This document shows positions 1 to 64,000 of a DNA stretch of 64,000 bases, piece after piece. The stretch is from Gemmatimonadota bacterium (GTDB taxonomy: Bacteria; Gemmatimonadota; Gemmatimonadetes; Gemmatimonadales; Gemmatimonadaceae): the NCBI GenBank assembly GCA_028287235.1, contig JAQBQB010000030.1:372001-436000 (forward strand), given 5' to 3'. Positions within the stretch are counted from its first letter, which is position 1, and each line of letters opens with the position of its first letter. Under the pieces are notes generated by a model, which saw only the letters and a program-made list of their open reading frames with translations, made no database searches and was not told the origin of the DNA. Made by a program: the position numbers and the translations under genes.

Positions 1-429
1 GCGCAGAAGGACAACTTCACCGTCTCCGCGAACTTCCGGCAGACCACGAAGAACGTGGGACACGGCGACCACGGCGAAGCGTTCGGACTCTTCGCCGGCG
101 GGCGCAATCTCGATGACCCCGCGAAGCAGACGTACTTCTACTTCCTCGTGCGTCAGGACGGGATGTATCTGATCAACCACCGCGCCGGTCCGGACGTCCA
201 CAAGATCGTGGATTGGACGGCGAGTCCGGCGATCCACAAGTTCGACGACATGCCGAACGCGAAGAACGATCTCGCGATCAAGGTCGCCGCGGATTCGGTG
301 CGCTTCCTGGTGAACGGCATCGAGGTGCACGCGATCTCGCGCAAGGAGATCACCGACGCGAGCGGCCAGGCCGGCTTCCGCGTCAATCACAACCTCGACG
401 TGCACATCGCGAGCTTCTCAGTGAAGTAG
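1..429 (+). CDS. 3' part of an exported sandwich-fold (DUF1080-like) protein
   Basis: The reading frame is open from the first base, so the 5' part lies outside the window; 142 codons and a TAG stop remain. The visible part alternates short beta-strand-like stretches with aromatic and Gly residues, as in concanavalin-like sandwich folds of the DUF1080/3-keto-disaccharide hydrolase type (GEAFGLFAGG, YFYFLVRQDG, VRFLVNGIEVH). In that group the domain binds or cleaves sugars, but no catalytic residues can be assigned here. An internal GTG at 55 could start a shorter protein, but the frame continues upstream without a stop. Family assignment is tentative. Confidence 0.5.
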   Translation, partial: AQKDNFTVSANFRQTTKNVGHGDHGEAFGLFAGGRNLDDPAKQTYFYFLVRQDGMYLINHRAGPDVHKIVDWTASPAIHKFDDMPNAKNDLAIKVAADSVRFLVNGIEVHAISRKEITDASGQAGFRVNHNLDVHIASFSVK

Positions 430-432
430 AGC

Positions 433-546
433 GAAGGGGAAGCGGGAAGAGGAAGGGGGAGAACCCGCGCGCGGTCGGCTTGGCGCGGCGTTCCCGCTTC
501 CCTCTTGCTCTTCCCCCGTCCCGCTTCCTCCCTTCCCCTTCCCTCC
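433..546. repeat. Heptamer-periodic inverted repeat element a
   Basis: A purine-rich left arm (433-461) built of roughly 7-nt units such as AAGCGGG and AAGAGGA faces a pyrimidine-rich right arm (491-546) with units TTCCCGC, TTCCCTC and TCCCGCT. The arms are imperfectly complementary around a GC-rich core. It fills the gap between the first gene and the MFS gene. It resembles the 7-nt-periodic elements at 15817, 29835 and 46711 in design though not in base sequence. It may fold as a hairpin or work as a terminator; function unknown. Confidence 0.6.
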
Positions 547-548
547 AA

Positions 549-1754
549 GTGTCCGCAAATACTTCCACAGGCGGCAACGGCCACCGGGCCGCGGTCACCG
601 CCAGTTTTCTCGGCTGGACGCTCGACGCGTTCGATTTCTTTCTCGTTCCCTTCGCGCTGACGGCGATCGCCAAGGATTTCGGGAAGCCCGTGCAGGCGGT
701 GGCGCTGTCGATCACGATCACGCTGATCTTCCGGCCCGTCGGCGCGATCATCTTCGGGCTGATGGCCGACCGGTACGGGCGGCGCATTCCGCTGATGATC
801 GACTTGGTGTTCTTCTCGATCATCGAAGTCGCCACCGGCTTCGCGCATAGCTTCACGACGTTTCTCGTGTTGCGTGCCTTGTTCGGCATTGGAATGGGCG
901 GCGAGTGGGGCGTGGGCGCGTCGCTGGCGATGGAGAAGGCGCCGACGAATCGGCGCGGCATCATGTCCGGGCTGCTGCAGGAGGGCTACGCCTGCGGCAA
1001 TCTGCTCGCGGCCATCTGCTTCCTGTTCATCTATCCGCGGTGGGGCTGGCGGCCGATGTTCTTCATCGGCGGACTGCCGGCGCTTCTGGCGATCTATGTT
1101 CGCTTCCAGGTGAAGGAGTCGGAAGTCTGGGAGCAGCGCACGCGCAAGTCGTGGAGCGAGTACGGTCGCGAGATCGCGTCGAACTGGAAGCTGTTCCTGT
1201 ATCTCGTGCTTTTCCTCACGATGATGAACTTCGTGTCGCACGGAACGCAGGACATGTATCCGACGTTCCTCGAGCGTGACTGGCACTTTACGCCACAGAA
1301 GCGCGCGCTCGTCACGATGTTCGCGAACGTCGGAGCGATCATCGGCGGCATCGTCTTCGGCCACTTCTCCGACCAGTGGGGCCGGCGAAAGACGATCGTG
1401 CTGGCGCTCATCCTGGCGATGCTCTCGATTCCGCTTTGGGCATTCTCACCGATCCTGCCGCTGCTCATGGCCGGCTCGTTCCTCATGCAGTTCATGGTGC
1501 AGGGCGCGTGGGGCGTGGTGCCCGTGCACATCAACGAGCTGACGCCGGATCCGGTGCGCGGCTTTCTGCCGGGATTCGCGTATCAATGCGGCGTGATGTT
1601 CGCCAGCGGCGTGGCGTACATCGAGGCGGTGTTCGGCGAGCGGACCAGCTACGCGAACGCCATGGCGTTGACGGCGGTGACCGTGTTCAGCCTGGCGGCG
1701 ATCGTGGCGTGGTTCGGGCGGGAGAAGCACGGCGTGCAGTTCGGGAGCTCGTAG
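549..1754 (+). CDS. MFS transporter, sialate/lactate-type proton symporter family
   Basis: A 401-residue inner-membrane carrier with about 12 hydrophobic segments. The MFS signature between helices 2 and 3 is present (MADRYGRR), followed by a Gly-rich helix (FGIGMGGEWGVG) typical of the NanT/JEN-like sialate and lactate:H+ symporters. A second-half repeat carries DQWGRRK. The likely substrate is a small carboxylate or sugar acid (family knowledge, not shown by sequence). Start GTG 549 was chosen because upstream codons in this frame lie in the heptamer element and would put a long Arg-rich tail on the protein. It converges on the permease gene, 36 nt away. Confidence 0.8.
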   Translation: MSANTSTGGNGHRAAVTASFLGWTLDAFDFFLVPFALTAIAKDFGKPVQAVALSITITLIFRPVGAIIFGLMADRYGRRIPLMIDLVFFSIIEVATGFAHSFTTFLVLRALFGIGMGGEWGVGASLAMEKAPTNRRGIMSGLLQEGYACGNLLAAICFLFIYPRWGWRPMFFIGGLPALLAIYVRFQVKESEVWEQRTRKSWSEYGREIASNWKLFLYLVLFLTMMNFVSHGTQDMYPTFLERDWHFTPQKRALVTMFANVGAIIGGIVFGHFSDQWGRRKTIVLALILAMLSIPLWAFSPILPLLMAGSFLMQFMVQGAWGVVPVHINELTPDPVRGFLPGFAYQCGVMFASGVAYIEAVFGERTSYANAMALTAVTVFSLAAIVAWFGREKHGVQFGSS

Positions 1755-1790
1755 GGCGTAGACTCATGTCATCATGGTCCCACGCGACAA

Positions 1791-4460
1791 TCAATCCGCT
1801 CGCAGCGCCACCATCGGATCGACGCGGCTGGCGCGGCGCGCGGGTAAATAGCAGGCGAGCATCGCGACGAGACCGAGCAGCACCGTTACGATCGAGAAGG
1901 TGAGTACGTCAGCCGGCCCCACTCCGAAGAGCTGACTGCGCAGTAGTTGCGCGGCTGCGAATGAGCCGGCGAGCCCGATCGCGATGGCTACGCCGACGAT
2001 GCGCATACCTTCTCCCACCACCATCCGCACCACCTGCCGCGACTCGGCGCCGAGCGCGATGCGGATGCCGACTTCCTGGATTCGCTGCGACATGGTGTAG
2101 CTCAACACGCCGTAGATGCCGATTGCACCGAGGAGCAGCGCGACGGTCGCGAAGCCCACGGTGAGTCGGACGATCAACTTCGGCGCTCCGACCGCGGAGT
2201 CGAGCAACTGGTCCATCGGGCGCACGCCCCAGACGGGCTGGTCGCGATCGACGCGCCAGATCGCCTCACGGATCGATTTCGAGAGGAGGAGCGGATCACC
2301 TGTCGTGCGCACGGCGAGCGTCGTGAAGATCTGCGGCCGCTGCGCGTGCGGGATGTACGCCTGGAGGAGCGGATTCTCGCTGAGCGTGAAATGCTTCGTG
2401 CCACCGACCACGCCGACGATCGTCCACCACCGGTCGTCGCCCGTGAGCTGGATGCGTTTGCCGATCGCCGACGTGTTGGGCCAGGTCTTCTTCGCCAGCT
2501 CGTCGTTCACGACGATCACCGGCAGGGCGGTTCTCGTATCCGAGGCGCCGAAGTCGCGGCCGGCGAGCCGCGGGATTCCCATCGTCGAGAAGTACTGCGG
2601 CGTGATCGAGTTGACCTGGACGTTCGGCGCGTCGCCCACGGCGACGGGGGCGCGTCCCTCGATCGTGACTGGGTACGACTCGCCGTTGCCGCTGAGGGGA
2701 AAGGCCCGCACCAACGCCGCGGACTGCACGCCGGGCACGGCGCGAATCTCGATGACGGCGCGATCGAACATTGCCCAGATCTTGTCCGGCGTGTCGTACT
2801 TCACCGCAGGGAGACGGAACTGTGCCGTCATCAGGTTCTTCGTGTCGAAACCTGTACGTACGCGCTGCAGCTCCATCAGCGACCGCGTGAGCAACCCGGC
2901 GCAGGACAGCAAGGCGAGCGACAGCGCGAGCTGGACGACGACGAGCGTGTTGCGCGTTGCAGCGTGTCCGTAGCCGGCCGCTCCGGTGCGAGCGCGGAGC
3001 ATGTCCTGGACGTTCGTGCGCGACGCCTTCCATGCGGGCGCCACGCCGAAGAGCACGCCGGAAACGATCGACACCGTGAAGGCAAAGAGCAGCGCCGGTC
3101 CGTCGACGCGAATGTCGGCACCGAGCGGCAGCGAGTCGACGAGAATGGTGGCCAGATACTTCGTGCCGAGCGCCGCGAGGGCGAGTCCGGCACCGCCGCC
3201 GGCGAGTGAGAGCAGCAGGCTTTCGGTGAGAAGCTGTTGGGCGATACGTCCGCGTCCGGCGCCGAGCGCGGCACGCACCGAGAGCTCGCGATGCCGGGCC
3301 GCGCCGCGCGCGAGCTGCAGGTTCGCGACGTTCGCGCAGGCGATGAGCAGCACGATGAACACCGCGCCGAAGACGATGTAGATGGGTGTGCGCGACGATC
3401 CGACCAGTTGATCCTTCAGCGACTGCAGCTCCACGCCGAATCCCTTGTTCGTCGCGGGATACGCGTCCTCTTGCTGCTTCGCGAGTGCCCGGAGATCGCG
3501 CTGCGCGTTCTCGAACGACACGCCGGGCTTGAGCGTGCCGAGCGCGGAGATGCCGCGTGTTCCGCGTTGGAGGCCGCTCGCGTTCGGATAGTACGGAATG
3601 GGCAGAAAGACATCGGGCGCGCCGAAGGGCGTCTGCACGTGCGGTCGCGTGACGCCGACTACCGTGTGCGGCTGTCCGTTGAGCACGAGGGTCCTGCCGA
3701 TGATCGCCCGGTCGGATCCGAAGCGCGACTGCCAGGTCTCGGCAGTGATCACCGCGACCGGTGCCTTGGTCGCAATCTGCGTTTCGGCGTCGGTGAAAAC
3801 GCGGCCCTGTATCGGCGTGGCGCCGACGAGGCGCAGGAAGCTCGCGTCGACGAACATGCCGAAGACGCGATCGGGCGTATCGCCGCCGGTGAGGTTGACG
3901 CTCTGCCCTCGATACGCGCCCATGTCCTCGAAGGTGCGATTCTGCGCGCGCCATTCGAGATAGTCGGCATAGACGACGCCGTTCTGTCCCTGGGTGCCCT
4001 GCACGCCCCAGATCGTCACCATCCGGTCGCCATTCGGGTAGGGAATGGGGCGGATGAGGATCGCGTTGACGACCGAGAAGATCGCGGTGTTGGCACCGAT
4101 ACCGAGCGCGAGGGTGAGCGCGGCGACCACGGTGAAAGCGGGACGGCGCAGGAGACCGCGCACCGCGAATCTGAGATCTTGAATGACGATATCCATATTG
4201 TCTCTCGGGGTGGCGTGGACGGCCGCTGGGCGCTCGGCGCGGGCGGCATACGACCACTCCGCGGGGGCGGTGCGGACGAGGTCGATCAGGAGCGCGGCCG
4301 CTTCGCGGCCGACGGCGACGCGTCCCGATCGCCTGGCGCGCGCAATCCGCTCGGCCGCGAGCTCGGCCATCTCGTCGCCGAAACGCGCGCGAAAGGACTG
4401 CGGATAAATCAGCATCGCGGCGCGGTAGCTTCGCAGCAGCATCGAAAGGCGAGCCATCAT
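1791..4460 (-). CDS. Duplicated FtsX/MacB-like ABC permease (ADOP family)
   Basis: An 889-residue inner-membrane protein of the ADOP type known from Acidobacteria and relatives. It has an N-terminal soluble segment (about 1-90), the first transmembrane helix after RFAVRGLLRRPAF, a MacB-like periplasmic domain, an FtsX block around residues 365-480, then a second periplasmic domain and FtsX block ending in PARRASRVDPMVALRAD. Such permeases lack an adjacent ATPase and may act in export or mechanotransduction; the substrate is unknown. Its start overlaps the PadR stop by 4 nt (ATGA), so the two are co-transcribed and the regulator probably controls it. Confidence 0.88.
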   Translation of the reverse strand: MMARLSMLLRSYRAAMLIYPQSFRARFGDEMAELAAERIARARRSGRVAVGREAAALLIDLVRTAPAEWSYAARAERPAAVHATPRDNMDIVIQDLRFAVRGLLRRPAFTVVAALTLALGIGANTAIFSVVNAILIRPIPYPNGDRMVTIWGVQGTQGQNGVVYADYLEWRAQNRTFEDMGAYRGQSVNLTGGDTPDRVFGMFVDASFLRLVGATPIQGRVFTDAETQIATKAPVAVITAETWQSRFGSDRAIIGRTLVLNGQPHTVVGVTRPHVQTPFGAPDVFLPIPYYPNASGLQRGTRGISALGTLKPGVSFENAQRDLRALAKQQEDAYPATNKGFGVELQSLKDQLVGSSRTPIYIVFGAVFIVLLIACANVANLQLARGAARHRELSVRAALGAGRGRIAQQLLTESLLLSLAGGGAGLALAALGTKYLATILVDSLPLGADIRVDGPALLFAFTVSIVSGVLFGVAPAWKASRTNVQDMLRARTGAAGYGHAATRNTLVVVQLALSLALLSCAGLLTRSLMELQRVRTGFDTKNLMTAQFRLPAVKYDTPDKIWAMFDRAVIEIRAVPGVQSAALVRAFPLSGNGESYPVTIEGRAPVAVGDAPNVQVNSITPQYFSTMGIPRLAGRDFGASDTRTALPVIVVNDELAKKTWPNTSAIGKRIQLTGDDRWWTIVGVVGGTKHFTLSENPLLQAYIPHAQRPQIFTTLAVRTTGDPLLLSKSIREAIWRVDRDQPVWGVRPMDQLLDSAVGAPKLIVRLTVGFATVALLLGAIGIYGVLSYTMSQRIQEVGIRIALGAESRQVVRMVVGEGMRIVGVAIAIGLAGSFAAAQLLRSQLFGVGPADVLTFSIVTVLLGLVAMLACYLPARRASRVDPMVALRAD

Positions 4461-4816
4461 GCGCCTACGGTATCGTGGAGCAAGCGTTTGGCGCGCGCGA
4501 CGCGGACGATTCGCGACAGGCGCTGCAGCTCGAGCTCGAGCACGCGCTTGCCGAACGCCGTCAGGCGATAGTAGCGACGGCGCTCGTCGTCATCCGCTGC
4601 GCGCCTGCGCGGCGCGGTCTCCTCGACGAGCGAGGCGGCGAGCATGCGCTGGATAGAGCCGTACAGCGTGCCGGGGCCCGTGCGGATCTCGCCGGCGGTG
4701 GTCTCCTCGATCTCCTGGGCGATCGCGTAGCCGTGCCGCTCGCCGTCGGTGAGCGCGAGCAGGATGTGGAGCACGACGGCGGTCAGCGGGAGCTGGCCGC
4801 GGGGATCGGGAGCCAT
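4457..4816 (-). CDS. PadR-family transcriptional regulator
   Basis: A 119-residue winged-helix repressor of the PadR type. The opening LTAVVLHILLALTDGERHGYAI is the standard first helix and turn, the wing includes GPGTLYGSIQRM, and the C-terminal helix (RYYRLTAFGKRVLELELQRL) serves dimerisation. It heads a two-gene operon with the duplicated permease, an arrangement repeated across acidobacterial-type genomes in which the regulator represses its own operon (family knowledge). A possible REP-like copy lies just upstream at 4893. Confidence 0.9.
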   Translation of the reverse strand: MAPDPRGQLPLTAVVLHILLALTDGERHGYAIAQEIEETTAGEIRTGPGTLYGSIQRMLAASLVEETAPRRRAADDDERRRYYRLTAFGKRVLELELQRLSRIVRVARAKRLLHDTVGA

Positions 4817-4892
4817 GCCCGACTATATCCGTGACGGATGTAGTTGGCAAGAGGAATCTTGGCCCCGGCGAGTCGCTCTATCGTGACACCCT

Positions 4893-4924
4893 GTTTTCGC
4901 TCCGCTCGCGCGGGGATGACAATC
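4893..4924. repeat. REP-like interspersed element, copy 1
   Basis: The stretch TCGCTCCGCTCGCGCGGGGA then TGACAATC matches the pattern CGCTnCGCTC...GGATGACAA also seen at 10871 and 38171. It sits in the 111-nt gap between the TonB receptor stop and the PadR start. Short palindromic intergenic repeats of this kind often mark ends of transcripts; the role here is unknown. Confidence 0.55.
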
Positions 4925-4927
4925 ACC

Positions 4928-7900
4928 CTACGACCCGCCGCCATAAGAAAACCGAATCCCCTTCCGCTCGGGGTTCGCAACCATCTCGCGTAGTCCGAAG
5001 GGGAGAATGCGCCTCTGCCCCGGTGTCAGCGTCTTCACGAGGAACGGCACTTCGCCGTAGATGATCTCCCACATCGCGTCGTTGGTGTCCGTCACCCGCT
5101 TCACGGCCGTGGCGACGCTGAAGTTGTCTGGGAGCGCGGCAAGGTACGCGCCGAGGCCTGTGAACACACTGTCGGCCCGCGCGCGGAGCTTGGGCTGCTG
5201 CGCGCGGATCGCTTCCACCTGATCGCGCGACAGCGCGAGCGAGTCGGCGAGGCGAAGCATTGCGCCATAGATATCCGTGAAGCCCGACCGGAGGTAGCGA
5301 GCCTTGATCGTATCGGCCGGCGCCCGCGTTCCAACGAGGCTCGGACGAACGCGCACGTTCTGCTCGACTTGCTGCTCCTGCACCGACCGGCCGAGCGAGA
5401 GCTGCACGTCGAGCGTGATGCGGAAGGGATTGCGGCGTGTCGTCGTCGCCGGGCTCGACGCGCCGAAACGTGGATTGACTTGATACGAGAACTCTCGCGT
5501 CGTGGGGTTGAAGCCCTTCACCTGGTAGAGCGTTTGATCGGGCAGAGGCAGCAGGCCCCAGCCGCGCAGGCCGTCGCCGCCGTGCAGCAGCTGATCGAGC
5601 GCACCGGGAAGGTTCGCGAACGCGATGTACGCGCGCGCGTCGTGCGAGTGCGGAATCTTGAGGAACGCGACGTTCGCGTTCATCGTCGTGAACCAGGGAC
5701 CCACGCAGCTGTTGCGTCCAGCCACGGCCCCGAGCTGACGGCGGAGACAGTCGCGCGCCGCCGGCGACCCGGTGGTCAGCAGCTCGTTCAGCCCGGCGGC
5801 GAGCACTGGGTCGCGCACCGCGGCGGGATTGAAGATGAACGCGCGGTCGTTCGAGCTGCCGTCGCCGTTCACGTCGCCGGCGACCGTCGGCGAGAAAGTG
5901 AAGCCGGACGACGTGCGCAGCCCGCCCGACAGTCCGACGGACCCGGGAAGCATCCGCGAGATCTGCATCGTGAACTGATGCCGCGGCGCGAACGAGCTCG
6001 GCGCCCACTCGATCGCGCGCGGATCGGCGGCCGTGCTGCCGTCGAAGCCGCGCGCCTGCGTGCGAGCGTCGACATAGGTGTAGCTGAACGTCGCCTGTCC
6101 CCAGTTGAACGGATTGCCCGGGATCATGTATACGGACAACTGTTTCGCGGTAGAGCGCAGGTCGGAGCGGCGATCGCTCACGCGCCCGTACGCGCCGGTC
6201 GTGCGCGACTCGAGTGCAGAGATACTGCCGGTCGACGGGACGATGCTCCCCGCGCTCACGAACACCGGCCGGTTGCCCTCGGCGGAAAGTGTGAAGCGCT
6301 GTACGCCGCTGAAGTTCAGGTCCACGGTGCTCGCCTGATTCCGGTTCAGCGAATACGACGCGTCGACGGAGAGGAACATCTTCAGGAAGTCGACGCCAGT
6401 CCATCCAACGTTCGCGCGCCAACTCTCAGGCGCACGGAACGACTTGTCGAACAGGCTCACCGAGCGGGCGGTGTCGGCGAAGGTCGATGCGCCGCCGCTG
6501 CAGGTGGACGGTACCGTCGACGGATCTGCTGAATAGGTCGTCCAGTCGGGAATTGGCGACGCCGAGCCCACGCAGAGCAACTGCTGCATGGCACCGGCAA
6601 GCCCGGTATTCGACGTCGCGTCGGCGAGCAGCGTGACGGGGAGGACACCGCGAAACTTGCCGAATCCCGCGCGGATCGCCGCGGCGTTGCGAAAGATGAT
6701 CGACATCGGTGAGACCATGATGCTCGGTCCGTTGCGTAGATCGTTCATCATCGGCTGCGTATACCGCCAGGTAATGCCGACGCGCGGGCTGAAATCCATG
6801 CTGTTCGGCGCGTGGTCGTTGCGCACGCCGAAGGTGCGGTCGACGTCGGCGTTGTACCGCGGCCCGCCGGTGAACGCGTTCGCGTCGGCGCGCACACCGC
6901 CGGTGATGGTCACTGGAGTCGTCGTCCAGGTGCCGCCGAACGCCGCGGCGCCGATCCACTCGCCGCCCGAGCGGTCGGGCGCATTGAGCGTTCTCGAAAA
7001 GCTCGACGGCCGGTTGGCGGCGAGATCCTGAAGCGACGCGAAGTTGAAGCGGCCGAGCCGATTGGCCGACAGCGACTGACTGAAGTCGTCGAACCGGGAT
7101 TGAAAGTAAATTTTCATCGGTAGCGACGCGTGGCCGTTGGCGAGAAAGTCCGTCTGGTTGATCGTCTCCCACGTCCAGGTGCGCATGTCGTTGGCGAGCG
7201 CGCTGTTGCCGCCGAACCCCAGCGACCCGAGGCCGGAGGCCGACGCGACGAGCACGCTGCCGCCGGGAAGCTCCAGATAGGGCGTGCCGTGTGTCGTCGC
7301 CAGGCTCAGGCCCGACGTCGTCTCACTCACGTAATCGCCGTCGTGGCCGAAGAACCGCGAGTAGAGTCCCTGTACGCCGGCGAGCGTTCCGATGCTCTTT
7401 CCGGCGGACGACGGCTCGATGGTCGGTGCGAGCGAGAGCGCTTCCGACTGTGCAACCCGGCCGAACAACGTGGCGGCGAGAATGGGGGCCGGGGCCGCGC
7501 TCGGCGGCCGGGGCGATTGCGCGCGGTCGACTCGGTCGATGAACGACAGCGTGGTCGTGCGTCGGCTGTCGGGAATCCCCCGGCCGCCGAGCGGTACGTG
7601 CATGGTGCCGAGGACCTGCGCCAGGCGGGCCGCCGAGTCGGGCGCGATGCCGGCGCGCGCCAGCGCCTCCGGATCGAGCTCGGCGAGCGACGCCACCGAC
7701 GCGGTCTGCCGCGCGGCGTGAATACCAAAATTATAATAATACTTATCGAGCTTGTAGGCGCCCGTGCCGCCCTCGTCGAGGGCGAGGTTCATGAACTTCT
7801 GACCCAGGCGGCTGGCGACGGGATCCGAGAACTGGAGCGCGGGCGCGTCGAAGGTGACGTGTCCGCTGCGCCGCGTGATGTTGCTGCCCGGCGCCATCGA

Positions 7901-8593
7901 CACCGCCGTCTGCACGCCCGTGAAGCCGCCGATGGTCGGATCCCAGGGCGAGGTGCGAAAGCGCGTATTGGTCCGCGCGTCGCGCGGCAGGTCGCTGCCG
8001 CCGAAGGCGAGGCCATTTAACGTCGTGGAGTTGGCGTCGGGACCGAGGCCGAACGCTGACGTGCCCATGCCTACGGACAGCCCCGGGATGAATGCCGCCA
8101 TCGCGTCCAGGTTGCCCTGCAGGTCGGGCGGGAGCGCGCCGCTCATGCCGTCGACCGATTTGTCGGTGCCGTCGGTGCCCCATCCCGGCTCGTTGCCGAG
8201 CGACCGGGTTGGACGAATCTTGCGGGCGTTGACCTGGACTGCCGCGACCGTCGTCACCGCCGCGGCGAGCTCGGCGTTCACCGTGGCAACGCTGTCCGTC
8301 TTGGCGATGGTGACGCGCTGGCGAAACGGCTTTCGTCCCAGCGCGCCGATGTAGAGGATGTACTCGCCGGTCGCGTTCGGAATGACGATGCGATACGCGC
8401 CGGCCGCGTCGGACTTTCCCGCGATCGTCTCGGCACTCGGCGCCACGGTGACGATGACGTCGGCCGCGGCGACGACCGCGCCGCTGTCGGTCGTCACGCG
8501 GCCTTGAATGACGTGCGGGCGTTGCGCCATGCTCACGGCGGGATGGGCGAGCAGCAGCGCGGCGATCGCGGCGGCCGAATACGGAGACCTCAT
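4928..8593 (-). CDS. TonB-dependent outer-membrane receptor with CarboxypepD_reg domain
   Basis: A 1221-residue protein. Residues 1-23 are a signal peptide ending at SMAQ. Residues about 28-115 form a carboxypeptidase-regulatory-like Ig domain (VIQGRVTTDSGAVVAAADV), then a plug domain and a long barrel with repeated aromatic strands, as in Oar-like receptors. It probably imports or binds a large substrate across the outer membrane using TonB energy; the substrate cannot be told. It lies 10 nt after the BlaR1-like gene, so it is probably the third gene of the blaI operon. A C-terminal soluble extension after about residue 1080 is alpha-helical, which is unusual after a barrel. Confidence 0.85.
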   Translation of the reverse strand: MRSPYSAAAIAALLLAHPAVSMAQRPHVIQGRVTTDSGAVVAAADVIVTVAPSAETIAGKSDAAGAYRIVIPNATGEYILYIGALGRKPFRQRVTIAKTDSVATVNAELAAAVTTVAAVQVNARKIRPTRSLGNEPGWGTDGTDKSVDGMSGALPPDLQGNLDAMAAFIPGLSVGMGTSAFGLGPDANSTTLNGLAFGGSDLPRDARTNTRFRTSPWDPTIGGFTGVQTAVSMAPGSNITRRSGHVTFDAPALQFSDPVASRLGQKFMNLALDEGGTGAYKLDKYYYNFGIHAARQTASVASLAELDPEALARAGIAPDSAARLAQVLGTMHVPLGGRGIPDSRRTTTLSFIDRVDRAQSPRPPSAAPAPILAATLFGRVAQSEALSLAPTIEPSSAGKSIGTLAGVQGLYSRFFGHDGDYVSETTSGLSLATTHGTPYLELPGGSVLVASASGLGSLGFGGNSALANDMRTWTWETINQTDFLANGHASLPMKIYFQSRFDDFSQSLSANRLGRFNFASLQDLAANRPSSFSRTLNAPDRSGGEWIGAAAFGGTWTTTPVTITGGVRADANAFTGGPRYNADVDRTFGVRNDHAPNSMDFSPRVGITWRYTQPMMNDLRNGPSIMVSPMSIIFRNAAAIRAGFGKFRGVLPVTLLADATSNTGLAGAMQQLLCVGSASPIPDWTTYSADPSTVPSTCSGGASTFADTARSVSLFDKSFRAPESWRANVGWTGVDFLKMFLSVDASYSLNRNQASTVDLNFSGVQRFTLSAEGNRPVFVSAGSIVPSTGSISALESRTTGAYGRVSDRRSDLRSTAKQLSVYMIPGNPFNWGQATFSYTYVDARTQARGFDGSTAADPRAIEWAPSSFAPRHQFTMQISRMLPGSVGLSGGLRTSSGFTFSPTVAGDVNGDGSSNDRAFIFNPAAVRDPVLAAGLNELLTTGSPAARDCLRRQLGAVAGRNSCVGPWFTTMNANVAFLKIPHSHDARAYIAFANLPGALDQLLHGGDGLRGWGLLPLPDQTLYQVKGFNPTTREFSYQVNPRFGASSPATTTRRNPFRITLDVQLSLGRSVQEQQVEQNVRVRPSLVGTRAPADTIKARYLRSGFTDIYGAMLRLADSLALSRDQVEAIRAQQPKLRARADSVFTGLGAYLAALPDNFSVATAVKRVTDTNDAMWEIIYGEVPFLVKTLTPGQRRILPFGLREMVANPERKGIRFSYGGGS

Positions 8594-8603
8594 TATAAGA
8601 TAC

Positions 8604-10340
8604 TCATGATGGCGACCAGACCGTGACTGGCCGGCCTCCGACGACGAAGCAGACAGAGCTCGGCTCGCCGTCGGAGATGAGCGTTCCGTCGACGATGATT
8701 TTCGGTCCGGGCACGGTGCACCGCGCTGCGCCTGGCAACTGTCGCAGCACGTCCCACGTCACGGCGGGGCGCCGCAGGATCTCGATGTTCGAGAATACGA
8801 ATCGAGTCGCGTCGGGATAGCGCTCCTGCAGCTCTCCGGCGGACTGTCCGAACGCGACCGCCGGATAGCCGGGCCCCGCCGTGAAGTAGAAGTTTCTACC
8901 GCGAAGTTCCGCGTGGCCCGCCAGATGCGCCGAACCGTTCACGGTCGGAGTCCTGCCTTGCACCGCGAACACCATGAAGTCGATCGCCTGCCGAGCGGCA
9001 TCCGCCGTGTCGCGAATGGCGACGAGGATGTGCGCGGTATCCAGCGCCAACACCACCATCTCGCCGTCGATCGCGCAGCCGGAGCCCTGTACTGCCTCTT
9101 CGAAACCCGGGCCCGCCAGCCGACCGTCGTGCATGCATCGTCCAGGTCCGGCCGCGAGCATCGGCGTCGGGCGGGACGACGGTTCCACGATCGGCGTGCT
9201 GTCGCCCACTGTCGCCACGCGTTCGCTCGTTCGCGGCGCCACCGTCACCACGGGCTGCAACTGCCAGACGCGCGGCCGTTCCGAGAGCGGCGCACGCCCT
9301 GCGCGCGATACGGCAGGAGCTCGGCGCACCGGAGCCGAGACGGTCCATGCCGCCGTGGACAGCACCGTCGCGGCCAGCACCGCCGAAGCTCCCGCGACCG
9401 AGCGCAGCCGCGGCCGGTGTGTCATGTGGCGGATTCGGCGCTCGAGGTTCGACGCCCGCTCGACGAACGCGAGATGCGGTGCGGCGCTCGGCGTCGTACG
9501 CGCGCACACTTCCACGAGGAGCGTTCCGTAGCGCCGCACGTCGCCCGTGATGCCGAGCACGCGGCGATCGCAATCCGCCTCGAGCGCAAGTCGGAAGCGA
9601 GCGAAGACCGCCCAGAGCGCGAGGTTCCACGGCTGAAGGGCCAGGGCGAGCGCGGCGGCGTACACCATTGCCGGGTCGAACGCGGCGGCATGCTGGTGTT
9701 CGTGCGCCAGGATGATGCGTCGTTCGGACTGTGGCAGCGACAGCACCCACCGCGGAAGCACGATATGCGAGCGAATGACACCGAGCAGCGCTGGTCCCAC
9801 GTCGCTCGAGACGAGCACGTGATGGTCGTCGACCGTCTCCGGCGCGAGCTCGCGCTTCATGCGGTGCAACCCGGCGAGCGAGGCGAAGAGCCAGGCGAGC
9901 GAGAGGCCCGACGCGCCGAGCCAGAGCGCGACGAGCGCCGCGTTCCAGCGATCGAGGCGCGCCACATCGAGGCTGGCAAAGTCGAGGATCCTCGCGGCTT
10001 GGCGCAACCGCGCCGCGACAGCACGCGCTTCGATGAGCAAACTCTGAAGCCCGTTCGGTGGCGTTATGGCGGCGTTCGGCCCGATAGCCGCCGGACCATC
10101 GACGGTGCCGATCGTCGTCGTGAAGCGCGGGCTCTGCTCGATCGGCGTGAGCGCAACGCGCTTGGTCTCCGTGCCTCGCGCAAGTGCACGACCGGAGAGC
10201 GCGAGCGCCGCGATCATGGCCGCCGCCCAGACGAAGCGCGCCGGCACGCCGAGGCTGCGCACGACGTAGTCCGCGGCGTACGCACCGGCGAAGAGCAGCA
10301 GCGTGACGGCGGTCGTGTAGATCATCCATGCGGCGATCAT
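8604..10340 (-). CDS. BlaR1-like membrane metallopeptidase (M56)
   Basis: A 578-residue sensor-protease. The N-terminus has several transmembrane helices (MIAAWMIYTTAVTLLLFAG and later LWLGASGLSLAWLFASLAGL), then the zinc motif HEHQH at residues 213-217 and a downstream Glu in LEADCDRR as third ligand. In the BlaR1/MecR1 family this domain cleaves the partner repressor after a signal is sensed. The C-terminal periplasmic part (about 350-578) is not a beta-lactam-binding domain that I recognise, so the signal is unknown. ATG at 10340 overlaps the blaI stop by 4 nt; the longer open frame upstream is blaI read in another frame. Confidence 0.85.
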   Translation of the reverse strand: MIAAWMIYTTAVTLLLFAGAYAADYVVRSLGVPARFVWAAAMIAALALSGRALARGTETKRVALTPIEQSPRFTTTIGTVDGPAAIGPNAAITPPNGLQSLLIEARAVAARLRQAARILDFASLDVARLDRWNAALVALWLGASGLSLAWLFASLAGLHRMKRELAPETVDDHHVLVSSDVGPALLGVIRSHIVLPRWVLSLPQSERRIILAHEHQHAAAFDPAMVYAAALALALQPWNLALWAVFARFRLALEADCDRRVLGITGDVRRYGTLLVEVCARTTPSAAPHLAFVERASNLERRIRHMTHRPRLRSVAGASAVLAATVLSTAAWTVSAPVRRAPAVSRAGRAPLSERPRVWQLQPVVTVAPRTSERVATVGDSTPIVEPSSRPTPMLAAGPGRCMHDGRLAGPGFEEAVQGSGCAIDGEMVVLALDTAHILVAIRDTADAARQAIDFMVFAVQGRTPTVNGSAHLAGHAELRGRNFYFTAGPGYPAVAFGQSAGELQERYPDATRFVFSNIEILRRPAVTWDVLRQLPGAARCTVPGPKIIVDGTLISDGEPSSVCFVVGGRPVTVWSPS

Positions 10341-10741
10341 GGGTCGCGTCTCCGGTTGGAGGAACGGCGAGGCGGATCGGACTGGAGCTGTTCGTCGAGC
10401 ACAGAGCGAATTCGTTCGAGCTCCGCTTTGGTCAGCCGGCGGTCGCGCACGAAATGGCTGACGAGCGCCTCCGCCGAGCCGCCGAACATCGTGTCGACCA
10501 GGCGGCTGAAGGCGCTGCGTCCCGCTTCTTCGCGCCCCACGAGCGGGCGGTAGCGAAAGGCGCGGCCCTCCTCGACGTGGTCGACGTGCCCCTTGTTCTC
10601 GAGGATGGTGAGCATCGTCGCCACGGTGTTGTGGGTGAGCGGGTCGCTCAGCTGCACCCGCACTTCGGCGACGGTAGAGGGGCCGTGCTCCCACAGCACG
10701 GCCATGACGTCGATCTCTCGTTCCGTAAACACGACCGGCAT
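10337..10741 (-). CDS. BlaI/MecI/CopY-family repressor
   Basis: A 134-residue winged-helix repressor. The motifs ILENKGHVDHVEEGRAFRY (wing) and TVAEVRVQLSDPLTHNTVAT (recognition region) are those of BlaI/Penicillinase repressors, and the C-terminal helices serve dimerisation. It is first in the operon with the BlaR1-like protease and probably the TonB receptor. The start has a clear ribosome site (TAGGAG, about 6 nt upstream) which lies inside a 26-bp palindrome, so self-repression is likely. Release would follow cleavage by the BlaR1-like partner. Confidence 0.92.
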   Translation of the reverse strand: MPVVFTEREIDVMAVLWEHGPSTVAEVRVQLSDPLTHNTVATMLTILENKGHVDHVEEGRAFRYRPLVGREEAGRSAFSRLVDTMFGGSAEALVSHFVRDRRLTKAELERIRSVLDEQLQSDPPRRSSNRRRDP

Positions 10742-10743
10742 CG

Positions 10744-10811
10744 CTATCTCCTAAAGCTTTCGGAGATAGTGATGCCGGGGGAAGATTTTGTCAACTAAAA
10801 CTTTCGGAGAT
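10744..10811. promoter_or_regulatory. Twin operator-like sites for the BlaI-type repressor
   Basis: The palindrome CTATCTCC-N10-GGAGATAG (10744-10769, inner AAAGCTTT) begins 2 nt upstream of the blaI start codon and covers its ribosome site. A second, partial copy, CTAAAACTTTCGGAGAT, lies at 10795-10811, about 51 nt away. The two share AAA(G/A)CTTTCGGAGAT. The arrangement fits cooperative repressor binding over the promoter and start region. The core differs from the TACA/TGTA core of staphylococcal bla operators. Confidence 0.65.
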
Positions 10812-10870
10812 CAAAAAACGTCGTCGTTGTGATCGCAGCGAAGGCGGGTGGGGATCCCGTTGCGGGGAAA

Positions 10871-10940
10871 GCGATCCTTCGCTGCGCTCAGGATGACAAT
10901 CATCGGCTCAGGATGACAATCATCGGCTCAGGATGGCAAA
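10871..10940. repeat. REP-like element copy 2 with 20-bp tandem amplification
   Basis: CGCTGCGCTCAGGATGACAAT at 10880-10900 matches the copies at 4893 and 38171. It is followed by two more 20-nt units, catcggctcaggatgacaat (10901-10920) and a variant (10921-10940), so the right half has been copied in tandem, ending at the PrcB-like stop codon. This looks like replication slippage at an interspersed repeat. Confidence 0.65.
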
Positions 10941-10941
10941 G

Positions 10942-11508
10942 CTACCGCTCCTCACACACGTTCGTTTCCTGCCGCTCCAGGAACGTCACTGGCCGCACGG
11001 TGCGCGGCACGCGGATCACGTCCACAGGCGACACGACTTCGTTCAGGCAGCCGCAGCGCGATCCGTGATGACGCTCGCGAACCACGGCGTAGATGCGTTT
11101 GTCACGGTCGCGGAACACCGTGTCGACGTTGATCTGGTAACCCATGCACGGCGCCTGGCCCATGCCGACGACGAGCAGCATCTCACGGGAAAAGTCGACC
11201 GGCGGCAGCGGGGCAACCGAGCTGTTGCCGACGACGCGCTTCCAGATCGCGGCCCAGTCCGCCGTGTCGAGGATCGCCAGCCGAACGGACGTCGGCAGCG
11301 AGCTCTTGGCGTTCCGGTAGAGATGGTCGACGGCGTCGTACGGCTCCATCTGGATGTCCCGAGCGTGCGCCTGGGTGGCCACTTCCTTTATGGGAGCGGC
11401 GTTGCCCTGCGCGTCGGGAACGTGCGACGGGTGTCCTGCCGCATGACAGCCATAGCTGACGAGGGCGGCCGCCCCGAGAATCGCAGCGACAACGATCGAT
11501 TTCCGCAT
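10942..11508 (-). CDS. Exported PrcB-like domain protein
   Basis: A 188-residue protein with an N-terminal signal sequence (MRKSIVVAAILGAAALVSYGC) whose Cys may be lipidated, although Tyr at -2 is atypical. The C-terminal half, from FSREMLLVVGMGQAPCMGYQ to VVSPVDVIRVPR, resembles the PrcB C-terminal domain of the Treponema protease complex: an F-x-x-x-M strand, Gly-Tyr turn and a closing beta strand. Function in this lineage is unknown. ATG 11508 was chosen over an upstream start because GGGAG lies 7 nt before it and the signal peptide begins there. Confidence 0.6.
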   Translation of the reverse strand: MRKSIVVAAILGAAALVSYGCHAAGHPSHVPDAQGNAAPIKEVATQAHARDIQMEPYDAVDHLYRNAKSSLPTSVRLAILDTADWAAIWKRVVGNSSVAPLPPVDFSREMLLVVGMGQAPCMGYQINVDTVFRDRDKRIYAVVRERHHGSRCGCLNEVVSPVDVIRVPRTVRPVTFLERQETNVCEER

Positions 11509-11700
11509 AATGCTCCCACCGTACGAGTGTTCCAGAGCCCTGAAAGAGCCGGGCGAGACTTCCCGGAACTGAGTATCGGTCAGCGAACCCGCTGACTTTA
11601 GCGTTGTTAATAAATGGACAGGTAAGTCGCCGTCCCGTAGCTTGAATCGCTCGTCCCCTCCCACCTCGTAGCACCGTCTTACCCCGACGGGGAGTTACCC

Positions 11701-14700
11701 ATGCGTTCCGCACTGACCCGGGCATCCCGCTTCGCCCTCGCTCCCGCCGCGCTGCTCGTCGCCTTAGCCTCGACCTCGGGCGCGCAGCAGGCCGGCACCT
11801 CTCACGGACCCTCCAAGCAGATGTCCCCCGCCGATCTCAAGGCGTGGAAGAACATCCGCCAATCGGTCCTCTCGAACGACGGCAAGTGGCTTGCGTACGT
11901 CCTTGCTCCGAATGAAGGCGACGCCACCGTCATCATCCGCTCCACGGGCGCCGACGGGAAGGAGATGAAGTTCCCGATCGGCGAAGCCGGTGGCGCGGGC
12001 GGCGGTCGCGGGGGATTGCCCGGCGGGCCGGGCACCAGCTCGCTGTCGATCAGCGGCGACTCGCGTTGGGTGGCGTTCACCGTCTATCCGGCGGCAGCGC
12101 CGGCGGGTGGCGCGCGCGGCGGACGCGGCGCAGGGCGCGGCGGCGCGGCACCAGCACCGGCAACTGGAGCGGCTCCGGCCGCGCCGGCCCAGAACAAGAT
12201 GGCGCTCGTCACTCTCGCCACCGGTGAGAAGAAAGAATTCGACAAGGTTCGGAGCTTCGCCTTCAACGGCGACAAGCCCACGTTCGTCGCCATGCAGGGC
12301 TACCCTGCTCAGGGCGCAGCAGTCGGGGCGCAGGGCGCAGGGGGAACGGATCTCGTACTATACAACCTCTCTAATGCTGACGCTGTCAACGTCGGTAACG
12401 TCGCCGAGTTCAGCTTCGACGATTCCGGCGAGTGGCTCGCGTACACGATCGACGCGCGCGACCAGATCGGAAACGGCGTGCAGGTTCGCAACATGCGCAC
12501 GGACGTCGTGCGGGCGGTCGATTCGGATCACGCGCTCTATCGCCACCTCGCGTGGGCGGACAGCGCGCTGGCCGTCACCGTGCTGCGCGGCAAGGCCGAC
12601 ACGCTGACGCGCGACACGCTGTTCGCGGTCGTCGCATTCAACAACATCACGTCGCCCTCGCCGAAGAAGATCGTCTTCGATCCGGCGCAGCACTCGGAGT
12701 TCCCGGCCTCCATGAAGGTCGCCGGCGAGCGTGCGCCGCGGTTGTCGGACGACCTGAGCACGCTGTTCTTCGGCATCAAGGAAAAGAAGACCGCGCCGAA
12801 CGGACGCGTGATGGCCGACGCCGCGGGTCGCGGTGCCTCGGTCATTCAGGCGGGTGCGCCGGGTGCCGGCGGCACGATCAACCAGCCGCGCGTCACCGAA
12901 TCGCCCGACGACAATCCGTCGCTCGTGCTCTGGCACGGCAAGGATCCGCGGCTCCAGTCGCAGCAGATCGTGCAGGAAGCGGCGGACCGCGCCTACAACT
13001 ATCTCGCCGAGTATCGCATCGTCGACGACAAGTTCGTGCGTCTCTCGGATGACGCGCTGCGCCAGGTGAACGTGGTCGGCCACGACCGGTTCGCCTACGG
13101 TGTCGACAGCCGCGAGTACGACGTGAACGCGAGCTACAGCGGCCGCCGGTACGAGGATGTGTACGGGGTCGATCTCAAGACGGGCGAGCGCAAGCTGCTC
13201 CTCAAGAAGCACATCCCGTCGGCGCAGGTCCCGTCGCCCGACGGCCGCAGCATTCTCTACTGGGGCGACAACGCGCAGTGGTGGGTCGCCGACGTGGCGA
13301 CGGGCGAGAAGCACGACGTCACGAAGGGTGTGCCGACCGTGTTCGCCGACACCTCGGACGATCACAACAACCTCGTCGCGCCGCCGCGCGGTGCATTGGG
13401 CTGGTCGAAGGACGGCAGCTCGGTGCTCCTCTCCGACGCCTTCGACGTGTGGAAGGTGCCCGTAAAGGGTGGCACCGCCGTGAACCTCACGGTTGACGGC
13501 AAGAAGAATCAGATCCGCTACCAGCGCCTCTATTCGTTCGACGACAACGGCGCGGCAGTCGCCGGCGGCCGGGGTGGTCGCGGCGGACGCGGCGGCCAGG
13601 CGGCGAACGGTATCGATCTCGCCAAGCCGATGTACTTCGGCACCTACGGCGAATGGACGAAGAAGGAAGGGTTGGCCAAGGTCGATCCGTCGAAGCCGGG
13701 GGCGCAGAGCCTCGTGTTCGAGAACGCGAAGCTGTCGTTCGAGAAGGCGAAGGACGCCGACGTCTTCATCTTCACCAAGCAGACGGCCGCGGAGTTCCCG
13801 AACTACTACGTGGCGACGAGCGACTTCAAGCCGGCCCGCCAGCTCACCGACGCCAATCCGCAGCAGAAGGACTTCGCCTGGACGAGCGGCGTGAAGCTGA
13901 TCAACTACACGAGCGCCAAGGGCGACAAGCTCCAGGGCGCGCTCTACCTGCCCGCGAACTACGAGCCGAGCAAGAAGTACCCGATGCTCGTCACGATCTA
14001 CGAGAAGCGCTCCAACCTCGCGAACAGCTACGTGACGCCGAGCGAGACGAGCACGCCGAACCGCAGCATCTACACGAGCCGCGGCTACATGGTGTTCGAT
14101 CCGGACATCGTCTACCGCGTCAACGATCCGGGCATGTCGGCGGTGTGGTGCGTGATTCCGGCCGTGAAGGCGGCGATCGCGACGGGAATGATCGACTCGG
14201 CGAACGTGGGCCTGTGGGGCCACTCGTGGGGCGGCTACCAGACGGCGTTCCTCGTCACGCAGACGAACATCTTCAAGTCGGCGATCGCCGGCGCGCCGCT
14301 CACCGACATGGTGAGCATGTACGGCTCCATCTACTGGAACACCGGCGGCGCCGACCAGGCGATCTTCGAGTCGAGCCAGGGGCGCTTCAAGGGCAACTAC
14401 ATCGACAACTACGACTCGTACATCCGCAACTCGCCGAACTTCCACGCGAAGAACGTGAAGACGCCGCTCATCATTCTGGCGAACGACAAGGATGGCGCGG
14501 TGGACTTCAACCAGGGCATCACCTATTTCAACACGCTCCGGCAGATGAACAAGGATGTCATCCTGCTCGAGTACGTCGGCGAGAACCACGGCCTCGCGCG
14601 TCCGATCAACATGAAGGACTACGCGATGCGCCAGAAGGATTGGTTCGACCACTACCTCAAGGGTGCGCCGGCGCCGGAGTGGATGACGAACGGCATTCCG

Positions 14701-14769
14701 CGCATCAAGATGGACGAGTACTGGCAGCAGCTGAAGGCGCAGCAGTCGGGCGGCGCCGCGGTTCCCTGA
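11701..14769 (+). CDS. Exported S9-family serine peptidase (prolyl oligopeptidase type)
   Basis: A 1022-residue exported enzyme with a signal peptide ending near STSGAQQ. A long beta-propeller region is followed by an alpha/beta-hydrolase domain from about residue 730. The catalytic triad is visible: Ser842 in GHSWGGYQ, Asp931 in NDKDGAV and His963 in ENHG. It probably trims proline-containing or other oligopeptides in the periplasm. Two Gly/Arg/Ala-rich low-complexity inserts interrupt the propeller (nt 12103-12190 and 13562-13605), like those in other exported proteins of this window. A GGGGAG ribosome site precedes the ATG. Confidence 0.9.
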   Translation: MRSALTRASRFALAPAALLVALASTSGAQQAGTSHGPSKQMSPADLKAWKNIRQSVLSNDGKWLAYVLAPNEGDATVIIRSTGADGKEMKFPIGEAGGAGGGRGGLPGGPGTSSLSISGDSRWVAFTVYPAAAPAGGARGGRGAGRGGAAPAPATGAAPAAPAQNKMALVTLATGEKKEFDKVRSFAFNGDKPTFVAMQGYPAQGAAVGAQGAGGTDLVLYNLSNADAVNVGNVAEFSFDDSGEWLAYTIDARDQIGNGVQVRNMRTDVVRAVDSDHALYRHLAWADSALAVTVLRGKADTLTRDTLFAVVAFNNITSPSPKKIVFDPAQHSEFPASMKVAGERAPRLSDDLSTLFFGIKEKKTAPNGRVMADAAGRGASVIQAGAPGAGGTINQPRVTESPDDNPSLVLWHGKDPRLQSQQIVQEAADRAYNYLAEYRIVDDKFVRLSDDALRQVNVVGHDRFAYGVDSREYDVNASYSGRRYEDVYGVDLKTGERKLLLKKHIPSAQVPSPDGRSILYWGDNAQWWVADVATGEKHDVTKGVPTVFADTSDDHNNLVAPPRGALGWSKDGSSVLLSDAFDVWKVPVKGGTAVNLTVDGKKNQIRYQRLYSFDDNGAAVAGGRGGRGGRGGQAANGIDLAKPMYFGTYGEWTKKEGLAKVDPSKPGAQSLVFENAKLSFEKAKDADVFIFTKQTAAEFPNYYVATSDFKPARQLTDANPQQKDFAWTSGVKLINYTSAKGDKLQGALYLPANYEPSKKYPMLVTIYEKRSNLANSYVTPSETSTPNRSIYTSRGYMVFDPDIVYRVNDPGMSAVWCVIPAVKAAIATGMIDSANVGLWGHSWGGYQTAFLVTQTNIFKSAIAGAPLTDMVSMYGSIYWNTGGADQAIFESSQGRFKGNYIDNYDSYIRNSPNFHAKNVKTPLIILANDKDGAVDFNQGITYFNTLRQMNKDVILLEYVGENHGLARPINMKDYAMRQKDWFDHYLKGAPAPEWMTNGIPRIKMDEYWQQLKAQQSGGAAVP

Positions 14770-14805
14770 TCGGGGGGGGCTGCCCGTAGCCGGTAGCTTT
14801 ACGGA

Positions 14806-15816
14806 ATGACTGTACCGAGAATCGACGCGACCGACGAGCCCAAAGATCTCGGGCTCGGCGCGGTCGTGGGCGGGGTGAACGAGAAGCGGCTGCTCAATCG
14901 CGACGGAACGTTCAATCAACGTCGCCGCGGCCTGCCGCTCCTCGGCTCACTCAGCCTCTATCACTTTCTGCTGACGATCTCCTGGTCGCGTTTCTTCGCG
15001 ATCGTCGTCGGCGGTTATCTCACGGCGAACACGCTATTCGCGCTCGCCTACCTCGCCTGCGGCACCGACTCCCTGATCGCGTCGCCGACCGCGAACATCT
15101 CGACGCCCTTCTGGCGCGCGTTCTTCTTCAGCGTGGAGACGCTGGCCACGATCGGCTACGGCAACGTGACGCCGAACGGCATGGCCGCGCACTTCGTGAT
15201 GACGGCGGAATCGCTCGTGGGGCTGCTGATCTTCGCGCTGGGCACGGGAATTCTCTTCTCGCGTTTCTCGCGCCCCACGGCGGCGATCCTGTTCAGCACG
15301 CGCGCGGTGGTCGCGCCGTATCGCGGCACCACCGCGTTCATGTTCCGCATCGCGAACGGCCGATCGAATCAGCTCGTGGAGCTCGAGGTCAAGCTGCAGT
15401 TCAGTCGCATCGAAGGCACGGTGCGCAAGTACGACCAGGTCTCGCTCGAGCGGTCGCGCGTCACGTTCTTTCCGCTGAGCTGGACGGTCGTGCATCCGAT
15501 CGACGAGAAGAGTCCGTTGTTCGGAATGTCGGACGCGGAGCTCGTGACCAAGGATGCGGAATTCCTCATCCTGCTCTCGGGCACCGACGAGACCTTTTCC
15601 CAGACGGTGCACGCGCGCTCGTCGTACAAGCCGAGCGAGATCCAGTACGGGCACAAGTTCGTCAACATCTACAACCCGGTCGGCGACGACGGGATGGTGA
15701 GCATCGACGTGCGGAAGTTGAGCGACACGGAGCCGGCGGAGGACGACGGGTTCGCGCATACGTCGACGTGGCATCACACCGGGCACTACGCCGGGTATTC
15801 GCCGCCCAGAAAATAG
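14806..15816 (+). CDS. Inward-rectifier-type potassium channel (KirBac family)
   Basis: A 336-residue protein with a first helix (FFAIVVGGYLTANTLFALAYL), a pore helix and the K+ selectivity filter TIGYG at residues 115-119, a second helix (SLVGLLIFALGTGILFSRF) and a C-terminal immunoglobulin-like cytoplasmic domain from about residue 155, as in KirBac channels. It conducts K+ across the inner membrane, gated by the cytoplasmic domain. The gene follows the S9 peptidase by 36 nt and may share its transcript. Key filter and domain order are intact. Confidence 0.92.
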   Translation: MTVPRIDATDEPKDLGLGAVVGGVNEKRLLNRDGTFNQRRRGLPLLGSLSLYHFLLTISWSRFFAIVVGGYLTANTLFALAYLACGTDSLIASPTANISTPFWRAFFFSVETLATIGYGNVTPNGMAAHFVMTAESLVGLLIFALGTGILFSRFSRPTAAILFSTRAVVAPYRGTTAFMFRIANGRSNQLVELEVKLQFSRIEGTVRKYDQVSLERSRVTFFPLSWTVVHPIDEKSPLFGMSDAELVTKDAEFLILLSGTDETFSQTVHARSSYKPSEIQYGHKFVNIYNPVGDDGMVSIDVRKLSDTEPAEDDGFAHTSTWHHTGHYAGYSPPRK

Positions 15817-15897
15817 GGTGCGGGTCTAGGGCAGGTGTGCGGCGCGCCGCTTCGATCCCCAAACCCAACCGCGATACTCTAGACCCTAGACCCTGGT
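15817..15897. repeat. Heptamer-periodic inverted repeat element b
   Basis: GGGTCTAGGG at 15822-15831 is perfectly inverted as CCCTAGACCC at 15884-15893, where the heptamer CTAGACC is repeated in tandem. The middle contains GTGTGCGGCGCGCCGCTTCG, close to the core of the element at 29835. The right arm provides the stop codon of the leftward gene at 15886, so that gene's 3' end lies inside the repeat. Convergent genes on both sides suggest a terminator role, but there is no U-tract. Confidence 0.65.
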
Positions 15898-16236
15898 CTC
15901 GTCGGGCTCGGCTTCGGGCCGCACCTTCGGTCCTTTTTCGAGGACCTCCTTACAACACGCCGCCAGGACCGCCTCGAGTGCCTCGATACCGTCGTCGGTC
16001 GCCTCGAGGAAGAGGTCTTTGACCACCGACTCAGCGCGCTCCAGCTGATTCATCAGCATTTTCGCGTGGACGCGCGAGGGCATCACCCCGCACACCTTGG
16101 CGGTGGCGCGATTGCCGATCGGTTTGCGCAGCACGACTACGGCGCCGCGCTTCCCCGGCTGGGTGAAATAATCAGTTTTTGACGCGGTCACCCGTTTCTT
16201 GGAGACCGGCCTTCCTTTTCGTCCCTGTCGTGCCAT
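15886..16236 (-). CDS. Small conserved protein of unknown function
   Basis: A 116-residue soluble protein. The N-terminus is very basic (MARQGRKGRPVSKKRV), the middle is a beta-rich VVVLRKPIGNRATAKVCGV stretch, and the rest is predicted helical with acidic residues and CC near the end. I do not recognise a family. ATG 16236 is preferred because GCGGAG sits 5 nt before it; an ATG-less extension to 16266 lacks a site. Its stop lies within the heptamer element, which may have replaced the original 3' end. Confidence 0.55.
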   Translation of the reverse strand: MARQGRKGRPVSKKRVTASKTDYFTQPGKRGAVVVLRKPIGNRATAKVCGVMPSRVHAKMLMNQLERAESVVKDLFLEATDDGIEALEAVLAACCKEVLEKGPKVRPEAEPDETRV

Positions 16237-16383
16237 GTCGCTCCGCTCTCGTCGCGGTTGCCGCATAAGAATACACCGGGTGACCAGGGTGTGCGCCAGG
16301 CCACTTCATGGAAGTGCGATGCCGGTCACAGCGAACTAGCACGGATCGTGCTTTATTGCGCCGGCAGTCCCGTGGAGATTGCT

Positions 16384-16608
16384 GTGAAAAAACTACTGCT
16401 TGCCGCCGCCGCCGCGCTGCTCATGGCCGCGTGTTCCGATGCTCCGAGCGCCCCATCGGCGCCCAGGAATGTTACGCCGTCGAACCGTGCCAGCGCAGAC
16501 TTGACCTGCAAGAGCGGTTATCAGGTCGCCTACGACGAGAGCGGAAATCCGTACTGCGCGCCCACCGACGGCAGCCCAGCGGCGGCCCGGCCAACGACGC
16601 AGCCATAA
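16384..16608 (+). CDS. Small lipoprotein
   Basis: A 74-residue secreted protein with a classical lipoprotein signal: VKKLLLAAAAALLMAAC, lipobox LMAAC. The mature part is Ser/Pro/Ala-rich with a pair of later Cys residues (LTCKSGYQVAY, NPYCAP) that could form a disulfide. GTG 16384 was chosen because it begins the signal peptide and GTGGAG lies about 6 nt upstream. No domain is recognised. Confidence 0.65.
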   Translation: MKKLLLAAAAALLMAACSDAPSAPSAPRNVTPSNRASADLTCKSGYQVAYDESGNPYCAPTDGSPAAARPTTQP

Positions 16609-16626
16609 GGCATCTGTCGGTGATTC

Positions 16627-17556
16627 TCACGGAGCGCGGTCCTCTGCCGCGCTCCGCGACGCGCTGATCTCGTCAATTCGTTTGGTGAGCCGGTCGATGA
16701 GCGGCCGGTCATCCGCGAGTGTGGCGAGGTCGCGCGCCCTGACATAGCACCGCACAGCCGTATCCGGATCGGGACGCTGCTCGTTCATCTGCCCCATGAT
16801 CTCGAGGCACTCCGCCTGCCGCTGCGGATTGCGAGCGCTGGTGAAGTGCCCCAGCGCCTCCGTCAGCAGCCCCTCGGCCGACTCTAGATTCCCGATCGCG
16901 ACGAACGCCGCCGCCTGGTTCTGAACGGTGGTGAGCAGCACGTCGAGCACGTTGAGCCGGCGTGCGAGAAGAATCCCTTCATGCCCGATTTCGATCGACC
17001 GGAGCGCGTTTCCCCGGTCCAAGGCCGACCGCGCAGCGTTGGTCAGCGCGACGGCCAAACCGAGGTCGTAGTTCGCTTCGCGGAACGCGGCGATCGAATC
17101 GTCGAAGTACCGGTCGGCGGTGTCGAACTCCCCCCGCTCGGCGGCACCGCGGCCGAGGTTCTGGAGGGTGATACCGAGCACCCGCGGCGACGTGGCGCGT
17201 TGCATGGCGGTGTGCGCGATCACCTCGGCCTCGTCGAAGTGCCCGCGCGCCTGAAGCACGCCGACTTCGATGTTCATCGCCTCGGCGGCGAGATCGTCGG
17301 CGCCGATCTCATCCGCAAGCCGAACGGCCGCGCGGGCTTCCTCTATCGACTTGTCGAAGTCGGCCCTCGACCGGTAGACCCGCGCGATGCGAAGGCGGGC
17401 CTCCGCCTTGTCGGCGGGCATGGCACTGGCGGCCAGCGCGTCGGCGTAGGCCTCGAGCGCACGCTCCAGCGTGCCTCCCTGCTCAAAGCGAAATCCTCGG
17501 TCGAGATGCGCGCGTGCCGCCGACAGGGCACGGGTTCGATCGGGAGTGGGCTCCAT
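16627..17556 (-). CDS. Tetratricopeptide-repeat protein
   Basis: A 309-residue soluble protein made of tandem helical pairs of TPR type (for example EQGGTLERALEAYADALAAS, LGRGAAERGEFDTADRYFDD, NLESAEGLLTEALGHFTSA), probably a scaffold for protein contacts. No DNA-binding or enzymatic domain is visible. The open frame extends to 17775 on the strand but enters the region of the divergent small gene at 17651, so ATG 17556 (MEPTPDR) is taken as start. Upstream 95 nt would hold both divergent promoters. Confidence 0.75.
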   Translation of the reverse strand: MEPTPDRTRALSAARAHLDRGFRFEQGGTLERALEAYADALAASAMPADKAEARLRIARVYRSRADFDKSIEEARAAVRLADEIGADDLAAEAMNIEVGVLQARGHFDEAEVIAHTAMQRATSPRVLGITLQNLGRGAAERGEFDTADRYFDDSIAAFREANYDLGLAVALTNAARSALDRGNALRSIEIGHEGILLARRLNVLDVLLTTVQNQAAAFVAIGNLESAEGLLTEALGHFTSARNPQRQAECLEIMGQMNEQRPDPDTAVRCYVRARDLATLADDRPLIDRLTKRIDEISASRSAAEDRAP

Positions 17557-17650
17557 GCAGATGAGTTCGAGGCGGGTCTGTCTTGAGGCGTTGCCGAACA
17601 ATAACTTATGGAGACCCGCTTCGCTTACCCCAGCCGGGAGTCGACGGCCA

Positions 17651-17827
17651 ATGGACGAAAAGCAGCTCGCCAAGCTCGTGAAGAAGACGGTCGCCAAGGC
17701 CAACAAGCCGAAGACGCCGACAGGCAAGACGTACGACCCCACGCTGGACGCCACGCGCCGTCCGCACTCGGACAAAGACGACGAGGCAGCCGAATTGTTC
17801 CAGCAGATGAAGAAGCGGGAATTCTAG
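17651..17827 (+). CDS. Small conserved protein of unknown function
   Basis: A 58-residue hydrophilic, Lys-rich protein (MDEKQLAKLVKKTVAKANK) ending in an amphipathic helix (EAAELFQQMKKREF). GGGAG lies about 10 nt before the ATG. It is divergent from the TPR gene and ends 9 nt before the gamma-glutamyltransferase stop. The compositional pattern (third-position GC) fits a coding sequence. No family is recognised. Confidence 0.6.
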   Translation: MDEKQLAKLVKKTVAKANKPKTPTGKTYDPTLDATRRPHSDKDDEAAELFQQMKKREF

Positions 17828-17836
17828 CGCTGCACC

Positions 17837-19549
17837 TCAGGGCGTGCTCGCCTTGGAATCGGCGCTCCGCTTGTCGTTCGCGCCGTGTGCTACACCGTTT
17901 TTCATGATGATCGTGTGGCCGTCGCCCTGACCGCCGCCGAATTTGATCCCGTGCCCCATGGCCTGGAGCCGCTTGGCCGTGGAGTCGGGCAGCGCGTCGC
18001 GCTCGAAGGTCACGGTGTCGGGCAGCCACTGATGATGAAAGCGCGGTGAGTCCACCGCGTCGCGCACGTCCATTCCGTACGTGGTTCCATTCAGCACGAT
18101 CTCCATCACGGTGTTGATGATCGTGCGGCCGCCCGGGGACCCCGTAACCATGAAGAGCTTTCCGTTCTTCGTGACGATTGTGGGACTCATGGAGCTGAGC
18201 ATACGCTTCCCCGGCGCGATGAGATTGGCCGCCGTCCCGATGTCGCCCTGCAGGTTCGTCTCGCCGGGCTTCTTGTTGAAGTCGCCCATCTCGTTGTTGA
18301 GAATGAAGCCCGCGCCGCGCACAACGACGTGCGAGCCGAATCCTCCCTCGAGCGTGTACGTGTTCGACACGGCGTTGCCGTACTTGTCGACGATCGAGAA
18401 TTGCGTCGTCTCCTCGTGCTCGTCGGACGCGATCTGGCCGAGAATGTCCTTTCCGAGCTCGACGCTGCTCGACGCGCGGTTGGGATCGATCGTCTTGGCG
18501 AGCGTTTTGGCGTACACCTTCGACGTGAGCCGGTCGAGCGGCATCTTCACGAAGTCGGGGTCGCCGAGGTAGCGCGCGCGATCGAGGTAGCCGCGGCGCA
18601 TCGCTTCGATCTCGTAGTGCAATGCCTCGGGCGAAAGCGCGCCGAGCTTGGGCAGGTCGAAGTTCTCGAGAATGTTGAGCATCTCGATCATCGCCACGCC
18701 GCCGCTGCTCGGCGGCGGCATGGTGATCAGATCGTAGCCGCGATACTTGCCGCGGATGGGCGCGCGCACTTTCGCCTGATAGGCCGCGAGATCCCGCTTG
18801 TCGATCAAGCCGCCGTTCTCGGCCATCGTTGCCGCGATGCTGTCGGCGATCCAGCCGGTGTAGAAGGCATTTGGCCCCTGGGTCGCGATGGCGCGCAGCG
18901 TGCGGCCGAGGTCCCGGAGCACGAGTGTGTCGCCCGCCTTCCACTGTCCGCCGCCAGGCTTGCCATAGGCGGCGACGGATGCCGGATAGCGCGCCATCGC
19001 GCCGCCTACTTCGCGGTTGAGCGACCGGGCAAGCGATTCCGAGAGCACGAAACCCTTCTCGGCCAACTCCACCGCGGGCATCACGTCGCTCTTCCACGAC
19101 AACTTGCCAAATCGTTTGTGCGCCGCCGCGAGGCCGCGAACGGTGCCTGGCACGCCGGGAGCGAGATAGCCGGTGTTCGTGAGGGCGCGAACGATTTTGC
19201 CGGTCGAGTCGAGATACATCGTCTGCGTCGACTTGAGCGGAGCCTTCTCACGATAGTCGATGGTCGTCGGCGCGCCCTTGGCCGGCCGATAGACCATGAA
19301 CCCGCCGCCGCCGATGTTTCCGGCGCTCGGGTGTGTCACCGCGAGCGCGAACGCCGTGGCCACCGCCGCGTCGACGGCGTTGCCGCCCTTCCGAAGGATC
19401 GACGCGCCCGCGTCGGACGCCGGCGCCGAGGTCGTGATGACCATGCCCTTCTTCGAGCTGACGATGCCCGAGTCTGTCTGAGCGTGCAGGCACGGGGCAG
19501 CGAGCGAAAGCGACGCGGCGATCGCGACCAGCGGGCGGATTCGATTCAT
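17837..19549 (-). CDS. ggt: Gamma-glutamyltransferase
   Basis: A 570-residue Ntn-hydrolase with signal peptide (ends near LHAQTDSG). The precursor self-cleaves before Thr381 to give large and small subunits; the site reads ETTQFSIVD and is followed by GNAVSNTYTLEGGFGS and later SSMSPTIV, the family landmarks. It hydrolyses or transfers the gamma-glutamyl group of glutathione and similar peptides in the periplasm. The usual TTH at the nucleophile is TTQ here (Gln383), a conservative-looking change whose effect is unknown. It stands alone, convergent with the small gene at 17651. Confidence 0.93.
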   Translation of the reverse strand: MNRIRPLVAIAASLSLAAPCLHAQTDSGIVSSKKGMVITTSAPASDAGASILRKGGNAVDAAVATAFALAVTHPSAGNIGGGGFMVYRPAKGAPTTIDYREKAPLKSTQTMYLDSTGKIVRALTNTGYLAPGVPGTVRGLAAAHKRFGKLSWKSDVMPAVELAEKGFVLSESLARSLNREVGGAMARYPASVAAYGKPGGGQWKAGDTLVLRDLGRTLRAIATQGPNAFYTGWIADSIAATMAENGGLIDKRDLAAYQAKVRAPIRGKYRGYDLITMPPPSSGGVAMIEMLNILENFDLPKLGALSPEALHYEIEAMRRGYLDRARYLGDPDFVKMPLDRLTSKVYAKTLAKTIDPNRASSSVELGKDILGQIASDEHEETTQFSIVDKYGNAVSNTYTLEGGFGSHVVVRGAGFILNNEMGDFNKKPGETNLQGDIGTAANLIAPGKRMLSSMSPTIVTKNGKLFMVTGSPGGRTIINTVMEIVLNGTTYGMDVRDAVDSPRFHHQWLPDTVTFERDALPDSTAKRLQAMGHGIKFGGGQGDGHTIIMKNGVAHGANDKRSADSKASTP

Positions 19550-19749
19550 GACGACCTCGGAACGACCTCGGTGAGGGCTGCGACGGATTGCCCGTCATGG
19601 GAAAAGCTACCGCGTTCACTGCCGCGCGCCAGCAATCGGTCGACAGAATCCGTACAACAGGAGAGCGCGAGCCGGACTGTCGCGGCTCGCGTTCGCAGGT
19701 CATGTTTTCGTCACGTTTCGTCCCACCAACCGGGTCAGGAGAGTCCTTC

Positions 19750-20928
19750 GTGCCGATCAGCCGCCGCACCTTCATCAAGGCCTCAGCCGCCGCCGGCGGT
19801 GCCATTGGACTCGGCGTGTTGCCGAACGTCGGACTCGCGAACGCCGCCGCTTCCATTGAGCGGGCGCGGAAGCCGCTCAGCATTCTCATTCTTGGCGGTA
19901 CGGGCTTCACGGGCCCGGAGCAGGTGGAGTACGCAATCGCCCGCGGCCATTCGGTAACGCTGATCAACCGCAACCGCACGCGCCCGGATTTCTTCAAGGG
20001 CCGGGTCGAACAGTTGATCGGCGACTTCAACGGCGACATGAGCGCGCTCAAGGGCCGCAAGTTCGACGTCGTGCTCGACAACCCGACGACGCTGCCCGCG
20101 TGGGTGAAGAACGCGGGGCAGTATCTCAAGGGCAACGTCGGCCACTACGTGTTCATCTCGACGATCTCCGTCTATCCCGACAACTCCCACCCGGGAGCCG
20201 ATGAGACGGACGGTCTCACGCCGATGCCTGAAGGCATCGACCCGTACAACGTTCCTCCGGCCGACGCGCGCAAATACTATGGCGCGCTCAAGACGTTCTC
20301 GGAGGGTGAAGTCGCGAGGACCTATCCGAGCTTCACGATCATTCGTCCCGGATTGATCGTGGGTCCGCTCGACGTCACCGACCGCTTCACGTACTGGCCG
20401 TATCGCATCGACAAGGGCGGCGAGGTGCTCGCGCCGGGAACGCCGTCGGATCCGGTGCAGTTCATCGACTCGCGCGACCTGGCGGAGTGGACGGTACGCA
20501 TGGCGGAGAACAAGAAGACCGGCACGTACAACGCGACCGGTCCCGCCAAGAAGATGGGCATGGGAGAGATGCTCGACGGGATCAAGAAGGCGATCGGCTC
20601 GAACGCCACGTTCACCTGGGTGCCGGCGGACTTTCTCGCCGAACAGAAGATTTCGGGGTGGCGACACATGACCGTGTGGCTGGCGCCCATCGGCCGCACC
20701 GCGGGATTCTCGCAGCGGAGCATCGCGAAGGCGCTGGCGGCTGGTCTCACGTTCCGTCCGCTCGCCGTGACGGCGCGCGACACGCTCGCCTGGAACAAGA
20801 CGCGCTCACCTGAAGCGCTCACGGCGCTCGCCAACGGCGCGGTCGGTGGGATCTCGCTGGAGCGTGAGGCCGAAGTGCTCGCGGCGTGGAAGGCGAAACA
20901 AGCGAATCCGGGTGAGCGTCACTCGTGA
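19750..20928 (+). CDS. Tat-exported NAD-dependent epimerase/dehydratase
   Basis: A 392-residue protein. The N-terminus has a twin-arginine signal (ISRRTFIKASAAAGG) ending near ANAAA. The Rossmann motif GGTGFTGPEQ follows directly, and the YYGALK segment carries the YxxxK-type catalytic pair of short-chain sugar epimerases. It probably acts on a nucleotide sugar or related substrate after folding with NAD in the cytoplasm, hence Tat export. GTG 19750 is preferred because AGGAG lies 8 nt before it; the longer frame back to 19588 lacks a signal peptide. Confidence 0.8.
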   Translation: MPISRRTFIKASAAAGGAIGLGVLPNVGLANAAASIERARKPLSILILGGTGFTGPEQVEYAIARGHSVTLINRNRTRPDFFKGRVEQLIGDFNGDMSALKGRKFDVVLDNPTTLPAWVKNAGQYLKGNVGHYVFISTISVYPDNSHPGADETDGLTPMPEGIDPYNVPPADARKYYGALKTFSEGEVARTYPSFTIIRPGLIVGPLDVTDRFTYWPYRIDKGGEVLAPGTPSDPVQFIDSRDLAEWTVRMAENKKTGTYNATGPAKKMGMGEMLDGIKKAIGSNATFTWVPADFLAEQKISGWRHMTVWLAPIGRTAGFSQRSIAKALAAGLTFRPLAVTARDTLAWNKTRSPEALTALANGAVGGISLEREAEVLAAWKAKQANPGERHS

Positions 20929-21006
20929 CGTTTGCCGCCGGAGTGACGTTTCGTCCGCTCGCTGAAGGCAAGCGGTTCGGGATCGCCGCCAAGATGCCGC
21001 GGGACA
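20929..21006 (+). other. In-frame echo of the epimerase C-terminal segment
   Basis: Right after the epimerase stop, the same frame reads TFAAGVTFRPLAEG and later PRDT before a stop, close to the gene's own LAAGLTFRPLAVTARDT about 55 residues earlier. It looks like a relic of a duplicated or recombined C-terminus. No start or ribosome site is visible, so it is not called a gene. Confidence 0.45.
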
Positions 21007-21007
21007 C

Positions 21008-22345
21008 GTGACGGCTCCGGAAGGCTCCGAGGAATCCGATAGCCCGCTTCACGCACTGCTGCGCCGCGTCGTCGACGTTCGCGCGGGCGAAGTGCGCGCG
21101 ATGCTCACGTCGTTCGCCTTCTTTTTCTTTCTGCTGAGCAGCTACTTCGTCCTGCGTCCGATTCGCGACGCCGTGGCCGCCGCCTCCGGCGTGACGAAGC
21201 TGCCCTGGCTGTTCGCGGGCACGCTTGCCGTGACGCTGATCTGCAATCCGTTGTTCTCGGGCCTCATCGCGCGCTTTCCCGTGCGGAAGGTGATCCCGAT
21301 CTCGTACCACTTCTTCGTCGTCACCTTTCTCACATTCTATGCGGTGCTCCGCTTCCTGGCGGCGGGTGAGGGATCGCGCGTCGACGTGTTGATGGGGCGC
21401 GCGTTTTTCATCTGGACGACGGTGTTCGCGCTGTTCAACACGTCGATCTTCTGGTCGCTGATGGCCGACGTGTTCCGCAGCGAGCAGGCGAAGCGGATGT
21501 TCGGTTTCATCGGCGTTGGGGGAACGCTGGGGTCGATCCTTGGATCGGCGGCCACGGCGGCGCTAGCCCCGAAGCTCGGTGCGGTGAACATGCTGTTGGT
21601 GTCGGCGGTGCTCGTCGAGCTCGCGATCTTCACGATCGTGCGCTTCCCGCTGCAGCCGCATGGTACGGGGGACGTCGGCAGGAAGCATCGCGACGGCACC
21701 GATCGCGACGTGATCGGCGGCAGCGTGTGGGCGGGATTCACGAGCGTCGTCAAGTCGCCGTATCTGCTCGGCATTTGCGCGTTCATGATTCTCTATACGG
21801 TTGGATCGACGGTGTTGTACTTCGCGCAGTCGGACATCGTGGGCCGATTCTATGCGGATCGAACCGCGCGCACGGCGGTGCTCGCGCAGCTCGAGCTGGC
21901 CACGCAGATCCTCACGGTGGTCACGCAGATCTTCTTCACCGGCCGGATCATCCGCTGGCTGGGACTCGCCGCGGCGCTCGCGCTGTTGCCGGTGCTGAGC
22001 ATCGTCGGGTTTGGCGCGTTGGGCGCCATGCCCGTGTTCGCGACGCTCGCCGTGTTTCAGGTGCTGCGGCGCGCCAGCAACTTCGCGATCACGAATCCGT
22101 CGATGGAAGTGCTGTTCACGGTCGTGCCGCGCGAGGACAAGTACAAGGCGAAGAACGTCATCGAAACGTTCGTCTATCGCGGCGGCGATCAGATTGGCGC
22201 CTGGTTTTATGCCGGCCTCACGGTGCTTGGCCTGAGTCTCGCGGGGATTTCGTTCGTCGCGGTTCCGCTGTCTGCCGTGTGGCTGTTTATCGGCCTCTGG
22301 CTCGGGCACAAGCAATCCGTGCTGGCGGGCGACCGTCGGTCATAG
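21008..22345 (+). CDS. ATP/ADP-translocase-like (TlcA-type) membrane carrier
   Basis: A 445-residue inner-membrane protein with about 12 hydrophobic helices. It opens with a soluble 25 residues, then FAFFFFLLSSYFVLRPIRDA, a motif of the NTP/NDP exchange and TlcA-like carriers; later FNTSIFWSLMADVF and GFIGVGGTLGSILGS fit the same family. Free-living bacteria of several phyla carry such genes, where the substrate is not ATP in all cases; the function here is open. Start GTG 21008 follows an in-frame stop upstream. Confidence 0.75.
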   Translation: MTAPEGSEESDSPLHALLRRVVDVRAGEVRAMLTSFAFFFFLLSSYFVLRPIRDAVAAASGVTKLPWLFAGTLAVTLICNPLFSGLIARFPVRKVIPISYHFFVVTFLTFYAVLRFLAAGEGSRVDVLMGRAFFIWTTVFALFNTSIFWSLMADVFRSEQAKRMFGFIGVGGTLGSILGSAATAALAPKLGAVNMLLVSAVLVELAIFTIVRFPLQPHGTGDVGRKHRDGTDRDVIGGSVWAGFTSVVKSPYLLGICAFMILYTVGSTVLYFAQSDIVGRFYADRTARTAVLAQLELATQILTVVTQIFFTGRIIRWLGLAAALALLPVLSIVGFGALGAMPVFATLAVFQVLRRASNFAITNPSMEVLFTVVPREDKYKAKNVIETFVYRGGDQIGAWFYAGLTVLGLSLAGISFVAVPLSAVWLFIGLWLGHKQSVLAGDRRS

Positions 22346-22406
22346 CCGGTCATGGCCGGCGTAGCCGGGCGCGGCGCAAGGTATTTGTATACGAACCGGA
22401 GCCCTG

Positions 22407-22436
22407 TTGACATCCTCCGGTCCAGGAGGGTTATCT
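22407..22436 (+). promoter_or_regulatory. Candidate promoter for the DinB gene
   Basis: TTGACA at 22407-22412, an 18-nt spacer, then TTATCT at 22431-22436 resemble -35 and -10 boxes. They lie 52 nt before the DinB start codon. This is a pattern match only. Confidence 0.4.
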
Positions 22437-22488
22437 CAATTGGACCCGAGGCCGGGCCGACCCTCGTGTCACCCTTATCTCTCGACCC

Positions 22489-23019
22489 ATGAGCGCCGCC
22501 ACGATCGAACGGCCGCACGCCGACGAGCATGCGCCGTATTACGGCAAGTACATCGCACGCGTTCCCGACGGAGACCTGGTCTCGCTTCTCCGCGAGCAGT
22601 TGATGGATACCGTCGCCCTGCTTCGCGGGGTGTCGCCCGACCGAGCCGACTTCGCATACGGCCCCGGAAAGTGGACGATCAAAGAAGTGGTGGGACATCT
22701 GGTGGACACGGAGCGCGTGATGGCCTATCGCGCCCTGCGCTTTGCGCGCAACGACCGGACGGAACTTCCCGGCTTCGACGAGAATACGTGGGCAGTGAAC
22801 TCCGACGCCGCCAGCCGGACGCTGGGCGATCTGCTCGAGGAGTTTCAGGTCGTGCGGTCGTCGACGATTCATCTCGCCAAGCATCTGAGCGCCGACGCAC
22901 TCGCCCGCCGCGGGAGCGCGAACGGACAGGAGGTCAGCGTGCGTGCGCTGTTCTACATCATCGCGGGGCACGAGCGGCATCATGCCGATCTGCTTCGCGA
23001 GCGCTACTTGCCGCAGTAG
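22489..23019 (+). CDS. DinB-family protein
   Basis: A 176-residue four-helix-bundle protein of the DinB/YfiT class. The metal-binding His positions are visible: H in EVVGHLVDTE and the pair in GHERHHADLL near the C-terminus. Members include thiol transferases and damage-inducible proteins; the partner thiol and substrate are unknown. The N-terminal 15 residues precede the bundle. The ORF is followed by a 10-nt tandem repeat that includes its stop codon. It is one of about seven DinB-type genes in this window. Confidence 0.8.
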   Translation: MSAATIERPHADEHAPYYGKYIARVPDGDLVSLLREQLMDTVALLRGVSPDRADFAYGPGKWTIKEVVGHLVDTERVMAYRALRFARNDRTELPGFDENTWAVNSDAASRTLGDLLEEFQVVRSSTIHLAKHLSADALARRGSANGQEVSVRALFYIIAGHERHHADLLRERYLPQ

Positions 23020-23040
23020 GTCGCAGTAGGTCGCAGTAGG
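23011..23040. repeat. Three-copy 10-nt tandem repeat
   Basis: ccgcagtagg then tcgcagtagg twice, in tandem. The first copy contains the TAG stop of the DinB gene, so extra copies simply add further stops. A recent slippage event is likely. Confidence 0.8.
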
Positions 23041-23090
23041 CCGTTCGGCCAGTTCGAAGGGTCGCGCATCGACGCTTCAAAGGGGGGCCC

Positions 23091-23804
23091 ATGATGCGCT
23101 CGTGGAGTGACTCGTACGCAAAGGCGGCGCCCGCCGTCTCGAGCGCGACGATCAGCCTGGGGCTGCACGCGCTCATCGTCGCGGCGTGGGTATACGTCAC
23201 GTTGCCGGCCACCGGCGTGCCGTCGGACAGTCTGGCGAACCGGCTGTATCCCGCCTACATACCGCCGCCCGACCACGTGCCTGGGCAGAGCGGGTCGCGC
23301 GAGTCGGTGCACTACGTCACCGTGGCGCGCGACGAGGGCACCGGCAACGGCGACGGTCCGCGCATGATGGGCGAGGCGCGTCCCGTGACCGCGGACGAGA
23401 GCGTGGGCCGCGCACCAGTCGACTCGTCGCCGGCCGCGGCCACGGTGGCCGTGCCCGGACCGCCCGACTCCGTGTTCACGGTGCTCGACGTGGATTCGGC
23501 GGTGGTGCGTTCGGGCAACAGCGCGGCACCAGCCTACCCGCTCAAGCTGCTCACCGCGCACGTGATGGGCTACGTCACGGCGCGGTACGTCGTGGACACC
23601 ACCGGCTTCGCCGACTCCAGCTCGTTCGAGGTGTTGAAGGCGACGCATGCGGAATTCGAGGTCGCGGTGCGCACCGCGCTGCCGTACATGCGCTTCAAGC
23701 CGGCGAAGATCGGCGCGATGAAAGTGCGGCAGCTCGTCGAGCAGATGTTCAGCTTCAAAATCAACGACACGTCGGCGGTGCAAACGCGGAAGCCGACGCC
23801 GTAG
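23091..23804 (+). CDS. TonB-family energy transducer
   Basis: A 237-residue inner-membrane-anchored protein: one N-terminal helix (ISLGLHALIVAAWVYVTL), a Pro/Gly-rich periplasmic linker, and a C-terminal TonB domain from about residue 140 (PAYPLKLLTAHVMGYVTARY ... MRFKPAKI). It should couple proton-motive force to TonB-dependent receptors such as the one at 4928. ExbB/ExbD are not nearby. The ATG follows GGGGGG; a second ATG lies 3 nt on. Confidence 0.85.
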   Translation: MMRSWSDSYAKAAPAVSSATISLGLHALIVAAWVYVTLPATGVPSDSLANRLYPAYIPPPDHVPGQSGSRESVHYVTVARDEGTGNGDGPRMMGEARPVTADESVGRAPVDSSPAAATVAVPGPPDSVFTVLDVDSAVVRSGNSAAPAYPLKLLTAHVMGYVTARYVVDTTGFADSSSFEVLKATHAEFEVAVRTALPYMRFKPAKIGAMKVRQLVEQMFSFKINDTSAVQTRKPTP

Positions 23805-23843
23805 GCGGTGGCCGGCCGTAACGAAGCGGCGTAATTTCCGCGG

Positions 23844-24227
23844 ATGCGCCACACTGTTCGGCTACACGGCGTGATCGTTGGCCATTCCGAGCTCGAGCAC
23901 ACCGACATGGGACTCGGACGCGCGTGGGGCGCGTTTCGCCCCGGGCTCGGGTACGAGTTGGTGCAGCCGGTGTTCCGGTTGTTCGCGGACGCGGTGCCGC
24001 GCAGCGGCTCGCCCACCGACGACGCGATGCTCGCGCGCTACCACAAATCTCGCGACGCGCTCGCGCTCGCGTTGTTCGACGCGGAGGGACACCCGATCCA
24101 CATGTCGGCCGTGCACATCGCCGACTATACCGTGGAAGAGGGGCCCGCCGCGTTGGAGCTCGACGTGTTGATCAAGGACGACGCGTACTGGGCGCGGCGG
24201 ACTGCATCGCCGTCTCCAGCCGAGTGA
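23844..24227 (+). CDS. Conserved protein of unknown function
   Basis: A 127-residue soluble protein of mixed alpha/beta type (MRHTVRLHGVIVGHSELEH ... YELVQPVFRLFADAV). No catalytic motif is recognised. It ends inside the 3' end of the NUDIX gene, overlapping it by 56 nt on the opposite strand. Start ATG 23844 has a modest upstream site. I cannot name a function. Confidence 0.5.
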   Translation: MRHTVRLHGVIVGHSELEHTDMGLGRAWGAFRPGLGYELVQPVFRLFADAVPRSGSPTDDAMLARYHKSRDALALALFDAEGHPIHMSAVHIADYTVEEGPAALELDVLIKDDAYWARRTASPSPAE

Positions 24228-24663
24228 TGAATTCCGCCTGAGCGGGGTTCAGCTTCTTGCGCGCGGTGGCGGCGTCGAACCAGCCGCAGCGATCGATTTC
24301 CGGAAAGGTCAGCATTTTGCCCGATCCGCGCGGCCATTCCATGCGGACGGTGTTGCTCGTGGCCGCTTCCGGATCGGCGTCGCCCTCCCAGGCCCACGCG
24401 TGCACCGTCTTTCCCGCCTTCTGCGTCACGGCGCCCAACGGAATGAAAGGGCCCGCGGGCGTCATTCCAGTTTCCTCATGGAACTCGCGGCGCGCGGCGT
24501 CGAGCAGATCTTCGCCGTCGTCGACCAGGCCTTTCGGGATGGTCCACGCGCTGGCGTCGCGCGCGGCCCAGAATGGACCGCCGGGATGTGCGAGCAAGAC
24601 CTCGAGCCCGTGCGCCGACCGACGGAAGAGCAGCAGGCCGGCGCTGACCGTCGCCGCCTTCAC
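24172..24663 (-). CDS. NUDIX hydrolase
   Basis: A 163-residue pyrophosphohydrolase. The Nudix box is intact: G-x5-E-x7-R-E-x-x-E-E-x-G, reading GLVDDGEDLLDAARREFHEE. The metal-binding Glu residues are present. Likely substrates are nucleoside diphosphates linked to another group. It is last in the leftward five-gene operon headed by the S9 peptidase; its ATG overlaps the preceding small gene's stop by 4 nt. Confidence 0.9.
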   Translation of the reverse strand: MKAATVSAGLLLFRRSAHGLEVLLAHPGGPFWAARDASAWTIPKGLVDDGEDLLDAARREFHEETGMTPAGPFIPLGAVTQKAGKTVHAWAWEGDADPEAATSNTVRMEWPRGSGKMLTFPEIDRCGWFDAATARKKLNPAQAEFITRLETAMQSAAPSTRRP

Positions 24664-24887
24664 CCGCGGCGGAGGCCGAGTCCTTCGGCGAGCGCATCAG
24701 CGATCTCGTCGACGGCGTCGAGTGTGTTGTTGACGAGCGCGCGGAAGGTACGCGGTCGGCCGACCGCGGATCGAACCTGTTGCGGAGGAGTCGGCTCGGG
24801 CGAAGCGGTGGCGACCGCGGTGGCCGGCGGCTTTGGGGGCGGAGTGAGCGCGCCCGAGGGCTCGGTAGGAGGCGTGGCGTCTTCCAT
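24660..24887 (-). CDS. Small Pro/Ala-rich protein
   Basis: A 75-residue protein: a Pro/Ala/Thr-rich disordered N-terminal half, then a helical C-terminus (FRALVNNTLDAVDEIADALA). It starts 3 nt after the upstream gene's stop and overlaps the NUDIX start by 4 nt, which supports it as a real operon gene. No family is recognised. Confidence 0.55.
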   Translation of the reverse strand: MEDATPPTEPSGALTPPPKPPATAVATASPEPTPPQQVRSAVGRPRTFRALVNNTLDAVDEIADALAEGLGLRRG

Positions 24888-24890
24888 GGG

Positions 24891-25436
24891 TTACCCTACG
24901 GGCTGATTCCGCGGTTTGTGTCCGACGGCCGACTCGGCATCGCGATTGAATTCCAACTCGAGCGCCTCACCGGGCGGAATCGCGTCCCATCGTGCAAACA
25001 GCTCGCCGCGTAGCTGCTGGATCCGGCTCACCTGATCGTCGGTGAGCGCGATCGACGGCGGCGGGAGCTTGTCGTCCGCGTACCGTTGTGCGGTTCGAGC
25101 ATTGAGCTCGTCGGCGGTCGCAAGCGTGCCCATCCTGCGTTCCAGGTCGAAATAGCCGATGATCAATTCCGCGAAGCGCGCTTGCTCGGGAATCGGCCCT
25201 TTCGTGCCGCCGGCGCCGAAATCGGTGAAGCCCCAACCCTCGGCGACCAATCCGTAAAACGCGTCGCGCAAACCGAGTACCGTCTCGACGGCGTAGTGCG
25301 TGAGGTCGTGCAGCGGGAAGAAGCGTCCGAGCTGTCCGTTCTGCTGCTGCCAGGTCGCGGTGCCGTCGGCGCGAGTGCAGGCGAGGGCGGCCGAGCCGTC
25401 CGGTTTCTTCTTGATCCGAATGACGAGATCAGGCAT
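24891..25436 (-). CDS. Conserved protein of unknown function
   Basis: A 181-residue soluble protein, starting MPDLVIRIKKKPDGSAALAC, with a mixed beta N-terminus and a helical rest (FARWDAIPPGEALELEFN). The open frame continues upstream inside the membrane-protein gene; ATG 25436 overlaps that gene's stop by 8 nt and is taken as start. It belongs to the operon with the S9 peptidase and NUDIX genes. No function can be assigned. Confidence 0.6.
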   Translation of the reverse strand: MPDLVIRIKKKPDGSAALACTRADGTATWQQQNGQLGRFFPLHDLTHYAVETVLGLRDAFYGLVAEGWGFTDFGAGGTKGPIPEQARFAELIIGYFDLERRMGTLATADELNARTAQRYADDKLPPPSIALTDDQVSRIQQLRGELFARWDAIPPGEALELEFNRDAESAVGHKPRNQPVG

Positions 25437-25932
25437 GGCTCGCGTGGCGCGTGAGCCGCCGGCGCCGGTGCCGCCGCTCCCAGAAGTGTCCGCCGGCGAG
25501 TCCGAGCACGGCGCCCACCAGCCCACCCGTGATCGCCCCCATGAGCGCCGCCACGACGAAGTCCACGGTGCCGCGCGCCGGCACGCCGCGGCGCATGCCG
25601 TAGAACATCACGCTCCAGGTGGTGGTAGCCCACCAGAGCGCGGCGAACACACCGAGCGCGATGGCGCCGCCGTTCACGAGCGCCTCGCGCCGCGGCTCGT
25701 AATAGTTGTTCGCCAGCGTGCCGAGCTCGCCCTGCTCCTCGGCCCAGCGCGCGTCGCGCCCCCATCCCGAGCGCAGGATGAGAACGGCGGCGATGACCAG
25801 CCCCTCGGCGGTCCAGAGCACGGGCGTTTCCTTGGCCGGCAGGAACGCTAATTTCGTGTTCTGTAATACCAGAACGCTCGTAACGACCAGCAGCGCGAGC
25901 TGGAGCGACCAGTCGGTCGAGCGATTCTTCAT
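25429..25932 (-). CDS. Membrane protein of unknown function
   Basis: A 167-residue inner-membrane protein with about four hydrophobic helices (SLQLALLVVTSVLVL; LVIAAVLIL; GAIALGVFAALWWATTTWSV; AALMGAITGGLVGAVLGLAG). The C-terminal tail is basic. It overlaps the S9 peptidase stop by 4 nt (ATGA). No known family was recognised. Confidence 0.6.
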   Translation of the reverse strand: MKNRSTDWSLQLALLVVTSVLVLQNTKLAFLPAKETPVLWTAEGLVIAAVLILRSGWGRDARWAEEQGELGTLANNYYEPRREALVNGGAIALGVFAALWWATTTWSVMFYGMRRGVPARGTVDFVVAALMGAITGGLVGAVLGLAGGHFWERRHRRRRLTRHASHA

Positions 25933-28304
25933 TTGCCGCTATTCGACGTCATCACCGGCGGCGTCTGCTTTTCCCAGACGAAGCGATGGAGGAAGTCGCT
26001 GCTGCGGCCGAAGATGTCGATCCACCGGCTGTGGATCAGCGATTCGTGCACATCGTCGGGAATGACCGTGAGGTCGAAGTACACGTTGTGCGCGCGCAGC
26101 AGCCCGACGAGTCCGACCATCTGCGCGAAGTCCACGTTGCGGTCGTCGTCGCCTTGTTCGAGGAAGACGGGCGACTTCCAGGTGTCGACGTGCGCGGCGG
26201 CCGACGATTGGTACGCGAGGTTGGTCGAGTCGAGCGAGTTGCCGTAGAGATGTACGCCCGCGAGATCGACACCGGCCACGAAGATGTCGGAGTTGCGCGC
26301 CAGCGCTTCGGCGGTGAGCAGGCCGCCGTACGACAGTCCCCAGATCCCGACGCGCGCCGGGTCGACGTCCGCGCGGCCCTGGAGATACTTGGCACCCGCG
26401 ACGACGTCCTGATACTCGGAGTTGCCGCGGCCTTCGGTGTTCGGTGCGCGCTGGAACGAACGGCCGTAGCCGATGCCGCTGCGGTAGTTGATCGACAGCA
26501 CGACGTAGCCCTGCGTCTGCAGCCACTGGTTGTAACCGTACGCCCAGTGATAGAACTGCATGTAGTGGTACGCCGGCATCATCTCGCGCGACGGGCCGCC
26601 GTGCACGAACACGATCGCCGGACGGCGCTCGCCCGGCTTGATGTCCTTCGGAAGGAAGAGCTGGTTGTGAATCTCCAGTCCGTCCGCGGCGTGGGTGATG
26701 ACGATCTCGGGTGTCACGTGCGCCGCCTGCGGGAAATCCTTCGGCAGCGTGGGGAACACGACCTTGGTCGTGCCGCCGTTGGCCGGCACGATGCCGATCG
26801 ACGCCGGCTGCTTCGCGTTGAAGTAGAGTACCGCGAGGCTCTTTCCCGATGAGAGCGGCGTCGGCGACACCTCGACGCCGTCGTCGGTCGAGACCTGCCG
26901 CGGAGTTCCGCCGGACGTCGGCACGGCCCAGATGTGCCGCTTCTCGATGTCCTTGGCGTTGGTGCAGTAGTAGAACGTGCTGCCGTCGCGCGAGAACGCG
27001 GTCGTCACGAAGGTGCGGTCGGCGACGCTGTCGTTGATCAAGCCGTCGGTCGTCGTGAGCAGTGTGGGCTCGGTCTGCGGGTTCGTTACGCTCACCGAGT
27101 AGAAGCGGTCCCACTCGTCGTTCGGCACCTGGCCCGCGAATACCACGCGATCGCCCGCCCACTGAATGCTGTTCACCGCGGCGAACACGCGGTCGTTCGG
27201 CTTGTTGTGCCAGAACTCGTGCGCCTTGCCGGTCGCCACGTCGGCAACCATGAAGGACACCGTGTAGCCGCCGGGAAACGCCGTGCGATGCAATCCGTCG
27301 ATGCGGCCCGGCGTCGTGTCGTTGGCCGCCCCGCCCCGGCCACCGCGTCCACCGCCACCACCGCCGCCGCCACCACCGCCGCCGTTGCCACGGCCTGCTG
27401 CCGGACCCGCGGGATTACCGATGCCGCCCTGGCCCTGCTGCGTCTGTTGGCCGAAGGGCGTGCCGGGACGGCGCGTGAACGCGATCTGCTTGCCGTCGGG
27501 CGACCACACCGGGCTGCCGTCGAAATCGACGCTCGGCGCCACGAAGTCGACTTTGCGCGACTTCATGTCGTAGATACCGATGAACGCGTGATTGTCGCGC
27601 GTGCTCACGAAGGCGAGCTTGGTGCCGTCGGGCGACCACTGCGCGCTGCTCTGGCGTCCCCACTCCTTGATGAACGGAACGCCGCCGGTGTCGACGGGGG
27701 CGTTGCTTCCCCGCGCGGTCCGCGCGCGGAACAACTGGCCGTCCTTGGCGAACACCACGTACTTGCCGTCGGGCGAGAGCTCGGGGCCGCCGCCGCGTCC
27801 GCCGAATCCGGGAAGCTCGGTGCCCGTGAGCACCGCGAGACGCCACGCGCCGCTGCCGTCGGTGCGCGCGGCCCACACGGCCCGCTCGCCGCCGTTCGGA
27901 TCGTGCGACGGGTTGGCGACCCAACCCGCGCGATTGGGCCCGGAGCCGCGAATGAACACGGCCATCGCGCCGTCGTCGGACAGCTTCACCGAGCTGACGT
28001 CGACGCCGTCGTCGTCCATGAACTTCGTGATCCGCACCGGCTTGAAGTCGGGGGCCGACGCGACGTAGACGTTGCGCATGCCGCGCTCGTACGACACCCA
28101 CGCCACCTTGTCGGTCTTCTTGGCCGCGCTCACCTCGAGCGGCGACGCGGGCGAGAGGAACTGGTCGATCGTATATGTCGTCGCCGGCCTGGAGACGGCG
28201 GACATCGGCATCTTCGAGCGGTTGGTCGGATTGAGCTGTGCGCCGAGGGGCATCGCGGCGACAGCGATTGTCGCCGCGGCGAGGGAAGCGCGGAGCTGGG
28301 ACAT
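25929..28304 (-). CDS. Exported S9-family serine peptidase (dipeptidyl-peptidase type)
   Basis: A 791-residue enzyme with signal peptide (ends near PLGAQ). A beta-propeller N-terminal half is followed by the alpha/beta-hydrolase domain. The triad is Ser658 in GLSYGG, Asp721 in QGDDDRNV and His753 in DDVHES. It probably removes dipeptides from peptides in the periplasm. A Gly-rich/RGG tract (complement 27325-27410) interrupts the propeller. It heads a five-gene leftward operon whose members overlap by 4-8 nt or nearly abut. Confidence 0.9.
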   Translation of the reverse strand: MSQLRASLAAATIAVAAMPLGAQLNPTNRSKMPMSAVSRPATTYTIDQFLSPASPLEVSAAKKTDKVAWVSYERGMRNVYVASAPDFKPVRITKFMDDDGVDVSSVKLSDDGAMAVFIRGSGPNRAGWVANPSHDPNGGERAVWAARTDGSGAWRLAVLTGTELPGFGGRGGGPELSPDGKYVVFAKDGQLFRARTARGSNAPVDTGGVPFIKEWGRQSSAQWSPDGTKLAFVSTRDNHAFIGIYDMKSRKVDFVAPSVDFDGSPVWSPDGKQIAFTRRPGTPFGQQTQQGQGGIGNPAGPAAGRGNGGGGGGGGGGGGRGGRGGAANDTTPGRIDGLHRTAFPGGYTVSFMVADVATGKAHEFWHNKPNDRVFAAVNSIQWAGDRVVFAGQVPNDEWDRFYSVSVTNPQTEPTLLTTTDGLINDSVADRTFVTTAFSRDGSTFYYCTNAKDIEKRHIWAVPTSGGTPRQVSTDDGVEVSPTPLSSGKSLAVLYFNAKQPASIGIVPANGGTTKVVFPTLPKDFPQAAHVTPEIVITHAADGLEIHNQLFLPKDIKPGERRPAIVFVHGGPSREMMPAYHYMQFYHWAYGYNQWLQTQGYVVLSINYRSGIGYGRSFQRAPNTEGRGNSEYQDVVAGAKYLQGRADVDPARVGIWGLSYGGLLTAEALARNSDIFVAGVDLAGVHLYGNSLDSTNLAYQSSAAAHVDTWKSPVFLEQGDDDRNVDFAQMVGLVGLLRAHNVYFDLTVIPDDVHESLIHSRWIDIFGRSSDFLHRFVWEKQTPPVMTSNSGK

Positions 28305-28357
28305 TGAGAGCCTCAGAGGTGAGTCGAGGTCAGTCGACGCGAACTGACTGTAAGGCT

Positions 28358-28381
28358 AACGCCCCGGACCGCCGGGGCGTT
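28358..28381. terminator. Strong hairpin, probable transcript end
   Basis: AACGCCCCGG and its complement CCGGGGCGTT pair perfectly around a 4-nt loop. It lies between the Spy-like gene stop (28441) and the S9 peptidase start (28304). There is no long U-tract, so it may be a Rho-assisted or attenuating structure. Confidence 0.5.
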
Positions 28382-28440
28382 GCGCCCTGATCGTGAGAGA
28401 TTCTGAGGATCGAACCGCCGCGGCGCCAGACATAGAGCCG

Positions 28441-28860
28441 TCAGGGCGGCGGCCCGCCGCGTCCGCCGCGACCCCCGCGTCCCGGACCGCCGGGCCGGAA
28501 CGGTTCGGGCATGCGGTCGAGCTCCGTCGCGAGACGGCCGCGCTGCGCGCTGTCCAGCATGGGCGCGAGCGAGACGCGCATGGAGTCGAGCACCGCGCGA
28601 AGGCGCACGTTCGCGTCGCGAATGGCCTGGCCGTTTTGCTGCGCCACGTGCTCGAGCAGCGGCCGGATGGAGTCGCGCTGCGCATCGTTGCGCGGCTCGA
28701 TGACCCGTTCCATGTGGGCCACGAAGCCGGGCGGCCGCCGGAGCTGTCCGATGCGGTCACGGCGGCGCCGCACCAGCGTGGAATCGGCGAAGAGCCCCAG
28801 CGCGAAGCCAACGACGAGCGTCGCGGCGAGCAGCACGATCGATTTGGTATTGGCGGTCAT
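28441..28860 (-). CDS. Membrane-anchored Spy/CpxP-like periplasmic protein
   Basis: A 139-residue protein with one N-terminal helix (SIVLLAATLVVGFALGLFAD), then a helical periplasmic region rich in Arg and Asp, like Spy/CpxP and heavy-metal-resistance proteins (DAQRDSIRPLLEHVAQQNGQ; LDSAQRGRL). The end is RGG-rich. It is third in an operon after the ECF sigma factor and its membrane-bound anti-sigma, overlapping by 4 nt, which fits an envelope-stress module. ATG 28860 was chosen for this overlap. Confidence 0.65.
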   Translation of the reverse strand: MTANTKSIVLLAATLVVGFALGLFADSTLVRRRRDRIGQLRRPPGFVAHMERVIEPRNDAQRDSIRPLLEHVAQQNGQAIRDANVRLRAVLDSMRVSLAPMLDSAQRGRLATELDRMPEPFRPGGPGRGGRGGRGGPPP

Positions 28861-29198
28861 GGAGTGTCCGTCAGAGTATTCGCCACGCCGAACAGCGTTG
28901 CCGGTGAGTACGCCGATGAGAGCGTCACCTGCGGGAGATTGAGCGCCGCATCGAGCGCCGATGCCGCGGTAGCGCGCGCGCCCCACCAGTTATACGCGGC
29001 GAGCAGCACGGTCGCCGCGGCGGCGAGCGGCACGATGCGAACGAATTGCCGCTCGAGGGCGTGGACGAGCGACGAGTCGCGCTGCGCATGGACCCGGGCG
29101 AGTACCCGCGCAGAGAACCCGTCGCCGAAGCGCGCGGGCGCCGCACCGCGTAGCAGCGCGGCGATGGCTGGGTCGAGCGGAGGATCGTGATGGGTCAT
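28857..29198 (-). CDS. Probable anti-sigma factor (single-pass membrane)
   Basis: A 113-residue protein with a soluble N-terminal part (MTHHDPPLDPAIAALL ... FGDGFSARVLARV) and one membrane helix (VPLAAAATVLLAAYN). It lies between, and overlaps by 4 nt, an ECF sigma factor and a Spy-like gene, the usual place for the cognate anti-sigma. There is no classical zinc HxxxCxxC motif. Role inferred from context and shape. Confidence 0.6.
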   Translation of the reverse strand: MTHHDPPLDPAIAALLRGAAPARFGDGFSARVLARVHAQRDSSLVHALERQFVRIVPLAAAATVLLAAYNWWGARATAASALDAALNLPQVTLSSAYSPATLFGVANTLTDTP

Positions 29199-29791
29199 CG
29201 GATGTGCTCCGGAAGCGCGGCACCGTCGCCGCGGACGTACGGCGTGAGCTGCGCCTGCAGCTCTTTCATGGCGCGCGACAGTCGCGACAGCACGGTGCCC
29301 TCGGCGATGCCGAGGATCTCGGCCGTCTCACGCGTCGAGCATTCGTGAAAGAGCCGGAGAACGACGACGGCTCGGTGCTTCTCGCCGAGCCGCGCGACCG
29401 CCGCACGGACGTGCTCGTTCAACTCGGCCGTGTCGATCTCACCGTCGGGACCCGCGCGCGGCTCGGGAAAGTCGGTGCGGTCGGCTTCGTCGCGGCTGAC
29501 GAAGCGCAGCAGCGAGCGCCGCCGGCTGCGCAGAGCATTGATCGACAGGTTCATCGCGATGTGGACGAGGTAGGTCTCGAGCGACGATTCGCCGCGAAAG
29601 CGGTGAAGCGAGCGATGGAATCGGACGAAGGTCTCCTGCCCCACGTCGTCGGCATCGTCGCCGGGGCCGAGCATGCCGATGACCGTCGCGGCGACCGCGC
29701 GCTCGTAGCGGCTCACGAGCGCGCCGAAGGCTTGGTCGTCGCCGGTGCGGGCGCGATCGAGAAGCTCAGCGTCGGACGGGCCGTCGGTCAT
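29195..29791 (-). CDS. ECF RNA polymerase sigma factor (sigma-70 family)
   Basis: A 198-residue sigma factor with region 2 (VGQETFVRFHRSLHRFRG, SSLETYLVHIAMN) and region 4 (STRETAEILGIAEGTVLSR) as in SigE/RpoE-like factors. It heads the operon with the anti-sigma and Spy-like genes, so it probably directs envelope-stress transcription, including its own operon. ATG 29791 (MTDGPSD) starts near the domain; the frame back to 29986 adds an Arg-rich tail from the repeat element and is rejected. Confidence 0.88.
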   Translation of the reverse strand: MTDGPSDAELLDRARTGDDQAFGALVSRYERAVAATVIGMLGPGDDADDVGQETFVRFHRSLHRFRGESSLETYLVHIAMNLSINALRSRRRSLLRFVSRDEADRTDFPEPRAGPDGEIDTAELNEHVRAAVARLGEKHRAVVVLRLFHECSTRETAEILGIAEGTVLSRLSRAMKELQAQLTPYVRGDGAALPEHIR

Positions 29792-29834
29792 CAAGGAATA
29801 GACACCGAACGCGAGCGATGGATTCCAAACCGCA

Positions 29835-29920
29835 GGGTTTAGGGGCTGGGGTAAAGGGTATAGGGAAGCTGTGCGGCGCGCCGTGGGCGCGCCGCTTGAT
29901 ATGGGGATGCCGAAAGGCCT
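29835..29920. repeat. Heptamer-periodic element c (five GGG-N4 units)
   Basis: From 29835 five units in perfect 7-nt register begin with GGG (GGGTTTA, GGGGCTG, GGGTAAA, GGGTATA, GGGAAGC). Then comes a core, CTGTGCGGCGCGCCG, also found in the element at 15817. A C-rich right arm is missing, so it may be a half element. Four or more GGG runs with 4-nt loops could form a G-quadruplex on this strand. It lies in the 188-nt gap between the sigma factor and the exonuclease gene. Confidence 0.65.
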
Positions 29921-29979
29921 TCTCATCGAATCGCGCCGAAGGCGCGACGTACCGACCCGAAAACCTTCGACCCGATTCT

Positions 29980-31014
29980 GTGACAACCCTGCTGCGTCTC
30001 GGCGATCGCGGACTCTACTGTGAGGTGGGGGATTTCCATATCGACCCCTGGCAGCCGGTGGAGCGGGCGGTCATCACCCACGCTCACGGCGATCACGCGC
30101 GGTGGGGATCGGGGACGTATCTGTGTTCCCGAGAAGGGCAGGGCGTGTTGCGCACGCGTTTGGGGACGGACGCGTCGATCCAATCTGTGGATTGGGCGGA
30201 GCCGGTCGACATCAACGGCGTGCGGGTGTCGCTGCACCCGGCGGGGCACATCCTTGGCTCGGCGCAAATTCGGGTGGAGCATCGCGGGGAGGTGTGGGTT
30301 GCGTCGGGCGACTACAAGACCGACCCCGATCCCACGTGCACGCCGTTCGAGCTCGTGCGGTGCCACACCTTCATCACCGAGAGCACCTTCGGGCTGCCGA
30401 TCTACCGCTGGTGTCCGGAGTGGCAGGTGTTCGACGACATTCGCGCGTGGTGGACCGCGAACCGCCACGCCGGACGAGCGTCGGTGCTGTTCGGCTATGC
30501 GCTCGGCAAGGCGCAGCGGCTGCTCGCGGGATTGGCCGGTGCCGACATCGGGCCGATCTACACTCACGGGGCAGTCGAGCGACTGAACCGCGACTACCGC
30601 GCGGCAGGCGTTCGGCTGGCCGACACGCGCTATGCGAGCGATCTGCCCAAGGGGTACGATTTCTCGGGAAGCATGATCGTAGCGCCGCCGTCGGCCGCGG
30701 GGAGCACGTGGCTGCGCCGCTTTGGGAACGTGTCGACGGGGTTCGCGTCGGGGTGGATGCGGATCCGCGGCGCGCGCCGGCGTCGCGCGTTGGACCGTGG
30801 GTTCGTGCTGTCCGACCACGTCGACTGGCCGTCGTTGCTCGCGGCGGTGGAGGGAACCGGCGCGCAACGCGTCTGGGTGACGCATGGCACCCGCGAGCCG
30901 CTCGTTCGCTGGCTCACCGAACGCGGGCTCGAGGCGATGGCGCTCCGCGCGCAGTGGAAGGGCGAGGAGGACGCCGATCCGGTGGAAGTCGCGGGCGAGG
31001 AGATCCCGGCGTGA
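29980..31014 (+). CDS. Ligase-associated MBL-fold DNA exonuclease
   Basis: A 344-residue metallo-beta-lactamase-fold nuclease of the type found beside ATP-dependent ligases. The metal motif HAHGDH is at residues 34-39, with later ASGDYK and LSDHVDW supplying further ligands. It probably trims DNA ends before sealing by the ligase. GTG 29980 starts right at the domain. Its last codon overlaps the ligase GTG by 4 nt, so the two are translated together. The usual partner helicase and phosphoesterase genes are not adjacent. Confidence 0.85.
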   Translation: MTTLLRLGDRGLYCEVGDFHIDPWQPVERAVITHAHGDHARWGSGTYLCSREGQGVLRTRLGTDASIQSVDWAEPVDINGVRVSLHPAGHILGSAQIRVEHRGEVWVASGDYKTDPDPTCTPFELVRCHTFITESTFGLPIYRWCPEWQVFDDIRAWWTANRHAGRASVLFGYALGKAQRLLAGLAGADIGPIYTHGAVERLNRDYRAAGVRLADTRYASDLPKGYDFSGSMIVAPPSAAGSTWLRRFGNVSTGFASGWMRIRGARRRRALDRGFVLSDHVDWPSLLAAVEGTGAQRVWVTHGTREPLVRWLTERGLEAMALRAQWKGEEDADPVEVAGEEIPA

Positions 31015-32603
31015 AGCGCTTCGCGCGGCTGCTCACGGAGCTGGACGAGACGATGCGGACGAATGAGAAGGTCGACGCGATGGCTGCCTACTTCTCGACC
31101 GCCGATCCGGCGGACGCCGCGTGGGCCGTCTACTTCCTCAGCGGCGGCCGGCCGAAGCGGCTCATCCCCGTCCGGCGGCTCGCGGCGTGGGCAATGGAAG
31201 AAGCGGGCATTCCAGAATGGTTATTCGAGGACTGTTATGAAGCCATCGGAGATCTCGCCGAGACGATGTCGCTGCTGCTGCCCGATGCGGAATCGACGTC
31301 GGACCTGCCGTTGCACTGGTGGATCGAGGAGCGCGTGCTGCCGCTCGCGAAGCAGTCGGAAGGGGCGCAGCGGGCGGTGATCGTGGAGTCGTGGCGCGAG
31401 CTCGCCGGCGCGGAGCGGTTCATCTGGAACAAGCTGATCACGGGCGGATTCAGAGTCGGCGTGTCGCAGCAGCTCGTCGTCCGTGCGCTGGCGAAGGCAA
31501 GCGGGATCGACGAAGGTGCGATCGCGCACCGGTTGAGCGGGCACTGGGAGCCGCGGCCCGAGGCATTCGCCGCACTCCTCGCCGCGGAGACCGGTGACGC
31601 CGACGTGTCGAAGCCCTACCCGTTCTATCTCGCCTACGCGATCGAGGACGAGCTCGACGACCTGGGCGACCCGGCGGAGTGGCAGGCCGAGTGGAAGTGG
31701 GACGGCATTCGCGCGCAGGTGATTCGTCGCAACGGACAGACGTTCGTCTGGTCGCGCGGCGAGGAGCTCGTCACCGATCGCTTCCCGGAGATTGCGTCGG
31801 CCGCGGCGTTTCTTCCCGACGGCACGGTGCTCGACGGTGAGATCATGCCGTGGAAGAACGGCGCGCCGCTGCCGTTCGCGCAGCTGCAGCGGCGAATCGG
31901 ACGCAAAGTGCTGGGGGCCAAGATCCTGAACGAAGTGCCGGTGGTCCTGATCGTCTACGATCTCCTGGAGCTCGACGGGCGCGACGCGCGCGGCGAGCCG
32001 TTGTCGTGGCGGCGCGAGCGGCTCGACGAAGTCATCGCCGGCGCGCGCAGCACGGTGTTGGTCCCATCGCCGCTCATCGCGTTGTCGGCGTGGAGCGGTG
32101 CGCGCGACGCGCACGCCCGCGCGCGTGAGATGAGCGCCGAGGGACTGATGCTGAAGCGGCGCGACGGCGTGTACGGCGTGGGGCGGCGAAAGGGTGGCTG
32201 GTGGAAGTGGAAGGTGCAACCGTACACGGTGGACGCTGTGATGATCTACGCGCAGGCCGGCCACGGGCGTCGCGCGTCGCTGCATACCGACTACACCTTC
32301 GCCGTGTGGGACGACGGCAAGCTCGTGCCGTTCGCCAAGGCGTACTCGGGGCTCACCGACGCGGAGATTCGCGAGCTCGACGGATGGATTCGTCGAAACA
32401 CCGTCGAGAAGTTCGGGCCCGTGCGTCACGTAAAGCCGGAGCACGTCTTCGAGCTCGGCTTCGAGGGCATTCAGGCGTCACCACGACACAAGTCCGGAGT
32501 CGCGGTACGCTTTCCGCGCATTCTGCGCTGGCGAACGGACAAGCGCGCGGAGGACGCCGACACGATCGCGACGCTTCGCGCGTTGATGAGCCAACCGTCG
32601 TGA
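31011..32603 (+). CDS. ATP-dependent DNA ligase
   Basis: A 530-residue ligase. Residues 1-190 are an alpha-helical DNA-binding domain, followed by the adenylation domain with motif I EWKWDGIRAQ, where Lys229 would take AMP, then EIMPW, VVLIVYDLLELDG and KWKVQPYTVD (motif V), and a C-terminal OB domain. It seals nicks in repair, probably with the MBL exonuclease. GTG 31011 overlaps the exonuclease stop. The long frame upstream of 31011 is antisense-free shadow of the exonuclease gene and is not part of the protein. Confidence 0.92.
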   Translation: MKRFARLLTELDETMRTNEKVDAMAAYFSTADPADAAWAVYFLSGGRPKRLIPVRRLAAWAMEEAGIPEWLFEDCYEAIGDLAETMSLLLPDAESTSDLPLHWWIEERVLPLAKQSEGAQRAVIVESWRELAGAERFIWNKLITGGFRVGVSQQLVVRALAKASGIDEGAIAHRLSGHWEPRPEAFAALLAAETGDADVSKPYPFYLAYAIEDELDDLGDPAEWQAEWKWDGIRAQVIRRNGQTFVWSRGEELVTDRFPEIASAAAFLPDGTVLDGEIMPWKNGAPLPFAQLQRRIGRKVLGAKILNEVPVVLIVYDLLELDGRDARGEPLSWRRERLDEVIAGARSTVLVPSPLIALSAWSGARDAHARAREMSAEGLMLKRRDGVYGVGRRKGGWWKWKVQPYTVDAVMIYAQAGHGRRASLHTDYTFAVWDDGKLVPFAKAYSGLTDAEIRELDGWIRRNTVEKFGPVRHVKPEHVFELGFEGIQASPRHKSGVAVRFPRILRWRTDKRAEDADTIATLRALMSQPS

Positions 32604-32626
32604 GCGAGAGCGGCCCTATCCCCTGT

Positions 32627-33958
32627 TTATGGCCGCACCGCGCTCTGCGTTGCTCGATAAATGAGGAGCGCCGCGCGTTTGGTCTGCGACGGAAGCTTGC
32701 TCAGATCGGCAGTCTCCTTCTCGGTGTGATCGTCGTGCCCCGATAGCCCGAGCGCATCGATGATCATTGGAACGGTGCTCGCGATGAACGAGACGTCCGC
32801 AGCGCCGGCGCGCGATGGGTCGACCGCCACCACGGGACCGTAGCCGAGATCGCGGCTGGCCTTGTCGTACATCGCGAGCAGACGGCGGTTGCCGGCCGTT
32901 GGCGCCATGGGTGGATAGCCGTCGTCGAAGGTGATCTCGGCCTGGGTCTTGGGCAGATGGTGCGACACGATCTCGCGCATCGTCCGCTGCGCCTTGGCGT
33001 GCTGCTCGGGCGACAGCGTGCGCAGGTCGCCAGTGACGACCATGTGCTCGGCGTCCACGTTGCGCTTGCCCGACGCCGAGCCTTCGGTGCCGGTCGTATC
33101 GATCTTGACCAGCGTGCCGCCGAGCGCGAGGCCGGGGTTGAACGTGAGATACGGCTCGTTCGACAGCCGCGTGTAGAACTCGTGCAGGATGCGCGATGCC
33201 TCGTACACCGCGCCGGCGCCGAACTCCGGCTTGAATATCTGCGACGAATGCGCCGGAATGCCCGTCGTGCGCAGCGTCCACGACCCGGCGCTGCGGCGCG
33301 AGACCACGGCCGTGCGCGGATCGCCCGCGCCGTCCTCGAAGCCGAGCGCCAGGCTCGCGCCCTTCGCGGCGTCGACGAGTGTCTGTCTCGCGGCCGACAC
33401 TGGAGTCCCTGCCTCCTCCTCGTCGCCATTGAACACGACCGTGACGTTCATGCGGTCGAGTACGCCCGCATCCTTCAGGGCGCGCAGCGCATGGAGGATG
33501 ATCACGTCGCCACCTTTCATGTCGATGACCCCCGGTCCGCGCGCCGTCGAGTCGTTCAAGCGCTCGAAGCGTTGAAAGGGACTGCTGGGCTCGAAGACCG
33601 TATCGAGATGCCCGATCAGAACTATCTTCGACCCAGGCCCCGCATGCTCGGCGACGAGATGGCCGGCCCGGTTGAACGAAGCACCATCGACCCACCGGGT
33701 CTTGAATCCGAGCGCGTCGAGCTGCGGACGCAGCACGTCCGCGACCTGACGCACTCCGGCGAAGTTCATGGTGCCGCTGTTGATGTTGACGATGCGCTCG
33801 AGCAGCGCCAGCGCGTCGGCGTTGTGTGCGTCGACCGCGCCGGCAATGGCACGCTCGGTGGCGGTCAAGGCCGTCGTCGACTGGGACAGCGCGGGCGTCG
33901 CGATCGAGAGTGACAGCGCCGCGCCGAGGGAGCGGAGCAAGGATGAGGAAATGGACAT
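32627..33958 (-). CDS. Exported M20-family metallopeptidase
   Basis: A 443-residue exported peptidase with signal peptide ending near PALSQ. Zinc ligand motifs are in place: IGHLDTVFEP, GPGVIDMKGGD and NGDEEEAG, as in glutamate carboxypeptidases (CPG2 type), which remove C-terminal Glu from folates or peptides. A dimerisation domain interrupts the catalytic part. ATG 33958 is preferred; the frame reading back to 34372 is antisense to the lipoprotein gene. It is divergent from that gene with only 28 nt between starts. Confidence 0.85.
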   Translation of the reverse strand: MSISSSLLRSLGAALSLSIATPALSQSTTALTATERAIAGAVDAHNADALALLERIVNINSGTMNFAGVRQVADVLRPQLDALGFKTRWVDGASFNRAGHLVAEHAGPGSKIVLIGHLDTVFEPSSPFQRFERLNDSTARGPGVIDMKGGDVIILHALRALKDAGVLDRMNVTVVFNGDEEEAGTPVSAARQTLVDAAKGASLALGFEDGAGDPRTAVVSRRSAGSWTLRTTGIPAHSSQIFKPEFGAGAVYEASRILHEFYTRLSNEPYLTFNPGLALGGTLVKIDTTGTEGSASGKRNVDAEHMVVTGDLRTLSPEQHAKAQRTMREIVSHHLPKTQAEITFDDGYPPMAPTAGNRRLLAMYDKASRDLGYGPVVAVDPSRAGAADVSFIASTVPMIIDALGLSGHDDHTEKETADLSKLPSQTKRAALLIYRATQSAVRP

Positions 33959-33986
33959 AGGGGAGAATCTATTGAAGCAGCTGGCG

Positions 33987-34943
33987 ATGCGCGCGACGGC
34001 GGTGATCATGCTCTCGATCATCGCGAGCTGCGACCGGACGGCCGGTGCGAACCAGCCCGCCCGGCGTGGACCCGCACTTCCCGATTCGATGGGCGCGGCG
34101 CCGACGCACGTCTCCGTGGTGCGGACCCGTGCCCGGCCGGAGCTGTTGGAGAATTCCACTGCCGCGATGAGCCACCGCCAGCCCGGCGTGTTCTTCACGA
34201 TCAACGACTCGGGAAACGATCCCGTTCTGTTCGCGATGGACACGACCGGCGCCGACCGCGGTGCGTGGCCGGTGCGCGGCGCGACGAACGTCGATTGGGA
34301 ATCGGCGGCGATCGGTCCGTGCGCGCCGCCGGGCGTCGCCGAGTGCGTGTACATCGGCGACACCGGAGACAACCTGGCGCATCACCGGTCCCGCGCCGTG
34401 TATCGCGTGGCCGAGCCCGCGGCGAACGGCTCGACCGACTCCATTGTCGCGGAAAAGCTTTCGTACGTGTATGCCGACGGACCGCACGACGTCGAGGCGA
34501 TGTACGTGGCGCGAAATGGCGACATGTTCTTCATCACCAAGCGGCGCCTCAAGAACGGCGCTGGCGCGTTGCGCCCCGCGCTCGTCTTCAAGCTGAGCGC
34601 CGCGGAGTGGAGCGCTCACCGGCAGGTTGTCGCACAGCTCGTCGACAGCCTCTCTCTGGTGCCGGGGTCGGCGCCCCTTCGCGTGATCACCGACGCGTCG
34701 CTGTCGCCAGACGCGCGGCACCTCGCGGTTCGCACCTACATGCAAGTCTACGTCTACGCCACCGATCCACTTACCGGACGCGTGCTTCGCGCCGTGCCGC
34801 CGAGCGTTTGCAACATCGTGTCGCTCGGCGAGCCGCAAGGTGAGGGCGTGACGTGGGCGGACAACGGCGGACGGCTGGTGTTCACGAGCGAGGGCCAGGA
34901 ACAGCCGATCCGCATCGCCAACTGTCCGCTGCCGCGCGGGTGA
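33987..34943 (+). CDS. Lipoprotein with beta-propeller-like region
   Basis: A 318-residue exported protein. The signal MRATAVIMLSIIASC ends at a lipobox IASC, so it is probably a lipoprotein. The mature part has repeated strands with VYIGDTGDN, FITKRR, ARHLAVRTYMQ, like propeller proteins such as those of the phytase/NHL type, but no clear family is named. Start ATG 33987 is where the signal peptide begins; an upstream ATG at 33951 would overlap the divergent peptidase start. Confidence 0.6.
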   Translation: MRATAVIMLSIIASCDRTAGANQPARRGPALPDSMGAAPTHVSVVRTRARPELLENSTAAMSHRQPGVFFTINDSGNDPVLFAMDTTGADRGAWPVRGATNVDWESAAIGPCAPPGVAECVYIGDTGDNLAHHRSRAVYRVAEPAANGSTDSIVAEKLSYVYADGPHDVEAMYVARNGDMFFITKRRLKNGAGALRPALVFKLSAAEWSAHRQVVAQLVDSLSLVPGSAPLRVITDASLSPDARHLAVRTYMQVYVYATDPLTGRVLRAVPPSVCNIVSLGEPQGEGVTWADNGGRLVFTSEGQEQPIRIANCPLPRG

Positions 34944-34961
34944 TCGCGGTTTGCTGGTTCG

Positions 34962-35459
34962 TTACCAGGGCTCGTCGGCCGACGGACCGTAGATCGACGG
35001 CACCTGGCCACCTGCCATGCGCACGTACACCGAGAGCTGGCCACGGTGGTGAATCTGGTCGTGCAGCATGAACCAGACGAACGACTCGAGGGGGATGTCG
35101 CCCATCTGCTTCGGGCCGGTGAAGAATTTCACGGTCCCCTCGAGCGACTCGTTCGTCGAGTGGTGGAGCGCTTCAACCACGTCGTCGTGCCCTTTCTTGA
35201 ACTCGGCGAGGATCGCGTCGAACGAGTCCGGCGCCTTGGGGAACCCGCCGCCGAACGGCTCGCCGCGCAGCGCCTTGACGATCGGCAACTGCTCGACGAC
35301 GAAGGTCCACGCGAGCGTCGCGGCGGAGCTCGATCTATCGTGCGGCTTGAAGTTGGACTGATGCTTCGGCAGTGCGTCGAGCACGCGTTGCGTGGTCGCA
35401 TGTTCGCGCTGATATGCATCGAGAAAGCGCGATTTGTGGGACTGCTGGGTGGTGGCCAT
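34962..35459 (-). CDS. DinB-family protein
   Basis: A 165-residue DinB-type bundle: KSRFLDAYQREHATTQRVLD, then a C-terminal HDQIHHRGQLSVYVRMAGG with the conserved His pair. Metal-dependent thiol transferase or damage protein by family; substrate unknown. ATG 35459 has AGGAA about 8 nt upstream. It follows the RuvC-like gene after the hairpin element at 35492. Confidence 0.82.
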   Translation of the reverse strand: MATTQQSHKSRFLDAYQREHATTQRVLDALPKHQSNFKPHDRSSSAATLAWTFVVEQLPIVKALRGEPFGGGFPKAPDSFDAILAEFKKGHDDVVEALHHSTNESLEGTVKFFTGPKQMGDIPLESFVWFMLHDQIHHRGQLSVYVRMAGGQVPSIYGPSADEPW

Positions 35460-35491
35460 GGTGGTTCCTGTCGTGGGTCGTGGCGGGGCCA

Positions 35492-35572
35492 CTACAATGC
35501 CCGATGTTCGGCGGGTGCAGCAAGGGCGAGCATTCCGACGAGCCTGCAAGCTGCCGTTCGTCCCTCTCTTAG
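35492..35572. repeat. AATGC-type intergenic hairpin E (attC-like)
   Basis: Reads CTACAATGC then GATGTTCGGCGG on the left, with a right arm through the stop codon of the RuvC-like gene ending CTCTTAG. The arms pair imperfectly (CTA at the ends, CGGC and TGCAG inside). It fills the gap from that stop to 32 nt before the DinB start. Same design as the elements at 36539, 56390, 57615, 58732 and 63865. Confidence 0.45.
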
Positions 35573-36036
35573 CGGAGCAATCCCGGCGGAAGGCGCCGCA
35601 GCCAGCGGAGGTGCAGCGCACCCCACAGGCCGATCATGATCGCCTCGGCGGCGTCGTGCCGGAGAGACGTGGGACGGCGCGCGTCCGACCAGTCGATGAT
35701 CGCGCGCGCGAGGCGGCCGGCCGTCTCCTTCGCCTGAGCGCCCGAGCGCTGTTCGCGCGGCAGCAAAAAGGTGGAGCGCCATTCCTCCGCGGTCACACGC
35801 GTCACCTCGAGGTGGCGTTTGGTCGCCTCGGACTCCCAACTGTCGGCGATCGCACCGCCGCCTTCGAGCACGACGTGCGAGAGATCCGCGTCGGCGGTGA
35901 GCAGCGCGGGGAGCGCGCGCCGCAAGCGCGCGGCGCTCCCGAAATTCTGCGATCGGTACCATCGAAGCCGGCCGTCGTCGTCGAAGGACGCGAGCCCGGT
36001 GCGCACGCCGACGTCGACGGCGAGCAGCGAGGCCAT
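35569..36036 (-). CDS. RuvC-like RNase H-fold protein
   Basis: A 155-residue protein that looks like a small RuvC/YqgF-type nuclease. Asp in LLAVDVGVRTGLA, Glu in VVLEGGG and His-Asp in HDAAEAIMIGLWG match the acidic active-site positions of the Holliday-junction resolvase fold. RuvC itself is larger and differs elsewhere, so the job is unknown. It lies 13 nt downstream of a DinB gene and just before the hairpin element E. Confidence 0.5.
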   Translation of the reverse strand: MASLLAVDVGVRTGLASFDDDGRLRWYRSQNFGSAARLRRALPALLTADADLSHVVLEGGGAIADSWESEATKRHLEVTRVTAEEWRSTFLLPREQRSGAQAKETAGRLARAIIDWSDARRPTSLRHDAAEAIMIGLWGALHLRWLRRLPPGLLR

Positions 36037-36049
36037 TCAGGACGACTCG

Positions 36050-36529
36050 TCAGCTCGCCGGCCACGCGCCCAGCAGGCGGCGCACGGCGATGATCTGTCC
36101 CACGTGGTACGAGGTGTGGTCGACGGCGACGAGAACGGTGCGCAGATACGTCTGCCCGGTGCCGTGCGGAATCTTCGCCGTCAGGTCGCGCGACTCGTCG
36201 ACGGTGAACTTGGCGAGGGCGGCGTTGTCGCGATGGTACGCTTCGATGCACTCGTTCCAGGCCGCGTCGCTTTCCGGCGCCGGCGTGGGCGGCCAGTAGT
36301 CGTCGGGCCATTTGGGCTCGTGATAGTTCTCATTCGTACAGAACTCGAGGAGGTCGTGCTGCGTGCGGCGGATGTGCTCGACGAGCTCCCACGCCGAGTG
36401 CGGAAAATTCTCGGGGCGCCGTCCGCGCAGGTTGCCCGGAAGGTTGGCGATGGCCGAATCGAACTTCGCGTGCGCCTGCTCCCAGTCGAGCGCGGAAGCA
36501 ACGATGTGGCGCCAGTCGTTGGTTGGCAT
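36050..36529 (-). CDS. DinB-family protein
   Basis: A 159-residue DinB bundle with HSAWELVEHIRRTQHDLLEF and VDHTSYHVGQIIAVRRLLG, carrying the conserved His positions. The start is an ATG 12 nt after the AATGC of hairpin element D. It is followed 13 nt later by the RuvC-like gene, probably on the same transcript. Confidence 0.85.
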   Translation of the reverse strand: MPTNDWRHIVASALDWEQAHAKFDSAIANLPGNLRGRRPENFPHSAWELVEHIRRTQHDLLEFCTNENYHEPKWPDDYWPPTPAPESDAAWNECIEAYHRDNAALAKFTVDESRDLTAKIPHGTGQTYLRTVLVAVDHTSYHVGQIIAVRRLLGAWPAS

Positions 36530-36538
36530 GAGCTCAGA

Positions 36539-36660
36539 GCTAATGCACTTCGGCGCTACCCGTCAACCGGGCGCTTCCGTAGCTAGACGCGCCGGTGGCC
36601 TACCGGACGGTCCTCGAGGACGCCATGACGGCGAGACGCGCCCAGGATGAATTATTAGTT
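36539..36660. repeat. AATGC-type intergenic hairpin D (attC-like)
   Basis: GCTAATGCACTTCGGCGC at 36539-36556 on the left pairs with a right arm ending ATTATTAGTT (CTAAT/ATTAG outer, GGCGC-like inner). The middle has an ACCGG-GCGC stem and a GGTCCTCGAGGAC palindrome. The right arm overlaps the TAA stop of the GNAT gene, the left end is 9 nt from the DinB start. On the other strand it starts CTAATAATTCAT, close to classic attC left ends. Confidence 0.5.
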
Positions 36661-37134
36661 GTCAAATGAGCGTTCCAGAATGATCAGCTCATCGAGCAAG
36701 CCGGAGGCGATCTCCTTGTTCAACCGGCGCGTCTCGCGGTAACCTTCGCGGAGGTAGAAGCGCAGCGCGCCGGGGTTGAATCCGGAGCAGGTGATCCACG
36801 CCCGACAATAGCCTGCAGCCGTAATCTGCCGCTCGGCGGATCGGAGCAACACGGGGCCCACGCCCGTGCGCTGCGCCGTGGGGTCGACCCAGAGCCCGTT
36901 GACTTCGTCGTCGAGCGGCTGCACTACGCCCACGATCGTTCCGTCACGCTCGGCCACGGTCATCGCCGGCCAGTATTGCGCGTACCATGTAGGCTCACGA
37001 TCCAGCGTACGCCAAAATTCCACGAGCGCCGGCGGACCTGCGAGCTCGAAGGCGCTGAGCCAGGACCGCCGGCCGAGATCGATCAGCGCCGGAAGGTCCG
37101 CCTCGGCGGCCGGTCGAAGCGAGACGTCCGTCAG
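36655..37134 (-). CDS. GNAT-family N-acetyltransferase, probable CTG start
   Basis: A 159-residue acetyltransferase: DVSLRPAAEADLPALIDLG opening, VDPTAQRTGVGPVLLRSAE as the acetyl-CoA loop (Q/R-x-x-G-x-G/A type), and ALRFYLREGYRE at the end. The domain starts so close to the upstream DinB stop that the only in-frame start nearby is CTG at 37134, overlapping that stop as CTGA; the next ATG would cut off the first half. Substrate unknown. The stop lies in hairpin D. Confidence 0.75.
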   Translation of the reverse strand: MTDVSLRPAAEADLPALIDLGRRSWLSAFELAGPPALVEFWRTLDREPTWYAQYWPAMTVAERDGTIVGVVQPLDDEVNGLWVDPTAQRTGVGPVLLRSAERQITAAGYCRAWITCSGFNPGALRFYLREGYRETRRLNKEIASGLLDELIILERSFDN

Positions 37135-37601
37135 GGGCGCGCGCGCTTCAGGAGCGCGATCTGGCCGCCGTGATAAGTACCGTGCTCGATCACGCCGCGA
37201 ATCATGTGTTCGGCGGTGTGTGGCGCGCCCGCGGTGGGGATGGGGAGTGCCAGGTCGCCGTCGGAGAGCCGGCTCACCGCGCGCGCCAGATCGCGATAGC
37301 TCTGGTCGAGCCGGCCGATCGCCGCGGCCCACTGTTCGGCCGTCGGCTCGGCGGGCGCGGGGAAGTCCTCGGCTGGCGGCGGCGACTCGACCGCGTCCCC
37401 GCGCAGGCGCGCGCGCGCGATCTCGGCCCAGACGGCCGTGTGCAGCACCAGTTCCCAAATCGTGTGTCCACCGGGCACCGGCCGGGCCGCCGCGGCGTCG
37501 GGCGACACGCCGTTCAGAATCTCTAATAGCGCCGGCCCATGCCACATCGGGCCGTCGAGCGTGCGCTCGATGTGGTTCGCGAGCCCAGTCACAGAATCCA
37601 T
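37131..37601 (-). CDS. DinB-family protein
   Basis: A 156-residue DinB bundle: HTIWELVLHTAVWAEIARAR and HMIRGVIEHGTYHGGQIALLK with the conserved His residues. It is the first gene of the leftward DinB-GNAT pair; its TGA overlaps the GNAT start. The family's thiol-linked or metal-dependent reactions cannot be narrowed down here. Confidence 0.85.
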   Translation of the reverse strand: MDSVTGLANHIERTLDGPMWHGPALLEILNGVSPDAAAARPVPGGHTIWELVLHTAVWAEIARARLRGDAVESPPPAEDFPAPAEPTAEQWAAAIGRLDQSYRDLARAVSRLSDGDLALPIPTAGAPHTAEHMIRGVIEHGTYHGGQIALLKRARP

Positions 37602-37688
37602 GCCAAGTTCTCAGGAAATGTTCGGTTTTTCTAGCGGCCGAAATGCGAAAAAGGCGTGCGTGCTTCCAGGACCGACTAACTTTCTGTC

Positions 37689-38030
37689 GTGAATACCGCA
37701 CTGACTTCCCGCGCCGACGCCGCGACCGACATTCCGCCCGCGGCGACCGCGCGCCGGCTCAACAACCAGATCGCGCGCGCGTTCCGCGGCACCTACGGCG
37801 CGCGCACGGGCCTTCGCACGATCGTCCGGCTCACCACGCACCAGATGCTGCAGTCCGGCATGCCGCGCGACGCGATCCAGCGAACGCTCGAGCAGTGCGT
37901 GCTCAACCACCCCGCCCGGCTTCTCAGCGACCCGCACAACATCGTGACGGGCGAGTCGCAGTCGACCACGCTCGCGCAGCTCACGCGTCAGTGGTCGGAC
38001 GAAGTCACGCTCGACGTCGTGGCCGAATAA
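37689..38030 (+). CDS. Conserved protein of unknown function
   Basis: A 113-residue soluble, mainly helical protein (LNNQIARAFRGTYGARTGL, RDAIQRTLEQCVLNHP). Start GTG 37689. It is divergent from the DinB gene at 37131. A hairpin follows at 38038. I recognise no family. Confidence 0.5.
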   Translation: MNTALTSRADAATDIPPAATARRLNNQIARAFRGTYGARTGLRTIVRLTTHQMLQSGMPRDAIQRTLEQCVLNHPARLLSDPHNIVTGESQSTTLAQLTRQWSDEVTLDVVAE

Positions 38031-38037
38031 CGGAATA

Positions 38038-38063
38038 CGCCGGACCGCCGGCAAATTCCGGCG
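38038..38063. terminator. Hairpin after the 37689 gene
   Basis: CGCCGGA pairs with TCCGGCG around 12 nt, 7 nt after the TAA stop. No U-tract follows, so it is a weak terminator candidate. Confidence 0.4.
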
Positions 38064-38170
38064 CGCGCACTTGCCGACAGTACGCGGGATACGGGAACGG
38101 CGTTGAACCGCGGCAATGGGATCCGCCGCGCCGGTCGAGTGGCGGCTTCAGGCGCGTCGAGCGTAGATCC

Positions 38171-38210
38171 CGACACTCGCTCGCTGCGCTCGCTCGTGCG
38201 GGATGACAAC
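38171..38210. repeat. REP-like interspersed element, copy 3
   Basis: CGACACTCGCTCGCTGCGCT then CGCTCGTGCGGGATGACAAC, matching the copies at 4893 and 10871 (CGCTnCGCTC...GGATGACAA). It ends just before the DUF1697 gene stop, as copy 2 ends at the PrcB-like stop. Confidence 0.65.
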
Positions 38211-38212
38211 CG

Positions 38213-38767
38213 TCAACGCGCCTCGGCGCCGTATTTCGTCGCCAGCTTGCGCACTGTCGTCACGTTGCGCGTGGTGACCGGTTTTCCGCCGAGCGCCCGG
38301 GACAGCACTTTTCCCGGCACGAGACTCCCGCCCATCCCCGCGCGGCACAGCCAATAGAGCTCGCGGCCGTGAACGTGAAACTCGTCGACCTCCGTACGAA
38401 GCGCGGCGACAGCCTCGCACACCGCGGCATCCGGCGCATCGCCCAGGAAGCCGATGGCGAGAGGGCACGACTCGGGCACGCCCGGAAAGGCCTGATACCG
38501 AATCGCCGCCTCGAGCTCCGCCGGAGTACGGATGAACGTCGCCACCTCGTAGCCGAGCGCGTCGGACAATTGCTTCTCGATCCGCCGCTCGAGCTTCTGC
38601 GTGTCGATCGCGGGCGACTCGAAGATGACGTTGCCGCTGGCGATGAACGTGGAGACGTTGGCGAAGCCGAGCGCCTCGAACAGCTCGCACAGGCGGTCCA
38701 TCTTCACGACGTGGCCGCCGACGTTGATGGCGCGCAGCAACGCGATGTACCGGTGACGGCGCGCCAC
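38213..38767 (-). CDS. DUF1697-family protein
   Basis: A 184-residue protein. The opening HRYIALLRAINVGGH is the DUF1697 hallmark, followed by LFEALGFANVSTFIASGNVIF and a C-terminal TTRNVTTVRKLA. Function of the family is unknown; a nucleotide or nucleic-acid-binding role has been suggested from the fold. GTG 38767 is taken because the family opens there and the upstream gene ends 13 nt away. Confidence 0.85.
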   Translation of the reverse strand: MARRHRYIALLRAINVGGHVVKMDRLCELFEALGFANVSTFIASGNVIFESPAIDTQKLERRIEKQLSDALGYEVATFIRTPAELEAAIRYQAFPGVPESCPLAIGFLGDAPDAAVCEAVAALRTEVDEFHVHGRELYWLCRAGMGGSLVPGKVLSRALGGKPVTTRNVTTVRKLATKYGAEAR

Positions 38768-38780
38768 GATCGACGCTCGC

Positions 38781-39119
38781 CTATGCGCCGAGCGCGCGGC
38801 GCTCGAACAGGGCCATGTCGGCCGCGCCCGCAGGCGCCGCGCGCAGCTCCGTGATCCAGCTCTCGGCCGCCGGCATCCCTGGCAGCTTCTCGGGAGCCGC
38901 GTTGACGAAGGTCGCCCAGCCGGGTGCGTCCTCGCGTACCTCGACCTCGGAGCCGTCGCGGAGCTCGATCGCCACGCAGATCGGCTCTCGGTCGGGAAGC
39001 GCGCGCGTGTAGGCGCGAACACGCGCGACGTCGCTCCACTTTCCGGCGGCGAGACACCGCCCGTCTTGCCAGAGCCCGAACCCCGCCGCCACAACGACAA
39101 TCCGTCCACGATCAATCAT
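38781..39119 (-). CDS. Conserved protein of unknown function
   Basis: A 112-residue soluble protein of beta type (IVVVAAGFGLWQDGR; VAIELRDGSEVEVRED) with WATFVNAAPEKLPGMP in the second half. It is upstream of and close to the DUF1697 gene, probably co-transcribed. I do not recognise a family. Confidence 0.5.
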   Translation of the reverse strand: MIDRGRIVVVAAGFGLWQDGRCLAAGKWSDVARVRAYTRALPDREPICVAIELRDGSEVEVREDAPGWATFVNAAPEKLPGMPAAESWITELRAAPAGAADMALFERRALGA

Positions 39120-39200
39120 GCATGCAAGCTATCGGGACGCTCGGAGCGCCGTTAGCGTGCGACGTGGACAGCGCCATTTTCCCGCACTCGAGGTCGCACG

Positions 39201-39662
39201 GTGAAACTCTGGATCGACGCCGACGCCGCGCCCCGCGACGTGAAGGAGATCGTCTTTCGCGTGTCGGAACGACTAAAGCTCGAGACGGTGCTCGTCGCCA
39301 ACCAGCGAGTTCAACTTCCGCTCGGCTACACTTTTCTCTCGGCCGTGCGCGTAGACGGCGGGCCCGACGTGGCCGACCGCCACATCGCTGAGACGTCGCT
39401 CGCCGGAGACGTCGCGGTGACGGCGGACATTCCGCTCGCGTCGATCCTCGTGGGCAAGGGCGTGCTCGTGCTCGATCCGCGCGGCACGGAGTACACCACC
39501 GAGAACATCGGCGAGCGGCTCACTGTGCGCGACTTCATGGAAGGGCTTCGCGGCGCGGGCGTGGAAACGGGAGGACCCAAAGGCTACAGCGCGCGCGACA
39601 AGCAGGCGTTCGCGTCGGCCCTCGACCGGATTCTCACGCGCGCGTTACGGGCCGCTAAATGA
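39201..39662 (+). CDS. YaiI/YqxD-family protein (DUF188)
   Basis: A 153-residue protein of the YaiI/YqxD family: LWIDADAAPRDVKEIVF opening, VTADIPLAS and the end KQAFASALDRIL. The acidic residues resemble a PIN/FLAP nuclease fold, but activity is unproven. GTG 39201 is the start. It ends 8 nt into the opposite gene at 39655. Confidence 0.88.
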   Translation: MKLWIDADAAPRDVKEIVFRVSERLKLETVLVANQRVQLPLGYTFLSAVRVDGGPDVADRHIAETSLAGDVAVTADIPLASILVGKGVLVLDPRGTEYTTENIGERLTVRDFMEGLRGAGVETGGPKGYSARDKQAFASALDRILTRALRAAK

Positions 39663-40020
39663 TCGGCGCCTCGTTGGCCGGTGCCGGGTCGGTCGCGACG
39701 GGCGGAAGCAGAGCCGCGATCTTCGCCGCGCGCTCCTTGTGCCGGTCGCCAAGCTCGCGGAAGATGGCCGCGGCGGGCGCGTTGCCCATGGTACCCTGCT
39801 CCTTGGCCATCGCGGCGCAGTAAGCTGCCACCTGAACCTCGTCCTCCACGTCCTGAGCCGAGAACCCGAACGACTGCTCGAACAGCAGCAGGGCAGCCAC
39901 GGCGTGGCCGTCGAACGGGGTGTCGAGAAATTGCTCGCGGATGGCGTCGAGCTGGGCACGGTTGGCGAGCACACCAGCCCATTCCGCCCGGCTCAGGGCA
40001 GGCATCACGTCGGCGGGCAC
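39655..40020 (-). CDS. Helical protein of unknown function
   Basis: A 121-residue mostly helical protein (LSRAEWAGVLANRAQLDAIR; GHAVAALLLFEQSFGFSAQD). GTG 40020 was chosen because CAGGAG lies 6 nt upstream; a start at 40092 lacks this. The end overlaps YaiI by 8 nt on the other strand. No family recognised. Confidence 0.5.
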   Translation of the reverse strand: MPADVMPALSRAEWAGVLANRAQLDAIREQFLDTPFDGHAVAALLLFEQSFGFSAQDVEDEVQVAAYCAAMAKEQGTMGNAPAAAIFRELGDRHKERAAKIAALLPPVATDPAPANEAPII

Positions 40021-40097
40021 AGCTGTCTCCTGGAAGATTGTCGGGTGTAGCTTACTGCAGGGTCGAGACCCACCAAAGATCCCGGACCGCATCGTGC

Positions 40098-40865
40098 GTG
40101 ACCGGGGTACTTAGAGAAGGATGTGACGCGCAGTACCCGCGCCCCGTCTTTCGTACAACAACCGTCAAACTACTCGTTTTGTCTCAACCGCCACACGATT
40201 CACCGTACCGCGACGCCCCGTCGGCTTCACCAGCTGCGCCCGTAAAGTCGCGCAATGCTCCTCAGGCGGATCGATCCGCCCCTCGGAAGCCCGCGAAGCC
40301 CGCCGTCGCCGCTCCACGCAGCCAGCGACAGGCTCACGTTCCGCACGACGCCGCGACCACGAAGCCGATTCGCTCGCGCACTCGCAGCCGGCGCCGTCGC
40401 GGCGGCTCCGCAACCGCCGTCCCCGAGCTCACGTCGGTCCCCACGAGCCGCAACGCCTACGTCGCGACACGCGCCTGGCTGCTGGCCGAGCACGGGCCTG
40501 TCTGCGCCTATTGCGGCGTCCGCTTTACTCCCGCCGTGATGACGCTCGACCACGTCGCTCCGCGACGCGGCCAGACCGCCTACGACCGGCGCGACAATCT
40601 CGTCCTGGCCTGTCCCGGCTGCAACATGATCAAGCGCGATCAGGCGCCGCTCGCGTTTCTGCTCGGCTCGCGCATCCGCGCGGTCAACCTCGTGAAATAC
40701 GGCGCGCACCTGAGCCCCATGCTCGTCGACCTCGCCCGTTCACTCGTGCCCGCCGAAGACCTCGACGCCGTGGACGAGTCGAGGACCGTCAAGGCGACGA
40801 ATGGTGCGAGCAGCGGCTGGGCCACGCTCGCCGATCTCGACGACGAGTCGCCTTACCGCGACTGA
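40098..40865 (+). CDS. HNH endonuclease
   Basis: An HNH nuclease of the McrA type: two CxxC knuckles (CAYCGVRF and CPGCNMIK) with the central TLDHVAPRR and NLVLACPG give the zinc-binding betabetaalpha-metal site. It cuts or nicks DNA. The 5' end is unclear: GTG 40098 and TTG 40179 are both possible, and neither has a clear ribosome site. The first about 110 residues are Pro/Arg/Ser-rich and not conserved-looking. It ends 13 nt into the opposite lspA gene. Confidence 0.75.
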   Translation: MTGVLREGCDAQYPRPVFRTTTVKLLVLSQPPHDSPYRDAPSASPAAPVKSRNAPQADRSAPRKPAKPAVAAPRSQRQAHVPHDAATTKPIRSRTRSRRRRGGSATAVPELTSVPTSRNAYVATRAWLLAEHGPVCAYCGVRFTPAVMTLDHVAPRRGQTAYDRRDNLVLACPGCNMIKRDQAPLAFLLGSRIRAVNLVKYGAHLSPMLVDLARSLVPAEDLDAVDESRTVKATNGASSGWATLADLDDESPYRD

Positions 40866-41383
40866 CCGAAGTCCGCCGCGCCGCTCGACGGCGCGGCCTG
40901 CTGGTCCGCTCGCCAGATGGCGAGCGCGAGGAGCGCCGCTCCCACCGTGACGCCGACGTCGGCCAGGTTGAACACCCACCAGAACCGGTGTGGACCCAGG
41001 CCGACGTCGATGAAGTCGACCACGCCGCGCGCCGAGCGTATGCGGTCGATGAGGTTGCCGGTGGCGCCTCCGCTCACCAGTGCAAGCGCGATGAGCTGCC
41101 AGGTGTCGTGCTCCTTCGCTCGCCGATAGAGCGATCGCATGACCTGCAGCGCGAAGAGCGCCGCGAGCGCGAATCCGATTCGCGAGAATGGGCCGAGCGA
41201 GAGGCCCATCGCCGCGTCGGGATTGTACGACAGCGTGAAGCGAACCACGTTGTCCGCGACGGCCTCCGGGAAGTCGGGCGCGCCCAGCTTCTCGACGACG
41301 ATGCTTTTCGAGCTGCAATCCACGAGGACGATCAGCAGACACACCGGCCAGAACACGCGCGCTTTTCGATTGATTCCGAACAT
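40853..41383 (-). CDS. lspA: Lipoprotein signal peptidase (signal peptidase II)
   Basis: A 176-residue inner-membrane aspartyl protease with four helices. The catalytic Asp pair is visible in GGATGNLIDRIR and FNLADVGVTVG. It removes signal peptides from prolipoproteins. The usual NxGAAF motif reads YNPDAAMGLS. ATG 41383 was chosen because GGAGAG lies upstream. Many lipoproteins in the window depend on it. Confidence 0.85.
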   Translation of the reverse strand: MFGINRKARVFWPVCLLIVLVDCSSKSIVVEKLGAPDFPEAVADNVVRFTLSYNPDAAMGLSLGPFSRIGFALAALFALQVMRSLYRRAKEHDTWQLIALALVSGGATGNLIDRIRSARGVVDFIDVGLGPHRFWWVFNLADVGVTVGAALLALAIWRADQQAAPSSGAADFGQSR

Positions 41384-41430
41384 TGGGAGCTCTCCGCTAC
41401 GCATGACCCGGCACGAACGCCGTCCGAGTA

Positions 41431-41637
41431 TTAGACCCGCGCACACGCCGGGCAGTTGAGTGTGGTGCCAAGGTGCTCGGCGCGTCCCTCGGGAGTGGTG
41501 ACCCACTCGCGTACCTGCCACGGAGGCTCGTGCCGGACATGTTGGGTGTGGCCGCACTCGAGATCGGCGACCCACTGCCCTTCGTGATCGCGATGATAGC
41601 CCGCAATTCGTCGCGGCATGGTAGGCTGTTCGATCAT
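41431..41637 (-). CDS. DUF3565-family zinc-binding-like protein
   Basis: A 68-residue protein of the DUF3565 family: IAGYHRDHEGQWVADLECGH followed by TQHVRHEPPWQ and a closing LNCPAC. Cys and His positions suggest zinc binding. Function unknown. The ATG at 41637 overlaps the DinB-like gene's stop by 4 nt; a later ATG at 41619 is also possible. Confidence 0.8.
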   Translation of the reverse strand: MIEQPTMPRRIAGYHRDHEGQWVADLECGHTQHVRHEPPWQVREWVTTPEGRAEHLGTTLNCPACARV

Positions 41638-42089
41638 TCGGAATGAACCGTCAGTTGTCCCTGTTGCGATCGTTCGCGCGGAAGACCTAGCCGGGAGCGG
41701 AGTCGACGCGTTGACTCGTCGGTGAGCGCCTCGACCGCGGCTCTGCTCTTGTTGCGGCCGTGCTCGAGATACGCGAACAGCTCGTCTTTCGTGTACACCC
41801 GCTCGGGCAATTCACTGGCCGCGTCCAGTTCGGAAAGTGTAAAAGGTGGCGGCGGCGCGAAGCCGTTTGGCGAGTCGGATGCGTAGAGGTCGAGATAGAA
41901 GAGCGTGTGGTACACGACGTACCAGAACTGCGGCGTCTGCGCGCGATCGCCCCAGAGCGCGTCGGGACAGGCGGCCATGGCATTCTCGAGCATGGCGATC
42001 GCTGCGCCGAGCTGCGACCAAAGTCGTTGATGGTCAGCGCAGGCGAGCACCAGCACTGCACCCAACAGATGGGTGGCCGGCCGGTCCAC
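41634..42089 (-). CDS. DinB-like protein, possibly truncated
   Basis: A 151-residue protein whose middle, FWYVVYHTLFYLDLYAS, is the DinB core with a metal-ligand His. The C-terminus stops after SRLGLPRERSQQGQLTVHSE, where family members usually continue with a His-containing last helix; no frameshift is visible. It may be shortened, or use a start later than 42089. It is translationally linked to DUF3565. Confidence 0.55.
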   Translation of the reverse strand: MDRPATHLLGAVLVLACADHQRLWSQLGAAIAMLENAMAACPDALWGDRAQTPQFWYVVYHTLFYLDLYASDSPNGFAPPPPFTLSELDAASELPERVYTKDELFAYLEHGRNKSRAAVEALTDESTRRLRSRLGLPRERSQQGQLTVHSE

Positions 42090-42108
42090 CGAGCCGGGTT
42101 ACGCGCGG

Positions 42109-42480
42109 CTAGTGATTCCAGTTGCCGATGGCCGCGGCCATGAACATCGCCGCGCTCGCCAGAACGGCGGTGACGCCCACGCCGATCGCGACCGCGCGGC
42201 CGACGCCGAGTGCTCCAGAGACGATCAGACTGCGCGGTGCAATCCGGTTGCGGCGCGCCGCCTCGGCTTCGACCAGCCCCCAAGCCCCGTAAATGCCGAC
42301 GGCGACGAAGGCCAGCCCGAGCCACTGCGTTCCGGCGTGACGCAAAAAGAAGCCGGCGTTGATCGTTGCTCCGACGGCCGTGGCGCCGAGCTGCCAGGCG
42401 GATCGCGTGCTGGCCTGCGCCGCGAGCACGTCGAAGATCGTCGATTCCTGCGTCGTACGAACTTCGTGGCGTTCGATCAT
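42109..42480 (-). CDS. Small membrane protein
   Basis: A 123-residue protein with about three helices (GATAVGATINAGFFL, WLGLAFVAVGIYGAWGLVEA, AIGVGVTAVLASAAMFMAAA). ATG 42480 has GGAGG upstream. It may be co-transcribed with the DinB-like gene. No family recognised. Confidence 0.6.
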   Translation of the reverse strand: MIERHEVRTTQESTIFDVLAAQASTRSAWQLGATAVGATINAGFFLRHAGTQWLGLAFVAVGIYGAWGLVEAEAARRNRIAPRSLIVSGALGVGRAVAIGVGVTAVLASAAMFMAAAIGNWNH

Positions 42481-42615
42481 CGTTGCCTCCGCGCCTGCTA
42501 GAAGCTGGTCCCGGCCGTCGTCACCAACCGGTGCCCTGAAGTGCGGCGGTTGGGGATCACTCCATGCTTCCCCACTATGGAGTGACGGAGCGCCGCTCGC
42601 CACTGTCGAACGGAA

Positions 42616-42656
42616 AACAAAAACGTCCGGACCAGGAGGCCCGGACGTTTTTTGTT
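42616..42656. terminator. Bidirectional intrinsic terminator
   Basis: AAACGTCCGG pairs with CCGGACGTTT around a loop, flanked by an A-run and a T-run (AACAAAAACG ... CGTTTTTTGTT). It follows the stop of the leftward beta-propeller gene and fits a terminator on either strand. Confidence 0.85.
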
Positions 42657-42682
42657 CAACCTGCCGAACGAACCAGCAGGAC

Positions 42683-43729
42683 CTAGTGCACGACCGAGAT
42701 GAACCACGCGCCGACGATCGGGCCGCGCGGAGCGCGTCCGCGTCCACCGGCGGGCGGCGTCGCGCTGGCGGGCGCCGGTCCGTACTCCGGCGTGAAGACG
42801 AACGCTGCGTGCTTCGTGTCGTCCACGGCAATCGTCTTGGCGCCGGCCATGGTGGAAACGGTCGAGACCACGGTGTACTTGTCCGGCGAATCCTCGTGCA
42901 CGACCGTGATGTTGCCTTCGCGGCCGCCGGGGATGTACATCAGCTTCTGCGCCTGATCCCATCCGAGCGCGTCCACGCCGTCGCCGTTGGCGATCTTCGC
43001 GACGATCTTGCCCGTCTTCGCGTCGACGACGACCGACGTCTTGCCGCAGCCGGAGAAGATGCGGTTCGTCGTGCGGTCCATGGCGATGCCCGTCGGTCCG
43101 TCGCAGGCTTCGATCGGCCACGTCGCCACGACCTTCCAGGTCTTCGTGTCGATGACGTCGATCGAATTCTTGTCTTCCATGTTGATGAAGATCCGGCCCT
43201 TGCCGTCGCTCACGCCGCCTTCCGGCGCGCCGCTGCTGAGCGTGATCGTCTTCACGACGTCGCCCGTCTTGGCGTCGATGACCACGGCAGTGCCTTCCGG
43301 CTTGCTGTGGTTGATGGTCAGGATCTTGTCGGTCGCGTCGTCATACATGATGCCGTCCAGGCCGTCCTTGCCGGCCGGGATCCGCTTGATGACCGCGAGG
43401 GTCTTCATGTCGAACATGGTCGACGTCGAGTCGCCGGCGTTCGTCGTGAAGCCGTGGCCCGACTTGGGCGCGAAGGCGATGCCGTGCACGCGCGGCGTGT
43501 TCGGGATGTCGCCCACGACCTTGCCCGTGGCGCCGTCGACCACCATCACGTGCGTGGCGCGGGAGATGTACACGCGGCCCGACGACGGATCGGCGGTGAG
43601 ATAGTCAGTGCCACCCTCGCCGCCGATGTTGTACTTCTCGGTCTTGAACGTCTGGGCGGCCATCGCGCTCGGCAGCGCCATGACGGCGGCAGCGAGAACG
43701 GCCTGAATGCCTGCTCGAGTCAGACTCAT
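42683..43729 (-). CDS. Exported YncE/YVTN-type beta-propeller protein
   Basis: A 348-residue exported protein: signal peptide to about SAMAAQ, then repeats of the YVTN/cytochrome-D1-like propeller, such as SGRVYISRATHVMVVDGATG and repeated DAKTGDVV/DAKTGKIV turns. Likely a scaffold or binding propeller; no enzyme is evident. The C-terminus has an RGG-like tract before the end (GGRGRAPRG). Confidence 0.8.
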   Translation of the reverse strand: MSLTRAGIQAVLAAAVMALPSAMAAQTFKTEKYNIGGEGGTDYLTADPSSGRVYISRATHVMVVDGATGKVVGDIPNTPRVHGIAFAPKSGHGFTTNAGDSTSTMFDMKTLAVIKRIPAGKDGLDGIMYDDATDKILTINHSKPEGTAVVIDAKTGDVVKTITLSSGAPEGGVSDGKGRIFINMEDKNSIDVIDTKTWKVVATWPIEACDGPTGIAMDRTTNRIFSGCGKTSVVVDAKTGKIVAKIANGDGVDALGWDQAQKLMYIPGGREGNITVVHEDSPDKYTVVSTVSTMAGAKTIAVDDTKHAAFVFTPEYGPAPASATPPAGGRGRAPRGPIVGAWFISVVH

Positions 43730-44029
43730 ACCAACCTCAATAGGGAATGGGAATCGCGGGGACCGGCAGCGTGAATAGTACGGCCCGAACCTGACGGCGC
43801 GATGACAACTGGACCCCGGACGGCAACGGTGCCGTCACAGCTGGGCCGACGTTCCGGGCTGGCGGCCCGGGAGATTGGGGGGCCCGCCCGGCTGTTCAAC
43901 GGCTTGGCCAGGCCGTACGTTGTCAGGACGACAGCTGAGGTGTCTCCGGAACGCCCGCGGAGGTGGTGCTGCACGCCACGCCATCACCGACGCGCCCCCT
44001 CCGCTAGAGACACCGGGAGAGCGAATCCA
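43730..44029. other. 300-nt divergent intergenic region
   Basis: This region separates the leftward propeller gene and the rightward DUF305 gene and should carry promoters for both. No strong -35/-10 pair, repeat or ORF with coding character stands out; a G/C-rich part lies around 43850-43900. GGGAGAG just before 44030 is the ribosome site of the DUF305 gene. Confidence 0.5.
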
Positions 44030-44680
44030 ATGAACAGATCGTCTCGGTTGACGGTCGTGGCCGGCCTGCTCGCCGCCACCGCCGTGCCAGCGCACAGTGC
44101 CACAGTCCAGCGCCTGACCTCGCGAGGGGCCCAAGCCGGGAGCCCGGCCGCCGGGGCGGACGTCAACCCGGCCGACGTGGCCTTCATGTCCGGCATGATT
44201 CCCCACCACGCCCAGGCGGTGCTCATCGCCGGGTGGGCGGCGTCGCACGGGGCCCGCAAGGACGTTGCGGTACTCTGCGAGCGGATCGTCGTGGGCCAAC
44301 GCGACGAGATCGGCTTGATGCAGTATTGGCTCAAGGAGCACGGCCAGCCGGTTCCCGACGCCAAGTCCACGCACATGACGATGAAGATGGACGGCATGCA
44401 GCACGACATGTTGATGCCGGGCATGTTGAACGACGAGCAGCTCGCCGAATTGGACAAGGCGAGAGGCTCCGATTTCGACCGCCTGTTCCTGCAGGCGATG
44501 ATCGCGCATCACCAGGGCGCGATCACGATGGTCAACGAGCTCCTGGCCTCGCCGGGCGCCGCACAAGACGACGTCGTCTACAGAATGTCCTCTGACGTAT
44601 ACGCCGATCAGACAACCGAGATCGAGCGCATGGGAAAGATGCTCGCCACCGTACCACCACCCGCGGGACGCGCCCCCTGA
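44030..44680 (+). CDS. DUF305-domain exported protein
   Basis: A 216-residue exported protein: signal peptide to about AHSATV, then a four-helix DUF305 domain with two HH pairs, PHHAQAVLIAG and AHHQGAITMVNEL, plus a Met/His-rich segment (MTMKMDGMQHDMLMPGM). The His pairs and Met-rich loop suggest copper or other metal binding (family and composition knowledge). It is 60 nt before the LVIVD gene and probably on the same transcript. Confidence 0.85.
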   Translation: MNRSSRLTVVAGLLAATAVPAHSATVQRLTSRGAQAGSPAAGADVNPADVAFMSGMIPHHAQAVLIAGWAASHGARKDVAVLCERIVVGQRDEIGLMQYWLKEHGQPVPDAKSTHMTMKMDGMQHDMLMPGMLNDEQLAELDKARGSDFDRLFLQAMIAHHQGAITMVNELLASPGAAQDDVVYRMSSDVYADQTTEIERMGKMLATVPPPAGRAP

Positions 44681-44740
44681 TCCCCTGACCGTGTCCCGCT
44701 CCGATTCTCGTTTCCCTGATCCCTCACCGGAGTTCTAGAC

Positions 44741-46639
44741 GTGAAACTCGCCCCCCCGCTCCTTTCCATCTCGCTCGCCGCCGGCTTGTTGTATGCCGCG
44801 GCGTGCGCGTCGACGTCGACTTCGGCGTCGTCGTCGTCGAACATGTCGGCTCCCGACATGTCGATGTCGCCGCCGAGCCCCGACCCGCGCGTGGGACTCC
44901 GCGCCGGCTCCATGGTCAAGTGGTCGAAGGACACCACGAAGAAGACGTTGGCGACGCGCGCCGCCGAAGCGTCGTGGAACATGCGCCTCCTGTCGAACAC
45001 CCCGCCCAATGAGACGTTCATGGGCGTGACGCACTCGGATCTCGCCTTCAAGGGCCCGTACGCCATCCAGGGCAACTACGACGGCTACCAGATCTTCGAC
45101 ATCTCGAATCCGAGAAAGCCGTCGCTGTACGACGAATACGTGTGCCGCGGCTCGCAGAGCGACGTGTCCGTCTATCAGAACCTGATCTTCGTGTCGGGTG
45201 AAGCCACGAGCGGCCGTCTCGATTGCGGCCTGCAGGGCATCCAGGACTCGATCAGCAAAGAGCGGTTCCGCGGCATCCGTATCTTCGACGCCACGGATCT
45301 CAAGCATCCGAAGTACATCGCCAGCGTGCAGACCTGCCGCGGCTCGCACACGCATACCGTTGTCGAAGATCCGAACGACAAGAACAACGTCTACGTCTAC
45401 ATCTCGGGCTCGTCGGGCGTTCGTCCGGCCGCCGAGCTCGCGGGGTGCGTGGATCTCGCGCCCGATCAGGATCCGAACGGCGAGCAGTTCCGCATTGAAG
45501 TGATCCAGGTGCCGCTCGCGCACCCGGAGCAGGCGCACGTGATCACGAAGCCGGGCATCCTCACGGACCTCGCACCGGCACCGCGCAACAACTCGCGTAC
45601 GGCACAGGATTCGATCGACCGTGCGGCGCAGGCGGCTGCGCGCGGTGGTGCAGGTGGACGCGGTGGCCCGCCGGGCGGCGGTCGTGGACGGGGCAACGCT
45701 CCTCCGCGCGGACCGGTGCAGTGCCACGACATCACGGTCTATCCGGCGGTGGGCCTGGCCGGCGGCGCGTGCGGCGGTTACGGACTCCTGCTCGACATCA
45801 GCGACGTGAAGAACCCGAAGCGTCTCTACGCGGCGGCCGATTCGAACATGTCCTTCTGGCATTCGGCCACGTTCAGCAACGACGGCTCGAAGGTTCTGTT
45901 CAGCGACGAGTGGGGCGGTGGTTCGGCTCCGCGTTGCCGCTCGACCGACAAGTACGAGTGGGGCGCCGACGCGCTCTTCACGATCGTCAACAAGCAGACG
46001 GTCTTCCAGAGCTACTACAAGATGCCCGCCGCGCAGACGCAGTTCGAGAATTGCGTCGCCCACAACGGCTCGCTGATTCCGATCCCGGGACGCGAAGTGA
46101 TGGTGCAGGCGTGGTATCAGGGCGGCCTGTCGATCTTCGATTGGAGCAACACGGCGCACCCGAAGGAGATCGCGTTCTTCGACCGCGGTCCGATCGACAC
46201 GATAACGGTCGGCGCGAGCGCCGGTTCGTGGTCGGCGTACTGGTACAACGGCGTCATCGTGAGCTCCGAGATCGGCCGCGGCCTCGACATCTTCGAGATC
46301 ACGCCGAGCGCGTTCATCTCGCAGAACGAGATCGACGCGGCGAAGACGGTGCACTTCGACTACCTGAACGTGCAGGGCCAGCAGAAGATGGTGTGGCCGG
46401 CGAGCTTCTCGCTCTCCCGCGCCTACCTCGACCAGCTCGCCCGCAACAACGGTCAGACGCCGGACAAGATCGCGGCTGCTCGCACCGGGCTCGCGAACGC
46501 CGAGAAGCTCTCCGGTCAGGCGCGGAAGGATGCGCTGGCGGCGCTGGCGACTCAGCTCCACACCGACGCGCAGGGCGCGGCGGACGCACCCAGAGCGCAC
46601 AAGCTGGCGTTCTCGGTGGGCGATCTGGCGAAGATGTAG
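44741..46639 (+). CDS. LVIVD-repeat lipoprotein
   Basis: A 632-residue protein with a lipoprotein signal (Cys22 in YAAACAS) and a propeller of LVIVD-type repeats (YDGYQIFDISNPRKPSLYD, IRIFDATDLKHPKYIASV, LLLDISDVKNPKRLYAA). A Met/Ser/Asp stretch (NMSAPDMSMSPPSP) follows the signal. An RGG-like tract is at nt 45640-45715. GTG 44741 with GGAG upstream. Function unknown; cell-surface propeller. A terminator follows at 46667. Confidence 0.8.
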   Translation: MKLAPPLLSISLAAGLLYAAACASTSTSASSSSNMSAPDMSMSPPSPDPRVGLRAGSMVKWSKDTTKKTLATRAAEASWNMRLLSNTPPNETFMGVTHSDLAFKGPYAIQGNYDGYQIFDISNPRKPSLYDEYVCRGSQSDVSVYQNLIFVSGEATSGRLDCGLQGIQDSISKERFRGIRIFDATDLKHPKYIASVQTCRGSHTHTVVEDPNDKNNVYVYISGSSGVRPAAELAGCVDLAPDQDPNGEQFRIEVIQVPLAHPEQAHVITKPGILTDLAPAPRNNSRTAQDSIDRAAQAAARGGAGGRGGPPGGGRGRGNAPPRGPVQCHDITVYPAVGLAGGACGGYGLLLDISDVKNPKRLYAAADSNMSFWHSATFSNDGSKVLFSDEWGGGSAPRCRSTDKYEWGADALFTIVNKQTVFQSYYKMPAAQTQFENCVAHNGSLIPIPGREVMVQAWYQGGLSIFDWSNTAHPKEIAFFDRGPIDTITVGASAGSWSAYWYNGVIVSSEIGRGLDIFEITPSAFISQNEIDAAKTVHFDYLNVQGQQKMVWPASFSLSRAYLDQLARNNGQTPDKIAAARTGLANAEKLSGQARKDALAALATQLHTDAQGAADAPRAHKLAFSVGDLAKM

Positions 46640-46666
46640 TGTCGGGCTTCGCCTGACCTAAGAAAG

Positions 46667-46703
46667 CGCGGGCCCAGGCAACTGCCTGGGCCCGCGTTGT
46701 TGC
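46667..46703 (+). terminator. Intrinsic terminator of the LVIVD gene
   Basis: CGCGGGCCCAGG pairs with CCTGGGCCCGCG around a 6-nt loop and is followed by TTGTTG. A strong stem, weak U-tract. Confidence 0.75.
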
Positions 46704-46710
46704 GGGCTGC

Positions 46711-46846
46711 CGTTCTGCGTTGTCCGTTTTCCGTTGTCCGTTGTCCGTGGGGCAAACTGCTTGACACACCGTCCCCGGGCCAAGCGAAGAACCTGGCGAG
46801 CAACGGAAAACGCTCAACGGACAACTCAAAACGGAAAACGGCAGCC
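46711..46846. repeat. Heptamer-periodic inverted array (element d)
   Basis: From 46711 five units in strict 7-nt register read CGTTCTG, CGTTGTC, CGTTTTC, CGTTGTC, CGTTGTC. After a core of about 50 nt the right arm (46799-46840) gives GAAAACG, CTCAACG, GACAACT, CAAAACG, GAAAACG in register, the inverse complement. It lies between the LVIVD terminator and the glutaminyl cyclase gene. Best example of the element type at 433, 15817 and 29835. Confidence 0.8.
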
Positions 46847-46887
46847 TGCAGGGGCGAAGTCGCTCGCGCCCGGCGACAAGGGCGGCG

Positions 46888-47796
46888 TTACCTTCGCCCC
46901 GCGTTCGCAACGCCCACGGCTTTTTCTCGATTCACCTGGAACAGCCGCGGCCACAGCTTGCCCGTCATCAACAACCGATCGCTCGTCGAATCGTACGCGA
47001 TGCCGTTCGCGACTCCTCCGCGGGCGGCCACATCCTTTCGCTCCGCCGGCGTGAGCAGCGTCCCGACGTCGATCCACCCGACCACTCGTCCGCTCGTTGG
47101 ATCGATACGCGCGACGAAGTCGGTCTCGTACACGTTCGCCCACAGCTCGCCGCGGACCCACTCCAACTCATTGAGCATCCACACCGGCGAGCCGGCCTCG
47201 CTCACCTGAATGGTTCGTTCAACGTGAAAGCTCGCTGGGTCGATTACGCGAATGCGGCTCGTGCCGTCGCTCAGATACAGCGTACGTCCATCGGTCGCGA
47301 GCCCCCATCCTTCGCCCGCGTAGTGAAAGCTGTCCACGGGCGCGAGCGTCGCCGCGTCGTACACGTGGCCGAGCCCAGCTTTCCAGGTGAGTAGATACAG
47401 GCGCGAGCCGATCACGGCGATCCCTTCGCCGAACTCGGTGAGCCCCAACGGTGTTCGGTGACGGACCACTCCGGTCGCGGCGTCGACGTTGCGTACGTCG
47501 GAGGAGCCCTCGCGGCCCACGCTCTCGAGCAGGCGGCCGCGATCGAGCACGAGTCCCTGCGTGTAGGCGCCGGTGTCGTGCGGCCAGCTCCTGATTGCGT
47601 ACGCGGCCGCGCGAGGCGTGGCGGCGTTGAATGGAATGGCTGGCGGCTGCGCGTCGGCGTTCGTCTGTTTCGGCGGCATCATGCCCGGCAGCAGCGCAGG
47701 CGCCTTGCCGTCGGAGCTCTCGGCATCGTCGTGGCCGCACGCCATGAAGGCGAGTGCCGCCGCGACGCAGGCGACGAGCTGCCGCACCGGCTTCAC
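46888..47796 (-). CDS. Glutaminyl-peptide cyclotransferase-like lipoprotein
   Basis: A 302-residue protein. The signal VKPVRQLVACVAAALAFMAC gives a lipobox at FMAC. The mature part is a beta-propeller with YTQGLVLDRGRLLES, LWANVYETDFVARIDP and LLMTGKLWPRLFQV, motifs of the bacterial/plant-type glutaminyl cyclase, which forms pyroglutamate at peptide N-termini. GTG 47796 overlaps the cyclophilin stop by 4 nt. Last gene of the operon. Confidence 0.85.
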   Translation of the reverse strand: MKPVRQLVACVAAALAFMACGHDDAESSDGKAPALLPGMMPPKQTNADAQPPAIPFNAATPRAAAYAIRSWPHDTGAYTQGLVLDRGRLLESVGREGSSDVRNVDAATGVVRHRTPLGLTEFGEGIAVIGSRLYLLTWKAGLGHVYDAATLAPVDSFHYAGEGWGLATDGRTLYLSDGTSRIRVIDPASFHVERTIQVSEAGSPVWMLNELEWVRGELWANVYETDFVARIDPTSGRVVGWIDVGTLLTPAERKDVAARGGVANGIAYDSTSDRLLMTGKLWPRLFQVNREKAVGVANAGRR

Positions 47797-49235
47797 TCCC
47801 GGCCGGCGCGAAGCTCGGCGATCGAGGCGATCGTGTCGCCCTCGAGAATTCCGTCGGCGACGCCGATGCCCTCGACGATCTCGCCGAATAGGCTGTATTC
47901 GCCGTTCAATCGCAGATTGTCGCGGAGGTTCACGAACCACTGCGCGTCGCCGGTGTCGTGGCCGCGCGTGCTCATGCCGACGGTGCCTCGCACGTGCGGC
48001 ACCGTTCCGAGCTCGTCGCGAAAGAACTGCGGTAGTCCGATGAACTCGTTCGCCCCGGGGCCTCCGCCCTGAATCAAGAAGTCCGGCTCGACGCGATGCC
48101 ACGCCAGGCCGTCGTAGTAGCCGGCGCGCGCAAGGGCGAGCACGCGCGCCGCCATCATCGGCGCGACGTCGCCGCGCAGGCGGACCACGAACGACCCGCC
48201 GCCGCTTGCCGGCGACAAGGTGACGCGCAACCGCACGTCGCTTCCCAGCGCGAGTGCAACGGCGCGCGGTGGAAGCTCGCTGCGAACCGGCGGCGGGCGA
48301 TCTTCGCTCGCCGGACGACCCGCCGCCTCCAACAGCGCCACGCGCGCGTCGCGCGCCGGCGCGTTCTGCCGCGCGACCCATCGGTCAAAGGCGGCGCTGG
48401 CGGCGGCGCGGGCATCGGAGCGCGGCGAACCCTTGAGCGCGATCGCGGCGGCTCGCACGGCCTGTGCGCCGGTGGCGGACAGCGCAGCGATGAAGACGGC
48501 GTCGTCGGTGTGGCCCGCGAGCTTGGACAGTCCGCCGATCGCCGCTTCCTTCACGTTGTCGTCCGCGTCGCGCGCGAGCGTGCGAAGTGTCGCGGTGTCG
48601 GACAGCGCGGCGGCGGCGCGCGCCGCGTACATGCGCACCTGCCATTGCTCGTGCGTCGCGAGCTTTGCGGTGGGTGCGCGGGCGTCGGCGGGGTGCAGGC
48701 GCGCCAGCGCGACCAGCGCATGGGCCGCGGCGTGCCATGAGACACCGTCCGCGGCGCGATTGGACGCGTGGACCGGCAGAGCATCGATCCACCCGCGAAG
48801 CGTCGCGACGATTGGCTCGTCGGCGGCGCAAGAAGCGTCGAGCAAGTCGGCGGCGCGCAGCCGTACGGCCCACGTCATGTCGGAAAGCGCGGTCTGCAGC
48901 GCGCCGCAGTTGGCGCGCTGTGCCGTGAGCGCGCGAAAGCGCAATTGCCACGCGGCTTCGGGCCACACGGTGGGAGCGGGAAGCGCCGGCAGGGAGTTGC
49001 GCGCCGCGAAACCCGAATCGGCGATGCGTCCTCGCGCACGCTGCGCGAGGACGCGAATTCTCGTGTCGGGGTGGCGCAATCCATCCGCCAGCGCACCGTC
49101 GGACGCGTCTCGCCGATCTTCGGCGAGCAGAATGCGTCCGACGAGCGCCGAGTCGGCGGAGGTGAGCGTCGAGCGTTGCGCGAGCGCCGCCGCCGGCAGC
49201 GCAACCAACGCGGCAAGCAGCAGCGATCGCATCAC
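47793..49235 (-). CDS. Exported cyclophilin-type peptidyl-prolyl isomerase with HEAT-like repeats
   Basis: A 480-residue protein: signal peptide to about LAQRST, then an alpha-helical HEAT-like region (residues about 30-310; repeats such as LRHPDTRIRVLAQRARGRI, DADDNVKEAAIGGLSKLAG), then a cyclophilin domain from about 330 (GYYDGLAWHRVEPDFLIQGG, GTVGMSTRGHDTGDAQWFVN). It should isomerise Xaa-Pro bonds in the periplasm. It overlaps both neighbours by 4 nt. Confidence 0.88.
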   Translation of the reverse strand: MMRSLLLAALVALPAAALAQRSTLTSADSALVGRILLAEDRRDASDGALADGLRHPDTRIRVLAQRARGRIADSGFAARNSLPALPAPTVWPEAAWQLRFRALTAQRANCGALQTALSDMTWAVRLRAADLLDASCAADEPIVATLRGWIDALPVHASNRAADGVSWHAAAHALVALARLHPADARAPTAKLATHEQWQVRMYAARAAAALSDTATLRTLARDADDNVKEAAIGGLSKLAGHTDDAVFIAALSATGAQAVRAAAIALKGSPRSDARAAASAAFDRWVARQNAPARDARVALLEAAGRPASEDRPPPVRSELPPRAVALALGSDVRLRVTLSPASGGGSFVVRLRGDVAPMMAARVLALARAGYYDGLAWHRVEPDFLIQGGGPGANEFIGLPQFFRDELGTVPHVRGTVGMSTRGHDTGDAQWFVNLRDNLRLNGEYSLFGEIVEGIGVADGILEGDTIASIAELRAGRE

Positions 49236-50200
49236 TTCACTCCGAGATTCTTCTTCAGGAATTCCACGGTGCGCGGCCAGGCGTCCTTCGTCGCGGCGAG
49301 GTTGGCCGCTTCTTCGGCAGGATCGCGCGTTGCCTTCGGATCATCCTGGGCGCGAAGGAAGCCGTGCGTCGCGCCTTCATAGTTGATCCCCAGGTAGCTC
49401 TTGCCCATCGCCTTCATCGCGGAGTCGATCGCGGGCATCGCCGCGCCGATGCGGGCGTCCTTCGAGCCGCTCAGCAACATCGTCGGTGTCTTGATCTTCG
49501 CCAGGGAATCGGCGATCGGCACCGCGCCATTCATGTATGGCGTGCCGTAGAAGCCGACGCCGCCGACAAACCCTGGTGCGCCGCCATTCGTGGCGTGCAT
49601 GAACACGGTCTGTCCACCCCAACAATACCCGATCACCGCGTACTTGGGCGCCGCCGACGCCTGTGACATGGCGTACGTGGCTGCCGCGGTGATGCCGCGA
49701 TTGCGCTCCGCGGAGGAAACGCCACGAATGAGCTTCTGCGCCGAATCACCCGGCAGCTCGTCGGTGCTCGGACCACCTCGGACGCGCGACTCCAGATCGG
49801 GCGCGATGGCGATGAACCCGTCGGCCGCAACCTGATCGGCCACGCCTCGCACCCACGTCGAGAGCCCGAAGATCTCGTGCACCACGACAACGACCGGCGT
49901 CTTTGCGCGCGACGTGGTCGGATAGACGACCCACGCCATCAGCGAATCCTTCGAGCCCGGCTCCCACGCGATCTTCACCCACTCCGAGTGGCGCGGGCTC
50001 GCCTTGAGCCGGGCGGGCGCGTTGTTGTTGCTCGCCGGCAGGTTCGGCGCGCCCTGGTTACCGCCAACCGCTGCGGACGGAGCGGCGAGATCGCCCGCCG
50101 ACATGTGTGACATGTGCTCGTCGGCCGGCATTGGGTGATGACACGCCGAGACGACGCCGGCGACGACACAACTTCCGGCGAGAACGCGAAGGAAGGACAT
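49232..50200 (-). CDS. Dienelactone-hydrolase-family lipoprotein
   Basis: A 322-residue exported alpha/beta-hydrolase. The signal MSFLRVLAGSCVVAGVVSAC has a lipobox VSAC. The nucleophile is Cys193 in GYCWGGQ, as in dienelactone hydrolases; GSKDARIG and THGFLR supply the Asp and His region. Likely substrate is an ester or lactone in the periplasm. It heads the leftward hydrolase/cyclophilin/cyclase operon. A Met/His stretch (DEHMSHMSAGD) follows the signal. Confidence 0.85.
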   Translation of the reverse strand: MSFLRVLAGSCVVAGVVSACHHPMPADEHMSHMSAGDLAAPSAAVGGNQGAPNLPASNNNAPARLKASPRHSEWVKIAWEPGSKDSLMAWVVYPTTSRAKTPVVVVVHEIFGLSTWVRGVADQVAADGFIAIAPDLESRVRGGPSTDELPGDSAQKLIRGVSSAERNRGITAAATYAMSQASAAPKYAVIGYCWGGQTVFMHATNGGAPGFVGGVGFYGTPYMNGAVPIADSLAKIKTPTMLLSGSKDARIGAAMPAIDSAMKAMGKSYLGINYEGATHGFLRAQDDPKATRDPAEEAANLAATKDAWPRTVEFLKKNLGVK

Positions 50201-50321
50201 GGAGAGCTCCGATCGACAAAACGTGAGATGGCGCCGGCCGCGGTTGGCGACGCCACGTGCTAGAGAATAGAGCGCCGGCGCAGTGCCGGGAAGAGAGTTA
50301 CTCACGGGCGGCAAAAACAGT

Positions 50322-50993
50322 TCACCCCCCGGCGCGCGCCACGAGGAGGTAGTGCCACGCTCCGGAGGTGACGTGGGCGCGGACCTTCGTCTCCTCCACC
50401 GTGAGGCCGGCGCGCCGGAGGCTCTTCTCGAATGCCGGATCGCGATCGGCCAACCAGTAGGCGAGCCACCCGCCTGGGCGCAGCGCAGCGGCGGCCATCT
50501 CGATTCCAGCCGTTCGATAGAGCGCCGCATTACCGCGCGTGGTCAACGGATCGGCACCGTTGTCGACGTCGAGGAGAATCGCGTCGAATGTTCGCGGGTT
50601 GGACTTCAGTACGTTCGCAACGTCGTCGTGGCGCAAGTCTACCCGCGCGTCGCGCAATGCCGCGGCGCCAAGCGGGTATTCGGGATCGAGATTCCAGTCG
50701 ATCACCTCCTGCACGATCTCCACGACCGTGACGCGCGCGTCGGCCGCGAGCGAGCGGAGCGCGGCCTCGAGCGTAAAACCAAGGCCCAGCCCGCCGATGA
50801 GCACGCGCGCGCCGGCGACCTGCCGCAAGGGTTCGCAGACGAGCTCTCCGAATCTCTCTTCCGAGTGATGCCGCCGCGTGGACATGAGCTCCACGCCGTG
50901 CACGCGAATGCTGTATGCACCATCGTGCCGCAAGAATGTCAGGACGGTGCCGTCCGGCGCCGTCGCCTCGCCGAGGCGCTCCGTTTTTTTCAC
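50322..50993 (-). CDS. Spermidine-synthase-like methyltransferase
   Basis: A 223-residue Rossmann-fold protein. ARVLIGGLGLGFTLEAAL is the SAM/dcSAM loop, TVVEIVQEVIDWN the acidic strand, and FDAILLDVDNGAD the later motif. It resembles SpeE-type and related class-I methyltransferases; the polyamine function is not certain. GTG 50993 has GAGGAG about 9 nt upstream. It is separated from the hydrolase operon by 121 nt. Confidence 0.8.
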   Translation of the reverse strand: MKKTERLGEATAPDGTVLTFLRHDGAYSIRVHGVELMSTRRHHSEERFGELVCEPLRQVAGARVLIGGLGLGFTLEAALRSLAADARVTVVEIVQEVIDWNLDPEYPLGAAALRDARVDLRHDDVANVLKSNPRTFDAILLDVDNGADPLTTRGNAALYRTAGIEMAAAALRPGGWLAYWLADRDPAFEKSLRRAGLTVEETKVRAHVTSGAWHYLLVARAGG

Positions 50994-51242
50994 GTCGATT
51001 CGTCTCCTCGTCGGATTGACCGTCGATTTCGTACGGCACAGTCTCGCGCAATCGTGATCATCCCGACCGCTTCCTTCACATAAGACAGTAGCATGATGCG
51101 CCGGTAACTCCGCCACAGCATCGCGCAAGCGGACCGCCGGTCGTTCCCGCCCGGCAATCTTCCCTCGCCGTTGGTCGACCGGAACAAACCGTACTTCATG
51201 GGTTGCTTGCCGGGTGCGTGCTCGGAGGACGTGAAAACGAAA

Positions 51243-51278
51243 ACGGCCACGGCGGAAGATCGCCGTGGCCGTCTTTTT
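51243..51278. terminator. Bidirectional intrinsic terminator
   Basis: ACGGCCACGGCG pairs with CGCCGTGGCCGT around a 6-nt loop and is followed by TTTTTT; A-rich DNA upstream serves the other strand. It lies 12 nt past the stop of the VOC gene at 51291. Confidence 0.88.
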
Positions 51279-51290
51279 TCGGGCGACGCG

Positions 51291-51659
51291 TCACGTCGCG
51301 GTCGGCTGCTGGTAGAGACCGATGATGTTTCCCGCGGGGTCGCGAAACCTCGCCGTGATCTCCGGCGCATCGGCACCGATGGGCTGCACGAGCTCACCGC
51401 CGTGCGCAACGACCGCATCCACCGTCGCTGCCGCGTCGTCGACCATGATGTACACGAGCAGGCCGGGCGCCGACGCCGGCCGCCCGGTCACCCATGCGCC
51501 GCTCACTTGGCCGACCGCATCGTCGAAGGCTGTGCGTCCGTCGCCACGCGTACGAATCTGCCAGTTGAACACCTTGGCATAAAAGTCCGCCGAGCGTGCG
51601 ATGTCGACGGCGGGCAGCTCGATGTAACAGATCTTTCCGTTCGCGTAGGTCGGCGGCAT
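51291..51659 (-). CDS. VOC-superfamily (glyoxalase/bleomycin-resistance) protein
   Basis: A 122-residue protein of the vicinal-oxygen-chelate fold: ICYIELPAVDIARSADFYAK opening and FRDPAGNIIGLYQQ end. Metal ligands cannot all be fixed. It is the last of four leftward VOC genes in a row, so a local duplication history is likely. Substrate unknown. Confidence 0.82.
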   Translation of the reverse strand: MPPTYANGKICYIELPAVDIARSADFYAKVFNWQIRTRGDGRTAFDDAVGQVSGAWVTGRPASAPGLLVYIMVDDAAATVDAVVAHGGELVQPIGADAPEITARFRDPAGNIIGLYQQPTAT

Positions 51660-51683
51660 TGACGTTCCTTGTGGTGAACGGGG

Positions 51684-52097
51684 TCAGGATTTCTTCGGCA
51701 GCTCGCAGTTGAACATCCAGTTGACGCCGAACTTGTCACTGATCATTCCGAAGCGCGCGCCCCAGAACTGATCTTCAAGGGGCATCACGACTGTACCGCC
51801 TTCGGTGAACGCCGCGAAGACCTTCTCGATCTCGTCGACGCTGTCGCAGTCGCAATTCACCCAGATGTTGTCGCCCGGAGTCCAGGTTTTGCCCGGCGGC
51901 GTGTCCGACGCCATCAGCACGGCGGAGCCCTTCGTGAGCCGGGCGTGCATCACGCGGTTCTCCGCGCCCGGCGGCGTAGGGGCCTTGACGTCGGCGAACG
52001 TCTGGATGTCGAGCTCACCGCCGGTGCACTTCTGGTAGAACTTCATCGCCTCGGCGGTGTTGCCGTCGAAGTTGAGGTAGGGCAGGAAGGCCTTCAT
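51684..52097 (-). CDS. VOC-superfamily protein, PhnB-like
   Basis: A 137-residue protein with KAFLPYLNFDGNTAEAMKFY and MPLEDQFWGARFGMISDKFG, hallmarks of the PhnB-like VOC group; the end GVNWMFNCELPKK is also typical. It is the second-last of four consecutive VOC genes, 24 nt before the next. Substrate unknown. Confidence 0.88.
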   Translation of the reverse strand: MKAFLPYLNFDGNTAEAMKFYQKCTGGELDIQTFADVKAPTPPGAENRVMHARLTKGSAVLMASDTPPGKTWTPGDNIWVNCDCDSVDEIEKVFAAFTEGGTVVMPLEDQFWGARFGMISDKFGVNWMFNCELPKKS

Positions 52098-52142
52098 GCG
52101 TCGGTCCCCGAGTGGAATGAGTGCGCGCGAATTGGGCGGGTT

Positions 52143-52523
52143 TCAGATCTCTGTGACCGATAGAATATTCCCGTCGGGGTCTTTGAACCAGGCCACCTTC
52201 GCGCCGGCAGGCGAGGTCCACGCGCCGGCCGGACTCTGTTGCATGCCCGGGAATCGCTCGAACGCGACGCCCTTGCTACCGAGCTCGCGCACCGCCGCCT
52301 CGGCGCTGGGCACGCGCCAGCCGAGAATGGTGAACGGCGCCGGGATGAAGTCCTCGACGGTCGATACGTTCGCGATGCGCACCGTCACGCCGTTCGCGCT
52401 GAACACGAGCGCGAACGGATCGTCGCTGATGAATGCGAGTCCCAGGGTGCGTTCATAGAAGGCGCGTGCCCGCGCCGGGTCGCGCGTTGGAACGAAGGCC
52501 ACGACGTCTGCGCTTCCAAGCAT
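52143..52523 (-). CDS. VOC-superfamily protein
   Basis: A 126-residue protein: VVAFVPTRDPARARAFYERT opening and WFKDPDGNILSVTE end are VOC motifs. The first-domain and last-strand positions are present. It lies between two other VOC genes. Substrate unknown. Confidence 0.85.
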   Translation of the reverse strand: MLGSADVVAFVPTRDPARARAFYERTLGLAFISDDPFALVFSANGVTVRIANVSTVEDFIPAPFTILGWRVPSAEAAVRELGSKGVAFERFPGMQQSPAGAWTSPAGAKVAWFKDPDGNILSVTEI

Positions 52524-52627
52524 GGTCGCCTCCCAGATGGACGTAGGGGTTAGTCGGCCACAATCATTGGTCGGCGCCTGGGCGTGTCAATTGGCGCGTT
52601 CGATCTCCGCCGCGGACGGCCCTCCCA

Positions 52628-53035
52628 TTACGCCTGCGCGCGTTGCAGCTGCACCACGAGGAGCTCATTGCCATACAGATCGGCGATGTGCGAGAACGTG
52701 GCGCCGCCGGCCGTTTCCGGATCGCGCCGAATGGTCACGCCGTTGGCGCGCAGCCGCGCCGTGGTCGCGCCGCAGTCGGACGTGTAGAGCACCAGAAAAG
52801 GGTGAACGCCCGCCTGCCGCCCGATCAACGCGTCGTCGGCCGCATCGGCCCGCATCAGCCACAACCCCACGGGAGGTTCACCGGTCTGCGGCTCGAGGCC
52901 GATGTGGAGATAGCGTTGGCCGTTCGCGAGCGTTTCGTCGTGCAGCGCGCGAAAGCCGAGTTGGTCGCGATAGAATGCGAATGCTGCATCATAGTCGCGA
53001 ACGAGGAGGGTGGTGCGGCCGAGGGACGTGAGCAT
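52628..53035 (-). CDS. VOC-superfamily protein
   Basis: A 135-residue protein: LGRTTLLVRDYDAAFAFYRD opening and FSHIADLYGNELLVVQLQ end are VOC motifs. ATG 53035 was chosen because the domain begins there; the frame back to 53155 adds a non-conserved Arg/Gly tail. First of the four leftward VOC genes. Confidence 0.85.
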   Translation of the reverse strand: MLTSLGRTTLLVRDYDAAFAFYRDQLGFRALHDETLANGQRYLHIGLEPQTGEPPVGLWLMRADAADDALIGRQAGVHPFLVLYTSDCGATTARLRANGVTIRRDPETAGGATFSHIADLYGNELLVVQLQRAQA

Positions 53036-53120
53036 GTCGCGGTTGTGGGAGAAAGGGCGTGGAGAAAATGCGCGACGCCCACATGGAATGTCGGTGACAC
53101 GGCGACGATCAGCCGGGGAT

Positions 53121-53348
53121 TCATCGCACCTTCCGAGCATACCGATCTCGCACATACTTACTGATGTAGGTGCTCAACCCCCGGCCGGCTTCGGCCAGCT
53201 CCTTCATGCGCTGGACGTGATCCGCGCCCGGCTGCGTGTCGTCGTACACGTAGGTGTCGCCGTCACGGAATTGCACGGTGATGGAGTCGGGGCCGCTCTC
53301 GTAGGATGCGACGCCCGAGTTGCCATTGAGATTCTGGTATGGCTGCAC
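53121..53348 (-). CDS. KTSC-like small protein
   Basis: A 75-residue protein with GVASYESGPDSITVQFRDGD and AEAGRGLSTYISKYVRDRYA, similar to the KTSC domain found as a stand-alone module in bacteria. GTG 53348 starts just before the conserved part; an ATG at 53465 would add a Lys/Arg-rich tail. Function unknown. Confidence 0.55.
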   Translation of the reverse strand: MQPYQNLNGNSGVASYESGPDSITVQFRDGDTYVYDDTQPGADHVQRMKELAEAGRGLSTYISKYVRDRYARKVR

Positions 53349-53479
53349 GCTGCTGCTCGAGGGCTCTGTCTGTGCTCGATCAATGTCGAGTCGATGGTCA
53401 AATGCGCAATAGGCGCGGCCAAGCTCGATCGCGGTTCCCTTGCCGCGCTCGCCCCTTTTCTTCAAGAAGGACGGTGCCT

Positions 53480-53620
53480 ATGTCCGAGCCGACTCCTGGA
53501 GGTGGCGCCGACCCGAAGTTCCGCGACAGCAAGCACGACAGCGACGCGATAGGCTGGGCCGAGCATGGGGCCGACTCGAGGTGGTACGGCTGCTACGAGC
53601 ACGCCGCGAGATCTGGGTGA
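53480..53620 (+). CDS. Very small hydrophilic protein
   Basis: A 46-residue acidic protein (MSEPTPGGGADPKF, then a Trp- and Tyr-containing end). AAGGA lies about 8 nt before the ATG. It is divergent from the KTSC-like gene. The coding call rests only on the ribosome site and codon pattern. Confidence 0.4.
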   Translation: MSEPTPGGGADPKFRDSKHDSDAIGWAEHGADSRWYGCYEHAARSG

Positions 53621-53670
53621 TAGCTTGTTCTCATGGGTGCTTGGAGATTGGCGACGGGAAAGAGGCGAGC

Positions 53671-53943
53671 ATGTCACGTGCATTTCTGAGAGACGACGCG
53701 GAAGGGGAGATGCCCCGCCGCAACTACGCCCTTCCCGAACGCGACGATCCGGAGTTCGAGCCGGCCGCCGCGCGCGCACTGCTCGACGCGGCGCGCGTCA
53801 ACGAAACCCAGCTCGCCGAGCGTGCCACCGGCTTCTACTGGGGCGAGCCGCGTCTCCGTCCGCACGTGGAGAAGATTCTGATCGAGGCCGAGCGCACGAA
53901 GGACGATCGACTGGAGCAGCTGGCCAGGCGGTTCCTCCGCTGA
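53671..53943 (+). CDS. Small protein of unknown function
   Basis: A 90-residue charged, mainly helical protein (ARALLDAARVNETQLAERAT; VEKILIEAERTKDDRLEQLA). GAGG precedes ATG 53671. It converges on the amidohydrolase gene. No family recognised. Confidence 0.5.
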   Translation: MSRAFLRDDAEGEMPRRNYALPERDDPEFEPAAARALLDAARVNETQLAERATGFYWGEPRLRPHVEKILIEAERTKDDRLEQLARRFLR

Positions 53944-53976
53944 GGATGAAGGAGCCGCGGCACATCGGCGCGGCGT

Positions 53977-55698
53977 TTACGCCTGATAGACCGTCGACCC
54001 ACCAGCCACCGTGCGTACGATCTGGATGTCCTTGATCTTGTCCGGACTCACGGCGTGCGGGTCGTCGGCCAGCAGAACGAAGTCCGCCAGCTTCCCTTCG
54101 GTGATCGACCCTTTGAGCGACTCTTCGCGCGAGGCGTACGCGCCGTTGAGCGTGTTGACCTTGATCGCCTCGTCGACGCTGATCCGCTGGTTCGCGCCCC
54201 ACGTTTTGCCGTCCCATCCGGTGCGCGTCACCATGCCCTGAATGCCCATCAGCGGCGCGAACGGCCCGGGTGAGAAGTCCGACCCGGCGGCCGCGGGAAC
54301 GCCGGCGTCGAGCAACGTGCGGTACGCCATGCACCGCTTCATCATCTCCTCGCCGTAGAACACGAACTTGTCGCTGTTGTAGTACGCGTAGGTCGTGAAC
54401 ATCGCGGGAACGGCGCCCGCCGCCTTGATGCGACGCACGAGGTCATCGTTGATCAGCGTGCAGTGCGTGATCTTGGGCCGTGAGTCGGCGCGCGGAAAGA
54501 GTCGTTGCGCGCGCTCGAATGCCGTGAGATACATGTCGATGGCGACGTCGCCGTTCGCGTGGCAGTTCACCTGGATTCCCGCGCGGTGCACGCGCTCGAC
54601 CCAGGCGTCGAGATCGTCCTGTGTCTCGGTGACGTTGCCCTGATAGGCCGGCTGCACGCCCGGGTAGGGCGTGCTGAGCGCCATCGTGCGCTCGGAGAAC
54701 GATCCGTCGACGGTGTGCTCGGATGTCGCGCCCAGCTTGATCCACTCGTCGCCGAAGCCGGTCATGATGCCGCTCGCGATCATCGAGTCGAGCGCCCTGC
54801 CGCTGGCCTCGTAGCTCACGCGGTGCAACAGGCCGCCGCTCGCGCGGACCTGCTGGAGCGCCGACAGGTCGCCGCCCTCGTGATGCACGCTCGTGAGACC
54901 ATAACGAACGAATTGTTTCGAGATGTGTGAGATCCCGTCGCGATCGCGCTGCGCCAACTGCTCGGCCGTATATGTCGAGCGTTGTCCCACCCGGCTCACG
55001 GCGTTGCGCGCCCGATCGGTCACCCGGCCCGTGAGGTCGCCCGACGCGTCGCGATCGAACGTACCGCCCGGAGGATTCGGCGTGTCCCGCGTGATACCCG
55101 CGAGCTCGAGCGCTTTGCTGTTGTAGAACGACGTGTGGCCGCCGCGGTGCTGCACCGCGACCGGATGTTCGGTCGACACCAGGTCGAGGTCGTGGCGGTT
55201 GAGGGCACGCTTGTCCTTGAGCTTCGTATCGTCGAAGAAATATCCCTCGACCCAGGTGCCCGCGGGCGTCGCGCGCGCTTTGGCGCGGAGCTTGTCGACG
55301 ATGCTGCCGATCGTGACGAATTCCACCTCGAAAGGATTCCCGACCAGCACGTCGTAGAGCAGGGTCGTTCCGCCCGCGTGGTTGTGGCAGTCGATGAAGC
55401 CCGGCACGATCGTCATCTGCTTCGCGTCGAATGTCTGCGTGCGTTTGCCGGCGAGCGCTTTGATGTCCGCCGTACGCCCAACGGCCACGAACCGCCCACC
55501 GCTCACGGCGAACGCCTCGGCGCGCGGCACGGCTGGGTCAACGGTGTAGACCTTGGCGTTGAACACCACGAGATCAGGATCCGCAGCTCGCGCGCCGCGC
55601 GCGGTGCGTTCGTCGCGCAGCCACGGCGGTGCGAGCAACCCGGCGACGCCCGCGGCGCCGAAGCCCATGAACTCCCTGCGGCTATGACGATCGTTCAT
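53977..55698 (-). CDS. Tat-exported amidohydrolase (YtcJ-like)
   Basis: A 573-residue amidohydrolase of the YtcJ group. A twin-arginine signal, HSRREFMGFGAAGVAG, is at the start. The metal motif DCHNHAGG and later VNCHANGDVAID, THCTLINDD and AAGSDFSPG are those of the amidohydrolase-3 TIM barrel. It hydrolyses an amide or ring C-N bond; substrate unknown. Tat export fits a metal cofactor loaded in the cytoplasm. Confidence 0.9.
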   Translation of the reverse strand: MNDRHSRREFMGFGAAGVAGLLAPPWLRDERTARGARAADPDLVVFNAKVYTVDPAVPRAEAFAVSGGRFVAVGRTADIKALAGKRTQTFDAKQMTIVPGFIDCHNHAGGTTLLYDVLVGNPFEVEFVTIGSIVDKLRAKARATPAGTWVEGYFFDDTKLKDKRALNRHDLDLVSTEHPVAVQHRGGHTSFYNSKALELAGITRDTPNPPGGTFDRDASGDLTGRVTDRARNAVSRVGQRSTYTAEQLAQRDRDGISHISKQFVRYGLTSVHHEGGDLSALQQVRASGGLLHRVSYEASGRALDSMIASGIMTGFGDEWIKLGATSEHTVDGSFSERTMALSTPYPGVQPAYQGNVTETQDDLDAWVERVHRAGIQVNCHANGDVAIDMYLTAFERAQRLFPRADSRPKITHCTLINDDLVRRIKAAGAVPAMFTTYAYYNSDKFVFYGEEMMKRCMAYRTLLDAGVPAAAGSDFSPGPFAPLMGIQGMVTRTGWDGKTWGANQRISVDEAIKVNTLNGAYASREESLKGSITEGKLADFVLLADDPHAVSPDKIKDIQIVRTVAGGSTVYQA

Positions 55699-55833
55699 GA
55701 TTCTCTCCTGAAGTTTTCACTGGCGGACGAGTGGACCTGTCTGTCAGGCGCGCATGCCGCGCACCAGCCACCCGCGCGGGGCCGGACCCTGTCCGCCGAC
55801 GGTGGTGAGCCGTTGCTCGGCGTCACCGGTCCA

Positions 55834-56358
55834 TCAGCGGTCCATCACGGGCAGATACGCGCGCCACGGGCCGACGGCCTCGCGATACTGTTTCGCCATC
55901 ACGCGAGCGATCTGCGCGAGGTGTCCGAGATCGTGTGCGACCCACGTGGCCAGCAGCTGCCGCAGCGTAACCGCCCCGAATTCCGGGTGCTCACCCGTGA
56001 GCGCGAGCTGAGCCTCAGTCAGGCGCCACGCGGCGAGCGTAGCCAGGCTCTCTGTGCGCAACCGGGCAAATTCGTCGAGCAGCTCGACGAGCGTTCTTCC
56101 CTGGCTCTCGTGGAATTGGGCAAAGCGGTCGAAGGGCGTAAAGCGCCGGGTCGTTCCTTGCGCGACGATGATCTGCGCACGCGCGATCCAATCGGTGCGC
56201 TCGCCGTGGATGAGATGCCCGACGATGGCGTAGGGGCTCCACGTCTCCGGCCCCTCCGTGGCGTCGGTCCACGCGGGGTCGAGCGTGCCCAGCATCGCGC
56301 GTAGCACCTGCGGCGTGCGTTCGAGGACTGCGACGCCACGTTCGAGATCAAACTCCAT
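55834..56358 (-). CDS. DinB-family protein
   Basis: A 174-residue DinB bundle: WSPYAIVGHLIHGERTDWIA and LATWVAHDLGHLAQIARVMA with the conserved His residues. ATG 56358 was chosen because the family starts near MEFDLERGVAVLERT. Its start is 31 nt from hairpin element A. Confidence 0.85.
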   Translation of the reverse strand: MEFDLERGVAVLERTPQVLRAMLGTLDPAWTDATEGPETWSPYAIVGHLIHGERTDWIARAQIIVAQGTTRRFTPFDRFAQFHESQGRTLVELLDEFARLRTESLATLAAWRLTEAQLALTGEHPEFGAVTLRQLLATWVAHDLGHLAQIARVMAKQYREAVGPWRAYLPVMDR

Positions 56359-56389
56359 CAACCGTTCCGGAAACGAAGTGATGACAGCT

Positions 56390-56462
56390 GCCGAATGCTC
56401 GAGTGCGGCGGCACGCGGGCGAAATAGGAAGCACCCGCGACACAGGCGCAACTCCTTCGGGC
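56390..56462. repeat. AATGC-type intergenic hairpin A (attC-like)
   Basis: On this strand GCCGAATGC, then TCGAGTGCGGCGG, a central stem CGCGGG-N14-CCCGCG, and GGCGCAACTC-CTTCGGGC. The outer arms GCCGAA/TTCGGGC and inner arms GAGT(T)GCG/CGCAACTC are complementary, with an extra base in one arm, as in attC sites. It fills the gap between the DUF1801 stop (2 nt away) and the DinB gene. Length 73 bp. AATGCTCGAGT and CAGGCGC recur in element B at 63865. Confidence 0.55.
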
Positions 56463-56464
56463 AA

Positions 56465-56929
56465 TCACTCCTGAGCCGAGTGACTCCTGCGCGGCCGTTG
56501 CTTCGCCGACACTGAGCGGATCAACAGTGTGCCTCGTCCGCTCGCCTGAAACGGTGTCTTCGCGCCGGCCACTGCCGCAGTGAGGAGTGTGTCGACCTCG
56601 GGACGCTGGAGAACGGCCGCCGACTCGATGCGAATGAACCGCGTCTGCTTGCCGGAGCCGAGCAGGATCTTCTTCGGATCGGCGAGACGCGCGCCGTGAA
56701 TGAAGCAGAGCCCCACGCCGCTCGCACCAGCGGCGATGGAGACGATGGCGTCCGACGGGCGCTCGGTCGGCGAGTAGCCGATGACGAAAAAATTGTAGTT
56801 GTCGTACGCCAGCTCGATCGCCGTCGGGAAGCGGGTGCGCAGCGCTTTGCGCACGGCCCGGATGATCGTTCGGTGCGCCGGGTCGAACTTGTCGACGAAG
56901 CTCTTGAGCTGCGTTTCCGCGTCTGTCAT
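56465..56929 (-). CDS. DUF1801-family protein
   Basis: A 154-residue protein of the DUF1801/YdhG type: TRFPTAIELAYDNYNFFVIG, VGLCFIHGARLADPKKILLG and KQTRFIRIESAAVL match the family, which has an iron-chaperone-like fold. Function unknown. It is followed by element A and DinB on the same strand. Confidence 0.85.
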   Translation of the reverse strand: MTDAETQLKSFVDKFDPAHRTIIRAVRKALRTRFPTAIELAYDNYNFFVIGYSPTERPSDAIVSIAAGASGVGLCFIHGARLADPKKILLGSGKQTRFIRIESAAVLQRPEVDTLLTAAVAGAKTPFQASGRGTLLIRSVSAKQRPRRSHSAQE

Positions 56930-57007
56930 GACCCGTCGCTACCGCAGACCCGCGGGCACGGACACCGCTGCCTGCGACACGTCGAGAAATTGCACGTTCG
57001 TCGACGA

Positions 57008-57038
57008 CACGGCCGCGGACTCTGATACTCTGGCCGTG
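57008..57038. other. Hairpin in the gap between trmL and DUF1801 genes
   Basis: CACGGCC and GGCCGTG are perfectly inverted with 17 nt between. It lies in the 180-nt gap 56930-57109, where I see no gene. It has no AATGC start or U-tract, so neither an attC-like element nor a clear terminator. Confidence 0.4.
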
Positions 57039-57109
57039 CTGCTCGAGCTCGCGATGTCATCGCTTCCTCACGGTCGGCCATCTTCTGTTCCATTCCTCCC
57101 ATCACTGCA

Positions 57110-57601
57110 CTACGCTTGCGGCCGTACCGGGTTTTGTCCAGCTCGGCGTTGCCGAAGCACCTCGTAGACCGCGATGGCCACGCTCGTCGACAGGTTGAGC
57201 GACCGCACCAGCGGCGACGCGATCGGCATCGCCACAAACCGATCGCTGTATCGCGCATGAAGCTCCGCCGGCAGGCCGCCGGTCTCTCGGCCGAAGATGA
57301 GCACGGCGTCGTCCGAAGCACCGAGCGGCGCGTCCCACAGGAGCCGTGTCGACTTGGTCGAGAAGAAGTACGGCTCGCCGAGGGCCGGCAGCTCGCGCTC
57401 GAACGCATCCCAGGTCGGCCACACGCGCAAGTCGACGTGCTCCCAGTAGTCGAGGCCCGCGCGTTTGACTTCGCGTTCGTCGAGCGAGAACCCCAGGGGC
57501 TCGATGAGATGCAGGGTGGCGCCGACGGCGAGGCAGGTTCGGCCGGCGTTGCCGGTGTTCCAGTGAATTTCGGGATGTACGAGTACGACGTGCAATGCCA
57601 A
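57110..57601 (-). CDS. trmL: tRNA (cytidine(34)-2'-O)-methyltransferase, TTG start
   Basis: A 163-residue SPOUT methyltransferase: VVLVHPEIHWNTGNAGRTC, LIFGRETGGLPAEL and IASPLVRSLNLSTSVAIAVY are TrmL landmarks of the knotted SAM site. It methylates the wobble base of tRNA-Leu. The family's first residues coincide with a TTG at 57601, with GAGAG about 10 nt upstream; a TTG at 57658 would place part of element C in the protein. Confidence 0.88.
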   Translation of the reverse strand: MALHVVLVHPEIHWNTGNAGRTCLAVGATLHLIEPLGFSLDEREVKRAGLDYWEHVDLRVWPTWDAFERELPALGEPYFFSTKSTRLLWDAPLGASDDAVLIFGRETGGLPAELHARYSDRFVAMPIASPLVRSLNLSTSVAIAVYEVLRQRRAGQNPVRPQA

Positions 57602-57614
57602 TGTCAGTTGCTCT

Positions 57615-57710
57615 CGGAATGCGTGTTGGTCGGCGTTCGGCGGCGGATGGTATGCCAACTCTTGCGAGCGGGCGACCCGATCCAGGCGTGCGACAGCCTC
57701 AACGACTCCG
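57615..57710. repeat. AATGC-type intergenic hairpin C (attC-like)
   Basis: CGGAATGCGTGTTGGTCGGC at 57615-57634 faces a right arm GCCTCAACGACTCCG at the other end; outer CGGA/TCCG and inner GTTG/CAAC and GGC/GCC pair. The right arm overlaps the stop of the DUF1801 gene at 57699, the left end is 13 nt from the TrmL start. CTCAAC is a typical attC inner-arm word. Confidence 0.45.
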
Positions 57711-58145
57711 CGCTGCCTCGGCGGCTTCGATCCTGCGCTCGACCGAGACCGATCCCACGATGTCGCCGATCACATCGAGCGGAAGATCCTCGAGCGCATT
57801 GAAGCGCAGGCAACTCTTGCCCATGTCGAGCTTCTTGCCGATGGCCTTGTATGCCGCGGCGAGCCTGCCCATCAGCACCTTGTCGCCCGACAGACACGTG
57901 ATGTACAGCGCGTAATTGTTCTTCTGTGCCGCGAGCGCAAGGTACATCAAGGGCTGCTTGTTGTACGTGTCCGGATACCGGCTGAGCGGAATCTCGTACG
58001 AGAGCATGCCCCAGTTCATCGTTTCTACATATCCCTTGGGCAGGTGCTTTCTCACCACCGCGCGGACGGCGGCAATTACCTTGCGCCGCTCGGGCGGAAG
58101 ACTCGCGAGATATGCGGCAGGCGTCGTTTCCTTGCTCGAGACCAT
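57699..58145 (-). CDS. DUF1801-family protein
   Basis: A 148-residue DUF1801 protein: GYVETMNWGMLSYEIPLSRY and QPLMYLALAAQKNNYALYIT, then GKSCLRFNALEDLPLDVIGD. Iron-chaperone-like fold, function unknown. It is followed by hairpin C and TrmL on the same strand. Second of three DUF1801 genes here. Confidence 0.88.
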   Translation of the reverse strand: MVSSKETTPAAYLASLPPERRKVIAAVRAVVRKHLPKGYVETMNWGMLSYEIPLSRYPDTYNKQPLMYLALAAQKNNYALYITCLSGDKVLMGRLAAAYKAIGKKLDMGKSCLRFNALEDLPLDVIGDIVGSVSVERRIEAAEAARSR

Positions 58146-58165
58146 GGCGTGGTCCTCCGGTGTCG

Positions 58166-58684
58166 TCAGACGGGCTCAGGACGCCGCGCCTGCTCGGCGC
58201 GTTTCAACGAATCGACGAGCTGGTGTACCCGAGCTTTGATGGCGTTGCGGCCCTTGGCGTAATTCTGCGTCACCGAGGGCAAGCTGTCCCATTGCGTTCG
58301 CGGTACGCGCGCCGCGGCGGTGGCGTTGGACGGCACATCGAACGACACCACGTACGATGCGGCGGCGAGGTCCTGCGCGCCGAGCAGCTGCGGACGCCAC
58401 GAGCCGAGGGCGATGTGATCGAGCGCGAGGCCGCTGAGCATCCAGGGAGGAACGGCCGTGTCGGGACGCGTGCCGCGCGAGACCGCCTGCACGTTGAGGC
58501 CAACCTCCTGCGCATACTCCTCGAACAGGACTTTCGCCAACAAACTCTTCACGGTGCCGTGCTCGCATACGAACAGCACCGTCTTCCTGGCGGGCGGGGC
58601 GGCGCGTTGGCCGGAAACGCGCGTCGGAAAGGCGGCACATCCCAGCAGCGTGAGGACGCCACAACACAGCCGGACCGTTCCCAT
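58166..58684 (-). CDS. Exported LMW-PTP/ArsC-like protein with altered active site
   Basis: A 172-residue protein with signal peptide (ends near RVSGQ). The P-loop reads VLFVCEHGTVKSLLA, where the low-molecular-weight phosphatase/arsenate reductase fold usually has C-x5-R; here Lys stands at the Arg position. The later Asp-Pro region is not clear. It may be a substrate-binding or degenerate member. It follows DUF1801 upstream by 20 nt downstream of its stop and is preceded by element F. Confidence 0.65.
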   Translation of the reverse strand: MGTVRLCCGVLTLLGCAAFPTRVSGQRAAPPARKTVLFVCEHGTVKSLLAKVLFEEYAQEVGLNVQAVSRGTRPDTAVPPWMLSGLALDHIALGSWRPQLLGAQDLAAASYVVSFDVPSNATAAARVPRTQWDSLPSVTQNYAKGRNAIKARVHQLVDSLKRAEQARRPEPV

Positions 58685-58731
58685 GATGTCGTCCTCGCGC
58701 CAGGGAGACTACCGTCAATCGATCTGCTCGC

Positions 58732-58815
58732 GACAATATCGAGCAAATGCTTCTCGGGCAAGCCTCCCAACGGCGTCAGTGCCTGCTTCGCCAAGTTGCG
58801 CGTACGCGTATTGTC
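58732..58815. repeat. AATGC-type intergenic hairpin F (attC-like)
   Basis: Outer arms GACAATA (58732) and TATTGTC (58809) are perfectly inverted. Inside the left arm GCAAATGCTTCTCGGGC resembles the other AATGC elements. It sits between the DinB stop (5 nt away) and the LMW-PTP-like gene (47 nt away). The inner arms pair less well than in A. Confidence 0.4.
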
Positions 58816-58820
58816 ATGTT

Positions 58821-59432
58821 CTACGGTTTCTTCAGCTGCCATTGCCACAGCCCAATAATTACTTCTCTGGGCACAGGCGAGCCTAGCTGACGTGCGGCAA
58901 GAACCAGCTGGCCACGATGGTGTGCCTCGTGCGCGACGAAGTAGCTCAACACGTGGCCCACATCCAACGGCAGGTTCCGCCACACGTAGGCCGCGGTTGG
59001 CGGCACCTGACCGCCCTGTCGTACGCCGAGGCGGATGAGTGATTCCATGCTCTTGTCGCTCTGACGAAGAGCTCCCAGGAGCGATCGTCGGGTGACCGTG
59101 CGCAGATTCACGAGAGGCGGCCGAGGAATGCCCCACGGAACTCCGAGCGTCTTGATCCATCGGCTTCGCGCATTGTGTAGATGGGCCGCGAGCATCCGAA
59201 TGGTCCGTCGTGGCATGCCTGGAATTGACTGCGTCCAAATCGCGGCGGGAAGATTCGCGACGAGCTCCCTCGTCACGCGACAGTTGGTGCGCCAGGGCGT
59301 GATGAAGAGTTGTTCGGGCGTCGCGGGCGCAGCGGTCGGTCGTGGTGTGCGCATGGCGTTGGATTGGCCGATGGTGATTGTTGGGTCGGCGGCGGAATGA
59401 GAAAGAGCAGGAGCGGATGCATCACCGGTCAT
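58821..59432 (-). CDS. DinB-family protein
   Basis: A DinB bundle with IRMLAAHLHNARSRWIKTLG and VLSYFVAHEAHHRGQLVLAA, carrying the conserved His positions. ATG 59432 gives 203 residues with a non-conserved Ser/Ala/Thr-rich tail; ATG 59354 would give 177 and starts nearer the domain. No clear ribosome site decides. Followed by element F. Confidence 0.75.
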   Translation of the reverse strand: MTGDASAPALSHSAADPTITIGQSNAMRTPRPTAAPATPEQLFITPWRTNCRVTRELVANLPAAIWTQSIPGMPRRTIRMLAAHLHNARSRWIKTLGVPWGIPRPPLVNLRTVTRRSLLGALRQSDKSMESLIRLGVRQGGQVPPTAAYVWRNLPLDVGHVLSYFVAHEAHHRGQLVLAARQLGSPVPREVIIGLWQWQLKKP

Positions 59433-59538
59433 AGTAAGTTCGTGTTGCCGGCGAACTCCCGAGAATTCGACAAACGCCTTGTACGCGTCAGCGTGGACGC
59501 GTACTACTTTGTCCAACCAGTTGAGCGCAGACAATCAC

Positions 59539-59982
59539 ATGACGTTACCGGCATTGCCTTGCTACCCCTGCCCGTACGACGCGTCCTGCTGCGCCTACGG
59601 CGCGACGGTGTCGGACGAAGAGGCGGCGGCGATCGAAGCGAATCACGGCCCGGGTTTGGTCTACAAGACGCGCTGGGGGGAATGGCGGACCCGAGTCCGG
59701 AACAAGCGCTGCGCACTGTTTCGCGACGGGGGCTGCACCATTCATGACCGATCGTACTACCCGGCCGTATGCCGCGGCTTTCCGTGGATCGACGCCGAAA
59801 CGGGCGGACGGTACGAGTTTGACGTTACCATCTGCGGCGAATTCGCGGCGCGTCCGGAGTTGATCGCGCTTCAGCGCGCTGGTCCGCCCGCCGGCCGGAA
59901 TGGCGACAGTTCGCGTGACGGCGAACACGTTCCCGCCGTGGCAAGCACGGCTACTCCGGATGGGGCCATACGTTTGCGGTGA
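59539..59982 (+). CDS. YkgJ-family cysteine-cluster protein
   Basis: A 147-residue protein with a cysteine cluster: CYPCPYDASCCAYG, then RCALFRDGGCTIHDRSYYP and VCRGFP, typical of the YkgJ family, which binds zinc or an iron-sulfur cluster. Role unknown. It is divergent from the DinB gene. Confidence 0.85.
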   Translation: MTLPALPCYPCPYDASCCAYGATVSDEEAAAIEANHGPGLVYKTRWGEWRTRVRNKRCALFRDGGCTIHDRSYYPAVCRGFPWIDAETGGRYEFDVTICGEFAARPELIALQRAGPPAGRNGDSSRDGEHVPAVASTATPDGAIRLR

Positions 59983-60018
59983 GACCAGGCAACCGTGTCC
60001 GCCCATGCCGCTCGAAGC

Positions 60019-60234
60019 TCAGCCGGGCTTTGCGTATGACTCGAGCGCACCGCAACGTGGACACCGCATGGTGGTCACCGGAATGGCCGCCTTCGGTTTC
60101 TGGATGCCCCACCAGTGAGGTTGCAGCTCGCCGGGCGTCCACTTCTCCTCGGTCCAGCCACCATACCGCCGATCCAAGACGTAGCCAGGCTCCATCGGTG
60201 TATGGCAACGAAGGCAATCAACGGAATCAGCCAC
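60019..60234 (-). CDS. Small zinc-ribbon-like protein
   Basis: A 71-residue protein with two CxxC knuckles (VDCLRCHTPMEPGYVL and MRCPRCGALES), the pattern of zinc-ribbon proteins. GTG 60234 is preferred because AGGAG lies about 8 nt before it; an ATG at 60315 would add a non-conserved region. Function unknown. Confidence 0.7.
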   Translation of the reverse strand: MADSVDCLRCHTPMEPGYVLDRRYGGWTEEKWTPGELQPHWWGIQKPKAAIPVTTMRCPRCGALESYAKPG

Positions 60235-60369
60235 AGAATCTCTCCTGATGTGATGGTCGATGCTTTGCCTGAACGTCCAACCTATGCTGTAGCGGACTTG
60301 AAACTTCGGCGGCACTCACGCCCGCCGTGGAGGATATGTTACACCGGCGGCTCCCGCGAGAGGACACTT

Positions 60370-61008
60370 CTGCTGAGAGCGAATCACGGTCTCACGCGCG
60401 CGATCCTGCTGGCCCTCGTGGCCGGTTGTGGCGACGCAGTCGGCGTGTCGGATCATCCCGGCGCCGCCGTCGTGCGGTTCATCGTGAGCAATCAGCTCGC
60501 GGCGCCCGTGACGATCGCGGTCGATGACACCGTCTTGGCAATCCTGGCGAGCGGTGCCAGCAGCGGTCTCGCCGTCTCGCCCGCGGCGCAGTGGCTCACG
60601 TGGACGTCCGCGAAGGCGGCGGACACCACCGGAACGGCGATTTCCGACGACATCAACCAGGTGAGAATCCGCGTGGCGGGAATCGGCTCCGCCCTCGAGA
60701 TCACCAACGTGATCAACGACACGACGTACGTGACCGCGGAGATGTTCAACCCCACGAACGCCCGGGTATCGATCGGAGTGTACGAGGGATCGACGGTGGC
60801 GTGCGTGTCGGTGCTCCGCGCCGCGACGGCGGGCGTGGCCGGGTTTACGAAGATTGGCTACTACCGGCTGCTGGCCGGCACGGAGTTGCGAGCGTACCGC
60901 GACGAATCGCGCTGCACCGGGCCGTTCGTCAGGTGGCCGGCGTCGCAGTTGTCGGCGTTCGCACCGAAATCCGGGCTCGTCACGTTGACGTTGACGTCGG
61001 CGCCCTAG
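60370..61008 (+). CDS. Lipoprotein with probable CTG start
   Basis: A 212-residue exported protein. LLRANHGLTRAILLALVAGC is a lipoprotein signal with lipobox LVAGC, but no ATG, GTG or TTG precedes it at a sensible distance; CTG codons at 60370 and 60373 follow AGAGG. Upstream in-frame starts would add a Pro/Arg-rich non-signal stretch. The mature part is beta-rich (FIVSNQLAAPVTIAVDDTVL). Family unknown. Confidence 0.6.
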   Translation: MLRANHGLTRAILLALVAGCGDAVGVSDHPGAAVVRFIVSNQLAAPVTIAVDDTVLAILASGASSGLAVSPAAQWLTWTSAKAADTTGTAISDDINQVRIRVAGIGSALEITNVINDTTYVTAEMFNPTNARVSIGVYEGSTVACVSVLRAATAGVAGFTKIGYYRLLAGTELRAYRDESRCTGPFVRWPASQLSAFAPKSGLVTLTLTSAP

Positions 61009-61036
61009 GTGTCGTGTCGTTGCGATCTCGACATCG

Positions 61037-61723
61037 TCAACGCGATATGGTGATCCCACGCTGGCGGCGCGGTTGCAACAAATCAACAGCACTCGGCCGA
61101 GCTGCTCTCGTGCGGATGATCCACTCTGCCACGACGATGTTGATGGCCCAGCCGGCCCCCATCAGCACTGCCCTGGGAAGTTCGCCCGGCTTACCGCCAA
61201 CGAGCAGAAACCAGGGCAGATGCGTGAGCACCTGCGTGCCTGCGCCCAGCCCGATGGCGTACGCGCGGATCATCCATTCACCGTGCGACGCAAAGTTTCG
61301 CAGGCGAATCGCGTTCACGGCGAGGACGATGGATACGACCATCGCCGAGCCGAACACGAGACGTTCCACGTAGAGGAGCTGACCGTCGCCTTCGGGCCAC
61401 GAATAGAAATGCGCCATCCAGAGACCCGACAGCGCGGCCAGCAATCCGCACGGAACCAGGATCCGGCCGGCGGCACGGTGCCACCCGCGCCGCCGGCGGC
61501 GGAAGCCCGCGGAGAACTGGAATGCCCCGAGGATGCTGTATACGATGACGGCGGGAATGTGCAGCACAACCGGCAGCGGCGCCGCGAAGAACCGCGCGTT
61601 CTCCGGCGTGATGGCCGCGCCGCCGGCCAACTGGGCCAGCCGCACCGTGCCGGCAACCGCCGGCACGATGCTCAACGCAATGAGGCCGGCGGGAATGAGC
61701 CAGTCCGACTTTGCCGAGTTCAT
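61037..61723 (-). CDS. DUF2306-family membrane protein
   Basis: A 228-residue inner-membrane protein with about six helices (GLIALSIVPAVAGTVRLAQL; VVLHIPAVIVYSILGAFQFS; GAGWAINIVVAEWIIRT) and the conserved HRAAGRILVPCG segment of DUF2306. Function unknown. Its ATG overlaps the stop of the OMP gene by 4 nt, so it is the second gene of that operon, divergent from the TetR regulator. Confidence 0.8.
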   Translation of the reverse strand: MNSAKSDWLIPAGLIALSIVPAVAGTVRLAQLAGGAAITPENARFFAAPLPVVLHIPAVIVYSILGAFQFSAGFRRRRRGWHRAAGRILVPCGLLAALSGLWMAHFYSWPEGDGQLLYVERLVFGSAMVVSIVLAVNAIRLRNFASHGEWMIRAYAIGLGAGTQVLTHLPWFLLVGGKPGELPRAVLMGAGWAINIVVAEWIIRTRAARPSAVDLLQPRRQRGITISR

Positions 61724-62337
61724 GATTTATTGAACCTCAACCCCACCATCATGACGACGTCGTTCCGCGTATCGGACTTGCCGCCGCCGACGAGCGGCTT
61801 GAAGCCGGTCGCGTAATCCCGCACCTCGAGGCGCAGGCCGACACGGCCCATGCCGAGCTCGCCGCCGACAGTGCCGTAGCCGGCGAGGTTGTTCGTGGCG
61901 TCCACGTTCAACGCGCGATAGTTGTAGCTTCGCGCGCCGGCGCCGAAGCCCGCGAAGGGGCTGAACGTTACTGCGCGGTCAGCAAACCACTGAATGGGAC
62001 GGGCTTCGATGCCCAAGTCCGACGTGAAGACATCGAGCTTGGGGGTGTCAACGGAGGCGACGTCTCGGCTGCGCGCCCATCCGAACGTACCCGTGATGGC
62101 GAGCGAGGGGCGTACGACCCAGGAGATCTGCGCCGCGGTCACCTGCGCGTCCTTGAGGAAGTGTCGCTGGTTTCCCGTGGGAACGAACGCGCCGCTGGTG
62201 ACGCGGAACTCCCACGCGCTCGCCTGCGGGGCCTGCGTCTGCGCGGCCGACGTGTGCGGGGACGAGACGAGCAAACCAAGCGCGCCAACGGCGGCGAGCG
62301 CGGCGCGGGTGACGGAGACGGCGGACGTGATGGACAT
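61720..62337 (-). CDS. Outer-membrane beta-barrel-like protein
   Basis: A 205-residue exported protein. Signal peptide to about SAAQTQ. The mature part has alternating strands ending in the aromatic/hydrophobic pattern VVMMVGLRFNKS, as in small outer-membrane barrels (OmpW/Ail-like size). ATG 62337 was chosen because the signal begins there; the open frame to 62889 runs through the TetR gene antisense. It shares an operon with DUF2306 and faces twin operators. Confidence 0.7.
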   Translation of the reverse strand: MSITSAVSVTRAALAAVGALGLLVSSPHTSAAQTQAPQASAWEFRVTSGAFVPTGNQRHFLKDAQVTAAQISWVVRPSLAITGTFGWARSRDVASVDTPKLDVFTSDLGIEARPIQWFADRAVTFSPFAGFGAGARSYNYRALNVDATNNLAGYGTVGGELGMGRVGLRLEVRDYATGFKPLVGGGKSDTRNDVVMMVGLRFNKS

Positions 62338-62396
62338 GGTGGGTACCTTGTGGGATGTGTGGCGAAAATCCTTTCGCGGATGACGCACGTGTATTA

Positions 62397-62433
62397 GTGT
62401 ATCACGTACACAGTACGCGTGTATCATATACAC
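62397..62433. promoter_or_regulatory. Twin TetR-type operators
   Basis: GTGTATCACGTACAC (62397-62411) and GTGTATCATATACAC (62419-62433) are 15-nt inverted repeats with 3-nt centres; the second has perfect GTGTAT/ATACAC arms. Their starts are 22 nt apart, about two helical turns, which would place two dimers on one face. They lie between the OMP operon and the TetR gene, in reach of both promoters. Confidence 0.75.
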
Positions 62434-62472
62434 AGTTTCAACGCCGTCAACAATTTTCTTCGACGGAACGAT

Positions 62473-63354
62473 ATGGCTGGAAAAAAGAAGCCGGCGCCTC
62501 GGCCTCGGCCGGAGGGCCCCAAGAAGGCCTCGCGGCCACTGACCCACGACGACGTCATGCAGGCGTCCGTCCGGATCGATCCGGACCTTCGGCGCCGAAG
62601 TCAGCTCCTCTGGGACGACCGCTCGCAGCCGACTCGCGGCCCGAAGCCGGGGCTGAGCCCCCACGACGTCGTGCAGGCGGCCATGCAGATCGCCGACGAA
62701 GACGGCCTCGCGGCGGTGACGATGCATGCCGTGGCGGCACGACTCGGGTTCACCACGATGGCGATCTATCGATACTTCCCTAATAAAGAAACGCTCTTCG
62801 ACGCGATCGTCGACGCCGGGATAGGGCGCCCGCCGCACCCGGCCGAGCCGCGCGGCAGCTGGCGCACCGAGGTGGCGCGATGGGCGCACGCCGAGCGGGC
62901 GATGTTATGCGCGCGTCCATGGCTGGCTGAGCTGCCGTTCGTTGCCACCCCGCACGGGCCGAATTGGCTCAGTTGGCTGGAGGCCGTCGCGCTGCCGCTC
63001 TCGCGCACGGGCCTTGCGGCCGCCGACCTGGGCCAAATGATCAGCATCATCGACGGCTACACGCGCGGCGCGTCCGACACCTCGATCTCACTCGCGAGGG
63101 CCCGCGCCCGCGGCATCTCGGAGCGGGAATGGGCAGCGGCGGTCGGCGCGGACCTCGGGCGCGCCATCGGCGACCCGCGATTCCCGGCGTTTGCGGCTGT
63201 GCTCACCTCGCCGTCCGACGGGCGGCCGCGAACCATGGAGGAGTCCTTCGACTTCGGGCTGCAACGCGTGCTGGACGGAATCGAGCTCTATGTCAAGTCC
63301 GAGAAGGCACGGCGCGCGCGGACCACGCGGCGGGCACGGGACGCGAAATCCTGA
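62473..63354 (+). CDS. TetR-family transcriptional regulator
   Basis: A 293-residue regulator. The N-terminal DNA-binding domain has an HTH of TetR type (VVQAAMQIADEDGLAAVTMH, then FTTMAIYRYFPNKETLFDAI) preceded by a long, basic, Pro-rich tail. The C-terminal domain (from about 130) is the TetR ligand-binding bundle with signs of the TetR_C_1 group. It probably represses the divergent OMP-DUF2306 operon and itself via the operators at 62397. Ligand unknown. Confidence 0.9.
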   Translation: MAGKKKPAPRPRPEGPKKASRPLTHDDVMQASVRIDPDLRRRSQLLWDDRSQPTRGPKPGLSPHDVVQAAMQIADEDGLAAVTMHAVAARLGFTTMAIYRYFPNKETLFDAIVDAGIGRPPHPAEPRGSWRTEVARWAHAERAMLCARPWLAELPFVATPHGPNWLSWLEAVALPLSRTGLAAADLGQMISIIDGYTRGASDTSISLARARARGISEREWAAAVGADLGRAIGDPRFPAFAAVLTSPSDGRPRTMEESFDFGLQRVLDGIELYVKSEKARRARTTRRARDAKS

Positions 63355-63429
63355 AGGCACTGCTCGTGACACAGCCATGCAGGAATCCCCACCGGCCCAC
63401 CGCGCGACGAGCTCCTGAATCCGGTTGGC

Positions 63430-63858
63430 TCATTCGGCCAGCGTCAGCCGCGTGAGAATATCTCGGTACGCGGAGGCGATCAGCGCCTCGAGCGAGGGCG
63501 TGTCGAGGGCAAGCCCCGGTTTGACTTTCACGTGCCGCATGTATTTGCCCGTCCCCTGTAGCAATCCCGAGGGATCGGGCAGGGCAGTGCCGTGAAAAAA
63601 CCCGACGTTGACATGATCCTTGAAGACGCCGACATACGCAAACGGTGCGTCGTCGACGCACACTGTGGCATACCCATCGTGCATGAGCTCTCGAACCTCG
63701 GAGCCGCAACGGCGCACGAGCGCGAACCATGTCCGCGCAAGGGAGCCAAGTTCGTTGGGCTGCGCGTCGAGCCAGGTGCTGATCGTGGGAGATCGTTCGA
63801 CTGCTCCGGTGAACCGCAGAAGCGGCGGCAGGATGCGAACGTCGTTTAGTGACGACAT
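63430..63858 (-). CDS. DUF1801-family protein
   Basis: A 142-residue DUF1801 protein: HDGYATVCVDDAPFAYVGVF, HVNVGFFHGTALPDPSGLLQ and GKYMRHVKVKPG match the family. Function unknown. ATG 63858 was chosen because it starts 6 nt after hairpin B; the TTG at 63870 would place the element's end in the protein. It converges on the TetR gene across 75 nt. Confidence 0.85.
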   Translation of the reverse strand: MSSLNDVRILPPLLRFTGAVERSPTISTWLDAQPNELGSLARTWFALVRRCGSEVRELMHDGYATVCVDDAPFAYVGVFKDHVNVGFFHGTALPDPSGLLQGTGKYMRHVKVKPGLALDTPSLEALIASAYRDILTRLTLAE

Positions 63859-63864
63859 GTGTTC

Positions 63865-63959
63865 GGCCAATGCTCGAGTTAAGCGGCGAGCCGTACGGGC
63901 TCATTACCCAAAGACTACTTCGAGATCGCAACAGGCGCCACGACTCGACGCGGTTGGCC
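63865..63959. repeat. AATGC-type intergenic hairpin B (attC-like)
   Basis: On this strand GGCCAATGC, TCGAGTTAAGCGGCG, a middle part, GGCGCCACGACTCGACGCG and GTTGGCC. The outer arms GGCCAA/TTGGCC and inner TCGAGT/ACTCGA are complementary. AATGCTCGAGT and ACAGGCGC are shared exactly with element A. The L-like word GAGTTAAGCGG matches attC inner arms, and GTTGGCC keeps a GTT core on this strand. The 41 nt beyond, to 64000, show no gene I can call. Confidence 0.55.
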
Positions 63960-64000
63960 CTCGTCAGTGTCAGCGTTCGTTAGACGGCACCGGTGGCGAC

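Follow-up and report, generated by a model that had tools for sequence, protein, structure and literature searches.

Element d, an inverted repeat in a 64,000-nt stretch of a Gemmatimonadota genome (hereinafter the window), belongs to a class of extragenic repeats that is frequent in this bacterial order and in which the unit length is tightly fixed at 7 or 8 nt, while the unit sequence is not. Copies of these elements abut stop codons, and, between species, a given gene junction gains and loses elements that follow one plan but are unrelated in sequence. We propose, at a probability of roughly 0.45, that element d is a small dispersed extragenic hairpin whose arms, mostly an inverted pair, are built from units of fixed length, and that such hairpins are mobile and act behind stop codons. 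The inverted heptamer form is not wholly new, since such pairs are known from Xanthomonas; what is new is the 7/8-nt rule, the anchoring at stop codons and the replacement of units between species.

Element d is a folded inverted repeat lying in the convergent gap 46640-46887 (Table 1). A preliminary description of the window had recognized five CGTTNTS heptamers facing at least five complementary units, and this arrangement is borne out: the left arm displays five strict CGTTNTS units followed by CGTGGGG, and the right arm, read from 46840 down to 46801, has five in-register units, three of them strict and two with one change. TRF assigns a period of 7 with 5.6 copies to the left arm (lag-7 score 21.8) and a period of 14 with 2.9 copies to the right arm. 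The inverted repeat extends beyond the ends given earlier (46711-46846) by the addition of the outer boxes, such that two arms of 48 nt (46701-46748 and 46803-46850), 79% complementary, stand 54 nt apart; the core measures 52 nt from arm to arm. A three-unit pattern, CGTTNTCCGTTNTCCGTTNTC, searched with up to three mismatches, yields six matches in the window, all inside element d, where shuffles expect 0.03, and element d is the sole strong 7-nt array of the window. The RNA fold of 46697-46855 reaches -80.1 kcal/mol (z -6.05), with none of 200 shuffles being as good. No Rfam family matches in the window above its gathering score.

Table 1. Features of the window discussed in the text (positions are those of the window; a dot marks features given without strand).
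Feature	Position	Strand	Evidence or remark
GGGAAGC-family element, probably element a of the preliminary description	430..548	.	Array scan; begins directly past TAG 427-429
Short GGGTNTA-type element, probably element b of the preliminary description	15814..15893	.	Array scan, gene ends; fills convergent gap
GGGTNTA-type (family B) element, partly decayed, probably element c of the preliminary description	29833..29976	.	C1:401827-401962; between divergent genes
Upstream convergent gene, without Pfam match	44741..46639	+	Gene calling, Pfam search; stop 46637-46639
Separate perfect GC-rich hairpin, terminator-like	46667..46696	.	Repeat search; between + gene stop and element d
Element d (family D), whole inverted repeat: outer boxes, heptamer arms and core	46701..46850	.	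Repeat search, fold, dispersed copies
Outer box TGCGGGCTGC	46701..46710	+	Kept among family D copies as TTGCRGGCWGC (copy alignment, hairpins)
Left arm: CGTTCTG CGTTGTC CGTTTTC CGTTGTC CGTTGTC	46711..46745	+	Sequence, TRF, lag-7 score
Core with its own short helix, partly common to copies on C18, C31, C29 and C9	46749..46800	.	Alignment, sequences, fold
Right arm, as reverse complement: CGTTTTC CGTTTTG AGTTGTC CGTTGAG CGTTTTC CGTTG	46801..46840	-	Sequence, TRF
Outer box GCAGCCTGCA	46841..46850	-	Repeat search, copy alignment
Glutamine cyclotransferase, downstream convergent gene	46888..47796	-	PF05096, E 3e-81; stop 46888-46890

With respect to its flanking genes element d is loosely placed, its arms starting 61 nt past the stop of the plus-strand gene and ending 37 nt from that of the minus-strand gene. 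The GC-rich hairpin that precedes it constitutes a second structure of the same convergent gap and is followed by GTTGTTGC, not a T run. Relatives of the cyclotransferase are found in 56 of 118 genomes of the family, plus named Gemmatimonadetes MAGs. No empty orthologous site for element d was found in the cyclotransferase loci of the relatives that were read, because the neighbor of this gene across the gap is not conserved in them.

The earlier proposal that the same 7-nt plan recurs with different units holds beyond the window, element d representing one of the roughly five unit families that this genome contains. The further families show the same plan with other units, namely GGGTNTA (family B), CGTTGGG, GGGAAGC and GAGCNNN, several of them with conserved cores of their own. 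The family scan covered 1.57 Mb of this 5.73-Mb genome; base-by-base reading covered about 27% of the genome and the remainder was covered by search alone. DNA searches recover family D copies at C18:5585, C31:109690 and C29:27271, with 70-76% identity to most of element d, along with many single arms of element d elsewhere in the genome. Family B comprises about 30 copies of approximately 155 nt that are 73-85% identical and display heptamer arms around inner hairpins with a common structured core; it has no match in 59 relatives, five congeners included. The coordinates of elements a, b and c (Table 1) were assigned in this analysis, as the preliminary description had named them without positions. 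In the case of element b, the genes on both sides draw their stop codons from its heptamers (15814-15816, TAG; 15886-15888, CTA, i.e., TAG). We also observe near-perfect long ACGCCCC arrays (G000:C1:1-112, C16:51-112 and C2:14438-14500). Contig 1 begins inside such an array, with about 14 units, and another lies near the start of contig 16; hence, the assembly seems to break at arrays and the counts would be underestimates. The genomes used here are in part metagenome assemblies.

Loci of relatives were fetched by their core genes and not by arrays, and the resulting 216 gene gaps are therefore an unbiased sample. These contain 31 lag-7, 15 lag-8, 24 lag-14 and 13 lag-16 arrays, as compared to 0-5 arrays at lags other than 7, 8 and their multiples, and fewer than one in shuffled gaps. 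In 400 kb of the congener G005 there are 19 lag-7 and two lag-8 arrays, with none in shuffles. Of 62 lag-7 arrays, 47 are accompanied by an inverted partner within their gap. Thus, the periodicity search that had been suggested as a check reveals 7-nt arrays in gene gaps clearly in excess of expectation (the 31 of the 216-gap sample and the 19 of G005), and relatives, in which the arrays might have turned out to be parts of coding genes, carry them between genes or have none. Lag-7 autocorrelation over all intergenic DNA is not raised; the signal comes from discrete arrays and is not diffuse. The heptamer words of relatives include GAGAGTG, GGTCAGA, GGCTATT, TGACTAG and GGAGCGT, and the octamer words include GGCGTCGA, ACGGTAGG and AGTTGAAG. 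At two loci (L282 and L283, of the congeners G003 and G004) octamer hairpins (GCGTCGAG, RGGTGGAC and ATGGGCGT) replace heptamers, and unit length may be a species trait. The heptamer CGTTNTC is patchily distributed: of 288 genomes in the order, 22 have it, and position 5 can be any base, while its reversed control pattern yields almost none. In G005, one array runs to about 10 GGAGAGT units. Two other arrays of this congener (L273 and L274) swap the words GAGGTTG, GAGAGAT and GAGAGTG while keeping the 7-nt phase.

The position of the elements is best seen in family B, with gene ends taken from a simple gene-calling script trained on this genome. Its 27 copies face 30 gene 3' ends, of which 21 are at -11 to +10 nt from the element, where 6.3% would be expected from the share of random intergenic bases that have a stop within 10 nt. 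Once the element is subtracted, the gap measures 40 nt or less for 15 of the 27 copies, and such gaps make up 2.9% of intergenic bases. Seven of the 27 copies occupy convergent gaps and four lie between divergent genes, with most being co-directional, operon pairs included; G005 has arrays in five of 24 convergent gaps. Both in family B and in G005 the counts per gap type approximately follow the number of gene 3' ends that a gap offers, i.e., two for convergent, one for co-directional and none for divergent gaps. The preliminary description missed this anchoring at stop codons; it also missed that relatives use 8-nt units, that families with conserved cores are dispersed and that units are replaced between species at one junction.

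Such replacement is apparent when the same junction is compared across species. Between mdh and sdhC this genome has a 138-nt gap with a family B element directly past the stop, as against gaps of 1, 6 and 27 nt in the congeners G003, G002 and G004, respectively. In G005 the gap measures 85 nt and contains a GGTTGGA-type heptamer hairpin, whose family occurs at additional sites in G005 and matches nothing in the other congeners, and in a genome of another family TCGGTTN heptamers directly follow the mdh stop. At the pdhB-pdhC junction, GGGTNTA units are found here, GAGAGTG-type heptamers in G005, octamers in G003 and G004, and other heptamers in G010 and G007, while the gap is empty in G002 and most others. 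The pilT-pilC junction likewise has GGGTNTA units here and other heptamers in G005 and G020, with none in most relatives. Because most relatives are empty, these sites appear to have been filled rather than emptied.

Several known systems resemble parts of this picture. The REP, BIME and ERIC elements are dispersed imperfect palindromes that occur in many copies near stop codons and in operon gaps with species-specific sequences, and REP sequences reportedly stabilize messages, a result attributed to Newbury in 1987. The likeness lies in dispersed palindromes behind stop codons and applies to family B, element d itself being 61 and 37 nt away from its flanking stops; to our knowledge, none of the three has periodic 7-nt arms. 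A REP/RAYT system was considered and rejected, the Y1_Tnp/RAYT domain (PF01797) having no match in the whole 5.7-Mb genome, rich as it is in dispersed palindromes, while control genomes did match. The foldback transposons of Drosophila have terminal inverted repeats made of short tandem repeats, and are eukaryotic with much longer repeats; we note a likeness in form and claim no homology. Ribosome termination structures (RTS) are post-stop structures that insulate translation; Chemla et al. (2020, PMC7518266) describe them for 18-65% of the genes of 128 bacterial genomes. They are found in all phyla and alter re-initiation in a synthetic operon, but are defined by folding energy only, in 40-nt windows, without repeat architecture or dispersal (PMC7518266). 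Most family B copies occupy an RTS-like position a few nucleotides past the stop, whereas element d itself does not. Tandem heptamers, mostly intergenic, are also known as the cyanobacterial STRR, GGGGA(T/C)T in Nostoc, TAACTGA in Beggiatoa, and GGGACCG and MTYCTGA in Geobacter (PMC4692102, PMC4679880, PMC2700814). In contrast to the elements discussed here, these are mostly direct arrays of fixed sequence with few or no inverted pairs, and the Beggiatoa repeat is located before start codons.

The earlier suggestion that inverted heptamer arrays in pairs represent a repeat type not seen before finds no support: the closest precedent comes from Xanthomonas, two genomes of which have 70 and 75 inverted (GGGANTN)n heptamer pairs (Rehm et al. 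2015, PMC4692102). As in these repeats, where positions 1-4 and 6 of the 7-nt unit are fixed and 5 and 7 are free, the units here take the form CGTTNTN, with positions 1-4 and 6 kept as CGTTNTS in element d and as GGGTNTA in the 27 family B copies. The Xanthomonas repeats are likewise intergenic inverted pairs, lying on average 28 nt past the upstream ORF, and between species their position is conserved while their length and sequence vary (PMC4692102). However, each of the genomes studied there has one unit sequence (GGGAATC, or (GGGANTN)n), which was read as forming G-quadruplexes and for which a role in gene regulation could not be identified (PMC4692102), whereas here a single genome has several unrelated unit families, several of them without a quadruplex motif. 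The present elements are also dispersed and have structured cores; some species use 8-nt units, and one junction may carry different units in different species. The present class thus extends the Xanthomonas-type heptamers to another phylum and removes G-quadruplexes as the common principle.

An orientation-corrected alignment of family B was used to study pairing between the arms. Most unit positions are nearly fixed and paired between arms, but the variable positions pair less than expected (25 versus 42.4 of 130, p 2e-4), mainly in mid-arm and mostly owing to two of the five columns. As some hairpins in other genomes are fully paired, we take this avoidance as a lead and not as a rule; the shortfall likely reflects either selection for the unit sequence plus periodic mismatches or the loss of perfect palindromes. 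Across the dispersed copies, variation is limited to one or two fixed positions of the unit.

We envisage that existing elements would be duplicated into new gene ends by some machinery and that their arms might gain or lose whole units. The transcript could then form an imperfect hairpin right behind the terminating ribosome, such that elements would be kept or tolerated there. By analogy with the roles proposed for REP and RTS, and going by the post-stop address, such a hairpin may shield the upstream message at its 3' end and insulate the gene that follows in the operon; that of element d would serve two converging transcripts. Several observations speak against this proposal: element d sits loosely with respect to its flanking stops, four of the 27 family B copies lie between divergent genes, the pairing shortfall in family B indicates that the pairing of the arms is not under plain selection, and neither a Y1_Tnp gene, a target-site duplication nor an ORF-bearing copy came to light in the genome as read and searched.

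The same observations might instead reflect purely selfish elements of the MITE or foldback kind, with the arms acting as sites for a transposase or recombinase, the families co-evolving with the enzyme, and gene ends being preferred or least harmful as targets. The dispersed families with common cores, the copy bursts restricted to species, the empty sites in congeners, the outer boxes conserved at both ends as terminal inverted repeats common to dispersed copies, and the arms that keep their sequence rather than their pairing at variable positions would all be in keeping with such elements, and one with a target preference for stop codons fits almost as well as a post-stop function. Nevertheless, we consider a purely selfish origin somewhat unlikely: there is no target-site duplication (best of 175 settings z 2.1, 25 copies), the Y1 transposase is absent, and no ORF-bearing or autonomous copy was seen in the roughly 27% of the genome read base by base or in the rest as searched. 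Moreover, the independent occupation of the same site by unrelated families in several species suggests that the location is important in its own right. A candidate autonomous transposon on C24, with arms 4.2 kb apart, was rejected, as it consists of two elements flanking sdhCAB and dcd.

Replication slippage is a distinctly unlikely source of the whole class, although it accounts for the growth of units. Here, a polymerase contact of 7-8 nt would generate duplications, template switching would generate the inversion, and gene ends would be tolerant of both. Slippage is favored by the proposal of Mrazek, as given in the passages of PMC4692102 and PMC4679880 that cite it, that the polymerase contacts 7 nt of DNA, and also by the long perfect arrays of contig 1 (about 14 ACGCCCC units) and G005 (about 10 GGAGAGT units) and the unit variants that change in phase within one array (L274). 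However, slippage leaves unexplained why arrays concentrate at stop codons rather than in any non-coding DNA, why dispersed copies vary at just one or two fixed positions of the unit, and why approximately 30 dispersed copies have a common core; alone, it accounts for unit growth and not for such copies. A bolder reading of the class, which we judge quite improbable, posits a machinery indifferent to sequence but equipped with a 7/8-nt ruler, which would write or copy arrays at gene ends across Gemmatimonadota using words particular to each species, possibly by telomerase-like templated repeat addition or through a recombinase that reads units of 7 or 8 nt. Pointers to it would be the strictness with which arrays keep to these two lengths, almost nothing being seen at 5, 6, 9, 10 or 11, the lack of relation among the words at one junction and the confinement of variation to fixed unit positions.

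That the elements are bidirectional intrinsic terminators of convergent genes is very improbable, notwithstanding their strong hairpins and the enrichment of convergent gaps when counted per gap (5/24 in G005, 7/27 family B copies), as the flanks of element d have no T run after either arm, a separate GC-rich hairpin precedes it, and most copies stand between co-directional genes, among them the operon pairs mdh-sdhC and pdhB-pdhC, which termination would split in two. Finally, G-quadruplexes, which have been proposed for the heptamers of Xanthomonas and Nostoc (PMC4692102), are hardly credible as a common principle and were rejected, for even though family B and the GGGAAGC family match G3N1-7, this motif occurs on neither strand of element d, the short family B element, the GAGCNNN family, the tested CGTTGGG copy and the G005 mdh element, all of which still have the 7-nt plan.

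An excess of heptamers in bacterial genomes has been noted since 2007 with no settled use or cause, according to the passage of PMC4692102 that cites it. This excess now has a sharp address in the stop codon, and a natural experiment is at hand in which one conserved operon junction is, depending on the species, empty, filled by a 7-nt hairpin or filled by an unrelated 8-nt hairpin. Together, these render testable both the origin of the unit length and the effect of a post-stop repeat hairpin on the gene.

Two further repeats of the window are of other kinds. A separate dispersed family, an interspersed repeat of the TCATCCTGAG...AGCGAAGGATC type, is present as tandem copies at 10886-10939, L132 and G000:C2:14026-14494, the copy in the window having a 20-nt unit (GCTCAGGATGACAATCATCG). 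At 23012-23040, three perfect 10-nt units (CGCAGTAGGT) run across the end of the predicted gene 22489-23019, a repeat of a different period at a gene end.
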